A DNA stretch of 32,520 nucleotides from Synergistaceae bacterium. Lineage in GTDB: Bacteria > Synergistota > Synergistia > Synergistales > Synergistaceae. The translations under genes and the position numbers were made by a program. Every line of letters starts with the position of its first letter. The stretch's first letter is position 1. Positions 1 through 32,520 of this stretch are shown in pieces. The notes beneath the pieces are model-generated. The model had not been told where the DNA came from. It did not search any database and was given only the letters and a program-made list of their open reading frames with translations. Where the stretch lies: NCBI GenBank assembly GCA_031260185.1, contig JAIRKI010000063.1, forward strand, positions 1 through 32,520. The letters run 5' to 3'.

Positions 1-165
1 TTCGTTGTGTTCTTGACGAAAACGTATACGAAACAGGAATAAAAGTTTCTGAATCGGATTTTGAGTCAATAGAAATTTCGGCAGATAAATTTCACCCGGA
101 TTGGAACTATATAATCTGCAAAAAAATGTCATAACTTGTCAAGGTTATTTTTGGACATTTCCTTA
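1..165 (+). mobile_element. Right end of an ISAzo13-like insertion sequence, cut by the window edge
   Basis: The plus strand from base 3 to 134 is open in one frame and encodes 43 residues (starts RCVLDENVYETGIKVS, ends WNYIICKKMS, then TAA). This resembles the C-terminus of ISAzo13/Rhodopirellula-type DDE transposases, which typically end with a 'YEKGIKISDEE ... FHPEWNY'-like segment. After the stop, AAGGTTATTTTTGGACATTT (about 141-160) looks like the element's terminal inverted repeat. The rest lies outside the window. The element appears to have inserted into an IS630-like gene, because that reading frame stops matching at about base 165. Family assignment is from memory of the motif. Confidence 0.6.
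3..134 (+). CDS. ISAzo13-like transposase, C-terminal part (partial at window edge)
   Basis: Open from the first in-frame codon to TAA at 132-134, and too short for the ORF track. Only the last 43 residues are visible. The catalytic DDE residues would lie upstream, so activity cannot be judged. It is the only sizeable plus-strand coding piece on the left side, opposite to the defence operon. Confidence 0.5.
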   Translation, partial: RCVLDENVYETGIKVSESDFESIEISADKFHPDWNYIICKKMS

Positions 166-259
166 CTTCTTTTCCCTCCGCTATCTTTTTTTCAGTATCA
201 CCTCGTAATTTTGCGTCGACAATCCTCTTACGCAAGTCGTTCGACAACGGATTCACCAT
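165..259 (-). pseudogene. IS630-family transposase, N-terminal fragment
   Basis: From ATG at 259 the minus strand reads MVNPLSNDLRKRIVDAKLRG and continues into a lysine/glutamate-rich helix (EKKIAEGKEV). This is the usual N-terminal helix-turn-helix start of IS630 transposases ('xxLSxDLRxRIVxAxxxG'). The similarity stops where the ISAzo13-like terminus begins (about 165), so the gene is cut after about 32 codons. No DDE catalytic domain remains on this side. A C-terminal IS630 fragment occurs near 29948-30097, but I cannot say whether both come from the same element type. Confidence 0.6.
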
Positions 260-286
260 TCTGCAAGCCCTCCATTCTCGGATCGC

Positions 287-370
287 TTACAGAATAATAT
301 ATAGTGTATGTTTTGTCAAAGTGCTATAAAAAGATATTAGACAGGCTTTGACAATTTTATCAAACCGCAT
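287..370 (-). pseudogene. Truncated start of a further operon gene downstream of the DUF499 gene
   Basis: Thirteen bases after the DUF499 stop there is a near-perfect Shine-Dalgarno (GAGGAGGG), a six-base spacer and ATG at 370. The frame runs only 27 codons (starts MRFDKIVKACLISF) to TAA at 287, where AT-rich sequence resembling an IS630 flank begins. I infer that the operon once had another gene here whose body was removed or displaced by the IS630/ISAzo13 insertions. The remaining residues are too few to identify it. Alternatively this is a genuine 27-residue peptide. Confidence 0.4.
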
Positions 371-382
371 ATGACTCCCTCC

Positions 383-3300
383 TCATTCCTCAAACCCTGA
401 ATCCCGTACTCGCAGTGTCCGGCAATTCTCGGAGATTGTCCGCACGGTTTGCTGAGTGAAACCGTCATTGCTTTCGGCCTCGACTTCCAGTGAGACCTTG
501 ACCTTCGCGCCGTTAACGGAAATCAAGTGTTGAATTATTTCCTCGACGTACTTCTGCGTATCGCGGTTTATTCGCGTTGTATCGAGGTCGGCGGACATAA
601 AGAACCGTTTGTTTTTCGGCGCGGGCGGGTCTTCGTGAGCCCCGGCAGGTTGTGTCCCAGTGCCGTCGCTTGGCGGATAAATGGTGGCTGTCGAGGAACC
701 GTCGTTTCCAATGCTCGCGGGAACGCTTGCCCCACTGCCTGGAGCGCGAGCCGCCGCTTCTGCCTGACGTTTCGCTTCATCATCGGCAATCTGTTTCTGC
801 GCCGTAGCCACTTTAACCAGATAACCGGAACGCTCGATAATGCCGACATACTGGTTGAATTTCAGGTCGATATAACGTGTGCCGTCAAAACCGGATGCGA
901 ACGCGAAATACTCAGTGGAGTTCAGTCCTGTCTGGATTGCCTTTTCGAGGACGATGTCGTTTGCCAAGCGTGGGAGATAGCAGTAGGTGCATAGATACTC
1001 CCACAGTTTTTTGACGGCGATGTTGTCTGTGTCCTTCCACAGCACGTTGTCCAGTTCCATCCGCAGGAGAGCCGGTGCCCACTCTACGATGATCGCCTCG
1101 TTCTGGAGCATCTTCTTGGCGGCTTTGGAGACAATGCCGTCATTGCCGCCGCTGATGCGAACGGTATCCCAGACGATAGTTTTCATGTCCGCGTCTTTGT
1201 CGATGTATGGCACGAGAAGCCAGCAATACGCTTCCTTAATCCGGGCATCCACAGTCTCGTTGCTCCTGCGGAGGTTGTTGTCCGTCTCGCGGTTTTGCGC
1301 GGCGTCAAGGTTCAAGTCTTCGCTGTCGTTCTTGATCGACTTCCACGCAAGGCAGAGCCGAACTTCCTGTTTCAGGCTCGACATCAAATCCTGGTCGGGC
1401 GCGATAAACGCGAGCATATTGCGGTAAATACGCGGCGTATTGCCGCGGTTATTCAGAATATCCGTGACCGCCATCATAGCTGTGTTGCTCTTATTGGTCG
1501 CTTTGTATTCGTCCGCGGGGCGCAAAATGACAATGCGGGCAGCCTGTTCGTCGGGTACGTCCAGCGATGACGACGGGCAGATATGAATGCCGGCGAATGG
1601 AGGCTCCTTGCGAAGCCCGCGAAGCCGCGTCTCGATTTCATACTCCACATCGGAAGCGGAAACCTGCGTGGCTCGGTCTTCCACGGTCTTGCGCAGCGTC
1701 GGGCGAGTATCGTACCAGAAGCGGTCGCCGGACGGATTGGTGTAAAGATAGGCAAGCGAGGATGTCAGTGTGTTAAGCGCGTCGTTGAAGTTGGCGATAT
1801 TCTCGCCGGGCTGAAGCACGCCGAGACGGATTCGGGAAGCCTCGATGCCGCGCACATTCTGGCCGCGAGACGTCGGCGCCGAACCGAGCATTACCGCTCT
1901 CGCTACCCTGCGTGAAGCGAGACAGGAACCATAGCGGATATTCCTCTGGTCGTTCTGGTATGGAACAGAATTTTTGCCGTCCACTTCCCGATCAACCAAT
2001 CCGTTCCACTCCTCACCAAGATTGCGCATCAGTTCGAATTGAACATTGCCGGAATCGAGCGGAATTGAACCCGGCATGATGATCAAACTGGCGTCATTGC
2101 CCATCCAGAGTTCGTGAATCACTGCCGCCATCAGGCGCAGTACGCCGCGTGTGCGCTGAAATCTCCCCAAAGTCGACCAGTCCTCATACAGCCGGTCAAA
2201 AATTTCCGGGTGTATCGGATAGCACGAAATCATGCGATTTTTGTATTCCAATTCTTTGGCTTCCATCGGAAAATCACTCTGGTTCTCATTGTACATCTGG
2301 CTGAACTTTGCGCAAACGGTGTCGCGCCCTTCGGGATTTTTACAGTCGAGAAACAGTCTGCGGCGCACGACCTCAAAACCCTCGTTAGCGGCGACGGGTT
2401 TCCATATCGACTCCATGCGTCCGAAGGTATGCTCTATCGTTTCAAGGGCGGTCTTGCCCGCCTCGCCGCCGATTTCAATTTCGGATTCTGGGATGGACGC
2501 CACGACGAGGCTGTTCTTGCTTGCCCGTGACGCCTCTGTCATTTCCTGAATGAACGAGATGAAGTTGTCGAACGTGCCTGCCGGAAGTCCGATAGTGCCG
2601 TAGATTTTCTTGGCGTACGCGACCAACTCGTCCATAAGGATAAGGCAGGGCGCGGCGGCGTCAAACAGATTTTTTAACGCTTCCGAACCGGGGGAAACGC
2701 CCTTTCTATCCGCTTCTTTCACAAAATCGTAGAGTTTCGGATTGCCCGCCGACTCCGCAAGCTGCGCCGCCATTTCTCCCCACAGCGTGTTGATGGTGAT
2801 GCCGGGCATGTTGTTCGGGCGCTTGCTCCTTGTCGGGTCGAGCGCGGTGCCGACAAGAACGGAGACATTCGCTTTCGGCAAAACCGAAACTCCAGCAAGC
2901 TGCAACACGGGTTTGACATTGGGTATCTTGTCTATGGGCACTCTGCCGCGCATCATGTGGTACAGCGCCAGCATACTGTGCGTTTTGCCGCCGCCGAACG
3001 CGGTCTTTAACTGGATGACAGGCTCTCCGTCCTTGCCGCAGACGCGCCGGAGCGATTGTTCCAAAAGGCCGGTAATACCTTCGGTGACATACGTGCGGGC
3101 AAAGAATTCAACCGGGTCGCGGTATTCGAACGAACCTTCACCACGCGCCACTTGCGCCAAGTCGGCGGCAAACTCGGCATTTTTATAACGTCCCTGCGCC
3201 ACGTCGGGATGAGGCTCTATGACGTCACGCCAGATCGGCAGATTGCTCATCGGAGACTGGAGCAATATATTGTTTCTGTTGGTACGCCCTGCGCGTTGTA

Positions 3301-3838
3301 TGAGAGATGAAATGCCGTCCGAAGCTATTTTCATTGAATTTGCGTCAATATCGATCCCTTTTGCGAAAATCGTCATTGAGCCGTTCTCGGAACCGTAGCG
3401 CGAGGCCCGAAGCAGTCCGCGGATTTTCTCCGCGCTCTCCGGGTCGATTTGCTCGGCGAGCCTCGACATGGTGTCCAGCGCGCGCCATGTGTCGTCGTCG
3501 GAGAAATCCTGTCCTCCGATATGCGCGAGTTTGTTTCGTACGCCCATAAGTTCTTTCGCCCAGGTGCGATGATCAATGGAGAGTTTCTTGCGGAAAACCG
3601 CGTTCCAGTTGATGTCGAACAGTAACAGGCACCTCTGGATGTCGAGCGATTCCGTCAGCGTTTTGTCGTCGCCGGAAGCGGGCAGGCCGTGTTTTTGGTC
3701 GTCATACAGCGCGTCGATGACGGCAGTCTGCCACCAGTTCTCTTTATAATTATTTTTGAGTTCTCGGACGATATATGGAGCGAACGCGCCCAGCAGTATT
3801 CTTAATCCCTGCGAAACCTGTACGTGATTGTCGGCCAT
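383..3838 (-). CDS. DUF499 (COG1483-type) defence ATPase with N-terminal Swt1-like HEPN domain
   Basis: A 1151-residue protein. Residues 1-140 form a HEPN-like region of the Swt1 type with an R-N-K-L-A-H (Rx4H) motif near residue 103, the arrangement of RNase-type HEPN active sites. A P-loop (TAFGGGKTHS, about residue 280) and a Walker B-like stretch (CLILMDELVAYAK) identify the DUF499 AAA ATPase. The C-terminus (RDTQKYVEEIIQHL ... ENCRTLRVRDSGFEE) is the typical DUF499 ending, separated by a low-complexity Ala/Pro/Gly linker near 1040-1080. DUF499 proteins are repeatedly found with DUF1156 methylases and SNF2 helicases in defence islands, as here. ATG 3838 is preceded by AGGGGGA overlapping the previous stop, 11 bases away. 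It is the last intact gene of the operon. Its biochemical role is unknown; nucleic-acid-stimulated ATPase is an inference. Confidence 0.88.
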   Translation of the reverse strand: MADNHVQVSQGLRILLGAFAPYIVRELKNNYKENWWQTAVIDALYDDQKHGLPASGDDKTLTESLDIQRCLLLFDINWNAVFRKKLSIDHRTWAKELMGVRNKLAHIGGQDFSDDDTWRALDTMSRLAEQIDPESAEKIRGLLRASRYGSENGSMTIFAKGIDIDANSMKIASDGISSLIQRAGRTNRNNILLQSPMSNLPIWRDVIEPHPDVAQGRYKNAEFAADLAQVARGEGSFEYRDPVEFFARTYVTEGITGLLEQSLRRVCGKDGEPVIQLKTAFGGGKTHSMLALYHMMRGRVPIDKIPNVKPVLQLAGVSVLPKANVSVLVGTALDPTRSKRPNNMPGITINTLWGEMAAQLAESAGNPKLYDFVKEADRKGVSPGSEALKNLFDAAAPCLILMDELVAYAKKIYGTIGLPAGTFDNFISFIQEMTEASRASKNSLVVASIPESEIEIGGEAGKTALETIEHTFGRMESIWKPVAANEGFEVVRRRLFLDCKNPEGRDTVCAKFSQMYNENQSDFPMEAKELEYKNRMISCYPIHPEIFDRLYEDWSTLGRFQRTRGVLRLMAAVIHELWMGNDASLIIMPGSIPLDSGNVQFELMRNLGEEWNGLVDREVDGKNSVPYQNDQRNIRYGSCLASRRVARAVMLGSAPTSRGQNVRGIEASRIRLGVLQPGENIANFNDALNTLTSSLAYLYTNPSGDRFWYDTRPTLRKTVEDRATQVSASDVEYEIETRLRGLRKEPPFAGIHICPSSSLDVPDEQAARIVILRPADEYKATNKSNTAMMAVTDILNNRGNTPRIYRNMLAFIAPDQDLMSSLKQEVRLCLAWKSIKNDSEDLNLDAAQNRETDNNLRRSNETVDARIKEAYCWLLVPYIDKDADMKTIVWDTVRISGGNDGIVSKAAKKMLQNEAIIVEWAPALLRMELDNVLWKDTDNIAVKKLWEYLCTYCYLPRLANDIVLEKAIQTGLNSTEYFAFASGFDGTRYIDLKFNQYVGIIERSGYLVKVATAQKQIADDEAKRQAEAAARAPGSGASVPASIGNDGSSTATIYPPSDGTGTQPAGAHEDPPAPKNKRFFMSADLDTTRINRDTQKYVEEIIQHLISVNGAKVKVSLEVEAESNDGFTQQTVRTISENCRTLRVRDSGFEE

Positions 3839-3849
3839 TTTGATTCCCC

Positions 3850-4421
3850 CTAATCGTTGGAGTTAGTGCGCGATATTTCCACGCACTTGATCCCATATTG
3901 CCGCAATTGCTCCACATCTACCAAATCAAACGATAATTCTTTAAATTTTTTGAAACGCGGCTTATTTAGTCCTGTCGGGACGTGGCCGCTGATTTTTTCT
4001 TTCAGCCTGCCTCGTTCGCGAGGAGTTAACGTATTCAAATGTATAACGAGCACATAAACGACATCTTTCGTAAATTCGTCTCCCAAAGAATATTTTCTCA
4101 GCAAGCTGTCTTTAATTTTCTCGCCCATTTCGAGATTAAAACAGCATGGGCTTCTTCCTGGTCTGGATTGAGAAGAGTGCGCTTCTTTTTTCCCGTTCCG
4201 GCCTCAACGAGTAATTTATAATCATGTTCACGTTGTTCTTTTGACGCGTTTGGATGTTGAAAATCCTTGACCTCGATAAAATAAAGACAATTTGCGGATT
4301 CAACAACAAAGTCTACGGCTTTCATGCCTCTCGGGTTAGTCTGCGTATCGTCAAACCGCTCCGCAATGCCGCAATCGGAAAAATCGAACCGCAGATTACC
4401 CTCCTCAAAAGTATTATTCAT
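3850..4421 (-). pseudogene. PD-(D/E)xK nuclease-like partner of the second ATPase, split by a one-base frameshift
   Basis: Two overlapping frames make one protein. The first (ATG 4421 to stop 4098) has an acidic residue then E-x-K (MKAVDFVV ... YFIEVKDF), the pattern of PD-(D/E)xK nucleases. The second (4128 to 3850) continues with GEKIKDSLLRKYSLG and KISGHVPTGLN. Around 4128 the DNA reads TCGAAATGGG. One extra A would join the frames as ...LISKMGEKIKDSLL..., so I read this as a one-base deletion or sequencing error rather than two genes. The start overlaps the upstream ATPase stop (ATGAATAA), so the two were translationally coupled. A repaired protein would have about 190 residues. Nuclease function is inferred from the motif. 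Programmed -1 frameshifting cannot be excluded. Confidence 0.62.
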
Positions 4422-5415
4422 CGTCCTGTATCCCCATTGCGTTGGCAACTACCGCATTAAACAGCTTTTCTCCAGCCTTTTCAAGTACGTTTTCAGAGAG
4501 ATTTGTATATTCGGAAGACGATACACATTCGATGCTGCCGTTTTCCGTTTTCGATAGATTGAAGAACATGACGCTATTAACGTCTGATTTTTTAATGTCA
4601 AAGTACCGCGCAAGGTTATAGTTATGCGTTGCGAGAAAAATCTGCACACCATTGCTTTGAAGTTCGAGAAGAATTTCAACAAGAACAGGCACAAGTTCTG
4701 GGTTAAGGCTGTTTTCTGGTTCGTCCCAAAAAAGGATTGAGCCTTTTTTGATTTGTTCATTACGAATCAAGGCTGCAAGCAATCCGAGCTTTCTAAACCC
4801 AGACGCTTCTGCTGAAAACTCAATTTTTTTTCCGTTTCTTACTATATAGAACACCTGACCGTCACATTCTACATCGCCGCCGATAACGTTAAATATCTTT
4901 CTTACGAGCGGTTGGGGTGTACGTTCCCCAGCGACACGAGATTTTTTGATAATATCGATCTCACAGCGGTTAAAGGAAAGTAGTTTACTCTCCCATGTTT
5001 CGGGCAACGAATGCGAGTTCGACAGCATGTCCTTTTCAGGGATATAAACCCTTGAAATTTCCTGTTTACCGTCAGTCCAGGAATCTTCATAATCCGACAA
5101 TGATGCGTAATGCATTGATCTTCTATTCAAGCCCATTCCCGTTAAGTTACCTTGTATAGTCACGCCATCTCGCTGCAATGTGATTTCTGTATTGCGAATC
5201 TCCTCATCACACTTGCCACAATCTATTTCATTAATATTATTGTAGAAATAGCTGCACCAATTGTGTTTTGAGCCGAAGCAATAAATCACCTTCATCAGCG
5301 TCGTCTTGCCCGTCGCGTTTGCGCCAATCAGCACGTTCACACCGGGGCAGAAGTCCACGGAAAACTCTCCCTTGAACACCAAAAAGTCCTTTATTTCCAC
5401 ACGATTGATTGCCAT
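4414..5415 (-). CDS. AAA ATPase of an OLD/RecF-like type, second copy of a tandem pair
   Basis: 333 residues. It starts MAINRVEIKDFLVFKGEF, with a Walker A GANATGKTTLMK near residue 33, an ABC-type Walker B (SILFWDEPENSLNPEL, about 222) and a switch histidine (FLATHNY). There is no Toprim domain, so it is the ATPase half of a two-gene ATPase/nuclease module, as in several phage-defence systems. It is a clear paralogue of the ATPase at 5930-6946: the first 30 residues differ at only a few positions, and even the bases just upstream of the start are shared (GGAGGCAGACA versus GGAGGCAGACATTT). The nuclease-like gene follows with an overlapping start. Base composition is visibly more AT-rich than in the DUF499 and DUF1156 genes on either side, suggesting a separately acquired module. 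Confidence 0.8.
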   Translation of the reverse strand: MAINRVEIKDFLVFKGEFSVDFCPGVNVLIGANATGKTTLMKVIYCFGSKHNWCSYFYNNINEIDCGKCDEEIRNTEITLQRDGVTIQGNLTGMGLNRRSMHYASLSDYEDSWTDGKQEISRVYIPEKDMLSNSHSLPETWESKLLSFNRCEIDIIKKSRVAGERTPQPLVRKIFNVIGGDVECDGQVFYIVRNGKKIEFSAEASGFRKLGLLAALIRNEQIKKGSILFWDEPENSLNPELVPVLVEILLELQSNGVQIFLATHNYNLARYFDIKKSDVNSVMFFNLSKTENGSIECVSSSEYTNLSENVLEKAGEKLFNAVVANAMGIQDDE

Positions 5416-5436
5416 AAATGTCTGCCTCCATCTCCC

Positions 5437-5937
5437 TCAATTTGTGATCAGTTTTCGCGCAGCCGCCGTTTTCTCATTTATGACGAATATTTCCGGCTTC
5501 CAAATATTCGCCATGCACCGTGATTGACGGACTCGATTTCGTAGAGCTTTTTTAATCGGGTCACACCAGGCAGTCTTAAAACCGTTAATCACCAAAATGA
5601 ACACAAGTGAAACTTTATCCGCCGGCTTGAAATCAGCGGGAAAACCGTTATCCGCAACACCAACATCAATCGATGAATAGAGATTCAGCGAATGTACGAA
5701 CTTGTCGCACATTTCCTCGACCTCTTCGCGAAACCGCGTCGATTTCTTATCGTCTGTATCATTCAGTTTTGGAAAAGATGATTTTGCCTCCACAAACATC
5801 AGTTTGCAACCCTTCGCCCGAACGAACTCAACCGACTTTACGCTGCCTCTAAGCCGTGTGTAGAACGGGGATTTTTCGATATGAAAGACATTATCGGCAA
5901 TGAAATCCATACCGCTTTCGGTTATTGTCTCAATCAT
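5437..5937 (-). CDS. Predicted nuclease-like partner of the first ATPase
   Basis: The track ORF starts at 5967, but ATG 5937 is better: it overlaps the ATPase stop as ATGATTGA and has GGAG nine bases upstream, giving 166 residues. The only recognisable motif is SVEFVRAKG followed by KLMFVEAKSS (about residues 35-55), a strand-turn-strand with an E-x-K end that fits a PD-(D/E)xK fold. A hydrophobic strand KVSLVFILVI lies near residue 110. It has the same place and size class as the nuclease-like gene after the second ATPase, but little sequence similarity beyond this layout. I do not recognise a named family. The nuclease role is inferred from motif plus context. Confidence 0.55.
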   Translation of the reverse strand: MIETITESGMDFIADNVFHIEKSPFYTRLRGSVKSVEFVRAKGCKLMFVEAKSSFPKLNDTDDKKSTRFREEVEEMCDKFVHSLNLYSSIDVGVADNGFPADFKPADKVSLVFILVINGFKTAWCDPIKKALRNRVRQSRCMANIWKPEIFVINEKTAAARKLITN

Positions 5938-6946
5938 CGCCAAATACTCCGTCCAGTTCTTTTTCATACAGTTTCACAGGTTCTTCCGTAAGTTTGTTCG
6001 GTTCGAGCAAGTCAAAACGATCGTTGGAATTCACCTTGATATACTCCCCGTCTTTATAAAGCGAGTGGAACATCACACTGTTCTCTTTTTGCTTGCAAAC
6101 TGGAAAGTAGCTCGCGAATATTTCACTGTGTGTAGCGACGAAAATCTGCACGCCATTCATCTGAAGATCCAGCAATATGTCCACCAAATATGACATCAGT
6201 TCAGGATTGATATTACATTCCGGCTCGTCCCAAAAAAGAATACTGTCTTTTTCAAGGAGTCCATTGCGAATAAGTTTCTCCAACACTCCAAATTTCCTGA
6301 ACCCTTCTGCCTCAAACGAGAACTCGATTTTTTTTCCGTTGTCTTTTTGGATAAAGAAAGTATCGTCTTCGAATACAACTTTCCCGTGAATGATGTGATT
6401 TATTTTTTCGAGTATTTCCGTATAAACGGGAGGCAGTTCGCGCGCCTCGGGAAGTTCGGCGTTCACTACGATATCGATTTGCGTTGCGTCAAATGGGATT
6501 TTGTATTTCTCGTTCAACGCCAAAAAGCCCTTTGAATGCGACAGCATTTCTGTAGTTGGAATAAAAATGGATTTCATGTCTAAATTCCATAAATTAACGT
6601 TCTCGTTCTTTATCGGGAGTTTGTCGTCTTTATATTCAAACGTAATAGTAGTAGCGTTGTTATTGTAAAAAATCTTTATGAAAAAAGGGGCATTATCCTT
6701 CGAATCAAGAGCCAAATTCAATCCAGAATTATTTTTAGAAAAATAATCTAAGATGCTTTTTTTCCACTCGCTCGTCTGTTGTTTCCACATACGTGAAAAT
6801 TCACATGCGGCGTATAAAACTTTTAGTAAAGTTGTTTTTCCTGTGCCATTGCCTCCGATAATAACGTTCACACCAGAACAGAAGTCCACAGCAAACTCTC
6901 CCTTAAATACCAAAAAGTCCTTTATTTCCACACGATTGATAGCCAT
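5930..6946 (-). CDS. AAA ATPase of an OLD/RecF-like type, first copy of a tandem pair
   Basis: The ORF extends to 7048, but ATG 6946 (MAINRVEIKDFLVFKGEF) has GGAGG nine bases upstream and lies just after the methyltransferase stop, giving 338 residues. Walker A GGNGTGKTTLLK is near residue 33, Walker B SILFWDEPECNINPEL near 230, and the switch motif is VATHSE. There is no Toprim domain. It forms a translationally coupled pair with the nuclease-like gene at 5437-5937. This ATPase and the one at 4414-5415 share nearly identical N-termini but diverge in the middle. That pattern suggests an older duplication with a conserved or gene-converted 5' end, and central regions tuned to different nucleases. 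Phage-defence function is inferred from context. Confidence 0.8.
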   Translation of the reverse strand: MAINRVEIKDFLVFKGEFAVDFCSGVNVIIGGNGTGKTTLLKVLYAACEFSRMWKQQTSEWKKSILDYFSKNNSGLNLALDSKDNAPFFIKIFYNNNATTITFEYKDDKLPIKNENVNLWNLDMKSIFIPTTEMLSHSKGFLALNEKYKIPFDATQIDIVVNAELPEARELPPVYTEILEKINHIIHGKVVFEDDTFFIQKDNGKKIEFSFEAEGFRKFGVLEKLIRNGLLEKDSILFWDEPECNINPELMSYLVDILLDLQMNGVQIFVATHSEIFASYFPVCKQKENSVMFHSLYKDGEYIKVNSNDRFDLLEPNKLTEEPVKLYEKELDGVFGDD

Positions 6947-6966
6947 AACTGTCTGCCTCCAGTAAA

Positions 6967-9747
6967 TTATTCTTTGAACAGCATCGTTTGTTTGCCGCTT
7001 GCCTCGCGTGCGGCGAGTTCCGCCGCTTTCGACTGCACGTCCGGCCACGCGATGACGAGCGAGTTGTAGGCGTACGCCTCAGCCGCCCAGCCCTTGCGCT
7101 CCGCGATGGTGAACAGGCGGTACGCCAGAGCCTTGGCTTGTTCCGGCTTGGATGTAAAGATATCCGCCACAATTCGCGCCACGCCGGATACACCGTCTTT
7201 TTCGAGTGCACGGACGAGTTGTTGAGCGAGAAGCCATATTATTTCCGCGTCAATCTTTTCTGGAACCTCTTCTCGGGTGAGCAGACGGACGACGCCTTTT
7301 TGCGCGTACAGGACGCCGCGAGCCGACAATTTCTCCACCGATGTATTTTTTGCCCGCGCCAGAACATCAGCTTCGCCGAACTTCACGTCGCTGAAGGCGT
7401 ACTGCGTATATAGATCAACGCAGAAACGGCTGTCGCGGTCAAGTTCGCCGTCCTGCTCGGTAAAATAAAGGTCGAGTTCTTGATTGATGATTTGCAGCGC
7501 CGACCGCACGCTCATCGGTGTTCCGTCCGCTTCCAGCACTTTGGAAAAACGCGAGTATACGCCCATGCCGGGGCCGATTGCTGACTGCGCCAAATCCACC
7601 GGTGCGATGTTGCTCGCTTGCAATTTTTGCAAGGCGGGCTTGAGTTCACGTTTCAGCGCGTTGATAAAGTCGCGGCGGGTAGCTATCGGCGCGTCGGCGG
7701 GACGCTTGCGGCAGACGAGGACGATGGAGGAGGCGAGGGCGTTGGTGTTCTGGCCCACAGAACGATTCGCCATTTCGGTTCTCATCGGCCACGTACCGGT
7801 TATTGAAAATCCAGATTTGATGACAGCAGATAACATGGTCTCCCATCCAGTGGAAGCAGTTTGTACGTCGTCGCCATCATCCTGGGATTCGCTTTGTTTG
7901 AAAGCATAATAAATCGTGACTGGCATGTCCTCGCAGGCATAAGTGAAAACTTGATGAAACACTTTCAACATGCCACTCTCGAAAAAATCTCGTGCTTTTT
8001 CTGTGCTACCATCGAAGCGATACGGCGTCGCGACGAGTTCTTCTGTCTTTGGGACAAGCATCGTACCGAACAAATTCGGGTAAGTATCTTTAAGTGATTG
8101 ACGAAGCCAGATGTAAAAAAAGTCGGAGAGATCGGCATAACCGATGTTATCGTAGTAGGGGGGGTCTGTAGACACCATAATATTGTGAAATTCTTTACCG
8201 CTCTGAGCATCGGATTGTATGACGTTTCCGTTGATCATAGCTGGTAGAATGTTCACGCATTTTGCAACCCAATCAAGCATATTATCAAAGCATCCGGCCG
8301 AATTACTAAACGGGTTAGCTTCAGCATAATCCCAAACCATCGGAATTGCCTGCCGTCCGAAAGTATTCCGAATCAGTTCTTTTGAATTGTGCCATGAACA
8401 TATCGTCGAATGATAATCGGATAACCTGTCCACTACGAACGCTAAATACACTCCCACCGCCTGCCCGTAGGCAACCGCGCCATTACCGTCATCGGCCAAC
8501 GGCGTCGGGTCGTTGTTCATCCCCGTAGCGACGGCGTCCTCTTCGGCCATCTTCTGCATCTCGCGCACGAGGCCGCTGAACGTGGTGAGGGCCGTGAGCT
8601 GGCGAGATGTGAAGAGGTCGGAGAAATTTTTCAGCCCATAGTTGGGAGTTTTGAAATCACGAGGATTGTGAGGCAAAATAGCGTCTGGGTAGTTTTCCGG
8701 TTTCTTGACGTCAGCGGCTTTAATATGAGCCTCATCCGGCGATAAATAAATGCGCCCGTTGTTTCCTTCAGCGACGATAGCAATCAATCGGCTGCCCATG
8801 CGTCCCTGCCGCCCTTCTTCGCGGATATACTGGAAAGCGACGGGAGTCCCGCAGCAAATACATCTTGTCCCTTTACGATTCACAGTTCCCTCCGGTGCGT
8901 TACGTCCCTGCTTCACAATATAAGAAATTCGCCCATTTTCGATGACAGGTTCCACATAGGCCTCTTTGTCTTTTTTCTTGGAAAGCTCAAAGGAATGCGC
9001 CAGCGGCATCTCACACCCGCACGCCGGGTTCGGGCACTTCACTGTCCGCGCCCAAATCCACGCGATGACTGTATGTTCCTTCCCGTGTTCGTCCTTCACT
9101 TTCGGGTACAGATGCCCGATCTTCTCGAAGGCTTTCTTCTTCATCCACTGGCCATAATAACGCACATCCTCCGCAAGCCCGCTCGCCCCTGTCCATGTTG
9201 CGACAAGGCGGTTTGAATCCGGGTTCACAGGAGGCTGTCCCGCAAATTTCGGCGGTATCTCTATCATCGCTTTGTTTATCATCACGGCGACGGGGTTTAA
9301 GTCGCTGGCGTGGGCTTCAAGTCCGAGCCGCTGCGCTTCGAGCGGAATCGAGCCGCCACCGGCGAAGGGATCAAGCAGAGCGGGCGGGTTGCCGTCAGTG
9401 GATTTCATGATCTCGGCTTTTGCCTCGTCGAGGACTTCTTTGTTGTTGGAGTTCTCCCACTTCACAAGCCGTTCGAGTATGCCGAACAGACGCTTCCGTT
9501 CCTTGGTCTGCGCTTCTTCGGTCGGGAATTCGTCGGGGTGCGACGATGGGTCGTCCACCAAAGATGACCAGATGACGGCTCGCGCCGCCGCGAGCGGACG
9601 CCGCGCCCACCACAGGTGCAACGTGGACGGGTGCCCGTGGCGTATCGACTTTTCACGGGCGGACTCGGCGTTGATTGCTTTCAAAGGAAGGGCGACTTCA
9701 ATGAGTTTTTTCTTCTGTCCCATGGCCGTATCATGTATATTGTTCAT
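6967..9747 (-). CDS. DUF1156 (COG1743-type) Zn-ribbon DNA methyltransferase
   Basis: About 926 residues from ATG 9747; 9777 and 9723 are alternative starts. I prefer 9747 because it overlaps the HepT end and leaves the family's usual 'KKKLIEVALPL' start near the terminus. The N-terminal motif ESAREKSIRHGHPSTLHLWW is diagnostic of DUF1156. SAM-binding motif I is LLDPFAGGGSIPLEA, and motif IV is STDPPYYDNIGY, the amino-methyltransferase DPPY type. Two Cys pairs (CPNPACGC and CICCG) form the predicted Zn ribbon between them. It probably marks host DNA in a helicase/DUF499 defence system. No separate specificity subunit is visible, so target choice must be internal or supplied by partners. Methylated base and site are unknown. 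Confidence 0.88.
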   Translation of the reverse strand: MNNIHDTAMGQKKKLIEVALPLKAINAESAREKSIRHGHPSTLHLWWARRPLAAARAVIWSSLVDDPSSHPDEFPTEEAQTKERKRLFGILERLVKWENSNNKEVLDEAKAEIMKSTDGNPPALLDPFAGGGSIPLEAQRLGLEAHASDLNPVAVMINKAMIEIPPKFAGQPPVNPDSNRLVATWTGASGLAEDVRYYGQWMKKKAFEKIGHLYPKVKDEHGKEHTVIAWIWARTVKCPNPACGCEMPLAHSFELSKKKDKEAYVEPVIENGRISYIVKQGRNAPEGTVNRKGTRCICCGTPVAFQYIREEGRQGRMGSRLIAIVAEGNNGRIYLSPDEAHIKAADVKKPENYPDAILPHNPRDFKTPNYGLKNFSDLFTSRQLTALTTFSGLVREMQKMAEEDAVATGMNNDPTPLADDGNGAVAYGQAVGVYLAFVVDRLSDYHSTICSWHNSKELIRNTFGRQAIPMVWDYAEANPFSNSAGCFDNMLDWVAKCVNILPAMINGNVIQSDAQSGKEFHNIMVSTDPPYYDNIGYADLSDFFYIWLRQSLKDTYPNLFGTMLVPKTEELVATPYRFDGSTEKARDFFESGMLKVFHQVFTYACEDMPVTIYYAFKQSESQDDGDDVQTASTGWETMLSAVIKSGFSITGTWPMRTEMANRSVGQNTNALASSIVLVCRKRPADAPIATRRDFINALKRELKPALQKLQASNIAPVDLAQSAIGPGMGVYSRFSKVLEADGTPMSVRSALQIINQELDLYFTEQDGELDRDSRFCVDLYTQYAFSDVKFGEADVLARAKNTSVEKLSARGVLYAQKGVVRLLTREEVPEKIDAEIIWLLAQQLVRALEKDGVSGVARIVADIFTSKPEQAKALAYRLFTIAERKGWAAEAYAYNSLVIAWPDVQSKAAELAAREASGKQTMLFKE

Positions 9748-10156
9748 CAGCTTCCCTGATTGCTTCCAGAATTTCATTATAATTAGCCTCGCGCTCCGCG
9801 TTGCCGTATAGCTCTACGCCAATATCGCGCTCGATAGCGTCAATCTCCGCCGCCAAGTTAAGTACGTCAATCGTTGCGGAATGCCAAATATCTGTAAAAT
9901 CTACAGATTCATAGTCGTGAGTGATGACATTCCTGGTTTTGCGGATTGCCGCCCAAGGGACGTTTTTGTACCGCGCTTTCACGCCGTCTGACAAAGCGCG
10001 GCAAAGCTCGCCGATATTGGCCGGCGTCTGCGTCACGGCTCGCTTCTTTTCTTCGTTTTGCATGAAACCATCATATTCAACGCCGTCAATGAACTTGTTG
10101 ACAAGCCGCGCTTCTTCCCTCATCTTGGCCAATATGCGTCTATCCCTCAGTTCCAT
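9731..10156 (-). CDS. HepT-like HEPN ribonuclease (MntA-HepT toxin)
   Basis: 141 residues, predominantly helical, with the DUF86/HepT signature RNVITHDY near residue 72, which is the Rx4HxY motif of HEPN RNases. In characterised MntA-HepT systems this toxin cleaves RNA and is silenced when the MntA nucleotidyltransferase adds AMP to the tyrosine of this motif. That tyrosine is present here. The start (ATG 10156) overlaps the end of the MntA-like gene by 17 bases, and the end overlaps the methyltransferase start. The odd point is that the neighbouring antitoxin gene is frameshifted while the toxin motif is intact, so this HepT may be tolerated only if it is weak or if the frameshift is suppressed. 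The C-terminal 30 residues are acidic and not diagnostic. Confidence 0.8.
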   Translation of the reverse strand: MELRDRRILAKMREEARLVNKFIDGVEYDGFMQNEEKKRAVTQTPANIGELCRALSDGVKARYKNVPWAAIRKTRNVITHDYESVDFTDIWHSATIDVLNLAAEIDAIERDIGVELYGNAEREANYNEILEAIREADEQYT

Positions 10157-10431
10157 AGCATTTCACCACTTTTTCTATGCGCAGATGCGTTTCTTTCGGC
10201 AAGGGCAGCTTGAGTACGTCCACTTTCATATGCAAGGTTTCCTCTAAATCCGCCGTCAGACCCGCCGTAGTGAACAAAGAAATTGAAGTCGCATCGAAGT
10301 CACAGCAAATCCAAATCGCTTTTATCATTTTGAGTTCCTCTGGCGTAGGAACCAAAATAATAGGCGTTTTGGACTTTGTATTTCGTGGCCGCTTCTTTTA
10401 CGGCGTTGCATATATCCTCGTGCGTAAGCAT
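10140..10431 (-). pseudogene. MntA-like nucleotidyltransferase antitoxin, frameshifted after the active site
   Basis: The ORF track shows only the C-terminal half. From ATG 10431 (AAGGAG ten bases upstream) the minus strand reads 43 codons that end GSYARGTQNDKSDLDLL, a perfect GSx10DxD nucleotidyltransferase motif, then TGA at 10302-10300. The +1 frame continues without pause: DFDATSISLFTTAGLTADLE, matching the usual MntA ending (ISLF..LxxDLEExLxxKVDV) to stop 10140. The joined protein would have 96 residues, the normal MntA length. The break sits at CTG TGA C. Skipping one T restores the family sequence, so it is an insertion, an error, or possibly a +1 recoding site resembling the prfB type. 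The following hepT gene overlaps its end. Confidence 0.75.
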
Positions 10432-10435
10432 AACG

Positions 10436-10582
10436 CTATGTCTCCTTTATGTCCCGTCTTAACGTCACTTCCGCGCCGCCAGTCATCTCCGCGATGCCGT
10501 AATTCACGCTCGTCGCCGCGAGGTCGGGCCGCTCGTGGAACGGGCGCTTCAAGTATACTGTTTTCGCGTCCGCGCGGTTCAT
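10436..10582 (-). pseudogene. Remnant of a second DUF3883-helicase C-terminus (48 codons)
   Basis: Not in the ORF track. It starts with ATG 10582 two bases after the AlbA_2 gene stop and ends TAG 10436, five bases before mntA. It reads AKTVYLKRPFHERPDLAATS and then VNYGIAEMTGGAEV. The intact helicase at 14624-18151 ends TKTVYLKRPFRERPDFAVTS VNYNIEDLAHDAEV, so this is a diverged homologue of that tail, not a recent copy. It has no catalytic content. It most likely marks the end of a former helicase gene that directly preceded mntA-hepT. Confidence 0.75.
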
Positions 10583-10584
10583 TA

Positions 10585-11841
10585 TTATTTTTCTTCCCGT
10601 TCGGGATTTGCCGCGTAGATTGTCAACATCAGTTCCGCATCGTCGATCAAACGATATTCCGGCCGGAGCCCCGATAATTTTTTGCTTTCAACCAAGATAA
10701 TCGGAACGCCCTCGCCGCGTTTGTCCATTATGAATTCACGATTACCCGTATAACTTTCGATATTCAACGGGCATCGCGCAAGCAAGCTCGTGAGCAGTTC
10801 ATTGCGGGCAGATTGGCGCAAGGGCAGGCTGTCGAGCGTCATGGTGTTTGTGATTGTTCCCGGCGAGAAAATTTCCAAACGGTCGGCAAACAGATGTACA
10901 CGGATTTTAGAGCTTTGGATGGAATAATCGCGGTGCGCCGCGGCATTCACCAATGCCTCAAAAACAGCGTTCATGGAAAATTGGGGAATTTCTCTGCGAG
11001 CGGGGTTTTTTACCGCGTAAACCCTCATATTCTTTTTCACGAACCGATACGCGGCGGCGATTTGCGCGTCCAGGGGACCGACAATATCCCTGGCGTCCAA
11101 TTGATAGGCCGCGTTGCGCTCAGTTCCGCGATACGCGACAGCCTGGATAAAGGCGTTCGCCAAATATTCACGCGGTTTTTCAGAAGCCATCAGGATTCCG
11201 CTTACAGTGGGAAAAACTTCGCCATCCTCATTTTGTGAGAGTAGTTTCATTTTACATAAAAATTCTTCGTCGCCGGATGGAGAAAGCGGCGTCCTGAACT
11301 TTTCCCAAAGGTTCCTGTCGAGCGTGTTTTTCGATACGGAAGGCACGACCTGCTCGTCAAAACGGATCAAACGCGATTGGCTGCGTTGTTGAAAAAGCCT
11401 CGCCAGCACGTCAGGTTCCATTTCCCGCTTGGAACTGCCTGTGCGATTGAAATAACCATGCGGGCTCTTATGAACGAAAATGCTTCGTGGTATGTCGACG
11501 CGCACGATACACCGTTCTTCGCCGCCGCCATTTATAAGCGGAATTTTACGGATGCGGCAAAAGAGCGGCGGATTGATCGAGTCGTTGCAAATCTCGCGCA
11601 CCCATGTTTCAACCGCCTCCAATTTATCGACGGGAATACCGGCAATCGTCTTGGATTTGTCGTCGACGCCGAACACAAAGACGCCGGCGGCGGAATTCGC
11701 CATCGCGGCAAATTCGTCGGCGATGTCGTCGCGGCGCGGTTCCGCCACTCGATTTCCTTTGTATCTCAAGTCTTTTAACTCAAGGGAAGAATCTTCCCCC
11801 AAACGAATTTGCCGCAGAAGTTCGTCGGTTGTGTCAAACAT
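10585..11841 (-). CDS. AlbA_2/Schlafen-like ATP-binding protein with C-terminal GHKL ATPase domain
   Basis: The track start (11913) lies inside the previous gene. ATG 11841 (MFDTTDELLRQI) is two bases after the TrlF stop and has GGAGG seven bases upstream, giving 418 residues. The N-terminal 150 residues are an AlbA_2 (Schlafen-like) domain: SLELKDLRYKGN, then FAAMANSAAGVFVFGVDD, then GYFNRTGSSKREM. The C-terminal half (NAVFEALVNAAAHRDYSI ... DRLEIFSPG) is the HATPase_c_4 domain of COG2865-type proteins, often annotated as 'ATP-binding protein' or transcriptional regulator. AlbA_2 domains are common in defence genes, where they act on nucleic acid. Here the gene travels with TrlF between two helicase tails, so a defence or regulatory role in the operon is likely. 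The specific activity is unknown. Confidence 0.82.
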   Translation of the reverse strand: MFDTTDELLRQIRLGEDSSLELKDLRYKGNRVAEPRRDDIADEFAAMANSAAGVFVFGVDDKSKTIAGIPVDKLEAVETWVREICNDSINPPLFCRIRKIPLINGGGEERCIVRVDIPRSIFVHKSPHGYFNRTGSSKREMEPDVLARLFQQRSQSRLIRFDEQVVPSVSKNTLDRNLWEKFRTPLSPSGDEEFLCKMKLLSQNEDGEVFPTVSGILMASEKPREYLANAFIQAVAYRGTERNAAYQLDARDIVGPLDAQIAAAYRFVKKNMRVYAVKNPARREIPQFSMNAVFEALVNAAAHRDYSIQSSKIRVHLFADRLEIFSPGTITNTMTLDSLPLRQSARNELLTSLLARCPLNIESYTGNREFIMDKRGEGVPIILVESKKLSGLRPEYRLIDDAELMLTIYAANPEREEK

Positions 11842-11843
11842 GC

Positions 11844-14621
11844 TCAGGCCTCCAGGGTTATGCGCTTGTAACGATTGTCGAACGCCTCGCGTCCGCCTTC
11901 CATAATTGTACAAATGGATTCGCGGATGGGGATTTCCTCCAGACCGCCCTGACAGTCAAGTTGAATTTGGCCGCCGGCGAATTTCAGAATATGCACGAGT
12001 TCCGAGTCGCCATTGACGACTATATTCGGGTTATGCGTCGCGATAATCAACTGGCGGCGGTTTTTATTTTCGTGGATCTGTTTCACTATTAAATCGTAAA
12101 TCAAAGCGTTGTCCAAATCATCTTCCGGCTGGTCGATGACGAGCGGCTCTTTGCCATAGCTCAACAAAAACGCCAGAATGGCTGCCGCTTTTTGACCGGC
12201 GGAACCTTTTTCCAGATCGTTGAAACGAGAATTGCTCGCTGCCGGGGAATATTTGACGCGCAGGAGGTCTTCGGGAAACCAAATTTCAAAACGATCCAAC
12301 AATTGAGGTTTTTCATTCAAAAGCCTGTTGAGCCTTGCATCGAATCGGGTATCAGCGGCATTGGAGATGCCATTGGCGATATTCAGCGTTTGGGTTTTTA
12401 CCTTCGCAAGCAAATCCGGAATATCCCGTACGTTTGTCTCGGGCCGCTCCCATTGAATGAGAGAGAAAAGAATACCGCGTTCGTTTTCCGGTTCGTACAC
12501 AGATCTGACGAATCTGCCTTCTTCGAGTCCGAGCAAATCGCGGTAGTCACTTTCGAGCGTGCTGATATCGCCAAACGGGACAAATTCCATTCGCACATAC
12601 GAATTACCGCCAATGACGGAATTGACGAATCTGGCGCGCCTATCCAACAGTTCCTCGCGCATGGTTTTAAATTGTGCGCCGAGAGCGGCGATTTGCGCTT
12701 GAGTGGTTTCCAGGTCTTTCCTGACGGAAGTCAATTCACGCAATTGCTGTTGCAACTGATTGCGCAGGCTTACCCATTCGCTGTAAGTGGCGAGATTCAG
12801 TTGGCTTTGTTTTTCAGCGTATTCTTCGACAAGAGCTTTGTATGCCGCGACGCTCCGCCGATATGCCATCGCGAATTTGCTGTCGTTGTTCGCGTCTTCC
12901 CATCGCTGACCAATGGACATTACATCCAGGGATAATTTTCGCAACTGTTCGGCGACGGTTCGCAGTTCACGGGTGGATTGTTCGTAAATCGATTGTATTT
13001 CGCCGCGAGCATCGTCCTCGTCGTCAAAAATATGCGAGGGAAAATCGGGAAGCGACAAGGCGGGAACGACATCGGAAATCTGCCGCGAAATCGCGTTGAA
13101 ATCTTCTTTGCGCGGCAGACCATTCCATTGCTGTATCCGCTTTTGATAATTTTTCAAAATTTCGCCGTGCCCTTTTTCCTCGTATTGTTTCAGGTCACGT
13201 TCGACATCGGCGAGCTTGACGCGGAACCGCGGTTCGTCGGCAAGGCGGCGCGACAAATCGCGTTCACGCTCTTTCAACTGGAAAAACCGGCTTGCGGTAC
13301 TGTCCCAACGAGTTTGCCATTCGGCCCGATCGACATCCGGAGCGAGATCTATGATGTCAAGCAACCCGCGTGGGTTGGAGGCGAGTTCTTCAATCTGTTT
13401 CTGGCTGTAAATGCTGAGAGGAAAACGTTCCTGAATGTTTCCCGCTTCAACCGGAACCCAAGTGTCATGCTGTTTTTCATCGAGCGCGGGACCGTTCCCA
13501 TCTTTACGCCAGCGCAATCGATACGTCGCGCCGCGTCGTTGAAGCTCCAACAGAATTTCTGTGTTATCCAGCATCACGCCTTTGTCGCCGGACAGCCGGA
13601 CAAAGTGTTCAATTTTCTCCCCGGTGCGCGAACTATCCGGCAATGATTGCTCTCGCCGCGCCGCGAGGCGGATGGATTCAACCAGCGTAGATTTGCCCGC
13701 GCCGCGCCCGCCAATCAGAGAGTTGAAATGCGGGTGCAAAACGGTCACGAATGGCTGACCGGGAATGCGCCCGCACACGCTCATGTTTTCGATGGCGAGT
13801 CGGGTCAAATAAATATCGGGATCGTGATTCGGGTTTTCAGCTTGGTTTTTCACACAAAATACGCGGTCGGACATGGCAAGACGCAAACCCGTAATTGAAG
13901 GCCCGCTCATTTTGATCCAACTTGTATGTTTACCGATGTCTTTTGGCGTATGAGCGTCTGAACCCGCGATTTTGGCGAGGCGATCTATCTCGGGTTTCAA
14001 GTCGTTCCCGGCGGTATCGAACTTGTCGATATCGCGGAATTCTGCCGCAAACACCGTATCAAGGCTTCTTTTAAGTTCGGGAGTCAATGAATTTTTCCCA
14101 TCGAGCAATCCCTTTGCGCCGTCAATGTGAGCGGGAATAGCTATACCGCCGGAGCCTTTGATCACTTGAACGACATCGAGAAAACTTTTGCTCGTTGCCG
14201 TGTTGTTCCCGTCGCCGAAGCCGTTCTCGATACCGCAGGCTCCGAGGACGGCTGTTATTACTTGGCTGTCGCAATCGACATCAAAAACCGCAAGCAGATG
14301 TACGCGACTCGCGCTGTCGCCCACGGTAATTTCGACGCCGGGGAAAATATGCAACTCTCTATACCATTCAGGTTGTGGGTTTTGCGTACTGAGTTCAGCG
14401 TTTCTCGCCTTCAATCGGTCAATCCATTCACCGGAATTATGATCTGTCACGACTACGCAATCGATCCCGGCCGACATCGCCGCCTTCAGCCAATCATCTT
14501 CGGTCGCGCCCATTTCTTTATAATCGCTCGACGCGGGCGTGTGCGTGTGAAAATCACACTTCCACCACCTGCTTCCCGGAACGCCGAATATTTGATGAGA
14601 TGTTTTTGTGTTTAACGGCAT
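11844..14621 (-). CDS. TrlF-family PHP-domain/SMC-like ATPase
   Basis: 925 residues. The N-terminal PHP phosphoesterase domain shows DFHTHTPASSD (about 23-33), VVVTDHNSGEW, GVEITV and AGSDAHTPKDIGKH, i.e. the metal-binding His/Asp set. An ABC/SMC-type ATPase follows, with Walker A LIGGRGAGKSTLVES near 308, a long coiled-coil-rich middle (about 430-700), signature-like GSAGQKAAAILAF, Walker B LVIDQPEDDLDNALI and switch IIATHNPN near the end. This order is that of TrlF-family AAA-like ATPases, large proteins seen beside restriction and defence genes. A nucleic-acid-cleaving PHP centre controlled by the ATPase is the likely mechanism, by analogy with Rad50/SMC-type nuclease complexes; this is inference. 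It starts two bases after the helicase stop, so it is co-translated. Confidence 0.85.
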   Translation of the reverse strand: MPLNTKTSHQIFGVPGSRWWKCDFHTHTPASSDYKEMGATEDDWLKAAMSAGIDCVVVTDHNSGEWIDRLKARNAELSTQNPQPEWYRELHIFPGVEITVGDSASRVHLLAVFDVDCDSQVITAVLGACGIENGFGDGNNTATSKSFLDVVQVIKGSGGIAIPAHIDGAKGLLDGKNSLTPELKRSLDTVFAAEFRDIDKFDTAGNDLKPEIDRLAKIAGSDAHTPKDIGKHTSWIKMSGPSITGLRLAMSDRVFCVKNQAENPNHDPDIYLTRLAIENMSVCGRIPGQPFVTVLHPHFNSLIGGRGAGKSTLVESIRLAARREQSLPDSSRTGEKIEHFVRLSGDKGVMLDNTEILLELQRRGATYRLRWRKDGNGPALDEKQHDTWVPVEAGNIQERFPLSIYSQKQIEELASNPRGLLDIIDLAPDVDRAEWQTRWDSTASRFFQLKERERDLSRRLADEPRFRVKLADVERDLKQYEEKGHGEILKNYQKRIQQWNGLPRKEDFNAISRQISDVVPALSLPDFPSHIFDDEDDARGEIQSIYEQSTRELRTVAEQLRKLSLDVMSIGQRWEDANNDSKFAMAYRRSVAAYKALVEEYAEKQSQLNLATYSEWVSLRNQLQQQLRELTSVRKDLETTQAQIAALGAQFKTMREELLDRRARFVNSVIGGNSYVRMEFVPFGDISTLESDYRDLLGLEEGRFVRSVYEPENERGILFSLIQWERPETNVRDIPDLLAKVKTQTLNIANGISNAADTRFDARLNRLLNEKPQLLDRFEIWFPEDLLRVKYSPAASNSRFNDLEKGSAGQKAAAILAFLLSYGKEPLVIDQPEDDLDNALIYDLIVKQIHENKNRRQLIIATHNPNIVVNGDSELVHILKFAGGQIQLDCQGGLEEIPIRESICTIMEGGREAFDNRYKRITLEA

Positions 14622-14623
14622 CC

Positions 14624-17600
14624 TTATCGCGACTCCTCGAATATGACTTCCGCGTCATGCGCCAGATCTTCGATATTATAGTTTACGCTCGTCACCGCGA
14701 AGTCAGGGCGTTCGCGGAACGGACGCTTCAAGTATACGGTCTTCGTGTCCTTGCCGTCTACCTCTACAATCGCCAGAATATATTCGTCCGGTTTGTTCAG
14801 CGCCGTGAGTATCTCGTTCTTGCTGACCGTGACGGTGGTCGCGCCTTTTATCCTGCCTTTTACCTCGATGAAGCGGAGGGGAGCCAGTTCGCCACGGATA
14901 TTTTCCGGTATCAGCGATTCCACGTCGTAGCCGCATTTCGCCGCGCTCACGTCGCGGGGGACGAATCCGAGCGACGTTTCGATTTCAATTACGGTTTTCA
15001 TCGCGGCAAGTTCAACCTCGCGCCGAGCCATTGTGTCTGCGGTAAATGTGTCAACCTTGCCAGTCAGCTTGTTCAGCAGTCCTCGCGGGATGATGAGCGC
15101 GCCGCCGACTATCACTGGCGGCATCGCGGAGATGAGTTTTTCTGTCTCCAGTTCGGCAAGCCGTTTCCGCATACGGGCTTCCAGTTCCTCGGCGCGGCGG
15201 GCCGCCATCCGGGAGTTCTGTTTAGCGTTGGTCTTGCCGGCCGCCTCTTTCTGCTTCAAATCGGCGGAGCGAAAGTCCCAATATTGTATCTCGGAGGTCA
15301 TCCGCTCTTTGACGGCTTTCATTGTCTTGTCGATGAGTTTCGTCTTGCGCTCGCGTACCTCGGCGACATGGGCGGGGATAACCCGCGAAATGGCATAGCC
15401 GACCGCGATTTCTTCCACGTTCGATTGCAGCCACCGCTGACTTCCGATAAACGAGCGGATGGCGGCTTGCTCGTCCTCTTTGGCGGCTCGGTAATCGAGG
15501 TACGGAGCGTATCCGGCGTTTGCCGCCGCGCCATCCTCCTTTATCTCCACAAAATGGATGTGCTTGGAAATAACGCGCTTGCTCCCATTCGGCAGGATAA
15601 CGCCATCTTGAACGGAATCTTCCACATAGAACAGAAGTCTCGGTTCCGTGCCGTAATCGGCGTCGTCGATGAAAACCGCGCCGCGTTTCAGCGCGTCCAT
15701 GTTTCGCTCGCGCACAAGGTCGATGGTCGCTTCAAGCAATGGATGTCCCGGCGCAATCAGCGCGGCGGGAACTTGCCCTTGTACGCTGCGGTAGGGTTTG
15801 TCGAAGCAAATCCGCTCATAGCGCCCGAGAACAGGCTCGCCGAAGCCTGTCCGCATGTCACGGTTACGGACGGCAAACGGCACAGAGGTGATTTCATAAC
15901 GCCCCTTTTCGCGCGCGCGGATTTTGCTCCCGACGCCGGTGAACGCCTCTATAAAAAAGGATTCGACGAAGTGCGGCTGAAGTTTATGCGCTTCCATACG
16001 CTCCATATCCTCACGGATTGTCGCAACTTGACGGATGTCCATTGCGTTCTCGGTCAGCGCGTGTTCGTCGAGCAGCCGTTGGAGCGCTTCTCGGTCGAGC
16101 GAATGGTCGACCACTTGATAGAGCCTCGCCCTGACATCCGGGTCGTTGCCGTAACGTATGGCTTCGAGTATCAGGCCTTTCAGCGACTTGTTATCGAATG
16201 TCACTTTGCCGAGAACGTCAAAAACTTTCCCGTGAAGGGCTTCGCGCTCCTGTTCCAATTTCTCGAAAAGTCGCTGGAACACCATACCCTCGCGGGTTTC
16301 CTTTGAAACAAGATTCCACAAATGGCATACTTCCGTCTGTCCAATACGGTGGATGCGCCCGAAACGCTGTTCAAGCCGGTTCGGGTTCCACGGCAGGTCG
16401 TAGTTCACCATCAAATGCGCCCGCTGGAGGTTGATGCCTTCTCCCGCCGCGTCGGTGGCGATGAGGATTCGCACTTCCCTGTCCCGCTTGAACAGTTCCT
16501 CGATCTTTCGCCGCTCGCCGCGGAGCAAGCCGCCGTGTATGGTCACAACAACTTCTTCGCTGCCGAGCAAGGAGCGGATTTTGTCCGTAAGATAACGGAG
16601 CGTGTCGCGGTGTTCCGTGAAGACAATCAGTTTCTCGCGTTGCCGCAGTCCGGGCTCCGGCCCGGCCGCTCCGAACATATTGTCATTGTCTTGGAGCAGT
16701 TTGGAGAGTTCGTCCCACTTGCGGTCAACGCCGCTTTGACGGACATCGTTCGCCATGCGCTCCAGCTTTTTCAGCGTGGCGATTTCCGCTTCCAGCTCAG
16801 CGATGGTCTGCGCCGCCGACGCCTGATCGGCTACTTTTTCCTCCGCGTCTTCCAGTTCCGAAGACGGCAGGTCGTCATCGTCGCAGTCCTCATAAGAGGC
16901 AGTGAAGATATATTCAGAAGCCCGTTTTCCGAGCCGTTCCTCGGCAAGTCGGTTTTCAAGCCGCTCGCGGCGGCGTCTCAATGATTGATAGATGGCTTCG
17001 GGAGAGGATGCAAGTCTTCTCTGCAATATCGTCAGAGCAAAGCCGATCGTGGTCTTCCGCTCATTGTTCAGTTGGTCGGCGCGGTTGAACTCTTTCTGTA
17101 CATATTCCGTCACCGCTCCGTACAGTTTCGCCTCGATGGGTGAAAGGTCATAGTTGACCGAGTAGGCGATGCGCTCCGGGAACAACGGCGTCCCGTCGAA
17201 TTTCAGCAGTTCCTCTTTCACAAGTCGGCGCATCACATCGGACATATCCACAGCTTGACCGCCGCTTCTCGCCACGCCCTCGAAACGGTCCCGGTCGATA
17301 AGCGACATGAAAAGCCGGAAATCTTCCTCTTTGCCATTGTGCGGCGTGGCGGTCAAGAGCAAAAAGTGTCTTGTAATGGACGAGAGAAGCCGCCCGAGCT
17401 GGAACCGTTTTGTGTATTTGATTTCGCCGCCCCAAACGGTGGCGGACATCTTGTGCGCCTCGTCACAGACGATCAAGTCCCAGTCGGTGACTTTCAGTTT
17501 TTCCCGAAGATCCTCGTTGCGGGAGAGTTTGTCCAGACGGACGATGCAGAGATTCGTTTCCGTAAACACGTTGCCCGTAACGGCGGATTCGATGCGGTCA

Positions 17601-18151
17601 TTCGTGAGAATCTCAAACCGCAAATCGAACTTGCGATAGAGTTCATCCTGCCACTGTTCGGCCAAGTTTCCGGGGGAGACTATCATGCAGCGTTTCAGGT
17701 CGCCGCGCACGAGCAGTTCTTTTAAGAACAGCCCGGTCATGATCGTTTTGCCGGCGCCGGGGTCGTCCGCAAGGATGTAGCGGAGCGGCAGACGCGGGAG
17801 CATTTCCCGATAAACCGCCGAAATCTGGTGCGGCAACGGCTCGATCGACGACGTATGCACGGCGAGGTACGGATCGAATATATGGGCGAGGTTGATGCGA
17901 TAGGCTTCCGACGCAAGGCGCAACAGATCGGCGTCCGCGTCGAAACTCCAGGGCAGGCTCCCGTCCGCGACGGTAAGTCGCTCTTCGTCTTCCCTATACA
18001 CAAGTTGGCTGGCTAGCTGCCCTTTGGCGTCCTTGAACGTAATCTCCATGACGGCGTTGCCGTACCATTTTGCGGCGACAACGCTGACGGGGGCGTTCCC
18101 GGCTATACCGACGACATTTGCACCAACCGTTATATCCTCAAGTCGAGCCAT
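14624..18151 (-). CDS. SNF2/DEAH-family defence helicase with C-terminal DUF3883 domain
   Basis: 1175 residues. Superfamily-2 motifs: I at residues 128-137 (ADDPGAGKTI), II CDEAHKM near 230, III LLTATPHNGKEED, V ATDAAGEGINLQ and VI RFGRIHRIGQ near 590-610. A charged coiled-coil insertion lies around 410-480. The C-terminal 130 residues (KCGYDVES ... RFIEVKGRIKG) form a DUF3883 domain, a restriction-endonuclease-like fold with a D...E-x-K pattern. This is the COG0553-type helicase found with DUF1156 methylases and DUF499 ATPases, and it is related in architecture to the DISARM helicase DrmD. ATG 18151 has GAGGAA eight bases upstream, inside an upstream reading frame that overlaps its first 22 bases. 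Expected role is DNA translocation or remodelling on invading DNA. Confidence 0.9.
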   Translation of the reverse strand: MARLEDITVGANVVGIAGNAPVSVVAAKWYGNAVMEITFKDAKGQLASQLVYREDEERLTVADGSLPWSFDADADLLRLASEAYRINLAHIFDPYLAVHTSSIEPLPHQISAVYREMLPRLPLRYILADDPGAGKTIMTGLFLKELLVRGDLKRCMIVSPGNLAEQWQDELYRKFDLRFEILTNDRIESAVTGNVFTETNLCIVRLDKLSRNEDLREKLKVTDWDLIVCDEAHKMSATVWGGEIKYTKRFQLGRLLSSITRHFLLLTATPHNGKEEDFRLFMSLIDRDRFEGVARSGGQAVDMSDVMRRLVKEELLKFDGTPLFPERIAYSVNYDLSPIEAKLYGAVTEYVQKEFNRADQLNNERKTTIGFALTILQRRLASSPEAIYQSLRRRRERLENRLAEERLGKRASEYIFTASYEDCDDDDLPSSELEDAEEKVADQASAAQTIAELEAEIATLKKLERMANDVRQSGVDRKWDELSKLLQDNDNMFGAAGPEPGLRQREKLIVFTEHRDTLRYLTDKIRSLLGSEEVVVTIHGGLLRGERRKIEELFKRDREVRILIATDAAGEGINLQRAHLMVNYDLPWNPNRLEQRFGRIHRIGQTEVCHLWNLVSKETREGMVFQRLFEKLEQEREALHGKVFDVLGKVTFDNKSLKGLILEAIRYGNDPDVRARLYQVVDHSLDREALQRLLDEHALTENAMDIRQVATIREDMERMEAHKLQPHFVESFFIEAFTGVGSKIRAREKGRYEITSVPFAVRNRDMRTGFGEPVLGRYERICFDKPYRSVQGQVPAALIAPGHPLLEATIDLVRERNMDALKRGAVFIDDADYGTEPRLLFYVEDSVQDGVILPNGSKRVISKHIHFVEIKEDGAAANAGYAPYLDYRAAKEDEQAAIRSFIGSQRWLQSNVEEIAVGYAISRVIPAHVAEVRERKTKLIDKTMKAVKERMTSEIQYWDFRSADLKQKEAAGKTNAKQNSRMAARRAEELEARMRKRLAELETEKLISAMPPVIVGGALIIPRGLLNKLTGKVDTFTADTMARREVELAAMKTVIEIETSLGFVPRDVSAAKCGYDVESLIPENIRGELAPLRFIEVKGRIKGATTVTVSKNEILTALNKPDEYILAIVEVDGKDTKTVYLKRPFRERPDFAVTSVNYNIEDLAHDAEVIFEESR

Positions 18152-18270
18152 TTCTTTTCCTCAATAGCCTCCGCAAACGATATGTCTATATATCGGTCAC
18201 CACTTTCCGTTAAAAAAGGTGTCAATGGGATCGGTTTTGACGAGAAAAGAAAACAAACTGACCAATCATC
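18130..18270 (-). pseudogene. Orphan C-terminal tail of an unknown gene upstream of the helicase
   Basis: An open minus-strand frame, absent from the track, runs from the dxr stop region to TAA 18130. It reads DDWSVCFLFSSKPIPLTPFL then TESGDRYIDISFAEAIEEKKWLDLRI. It overlaps the helicase start by 22 bases and carries the helicase ribosome-binding site (GAGGAA), exactly as the other coupled genes of this operon do. Reading back in the same frame it enters dxr with no start codon close by. I infer that this is the 3' end of a former first or upstream gene of the defence operon, whose 5' part was lost at the junction with dxr. I do not recognise the family. Confidence 0.45.
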
Positions 18271-19447
18271 ATCTTCCGTAAAGAGATGAACACAGTTCCG
18301 CCGCGAGCCGTTCCCCTTCCGATATCAACCGCACCGCGTCGCCGAGAGACGACGGGGACGGGCCGTTATACGTTTCCAACGCACGCTCTATTACATTCGA
18401 TATGGCCAAAAACGGAATACGCCCGTCCAGAAAGGCGCTCACCGCGGCTTCGTCGGCGCCTACCAGAAGCGGCGGATAGGGGCCGCCCCGCCGCCCCGCC
18501 TCGCGGGCTATTGAAAGACATGGGAAACGCGTCTCGTCGGGAGCGAAAAATTCCATCGACCAGTTCTCACACTCCGGCGCGGCAAATTCCTCCATGCCGC
18601 CGAGCGGCAGACGGTCAGGCCACGCGAGCGCAGCGGCGGAAGAGATTCTCATATCGGGTTTGTGGAGCAGCAATTTCACGGTCGCGTCGCTGAACTCGAC
18701 CATTCCGTGAACCTGAGACGACGGGTGTATGACGGCTCTTACCCGTTCCGTTCCCAGCCCGAACAGCCGCGCGGCCTCTATGCACTCGATGCCTTTATTC
18801 ATCAGGTTGGAGGAGTCCACGGTAATTTTAGGGCTCATATTCCAAATCGGATGCCTCAGCGCCTCGCGCGGCGTGACGTTTTTCATGCGTTCGGCGGAAA
18901 ACTCCCTGAAAGGGCCTCCGGACGCCGTCAGAATCACGCGACTTATGTGCGGCCGCGGCTCCGCGCGGAGGCACTGCCAGATCGCGTTATGCTCGCTGTC
19001 GAGAGGACGAAGCTGGTCGGGGCGTCTCGCGAGCGGCATCAGCCACGGCCCGGCCGCCACGACGCTCTCCTTGTTCGCGAGCGATACGTCCTTGTCCGAT
19101 TCGAGCGCCCGTTTGAGCGCGAATATCGCTTCGGTTCCCGAGGAAGCCAGCACCACGTGATCAGCCTCGCCGAGTCCCGCGATGTTTTCGAGACCCGCTT
19201 CCCCGCTCAGCAGTTCTATTCCGTTTTCTTTGAACATCGTCGAATCCTCGGCGGACGGGTTCGCGAGATACGCCGTCTTTGAGCCGAAGCGCTTCGAGAG
19301 GGACAGAAGTTTGCGCGCGTTCGAGCGCGCCGCCATCGCGACGACGCCGAACCGCTCCGGAAACCGCGCGCATATGTCGAGAACGGCGCCGCCGACGATG
19401 CCGGTCGCCCCGATCACGGAAATCCGCGTGAAAGAATCAGAAAACAT
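18269..19447 (-). CDS. dxr: 1-deoxy-D-xylulose 5-phosphate reductoisomerase
   Basis: The track ORF runs to 19711, but the extension is not Dxr-like. ATG 19447 (MFSDSFTRISVIGATG) overlaps the cdsA stop by one base, giving 392 residues, the usual length. NADPH-binding motif GATGIVGGAVLDI is at the N-terminus, then SLANKESVVAAG, DSEHNAIWQ, LTASGGPF, VDSSNLMNKGIE and HPSSQVHGMVEF, which are the substrate, metal and Asn/Lys/Glu motifs of the enzyme. It catalyses the committed MEP-pathway step from DXP to MEP. In many bacteria rseP and ispG follow dxr. Here the next DNA is the defence island, so they are elsewhere or lost. Confidence 0.95.
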   Translation of the reverse strand: MFSDSFTRISVIGATGIVGGAVLDICARFPERFGVVAMAARSNARKLLSLSKRFGSKTAYLANPSAEDSTMFKENGIELLSGEAGLENIAGLGEADHVVLASSGTEAIFALKRALESDKDVSLANKESVVAAGPWLMPLARRPDQLRPLDSEHNAIWQCLRAEPRPHISRVILTASGGPFREFSAERMKNVTPREALRHPIWNMSPKITVDSSNLMNKGIECIEAARLFGLGTERVRAVIHPSSQVHGMVEFSDATVKLLLHKPDMRISSAAALAWPDRLPLGGMEEFAAPECENWSMEFFAPDETRFPCLSIAREAGRRGGPYPPLLVGADEAAVSAFLDGRIPFLAISNVIERALETYNGPSPSSLGDAVRLISEGERLAAELCSSLYGR

Positions 19448-20322
19448 CAACCTATTACCTCGATTATGAAAAAAGTCAGAGTGGCGTTGACAAGTATGCT
19501 GTCGAAACGGTCGAGAAAACCGCCGTGCCCTGGTATCAGGCTTCCGGTATCCTTGACGCGCGCCTCGCGCTTCAGGACGCTTTCCGCGAGATCGCCCAAC
19601 TGCCCGGCCACCCCGCACAACGCGCCCAGCAAAACCAGCGGGAAAGGGGGCAGGTCGAAGAGCACCGGAAGAAGGGAACCGCACACGATACTGGCGACGA
19701 CGCCCATCCAAAAACCCTCCCAGCTTTTTGCCGGACTCACCCTGTCACAGAGAGGGGATTCCCCGAACATCGTGCCGGCGAGATACGCGCCCACGTCGCA
19801 ACTCCAGGTACAGAGAAAAATGGTAAGCAGATATTGTTTCCCCAGCGGATGAGAGCGCAGGAGTATCAGGAAACTCCACGGAAGAACCACGTAAACGAGG
19901 CCTGAGAAAGTGCCCCCGATGTTCCAGAGGGCGTAACTGTGCCCGGTCGCCTGACGCCGGACGGTCTCCGTGAAAAGAACGAGCACCGCGATCATCGCCA
20001 TTATCGAGAGCGTCACGGCGTAACTCAATCCTGCCGATACGGCGAGAAGCATCGACACCCCGCCGACGATGCCCAAGCCGCGCGAAAGGCGGAATTTGGT
20101 GTAAAGCAGGCCGTAAAGCTCCCACAACGAGCGGAGCGCTATCAGAGAAGCCACGATATCCCACGCCGCGCCCCCGGCGATTATGGCGCTTACGACACAC
20201 GCCACTATCGCGGCGCCGCTCGCGGTTCGCTTAAAAAAATCGTGTTCCTTGACCGCTGAGGTCTCCCTGGGTCTGCCCGTCTTATCTTCACCACTACGCC
20301 GCAACGGTTTATGAAGCTCCAT
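19447..20322 (-). CDS. cdsA: Phosphatidate cytidylyltransferase (CDP-diglyceride synthase)
   Basis: ATG 20322 (MELHKPLRRSGEDK) is chosen over the track start 20358 because GGGAG lies seven bases upstream; it overlaps the uppS end by 14 bases. The protein has 291 residues, with several hydrophobic helices beginning near residue 35 (AAIVACVVSAIIAGGAAW). The CdsA signature is complete near the C-terminus: SVLKREARVKDTGSLIPGHG followed by GFLDRFDS. It makes CDP-diacylglycerol from phosphatidate and CTP at the inner membrane, feeding all phospholipid synthesis. The uppS-cdsA-dxr order is widespread. Confidence 0.94.
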   Translation of the reverse strand: MELHKPLRRSGEDKTGRPRETSAVKEHDFFKRTASGAAIVACVVSAIIAGGAAWDIVASLIALRSLWELYGLLYTKFRLSRGLGIVGGVSMLLAVSAGLSYAVTLSIMAMIAVLVLFTETVRRQATGHSYALWNIGGTFSGLVYVVLPWSFLILLRSHPLGKQYLLTIFLCTWSCDVGAYLAGTMFGESPLCDRVSPAKSWEGFWMGVVASIVCGSLLPVLFDLPPFPLVLLGALCGVAGQLGDLAESVLKREARVKDTGSLIPGHGGFLDRFDSILVNATLTFFIIEVIG

Positions 20323-21052
20323 AACGGCGCTCCCTTTCCGAAAAACTCGATATGGCAAGTTCCAGTTCTTTTCCGCCGAACTCGGGCCAGTACAGGTCGG
20401 TGAAATAATACTCGCTGTACGCGCCCTCCCACAGCCAGAAGTTGCTCGTCCTGAAATCCCCGCCGGTCCTTATGATGAGATCGGGATCGGGAATGTCGGG
20501 GGCGTAAAGTTTGCTTCGCACGGCGTCTTCGGTGACCGGGAATTCCGCTCCCTCCGCGAGCAGACGGTTCACCGCGTCAACTATTTCCCGCCTGCCTCCG
20601 TAATTGACGCATATTATCACGTCGATCGCGCGGTTTTCCCGTGTTTTTTCCTCCGCCGCGCGGACGCCCTCGCGTATATCATTGTCGAAAGCGTCCGTCC
20701 TGCCGACGAAACGGATTCTCGCCCCGCGGGCGTGCAGCCGTTCGATCTTGTTTTTCAGATAGAGGCGGAACAGGCCCATCAATCCTTCCACCTCGGAGGC
20801 GGCCCTTTTCCAGTTCTCCGTGGAGAACGCGTAAAGCGACAGGTATTTTACGCCAAATTCATGCGCGCTGTCTATGACGTTCTCGAACGCGCTCATCCCC
20901 GCGCTGTGGCCGGCAATCGCCGGCAATCCCTTTTTTTTTGCCCACCGCCTGTTTCCGTCCATTATAATCCCTATATGTACTGGGATTTTCACCGAACCGC
21001 CGTCAATCGGCAAAAGAAACGCCTCCCGTTCCGCCGGACATTTTCGCTTCAT
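20309..21052 (-). CDS. uppS: Undecaprenyl diphosphate synthase (cis-prenyltransferase)
   Basis: 247 residues by the track start. A GTG at 20992 (VKIPVHIG) is an alternative that would remove the 50-base overlap with udg. Motifs: HIGIIMDGNRRWAKK (catalytic Asp and diphosphate-binding Asn/Arg), GHSAGM, YLSLYAFSTENWKR, VNYGGRREIVDA, PDPDLIIRTGGDFRTSNFWL and YSEYYFTDLYWPEF. These are the five conserved regions of cis-prenyltransferases. It adds isopentenyl units to FPP to give the C55 lipid carrier for peptidoglycan and O-antigen-like polymers. It fits with MurA, the WecA-like transferase and Dxr in this operon. Confidence 0.95.
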   Translation of the reverse strand: MKRKCPAEREAFLLPIDGGSVKIPVHIGIIMDGNRRWAKKKGLPAIAGHSAGMSAFENVIDSAHEFGVKYLSLYAFSTENWKRAASEVEGLMGLFRLYLKNKIERLHARGARIRFVGRTDAFDNDIREGVRAAEEKTRENRAIDVIICVNYGGRREIVDAVNRLLAEGAEFPVTEDAVRSKLYAPDIPDPDLIIRTGGDFRTSNFWLWEGAYSEYYFTDLYWPEFGGKELELAISSFSERERRYGAS

Positions 21053-21665
21053 CCCATTTTTTTCTGACTTCCTGTATGTCGAGCCAGGCCAAATGTTTGG
21101 GCCCGCCCTGTTTCTTGTCGTACTCGTAACGGAGCAGATAACTGGGGTGGAACATCGGCATCACCGATATCCCCCGCCAGTCGAACCAGCGTCCCCGCAG
21201 CCTGCTTATCGCCTCGGTGGTTTTCAATATCCATTTTGTGGGGGTCGCGCCCAACGTGACAATGATCGCCGGGTTCACGAGCAATATCTGGGTTTGCAGG
21301 AACCTGTCGCACGCCGCTTCCTCGTCGGGCCGAGGGGTTCTGTTTCCGGGCGGCCTGCATTTTACGACGTTCGCTATATATACGTCGTTTCTGTCGATGC
21401 CGACGGACGACAGAATTCTCGTGAGAAGCCGGCCCGCCCTTCCGACGAAGGGACGCCCCGTCTCGTCCTCGGTTTCGCCGGGCCCTTCGCCGACGAACAT
21501 GAGGCGCGAGTTCGCGTCCCCCTCGCCTAAAACCACGTTCGTCCGGGTAGACGCGAGCGCGCAGGCCTCGCAGGAATTCGCCTGCCGGCGGCATTCATCC
21601 CACAGCGCCTCGGCGACGCCGCGTCTTTCATCCCGGTTCAGCGCGAATATCGTCTCTTCCGTCAT
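21003..21665 (-). CDS. udg: Uracil-DNA glycosylase, family 4 type with Fe-S cluster
   Basis: Start taken as ATG 21665 (MTEETIFALNRDE), with GGAG eight bases upstream; the track start is a TTG two codons earlier. 220 residues. Active-site motif GEGPGETEDETGRPFVGRAG (family 4 begins GEGPGxxE) and the second motif MFHPSYLLR are present. The four cluster cysteines are visible: CEAC near residue 31, KCRPP near 107 and ACDRF near 123. It removes uracil from DNA to start base excision repair. The gene overlaps both neighbours, so it is co-expressed with cell-envelope genes. Confidence 0.9.
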   Translation of the reverse strand: MTEETIFALNRDERRGVAEALWDECRRQANSCEACALASTRTNVVLGEGDANSRLMFVGEGPGETEDETGRPFVGRAGRLLTRILSSVGIDRNDVYIANVVKCRPPGNRTPRPDEEAACDRFLQTQILLVNPAIIVTLGATPTKWILKTTEAISRLRGRWFDWRGISVMPMFHPSYLLRYEYDKKQGGPKHLAWLDIQEVRKKWDEAKMSGGTGGVSFAD

Positions 21666-21667
21666 CT

Positions 21668-22516
21668 TCAAAACTCCACGCCCGTCACGCTGACGTTGAC
21701 GTTATAAACGTTGAGGCCGCTGAAATACCCGACGCTTTTTGCGGCGCTCCGCCTGACGGTCTCCGCTATCTGCGGTATGTTTTTCGGGCCGGGCTTGATT
21801 TTCATCTCTATATCTATGGAGAGCGAGTCCTCATCTGTGGATGAAACCCTGCTCACCGGGGCCGAACCGACCTGGGGCACTTTCGACGCTATGTGGGAAG
21901 CCAATTGTTCTATCGCCTCGGGCTCGATATGAACCTCCCCGTAGAAGCTGAAAGGCGGGCGGACTATGGTCTTTTCGCCGTCGTAGGGCGATTTGGAACG
22001 CCAGAGGACTTTCAGCCGCCCAACGAGTTTTCCCGCGAAATTCTTGCGCACCAGCACGTGCGATACCGGTATCACGTGCTGTCCCTTGAGTACTCTCTCT
22101 TTTCGGGCTCTCGCTATTTCCTCCGGCGTCGCCACGTCCTCTATGCGCACGATCCTGTCGGGCGGAGGGAAACCGAGTTTATGAATTATCCTGCGGGCCA
22201 TGTCGTCCGACGTCGCGATGACCATCACGGAGCATGGCGCGGCCTTCTCGAAAAACCGCCTGACCGACGCGAGATGTTCCTCGTACTCGAACATGGCGCG
22301 TCTTATGGCGCGAATCCGGTTGCGTTCCGCCTTCGCGCTCCTTCCGCAAACTATCTCCGTGCGCCGTATCACCAAACCGTCGTCTATGATATATTCCGCG
22401 TCCAGGCAGTCGGCCACCATCTGCGCCCTCTGGCTCTTGCCGGTGCCGGCCGCGCCGGTGAAAGCGCGGGTTCTGACCGACCCGAACGTATTTTGCGCCG
22501 CGATAACGTCACTCAT
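21668..22516 (-). CDS. P-loop ATPase fused to an Asp23/Gls24-like domain
   Basis: ATG 22516 overlaps the murA stop (ATGAGTGA); the track begins one GTG earlier. 282 residues. The N-terminal half has a Walker A FTGAAGTGKSQRAQM (about 18-32) and reads like a small NTPase or kinase (AEYIIDDGLVI, MVIATSDDMARRIIHKLGF). The C-terminal half (about 178-282) is an Asp23/Gls24 alkaline-shock-type domain: FYGEVHIEPEAIEQLASHIA ... SLSIDIEMKIKPGPKNIPQI ... YNVNVSVTGVEF. Asp23-type proteins sit near the membrane or cell wall in Gram-positives. Fusion to a P-loop domain is unusual; I associate it with Synergistota but cannot verify this. Function unknown; an envelope-linked regulatory role is inference from the murA neighbourhood. 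Confidence 0.7.
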   Translation of the reverse strand: MSDVIAAQNTFGSVRTRAFTGAAGTGKSQRAQMVADCLDAEYIIDDGLVIRRTEIVCGRSAKAERNRIRAIRRAMFEYEEHLASVRRFFEKAAPCSVMVIATSDDMARRIIHKLGFPPPDRIVRIEDVATPEEIARARKERVLKGQHVIPVSHVLVRKNFAGKLVGRLKVLWRSKSPYDGEKTIVRPPFSFYGEVHIEPEAIEQLASHIASKVPQVGSAPVSRVSSTDEDSLSIDIEMKIKPGPKNIPQIAETVRRSAAKSVGYFSGLNVYNVNVSVTGVEF

Positions 22517-23786
22517 CACCGTCTTCGGCGGGCAGCAGTTCTATCCGCGCCCCCAGCGACGTCATTTTTTCCGTCAGATTCTCGTAACCTCTCCATACAT
22601 GTTTCAACTCCCGCACGACAGTCCGCCCCTCGGCCGCGAGACCCATGAGGATCAGCGCCGCTCCCGCCCTCAGGTCGGAAGCCCTCACTTCGCCTCCGTT
22701 CAACTTCGGCACGCCGATGACGATCAGCGTGTTTCCCAGAGTGTCTATCTTGCCTCCCATGCGCCTCAACTCGGGCACGTGCGCGTAACGCGAGTCGAAC
22801 ACGCTCTCGTGAATGACGCTCGTGCCTTCCGCCACGCACAGCGCCGCCGTTATCTGAGGCTGCACGTCCGTCGGAAAACCGGGATACGGCGACGTGGTCA
22901 GCGTAACGCCGTTCCAGTTTTTTCCGGCGGCATCCAGCGCGACGGAATTCGGGGTCGTCTCGAAATCCACGCCGGCCTCGCCGAGTTTCGACAAAAGAGC
23001 CGCCAGATATTCCGGGTTTATGCCGTTTACCGTTATGCCGCCCCTCGTTATGAGACCGGCCAGAAGATATGTGCTCGCCTCTATCCTGTCGGGTATTATC
23101 CTGACCGTGGCCGACTCCATGTCACGCGTGCCCCTGACGGTTATCGTGCCCGTGCCGTCGCCCTCGACGTATGCCCCCATCGCCCTCAACGCCTGGGCGA
23201 GGTTGGAAATTTCGGGCTCGCGGGCGGCGTTTTCGATGACGGATTGGCCCGGCGTCAGCGCCGCGGTCATGAGCAAATTCTCGGTCGCGCCGACGGACGG
23301 AAAATCGAACGTCACACGGGTCGCCGAAAGCCCCGAAGCGGTCGCGTGAACCGACCCCTGTTCCAGGTCTATCTCGGCGCCCATGCGGGCGAGTCCCTTC
23401 AGGTGAAAATCTATGGGCCTGCTGCCTATGGCGCAGCCTCCGGGTAGCGGCAACACGGCCGCGCCGCACCGCGCGACCAAAGGACCCAAGACGAGCGACG
23501 AGGCCCGCATTTTGCGAACCAGATCCGCCGGAGTCTCCCATTTCAGTTCTTCCGGAACGTCTATCGTCATCCTGCCGTTTTCGAAATTTATTTCGGCGCC
23601 GAGATGCCTCAGCAAATCGGACATCGTATGAATATCGCGCAGATTCGGAACCCGCTCGAGGGTCAGACGTCTGCCGCGCAACAATAAAGCCGAAGCCATC
23701 ACCGGAAGCGCCGCGTTTTTGGCCCCCTGAACCGTTATCGCTCCCGAGAGCGGCGATCCTCCGCGAATTGCCATCGATTCACTCAA
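22509..23786 (-). CDS. murA: UDP-N-acetylglucosamine 1-carboxyvinyltransferase
   Basis: 425 residues from a TTG start at 23786. TTG is supported by AGGAG eight bases upstream, whereas the in-frame ATG four codons later is too far from it. Motifs: GAITVQGAKNAALPVMAS (substrate-binding Lys/Asn), LPGGCAIGSRPIDFHLKGL with the PEP-reactive cysteine (fosfomycin target), and TNPGFPTDVQP-like YPGFPTDVQPQITAAL. It catalyses the first committed step of peptidoglycan synthesis, enolpyruvyl transfer to UDP-GlcNAc in the cytoplasm. It is co-transcribed with the P-loop/Asp23 gene (overlap) and lies 140 bases after wecB, with a hairpin cluster between. Confidence 0.95.
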   Translation of the reverse strand: MSESMAIRGGSPLSGAITVQGAKNAALPVMASALLLRGRRLTLERVPNLRDIHTMSDLLRHLGAEINFENGRMTIDVPEELKWETPADLVRKMRASSLVLGPLVARCGAAVLPLPGGCAIGSRPIDFHLKGLARMGAEIDLEQGSVHATASGLSATRVTFDFPSVGATENLLMTAALTPGQSVIENAAREPEISNLAQALRAMGAYVEGDGTGTITVRGTRDMESATVRIIPDRIEASTYLLAGLITRGGITVNGINPEYLAALLSKLGEAGVDFETTPNSVALDAAGKNWNGVTLTTSPYPGFPTDVQPQITAALCVAEGTSVIHESVFDSRYAHVPELRRMGGKIDTLGNTLIVIGVPKLNGGEVRASDLRAGAALILMGLAAEGRTVVRELKHVWRGYENLTEKMTSLGARIELLPAEDGDE

Positions 23787-23837
23787 TCAATTCACTCCTG
23801 TCGGTATGTCGCCGTCACCAAATATATTACAAAACCC

Positions 23838-23982
23838 CGGGCGCTGCCCGAACCCGGCAGGGAGCAAGCTCCCCGCACTCTCTAAAATTTTTTTTATTTT
23901 CACCCGTAGGGTGAAAATAAAAAAAATTAATAAGGGGTCAAGGGGACTAGGTCCCCTTGTGGGGTACGGGGCGGAGCCCCGT
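23838..23982. repeat. Cluster of five adjacent perfect hairpins between wecB and murA
   Basis: Five perfect inverted repeats follow one another: CGGGC-gct-GCCCG (23838-23850); GGGAGC-aa-GCTCCC (23860-23873); a 20-bp AT-rich stem ending in CACCC-gta-GGGTG (23886-23928); CAAGGGGAC-tag-GTCCCCTTG (23939-23959); and ACGGGGC-gga-GCCCCGT (23966-23982). Such a compact series looks like an interspersed multi-hairpin repeat element. Its right part lies inside the wecB reading frame. Confidence 0.8.
23886..23928. terminator. Possible bidirectional rho-independent terminator (20-bp stem, 3-nt loop)
   Basis: The arms AATTTTTTTTATTTTCACCC and their exact complement flank GTA. Read on the minus strand, the stem closes with GGGTGAAAATAAAAAAAATT, so an RNA U-run is present on the far arm in either direction only as part of the stem. 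It could terminate or attenuate transcription between wecB and murA. Because it belongs to a repeat cluster, terminator function is uncertain. Confidence 0.4.
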
Positions 23983-25108
23983 GATTTTGCCTTTCGAGTA
24001 TGTCGGCGATCCGCGCTGAAGCCGCGCCGTCGCCGAAAGGATTTTTATTTTTTTTCTCCTCCGCGCGGCGGTACTCGCCCTCGTCTGAGAGCAATCTGTC
24101 GGCGATACTCACGATATTCTCCGTACTTGTTCCGGCGACGACAGCCGTTCCGGACTCAACGGCCTCGGGGCGTTCCGTGACATCGCGCAGCACAATCACA
24201 GGCTTCCCCAGCGCCGACGCTTCCTCCTGCACGCCGCCGCTGTCGCTCAAAATTATTTTACAATGTTTCAGCGCACGGACAAAATCGGGGTAATCGAGTG
24301 GGTCGCGCAAAATTACCCTGTCGTTATCACCAAGAATTTTTTTCATGGTGTCTCTCACCGCGGGATTTCTGTGCATCGGCACGAGCGCCCGCATACATCC
24401 GTGACGGCGCAGGATTTCAGACAGGGCGAGACAAATCCTTTCCATCGCCTCGCCCCATGACTCGCGCCTGTGCGCCGTCATCAGGATGAAAGGAGAGCCT
24501 TCGAGTCCGGCGAGGGCCGGTGACGCCGTGTCCCCGACGATATCCAGCGCCGAATGAAGCGCGTCGATGACCGTGTTTCCCGTCACGTACAGGCTTTTTT
24601 CGCCAGGACGCTCGCGCCTGAGATTGGATGCGGCATGTTCCGTCGGGGCGAAGAGCCAGCGCGCGATTCTGTCGGTGAGCGTCCTGTTCATCTCCTCCGG
24701 GAACGGCAGGCTCATGTCGAAACTTCTGAGCCCGGCCTCGACGTGGCCTATGGGTATTTTGCGATGAAAAGCGGCGAGCGACGCCGCGAAAGTCGTGGTC
24801 GTATCCCCGTGCACCAATACCGCGTCCGGCCGTCCCGAATCGAACAGCTCTCCCACTCCCGTTATGACCGACGCGGTTATGTAGTCGAGCGACTGAACCC
24901 GCTTCATTATCGCGAGATCCGCGTCGGGCGAGAGGCCGAAGAAAGAGAGCGCCTGACGCAGCATATCGGTATGCTGTCCCGTCGAGATTACCCGCACCGA
25001 GAATTTGCCGCGCTTCCTCAGTTCCCTTACGACGGGCGCCATTTTTATCGCTTCCGGCCGCGTGCCCATCACGACGTCGATTTTTTTCGCGTTTTTCGTG
25101 AACCGCAT
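23927..25108 (-). CDS. wecB: UDP-N-acetylglucosamine 2-epimerase (non-hydrolysing)
   Basis: The track ORF extends to 25498, but ATG 25108 (MRFTKNAKKIDVVMGTRPEA) lies two bases after the previous stop and gives 393 residues, the family size. Motifs: VMGTRPEAIKMAPVV, STGQHTDML, VHGDTTTTFAASLAAF, GHVEAGLRSFD, PEEMNRTLTDRIA, LMTAHRRESWGE, LSDSGGVQEEASALGKPVIV and LRDVTERPEAVESGT. It interconverts UDP-GlcNAc and UDP-ManNAc. With the WecA-like gene before it, this suggests a ManNAc-containing envelope polymer. The natural ending (NPFGDGAASARIADILERQ) is followed by about 19 residues translated from the hairpin repeats. Confidence 0.93.
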   Translation of the reverse strand: MRFTKNAKKIDVVMGTRPEAIKMAPVVRELRKRGKFSVRVISTGQHTDMLRQALSFFGLSPDADLAIMKRVQSLDYITASVITGVGELFDSGRPDAVLVHGDTTTTFAASLAAFHRKIPIGHVEAGLRSFDMSLPFPEEMNRTLTDRIARWLFAPTEHAASNLRRERPGEKSLYVTGNTVIDALHSALDIVGDTASPALAGLEGSPFILMTAHRRESWGEAMERICLALSEILRRHGCMRALVPMHRNPAVRDTMKKILGDNDRVILRDPLDYPDFVRALKHCKIILSDSGGVQEEASALGKPVIVLRDVTERPEAVESGTAVVAGTSTENIVSIADRLLSDEGEYRRAEEKKNKNPFGDGAASARIADILERQNHGAPPRTPQGDLVPLTPY

Positions 25109-25110
25109 CC

Positions 25111-25980
25111 TCAATACCGCGTCATGAAGTAATATCCCATACCCACCATGGCCATGTGCGTCACGACTATCAGGGACAAAACCTCCCATGTCGCGAGTTT
25201 CAAATCGAGCAGAATATGGTGCAAATGCCCCCGGTCGGGGCAAAACGGGGATCGCCCGCGGGCAATCCTTCGCAGCACGGCAAACAGCGTGTCGGTGACC
25301 GGCATTCCCCCGATCAGAAACAGCGTCAAAAGCATCGGGAACGGGCGCATATGGAAAAAGCCGGGGAAAATATCCCAGGCGAGATGCGACGAACATACGT
25401 AACCGAGGAGCGTGGCGCCGCCGTCGCCCAGAAAGGTGCGCGCGCGGGGAAAATTCCACAGCAGCACTCCCGCGATGAGCCCGCAGAACGGGAGCCATGT
25501 GTAGGGATTTCCGCTTCGGAACGCGAGACAGGACGTAGCGAAAGCGAGCGAAAGGGCGAGCCCGTCCATCCCGTCGACAAAATTATAGGCGTTGGTGCAT
25601 CCGGCGATCCAAACGAGAAACAGCGCCCTCTGATAAATCGAAACCGGCATGGGTATGACAACCCACGCCGCCGAGAGCAAATGCACGAAAAGTCTTTTGA
25701 GCGGGGACATGGGATGCATGTCGTCCATATAACCGACCAGAAACACCAATGTGGCGCCGGTCGAGACGTAAGGAACCTCCACGCCGGGATTCGGATTCAC
25801 GAGCGCCCACAGGAGATATCCCGTCCAAAGGACTATGCCCGCTCCCCTCGGCGTCACCGAGGGATGCCTGTGTCTGTCGCCGGGAACGTCCATGAGGCGG
25901 AACGTCCTGGACAATCTCATGGATACCGGCGTCGCGATGACGCCCCACAAAAAATTCAATATCGCGGAAAAAATCGCCAT
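25111..25980 (-). CDS. Undecaprenyl-phosphate GlcNAc-1-phosphate transferase-like (WecA/TagO family)
   Basis: 289 residues, polytopic membrane protein of the GT4/MraY family. Motifs: LVFLVGYMDDMHPMSPLKRL (catalytic DD), NAYNFVDGMDGLA (NxxNxxDGxDGLA), RTFLGDGGATLLGY and CPDRGHLHHILL. The last, HLHH, is typical of the WecA/TagO branch rather than MraY. It transfers HexNAc-1-phosphate from a UDP-sugar to undecaprenyl phosphate, starting an envelope polysaccharide. Its neighbours wecB and uppS supply UDP-ManNAc and the lipid carrier. At 289 residues it is slightly short compared with WecA (about 360), with fewer C-terminal helices. Confidence 0.85.
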   Translation of the reverse strand: MAIFSAILNFLWGVIATPVSMRLSRTFRLMDVPGDRHRHPSVTPRGAGIVLWTGYLLWALVNPNPGVEVPYVSTGATLVFLVGYMDDMHPMSPLKRLFVHLLSAAWVVIPMPVSIYQRALFLVWIAGCTNAYNFVDGMDGLALSLAFATSCLAFRSGNPYTWLPFCGLIAGVLLWNFPRARTFLGDGGATLLGYVCSSHLAWDIFPGFFHMRPFPMLLTLFLIGGMPVTDTLFAVLRRIARGRSPFCPDRGHLHHILLDLKLATWEVLSLIVVTHMAMVGMGYYFMTRY

Positions 25981-25998
25981 GTTGACGGCAAGCGCTCC

Positions 25999-26463
25999 CT
26001 AACCGCCTTTTTGGGCGCGTGACTCGTAATCGGCTATCTTTTGCCTGCGGACGAGGTGACGCCCTCCATCCGGTTCGCTGCCGAGCCATGCTTTCACGAT
26101 GCCGCGCGCGAGACCGGGGCCGGTCGTTCGTCCCCCCAGGGCGAGCACGTTGGCGGCGTTATGTTCCCTCGACAGGCGCGCCGTGAATTCGTCCGCGCAC
26201 AGGGCCGCGTAAACGCCCTTCACCTTGTTGGCGGTTATCGACATTCCGACGCCCGTGCCGCATACCAGAATCCCGCGGTCCGCCTCGCCGGACGCGACCA
26301 TGCCGGCCGCCCTTATCCCCAAGTCGGGATAATCCGCTGATTTTTCATCCGAATACGCGCCGCAGTCCTCGACGTCATGCCCCAATTCGGACAGATAATT
26401 TTTTATGTCCTCTTTCATCGCGAAACCGGCGTGATCGGAAGCGACCGCTATTTTCATTTTCAT
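25999..26463 (-). CDS. rpiB: Ribose 5-phosphate isomerase B
   Basis: Start ATG 26463 (MKMKIAVASDHAG) with AAGGA seven bases upstream; the track ATG two codons earlier sits too close to that site. 154 residues. Motifs: IAVASDHAGF, DYPDLG, ILVCGTGVGMSITANKV (catalytic Cys), GVYAALCADEFTARLSREHNAANVLALGGRT. It interconverts ribulose-5-P and ribose-5-P in the pentose-phosphate pathway. The stop lies 18 bases before the WecA-like gene. It appears to be the first gene of the envelope operon. Confidence 0.93.
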   Translation of the reverse strand: MKMKIAVASDHAGFAMKEDIKNYLSELGHDVEDCGAYSDEKSADYPDLGIRAAGMVASGEADRGILVCGTGVGMSITANKVKGVYAALCADEFTARLSREHNAANVLALGGRTTGPGLARGIVKAWLGSEPDGGRHLVRRQKIADYESRAQKGG

Positions 26464-26481
26464 GACCATTCCTTTCAGTCA

Positions 26482-26512
26482 AAGGCGCGAGATAATTTTA
26501 TTTCAATCTTCT
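26482..26512 (-). promoter_or_regulatory. Possible promoter upstream of rpiB
   Basis: On the minus strand TTGAAATAAAGAAGATTGAA leads into ATAAAATTATC. TTGAAA could be a -35 box and the AAATTAT region a weak -10 at an acceptable distance. The whole stretch is AT-rich, so the match is not strong. Confidence 0.25.
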
Positions 26513-26532
26513 TTATTTCAAACTTCTCCCCG

Positions 26533-28434
26533 TCAATCGGCCGCGCCTTGCCCCGCCAGCGAAGGCCAGATTGGAACCCAGTCCGAAAAGCGTATCATAT
26601 CTATATTCGAGAACAGGGAGAGAGTCGTATCCGACGGGTAACCGTACGTGGTGACATCAGGGGGCAACGGCACGCTGAGCGCCCATTCGACGCTGCCGTT
26701 CCGCGGAACCCGGTTTATCTCTTCGGTGTAGTATGTCTTGCCGAAGGTCATTCTCGACACGCGGTTCATCAGCACCGACGCCGGCCTCGCGACGGCCATG
26801 ACATCGAGGCGGACTCCCTGTTGCAGAAGAAAGGCCAGAAACGATTCCGCATCGCCGTCCGGCATCGAAATCCTCGAATCGGCCACTATCACGCGCGGAA
26901 TATTTTCGCCCGCTCTCGACAGGCCCGCGATATCGCGCATGACGTCGGAGACCGAGCCGGCTTGTGTCACGCGTTCGCCGCCGGGAAGCGCGCCCCCGGC
27001 GGGAGCGTAAAACCTCGCATCGTCATCGAAGCCGGCTCTTACGGACGTTATCCGCGAAGGCCGCACCTCGCCTCTCCAGATGACCTGCGTCGTAGGCGCT
27101 TTATTTCGTATGAATTTCTGAAAAGGCGACGAGACGGTTCCGCGGAGCGTGAGAATGTCCGCACCCCCGGACGTCTCTATCCGGGGGTCGCTCAGTCTCA
27201 GCGCGCCGAATATCTCGCGGCGTCCCGGCCGCGTCTCTCCCTTCCACCATGTACGCGCGGAAACAGTCGTGGACAGGAGCGAATCTTCGGCCCAGGTCAT
27301 GCTCCACGCCTCGCTCATTCCGTCGGCGACGGTTTTCACATCGGCGGAAACGGCGCCGACCGGATAACGCGAGTATAAAACCCCTCTCTCGGAGAGCGCG
27401 TACAACTCCCCCAACGGGCCCCATTCGACGTCGCGCGGCCTTTCCACATCGAAACTGTCCAGCGGATTCAGCGTATACGCGTCCAAAACGTAGACTTTCC
27501 CGCCGCTCCTGTCCGCTACGGCGAGAAGCGGCCCGTACGCCGCCACGGCCACCGGTTCGAAGAGTTTGCCGCCGCCCTCTTCTCCGTCGGGCGGACGCCA
27601 TTTCAGCGTCTCCTTCACGGCTGGGAATTCCAGGAACCTCAGATATCCTCCGCTTCTGTCCGCGACGGCGAAGAAAGTGGAATCGACGCAAACCGCGTCA
27701 GCGATGTTGATTTCGAGCGAAGGTTCTTCGCCGAGAGTTGCCGTTAAAGAAGAATCCAACGTCATCTTATAGACCGAGCCGTTTTCGAGAAAGACAAAGA
27801 CGATATCCCGCGAGACTGGCACAGCGGCGGCGGGACGCTCCAAAGCGACTGACGCCCGCCGCCCGCCGCCGAATATCCAGACTCTTCCCCCCAAAGTATC
27901 GCACACGAATATATTGTCTCCCGACGAAGAAATTTTCCCCAGCCCGGCGGCTCCCCGCAGGGACAAGGGATCGCTCACTGGCAGCGACATCAGCGAATTG
28001 ACGGTGTGCGAGCTGAAAGAGAGCGCCGAAGGCTCGCCGTCTGCCGCGAGCGAACTTTTTATCATGTCCCGCTCGTGCTTCATGACGTCCAGTATTATGC
28101 GGGCGCGGTAATCGTCGCGCCTCACTTCCATATATTGGCTCATGGAATCCGTCGCGTCGGAATAAAGTCCCAGCCGCCTCTGCGTGAGGCTCCGCATGAA
28201 ATATACGTCGACGAAATACACGTTCCGCGATATCGCATCGGAGAGAGAGTCGAGGGCGTCCCACAGCCGGTTTTGGAGAAAATGGTCATACGCCGCGAAA
28301 AACGCCGATTCCGCCGCCTCCCTGTCCACCGCCGGCTGGATGAGTTCCCCGCCCGTCGTCGCCGCTGGCGCGAAAACCGCCAAAGCCATTATCGTCAACA
28401 GCAAAAACATCTTTTTTACCGCGTTTTCATTCAT
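26533..28434 (-). CDS. Exported TPR/beta-propeller-like protein of unknown function
   Basis: The track begins at 28515, but ATG 28434 (MNENAVKKMFLLLT) has AGAGG nine bases upstream and follows a promoter, giving 633 residues. An N-terminal signal peptide (MFLLLTIMALAVFAPAATTG) is clear. Residues about 40-130 look like TPR helices (YDHFLQNRLWDALDSLSDAI ... MRSLTQRRLGLYSDA). Residues about 160-400 show repeated NHL/YWTD-like blades: DNIFVCDTLGGRVWIF, TFFAVADRSGGYLRFL, PLLAVADRSGGKVYVL, GELYALSERGVLYSRY. The C-terminal part (VIVADSRISMPDGDAESFLA ... GVRLDVMAV) may be a vWA-like Rossmann region, but no MIDAS is evident. Probably periplasmic. No function recognised. Confidence 0.7.
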   Translation of the reverse strand: MNENAVKKMFLLLTIMALAVFAPAATTGGELIQPAVDREAAESAFFAAYDHFLQNRLWDALDSLSDAISRNVYFVDVYFMRSLTQRRLGLYSDATDSMSQYMEVRRDDYRARIILDVMKHERDMIKSSLAADGEPSALSFSSHTVNSLMSLPVSDPLSLRGAAGLGKISSSGDNIFVCDTLGGRVWIFGGGRRASVALERPAAAVPVSRDIVFVFLENGSVYKMTLDSSLTATLGEEPSLEINIADAVCVDSTFFAVADRSGGYLRFLEFPAVKETLKWRPPDGEEGGGKLFEPVAVAAYGPLLAVADRSGGKVYVLDAYTLNPLDSFDVERPRDVEWGPLGELYALSERGVLYSRYPVGAVSADVKTVADGMSEAWSMTWAEDSLLSTTVSARTWWKGETRPGRREIFGALRLSDPRIETSGGADILTLRGTVSSPFQKFIRNKAPTTQVIWRGEVRPSRITSVRAGFDDDARFYAPAGGALPGGERVTQAGSVSDVMRDIAGLSRAGENIPRVIVADSRISMPDGDAESFLAFLLQQGVRLDVMAVARPASVLMNRVSRMTFGKTYYTEEINRVPRNGSVEWALSVPLPPDVTTYGYPSDTTLSLFSNIDMIRFSDWVPIWPSLAGQGAAD

Positions 28435-28473
28435 ACTTTTCGACCTCTGCCCCGTTTGTTTTCGATCATCGCG

Positions 28474-28483
28474 ATTATAACAA
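28474..28483 (-). promoter_or_regulatory. Extended -10 promoter of the TPR/propeller gene
   Basis: The minus strand reads TTGTTATAATCG: a perfect TATAAT with TG one base upstream. It sits about 40 bases before the chosen start at 28434, supporting that start over the track's longer ORF, whose first codons would lie upstream of the transcript. A -35 box is weak. Confidence 0.5.
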
Positions 28484-28527
28484 GAAAACTCCCGTCGCGA
28501 GCATCCGCGAATCAAGGGCCGGCACGC

Positions 28528-29325
28528 TCATTTCGAGAGAACTATTTCCAATCCGTCCCGCGTGATGAGACTCATCCCCTCCTCCCTCACGACAAAACCG
28601 TTGATTTTGGACAGCGTTTTGAGAAATTTGTCCTCCTGTTCCATCAAATGCCGAGGCCCCGCTTTCCTCGTGGCGGCGCCGTCCGTTATCAAAAGTTTTC
28701 CGTCCGACGCTATCCACGCGGCCGTATAGTCATTCACCGACGCCGTTCCCGTCACGCGTCCGTCCGAATGGAATCGCATGGTCACAGGAGAGCCCGATAT
28801 TTTTTCGTCCCCCAGGGACACGACTTTCCATTCCACGCCGGTGGGAATCTTTAAATCGGAAATCCATATTTCCCCCACCACTGGAGGCAGCTTATCGTAT
28901 CCAACGTAATCCTTGCCGGCTATGACGAGCGCGGCGCTGTCGCTTTCGCACCAAAGGAACGTCCCGGGATCGAGCGTGTGTTCGTACTTCGCGCCCGCCC
29001 CGGCGTCGGCCCTTTTCAAAAGGTAATTTTTCCCGTCGGCCGTGAGCGCGAGTTCATCATCGTTAGCTGTTTCCCTTATCAAGACATAACGAAAATACGA
29101 TATGCCCTTCACGCGAAACACGGCGGTATCTCCGTCGCTCAGGAAATAAGTGGAAGGATCCCCCGTCACTTCGTATTTTTCGCCCAAATCCGCCGCGGCG
29201 CGTTCAAGGACATAGGTTTTTCCGCTTATCTCGGCGGTCAGCGTATCGGTAGGAGCCGCGCCCGCCTGTGCCGGCGCCGAAATAAGCGCCATCGCGACAA
29301 AAAATGCCCAATATATTTTTCTCAT
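28528..29325 (-). CDS. Exported protein with two MliC-like repeats and a META/HslJ-like domain
   Basis: Start set at ATG 29325 (MRKIYWAFFVAMALISAPAQ), which opens a signal peptide cut near AQAGA; the track ATG fourteen codons earlier has no signal or ribosome site. 265 residues. Two successive units resemble MliC-type lysozyme-inhibitor repeats: SGKTYVLERAAADLGEKYEV ... FLSDGDTAVFRV, and DGKNYLLKRADAGAGAKYEH ... FLWCESDSAALVI. The C-terminal 100 residues match the META/HslJ pattern: WKVVSLGDEKISGSPVTMRF ... LLITDGAATRKAGPRHLMEQ. MliC proteins inhibit c-type lysozyme in the periplasm. Whether these repeats do so is unproven. Confidence 0.65.
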   Translation of the reverse strand: MRKIYWAFFVAMALISAPAQAGAAPTDTLTAEISGKTYVLERAAADLGEKYEVTGDPSTYFLSDGDTAVFRVKGISYFRYVLIRETANDDELALTADGKNYLLKRADAGAGAKYEHTLDPGTFLWCESDSAALVIAGKDYVGYDKLPPVVGEIWISDLKIPTGVEWKVVSLGDEKISGSPVTMRFHSDGRVTGTASVNDYTAAWIASDGKLLITDGAATRKAGPRHLMEQEDKFLKTLSKINGFVVREEGMSLITRDGLEIVLSK

Positions 29326-29482
29326 ATCCCCAAAACCTCTTTTCGCGTTAAAAAATTTTTTTGTCATGCTAAAGAGAATTTATAAATATCCCTTGTTCAT
29401 ATGCTTGAACAACATCCGTTCCATCCTGAAACAACTCGGTAGTCATATATTGATCTATCGCGAATCGACATGAACAGGATTT

Positions 29483-29638
29483 TTACTTACCTCGCATATC
29501 CCCTGTATGCGCGAGTATGGATATTTTGTTTCTGCCTTTGGCCATTTTTACGCTGTGTCGCCCGCGCCCGGTCTCTTCTTCGTAACCTTTTGATTTGAGA
29601 AATGCCATTATCTCGTCAACTGTGGACACGAATCCCAT
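29483..29638 (-). CDS. Short HicA-like protein (solitary, possibly truncated toxin)
   Basis: Not in the ORF track. ATG 29638 to TAA 29483 gives 51 residues: MGFVSTVDEIMAFLKSKGYE, EETGRGRHSVKMAKGRNKIS, then ILAHTGDMRGK. The helix, then a short G-x-x-H-x-x-x-K strand, then 'xxH..d...G' follow the HicA mRNA-interferase layout, but the protein stops where HicA normally has a final helix (GTLxxILKQAGL). No HicB partner is visible. A GGAG lies twelve bases upstream. It is probably a remnant toxin gene. A different small protein is possible. Confidence 0.4.
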   Translation of the reverse strand: MGFVSTVDEIMAFLKSKGYEEETGRGRHSVKMAKGRNKISILAHTGDMRGK

Positions 29639-29947
29639 GAGAGCTTTTCTCTCCGTAAAAAATCACCCTTTATGCCGTCATTTTATCATAGGTGATAAAT
29701 AGAAAACATGTTGAAATACCTTTTAGGAGGCAATGATATGATTGTAGTCGAAGGAATAAGAACCTGTTTTCAATAACGCTTCGCTTCATTTATTTATATC
29801 GTCCGCTTTGCTCATTCTATTTAGAATAAATCTCTATATGCACAATGGTGCTAATGCCTCTATAATGTGAGTTAACAAACTCGCAATGGAGGAATGTAAT
29901 TTCATTTCTAAATCAACAAGGCATTAATTATCCAAGGCCATGAGGTA
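29639..29947. other. Gene-poor stretch with degraded pieces
   Basis: No intact gene. It contains a small inverted repeat TTATCA-tagg-TGATAA (about 29684-29699). It also holds a perfect Shine-Dalgarno AGGAGG before ATG 29738 on the plus strand; this opens only 12 codons (MIVVEGIRTCFQ) before TAA, so it looks like a truncated gene start. The remaining AT-rich sequence up to the IS630 fragment contains no frame I can identify. Confidence 0.5.
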
Positions 29948-30097
29948 ATGGACGTTGAACACATATGGGACGAGCTTAAAGAAAAAGGGTTCTACAACCG
30001 CGTATTTTCTGGCATTGACGCTTTGGGGGATCACTTGGTCGATGAGCTTTTTAAACTTGAAAACTCTCCGGAGATTAAACATTCAAGGGCGCCGTAG
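29948..30097 (+). pseudogene. IS630-family transposase, C-terminal fragment
   Basis: Plus-strand frame from ATG 29948 to TAG 30097: MDVEHIWDELKEKGFYNRVF then SGIDALGDHLVDELFKLENS. It matches the end of IS630 DDE transposases (usually 'LNPVEHIWDELREK..NRVFxSLDALEDHL...LE'), including the last catalytic Glu region (VEHIW). Upstream, the expected 'PYSPELNP' is replaced by unrelated codons, so only the terminal piece remains. Its 3' end overlaps the truncated ldcA gene on the other strand. Confidence 0.7.
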
Positions 30098-30852
30098 TCC
30101 GGCCGGTTTTCATTGAAACATTCTTTGAACTGTCCCAGAATGATCCCGGCGCAGTTCCGCAGTTTCCCCGAATTTAAAAGATGACGTGCGTAGCGGTCCA
30201 ACCGGCCGACGGATTCCGTTACCTCTTCCATAAACAATATTTTATTCTCCGTATCGACTTCATAAAAAGTGCCGACGGACGCCGACAGAAGGGAAAGGTT
30301 TCCGCCGACCAACACTCCTTCGGCTTTGCCCTCTTTCAATACGGAAACGGGATGCCCCCGGGGGTTTTTAAATTCATAAGCGTCGCCGGCGTTGACGGCG
30401 CCGAAAAAACTTTCCGATGTTTCACCGTCAAAATTGTCCAGCATATTTGAGGATACCATCGGCCCGTGGAACCTCACAAAGCCGCATATCTGATTCAACG
30501 CGAGGTGCAGGCAGGTGACGTCGCTGTAACCCACGAATATTTTTGGGTTCTTTTTTATCAAATCCAAATCGATGTAGGGCATCGCCCCGGCGGCGCCGTA
30601 TCCGCCCCGAACGCAGAAAACAGCGTCGATGCCCGGATCCCCGAACATTTTATTGATCCATTTACCCCTGACGGCGCCCTTGTCCGCCAAAAAGCCCGCG
30701 TAGTCCGTCGCCAGATTGTCCGCCGCGACCGCCTTATACCCCAGTTTTTCGATAAAAGAGACGCATTGCCCCGCCCTGTACCCGGATACCGCGGAGCCGC
30801 AGCAAATCAAACCGACGGCCGCGCCGTCCTTCAGTTTTTTCGGGTATTTCAC
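30031..30852 (-). pseudogene. ldcA: LD-carboxypeptidase (LdcA/MccF family, S66), C-terminally truncated by an IS630 remnant
   Basis: 273 codons. The N-terminal domain is normal: LKDGAAVGLICCGSAVS, FCVRGGYGAAGAMPYIDLDL and FVGYSDVTCLHLAL, with the nucleophile Ser. The second domain has ILFMEEVTESVGRLDR with the catalytic Glu and AGIILGQFKEC. S66 enzymes then continue to a loop with the catalytic His near residue 285 and end at about 300-310. Here the sequence after ENRPDYGALECL is the antisense of the IS630 fragment (SGEFSSLKSSSTK, then stop). The catalytic His region is therefore missing and the protein is probably inactive. It would have trimmed D-Ala from tetrapeptides during peptidoglycan recycling. 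It starts 13 bases after spmB. Confidence 0.75.
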
Positions 30853-30865
30853 CGTCGGTTGTCTG

Positions 30866-31402
30866 TCAGCCCCAGAGCGTATTGGTCAGGAAACAAGCCG
30901 CCAGCAGAGAGGCGAGATCGCCGAGCAACCCGGCCACGACGGCGTGTCTGACCTTTGTGACGCCTATGCTGCCGAAATAAACCGCGAGAACATAAAAGGT
31001 CGTTTCCGTGGAGCCCATGGCGACTGAGGCCATTCTGCCTATTTGCGAATCGGCGCCGTGCGCCGTCAACAAATCGGTCAGTATGCCTTCGGCGCCTCCT
31101 CCCGAAAAAGAACGCATAATACCCATTGGAAGAATTTCCGCGGGCATATCGATTAAATTCGTGAATGGACTCAATATGGCAACGAGCCAGCTCATCGCGC
31201 CGGACGCGCGAAACATCCCGATAGCGCACAGCATACAGACCAAAAAAGGCACGATCGTGACGGCCACGGTCAAGCCCTCTCTCGCGCCCTCCACAAACAC
31301 CTGATAAACTTTTACCTTTTTGAATATGGCGTATACCGGTATGGTGAATATGACAAACGGAAGAGCGTATTTCGACACGAATTCCATCAGTTGAACGAAC
31401 AT
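30866..31402 (-). CDS. spmB: SpmB-like membrane protein (nucleoside-recognition/Gate domain)
   Basis: ATG 31402 (MFVQLMEFVSKYALPF) has GGAGG seven bases upstream and lies four bases after the spmA stop; the track's extra 23 codons are in the spmA end. 178 residues with four to five hydrophobic helices. Typical Gate-domain stretches: GAREGLTVAVTIVPFLVCML, PAEILPMGIMRSFSGGGAEG and MGSTETTFYVLAVYFGSIGV. In Bacillus SpmA/SpmB act with DacB in spore cortex maturation. Homologues occur widely in non-sporulating bacteria with unknown transport roles. Linkage to an LD-carboxypeptidase supports an envelope function. Confidence 0.87.
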   Translation of the reverse strand: MFVQLMEFVSKYALPFVIFTIPVYAIFKKVKVYQVFVEGAREGLTVAVTIVPFLVCMLCAIGMFRASGAMSWLVAILSPFTNLIDMPAEILPMGIMRSFSGGGAEGILTDLLTAHGADSQIGRMASVAMGSTETTFYVLAVYFGSIGVTKVRHAVVAGLLGDLASLLAACFLTNTLWG

Positions 31403-31406
31403 GATT

Positions 31407-32111
31407 TTACCTCCCCGGCCCGGGGCCGACGGAAACCGTCTTTTTCGCCGGCGCGCCTTTCCACTCCTCATAATCCTCGTTCAGCCGCAGCGTGCCCGCT
31501 TCTCTTTCCCTGTCTATCATGCTTTGCAGATTCCAAGTCTTTGTTTTGCCGAACAGGATGGCCGCGGCAATGCCTGTCGCGGTGGATATTACGGTCGCAA
31601 CGATTATGGCCCCCAGCACCTCCGTGGGATTTTTGGAGCCGGCGCTGGCGCGCAGGGCGATTACGCTTGTGGGAATGAGCGTTACGGATGTGGTGTTGAT
31701 CGCCAAAAACATGACCATGGCGTCCGTGGCCATATCCTTGGTTTTATTCAGGGACTGCAAATCCTTCATCGCTTTCAGGCCGAAGGGCGTTGCCGCGTTG
31801 CCCAGTCCGATGACGTTGGCCGCGAGATTCATGACCATGGAACTCATCGCCGGATGATCGGCCGGTACGTCAGGGAAAAGTTTTGTCATAACCGGTTTTA
31901 TCGCCAAGCCGATTTTTTCGGTAACGCCGGCTTTTTCGGCCACCTTCATGAGGCCCATCCAAAACACCATGACGCCAACCAACCCTATGACAATGTCCAC
32001 AGCCGTTTCGGCGAAGCCGAAGAGAGCCGTTTGAACCCCCTCGATGTTGCCTGTCGCCACCCCGGCGAGAATCGCTATGGCGACCAAACCTACCCAGATA
32101 TAATTCATCAT
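31407..32111 (-). CDS. spmA: SpmA-like membrane protein (nucleoside-recognition/Gate domain)
   Basis: Start ATG 32111 (MMNYIWVGLVAIAILAG) is preferred, since AAAGGAG lies ten bases upstream; the track ATG at 32120 is directly on that site. 234 residues. Motifs: MVFWMGLMKVAEKAGV, HPAMSSMVMNLAANVIGLGN, AATPFGLKAMKDLQ and FLAINTTSVTLIPTSVIALR, the conserved core of SpmA. The stop codon forms part of the spmB ribosome-binding site, so the two are translated together. A sigma-70-type promoter precedes it. Confidence 0.87.
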   Translation of the reverse strand: MMNYIWVGLVAIAILAGVATGNIEGVQTALFGFAETAVDIVIGLVGVMVFWMGLMKVAEKAGVTEKIGLAIKPVMTKLFPDVPADHPAMSSMVMNLAANVIGLGNAATPFGLKAMKDLQSLNKTKDMATDAMVMFLAINTTSVTLIPTSVIALRASAGSKNPTEVLGAIIVATVISTATGIAAAILFGKTKTWNLQSMIDREREAGTLRLNEDYEEWKGAPAKKTVSVGPGPGR

Positions 32112-32162
32112 GACGAACATACTCCTTTACATTTACAACATAACGACGAATCCGACATTAAA

Positions 32163-32190
32163 ATTATATCGCGATATTCGTAAGCGTCAA
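32163..32190 (-). promoter_or_regulatory. Sigma-70-type promoter of spmA-spmB-ldcA'
   Basis: On the minus strand TTGACG (32190-32185), 16 bases, then TATAAT (32168-32163). This lies about 50 bases before the spmA start and is the clearest promoter in the window. Confidence 0.65.
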
Positions 32191-32280
32191 ATTGAATAAC
32201 CACCTATGAGGGTGCGCGGCAAATTTATGGGTAAAGATAGGTTCGGACAGCGGATTGCCGCCCGAACCGGCGTCCTATCC

Positions 32281-32478
32281 TTACCTGCGATTTTGTCGCG
32301 CATCCGCGGGTGATTGTCTATTTGACGCTTCCAAGACACCTGTTATACCAGCAGGTGCTTTTGCAGTATATCGTACTTTCCGCTGACTGTCTACACTGAC
32401 GGCAAAAACCTCAAAATCAGACTCGCGTAATATTTTCCCATAACAGCCAAAGTCCTTTTTCCGTACATTCAGTACCAC
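32281..32478 (-). CDS. Uncharacterised small ORF between inverted repeats
   Basis: GTG start at 32478, 65 codons (VVLNVRKKDFGCYGKILRES ...), preceded in frame by TAG. I recognise no family. Its C-terminal codons run through one arm of the palindromic repeat (APAGITGV), and no convincing ribosome site is seen. It may be a fragment carried by the repeat-bounded segment rather than a gene. Confidence 0.2.
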   Translation of the reverse strand: MVLNVRKKDFGCYGKILRESDFEVFAVSVDSQRKVRYTAKAPAGITGVLEASNRQSPADARQNRR

Positions 32479-32520
32479 ACGACATCTAGCCTCAAATTTC
32501 TATGGACACCTGCTGGTATA
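32336..32520. repeat. Pair of inverted palindromic repeats flanking about 150 bp
   Basis: TATACCAGCAGGTG (32344-32357) recurs as its exact reverse complement CACCTGCTGGTATA at 32507-32520, the last bases of the window. The left copy is preceded by ACACCTGT, making ACACCTGTTATACCAGCAGG an imperfect palindrome. The right copy probably continues beyond the edge. Could be the ends of a small non-autonomous element. Confidence 0.6.

Follow-up and report, generated by a model that had tools for sequence, protein, structure and literature searches.

A five-hairpin cluster at the 3′ end of wecB in a Synergistaceae genome is very probably one copy of a dispersed, near-palindromic element

The locus studied here raises the question of how the end of a gene, wecB, came to lie within a cluster of hairpins. 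Five hairpins stand back to back at exactly positions 23838-23982 of the window, by which we mean the whole stretch of 32,520 nucleotides that was analysed (Table 1). The original prediction had described five perfect palindromes; the five back-to-back hairpins are there, and four of them are perfect, H2 being the exception with A23859 opposite C23874. Compared with dinucleotide shuffles, the strand of this element copy reached a z-score of -6.5 when folded as RNA and -7.9 when folded as DNA, none of 200 shuffles was as stable, and either strand of this copy folded much better than shuffles. As single-stranded DNA, the minus strand forms a branched fold in which CAAAA pairs with TTTTG as the outer stem, four hairpins stand at the sides and the 20-bp AT-rich hairpin lies in the centre; the outer arms are down to five bases per side.

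Table 1 Features of the wecB-murA region (positions of the window)
Feature	Position	Strand	Evidence and remarks
wecB (UDP-GlcNAc 2-epimerase)	23927..25111	-	last 20 or so codons and stop are element DNA; true start near 25090
murA, next gene downstream of wecB	22509..23786	-	gene order kept in sister species
Whole element copy including outer arms	23830..23989	.	between wecB and murA, overlapping the wecB 3′ end; empty site in relatives
Left outer arm CAAAA, short remnant of terminal inverted repeat (family form AAACCGCAGGATCAAAACC)	23830..23834	.	pairs with 23985-23989 in DNA fold; longer in other copies
H1, CGGGC-GCT-GCCCG	23838..23850	.	fold and covariation
H2, GCAGGGAGC-AA-GCTCCCCGC, one A.C mismatch	23857..23876	.	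fold and covariation
H3, central AT-rich hairpin, 20 bp, perfect, 3-nt loop	23886..23928	.	covariation; missing in short copies elsewhere
H4, CAAGGGGAC-TAG-GTCCCCTTG; codes part of WecB tail	23939..23959	.	wecB translation and covariation
H5, ACGGGGC-GGA-GCCCCGT; codes start of WecB tail	23966..23982	.	wecB translation and covariation
Right outer arm TTTTG	23985..23989	.	DNA fold

The wecB frame on the minus strand passes through H5 and H4 and ends with a TAA stop (23927-23929) at the edge of H3. Translation bore out that these last two palindromes lie in the wecB frame and code for its final residues, as had been predicted, and the tail encoded by the element is exactly QNHGAPPRTPQGDLVPLTPY. 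In the 394-residue translation from 25111, the matches to Pfam Epimerase_2 and TIGR00236 reach no further than residues 373-374; therefore, the tail lies outside the enzyme fold and, again as predicted, beyond the normal end of the enzyme. In the two sister species G004 and G002, wecB is followed by closely similar intergenic sequence and then murA, and the element is absent. WecB without the element ends in ...ADILEKNFARSVVY, that of the window in ...ADILERQNHGAPPRTPQGDLVPLTPY; the gene of G004 ends NPFGDG..RIADILEKNFARSVVY*, and that of G002 is nearly the same, with an ARCVVY variant. In the window, the element stands in place of the sequence between CTCGAAA and TATATT. These comparisons show that the element inserted at the 3′ end of wecB, replaced the last nine codons and the stop, and now encodes a 20-residue tail and a stop of its own. 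An insertion that replaced the stop was also what the original prediction had proposed, and both tests that it had named favour this reading: the same ordered set of hairpins recurs across the genome, so it is not unique, and the long WecB tail is not conserved in the sister species. Most likely, this tail is a tolerated by-product and not a new function.

In the own genome, a MAG of 73% completeness in 140 contigs, blastn gave 59 matches in about 45 places (at least 40); since the element almost equals its reverse complement, several places match on both strands. The ten other genomes of the genus that were searched all contained matches, and none was detected, at blastn sensitivity, in 30 genomes that belong to the family and order but to other genera. 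From 68 copies we deduced the family form, which consists of the outer repeat AAACCGCAGGATCAAAACC, H1, ACCC, H2, ACCC, an optional AT-rich H3, GGGGT, H4, CGGGGT, H5 and again the outer repeat. The linkers are complementary and able to pair with one another, and many copies have terminal inverted repeats AAACCGCAGGATCAAAACC..GGTTTTGATCCTGCGGTTT, which are short in the window copy. Since H3 is missing in short copies elsewhere (e.g., L066, L068 and L073), it constitutes an optional module. There are also half copies, with H1-H2 alone or H4-H5 alone (L069, L076, L075), and the full copies at many loci are inverted dimers, i.e., the reverse complement of a half, a spacer and the half itself. The cluster thus very probably represents a single copy of an interspersed element that is non-autonomous and nearly palindromic and can be compared with a REP dimer or a MITE. 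Each half would be built from two units of GGGGT plus hairpin, two inverted halves would fold into a stem from which four hairpins branch sideways, the central H3 being optional, and the spread of the element presumably depends on such a folded single strand.

Some copies have additional features. A second small hairpin, CCCGTAGGAGCATCGGGCCTATGGG, is nested in the tip of H1, H2 or H5 at L025, L104, L106, L117, L070 and L027, as if hairpins insert into hairpins. In L061, at about 460-560, both halves of one copy are separated by a palindromic repeat of another kind, which is AT-rich (TATAGCGGTTTCATATAAT..ATACTAAACCGCTATA). Directly to the right of the element in L020 (1952-2103) lie several tandem units of roughly 80-100 bp, each with an H5-like hairpin (CGGGGTACGGGGTGAAGCCCCGT).

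Insertion was also visible at other loci when the flanks of copies were searched in four relatives and aligned. Ten loci beyond wecB were empty in at least one relative (L009, L010, L012, L014, L016, L024, L026, L063, L071 and L073), and all of these apart from L010 and L026 were empty in all relatives compared. The L026 site lacks the element in two relatives, and in G002 (L273) it holds a short copy without H3 and with a wholly different H4 sequence; this difference suggests that modules were exchanged or that two insertions occurred independently at the same spot. The site L010:1872 is unoccupied in one relative, and in two others the copy there has the opposite orientation. The alignments show many orthologous sites at which one species has a copy and another does not. 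In some insertions, the element took the place of a few to about 40 bases of the target, and no target-site duplication of constant length was consistent among the compared empty sites. The insertion at L014:1949-2157 is flanked by GAATAATTC and GAATTATTC, and the empty site has one GAATTATTC; this could be a duplication in inverted orientation or a target duplication of 9 bp with a single change, the sole possible 9-bp repeat seen. Insertion into pre-existing hairpins as a rule was rejected, as the outer arms belong to the insert at L012 and L026.

Several copies lie inside genes and cause neither a frame shift nor a stop. They were found in the genes for MurE (L015), a CobA-HemD fusion (L010), the carboxynorspermidine decarboxylase NspC (L064), AddA (L066) and an FtrD-like membrane protein (L073), and, less certainly, in an AddB-like gene (L009). 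The MurE insert is absent from all ten relatives, and solved MurE structures align on either side of it. In CobA, 64 query residues separate template residues 100 and 102, NspC gave one TIGR01047 match containing about 49 surplus residues, AddA has UvrD_C before the insert and PDDEXK_1 after it, and the FtrD-like gene is empty in G007. Most in-gene copies share one frame, KTAGSARTRxGxxSPDPL..GSRGLVPLRGTGRSPV, and a search with the corresponding peptide uncovered numerous further open copies within the genus. Of the copies of the own genome, 10 of 14 have one frame open, as have 11 of 12 copies of G009 (expected 0.33 and 0.23, respectively), which is not conclusive for an open frame as a selected feature because the copies are related. 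Neither the 53-aa element peptide nor the host proteins matched a Rickettsia palindromic element (RPE) model in NCBIfam, and the peptide had no match to a Pfam family. Insertions into genes may survive thanks to the stop-free frame of the element, with selection presumably removing copies that break the frame or the fold.

Judging from the sequence, the C-terminus of TruB and the N-termini of FliP and RluD are probably also written by copies. At L012:2033-2188, the lepA stop lies on one side of the element and the first hemW codons on the other, and a TTG within the element may now serve as the hemW start.

The pairing within the hairpins is maintained between copies. Among 41 aligned full copies and a structure of 54 pairs, 95.6% of cells were paired vs 89.2% after shuffling, and 147 cells had changed on both sides vs 49, a number that none of 500 shuffles reached. 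Sliding the partner by one column lowered pairing to about 60% (slid controls at most 61%). Each of the five hairpins showed covariation, as did, weakly, one linker stem. Pairing is therefore maintained, whatever the cause; relatedness of the copies and correction by template switching could contribute. That compensatory changes keep every hairpin suggests recognition of the fold by a putative trans-acting enzyme, but it does not prove it, because template switching during replication can also keep perfect palindromes.

The core of the right half of the element also occurs beyond the genus. The core pattern, GGGGTCAAGGGGN2-8CCCCTTGCGGGGTNNGGGGCNGNGCCCC, was present, among the matches listed, in Myxococcota, Acetobacteraceae, Desulfovibrio, Adiutrix, several Bacillota, Phytomonospora (Actinomycetota), Ardenticatenia (Chloroflexota), Spyradenecus and Synergistaceae, i.e., in about eight phyla as counted from the record titles of these matches. 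A shorter core occurred 1 to 102 times per genome in 15 distant carriers and its reversed control never. A few of the distant carriers, such as Acetobacteraceae L151, have the full order H1-H2-central stem-H4-H5 with another central sequence. Of 188 Synergistota genomes, 12 carry the core, a very patchy distribution. That it is widespread in the class of the Oscillospiraceae MAG G044 was rejected, as only one of 391 genomes sampled from it carried the core, namely G044 itself with 107 copies. Single matches may be binning errors because most carriers are MAGs; the Phytomonospora record belongs to a named strain and has 11 copies, most of them on large contigs. The core pattern had no match in virus contigs (IMG/VR), nor was there a blastn match in plasmid and phage records, and carriage by phages, viruses or plasmids is not supported. 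We infer common descent of the core through horizontal movement.

The core copies of G044 (L121, L155, L160, L167 and others) have near-identical flanks, TGGAGGAACAA..CCTGGCCACGAGGGTCC, and many of them lie less than 300 bases from a contig end.

The position of the cluster would also suit a transcription terminator or attenuator that acts in both directions between wecB and murA and is kept for regulation, and the original prediction had suggested that the AT-rich 20-bp stem could attenuate murA transcription. Strong hairpins close to a gene end, terminator-like matches with four T each on both strands (after H5 on the plus strand, after H1 on the minus strand) and the intergenic location of many other copies fit such a role. 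However, these sites of the window copy are weak (TTTT) and lie at the outer hairpins only, and H3 has no U-tract. On either strand, the T-rich arm of H3 is 5′ and the A-rich arm 3′; an intrinsic terminator would have the opposite order, so H3 is none. The in-frame copies in murE, cobA-hemD, nspC, addA and the FtrD-like gene imply that transcription and translation must run through the element, and the wecB-murA site exists without it in the sister species. Attenuation by H3 was therefore rejected on arm orientation and in-gene copies, and we regard a regulatory terminator as very unlikely; the best reading is a selfish, foldable element that is tolerated where it is harmless or in frame. A known RNA family was rejected too, as Rfam yielded only matches below threshold: the best bacterial one was RF02937 (Clostridiales-2) with 24.8 bits vs a gathering threshold of 58.6, and other copies or carriers gave none above threshold.

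How copies arise and move can be read in different ways. If palindromes grew in place, with template switching copying one arm onto the other, the stems and long inverted repeats would be mutational products. Outer arms that are peculiar to one copy and pair over much more than the family consensus (L063, L014, L026), hairpins nested in hairpins (L025, L106, L117) and the differing H3 and H4 in the copies that two species have at the L026 site are consistent with this, yet it explains neither how one ordered set spread over some 45 places nor a core common to distant phyla. We consider it unlikely as the explanation, but template switching may act on top of transposition. The palindromic nature, high copy number, inverted dimers and partly intragenic location are all known of REPs (PMC3733652), and some relatives have Y1 transposases, as would be expected of a true REP/BIME family moved by a RAYT, a Y1 HUH transposase. 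In the 41-copy alignment, however, GGGGT and not a GTAG/CGTC tag stands beside the stems. Y1_Tnp is absent from the own genome, G009 (96% complete, >35 matches), G006 and G010, as well as from 9 of 15 other, distant carriers including the Phytomonospora isolate and G044 with its more than 100 copies, and the one Y1 gene of the genus that was inspected sits in an IS200-like element. A RAYT is no general explanation because Y1_Tnp is missing from so many carriers; as the mobiliser it is not supported, and we regard it as quite improbable. Assembly or binning artefacts could be suspected behind the in-gene and wecB copies in a fragmented MAG with some copies at contig ends. This is extremely improbable: gene order across the wecB copy is the same in relatives without it, in-gene copies keep the frame without stops, unlike chance joins, and the family occurs in 11 of 11 genomes of the genus, ten of which come from other bins.

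Beyond the original prediction, the analysis thus revealed in-frame copies, paired linkers and outer repeats, and a cross-phylum core. It is possible, and we propose it tentatively, that the element represents an unnamed class of mobile palindromes made of inverted pairs of GGGGT plus hairpin. These would have moved horizontally between chromosomes of about eight phyla, reaching more than 100 copies in few genomes through an enzyme other than Y1/RAYT, and in this Synergistaceae genus would also act as a coding insert tolerated by essential enzymes. Palindromic DNA carried in frame by conserved enzymes is known best from Rickettsia. The inserts in MurE, CobA-HemD and NspC add a second lineage, unrelated to the first, in which it becomes testable how proteins tolerate such DNA and whether palindromic DNA seeds new protein parts. 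The nearly identical core in scattered phyla, with no virus, phage or plasmid match and no tie to the usual REP transposase, suggests that its mobiliser is still to be found. On the practical side, automatic annotation will count the inserts as protein, and the repeats break assemblies.

We found no description of this element family in the papers searched, and searches with sequence fragments gave unrelated matches only. RPEs, in-frame palindromic inserts in Rickettsia genes (Ogata 2000; summarised in PMC10969869), are likewise about 150 bp long, palindromic and dispersed, have a conserved open frame and lie in frame in unrelated genes. The element differs in its phylum, its two inverted two-hairpin halves with an optional central hairpin, and its mostly intergenic or gene-end full copies; homology to RPEs was compared at the peptide level, where no NCBIfam or Pfam model matched. 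High copy number, short GC-rich stem-loops, inverted dimers, some intragenic copies and a patchy distribution over phyla are shared with REP/BIME/REPIN sequences. These are usually GTAG- or CGTC-tagged, although untagged families and intragenic REPs were also noted (PMC3733652), whereas here GGGGT precedes the hairpins, the tag is lacking and many carriers are without the Y1 transposase. MITEs (ERIC, RUP, BOX and others; PMC10969869) resemble the element in being non-autonomous, having inverted repeats and being able to fuse to reading frames, but here no constant target-site duplication was seen and the ends are variable. Organelle genomes harbour comparable double-hairpin or repetitive hairpin elements, in Volvox (PMC2670323) and sponges (PMC2800124), which are clustered, short and selfish-looking and spread without a known enzyme; the element described here differs from them in its location on a bacterial chromosome, its sequences and its in-frame insertion into conserved enzymes. 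Finally, PARCELs (palindromic amphipathic repeat coding elements; PMC2996958) also consist of coding DNA that is palindromic and are scattered in a punctate manner over distant taxa, but they constitute tandem 25-residue repeats, whereas the present element is a single dispersed insert.
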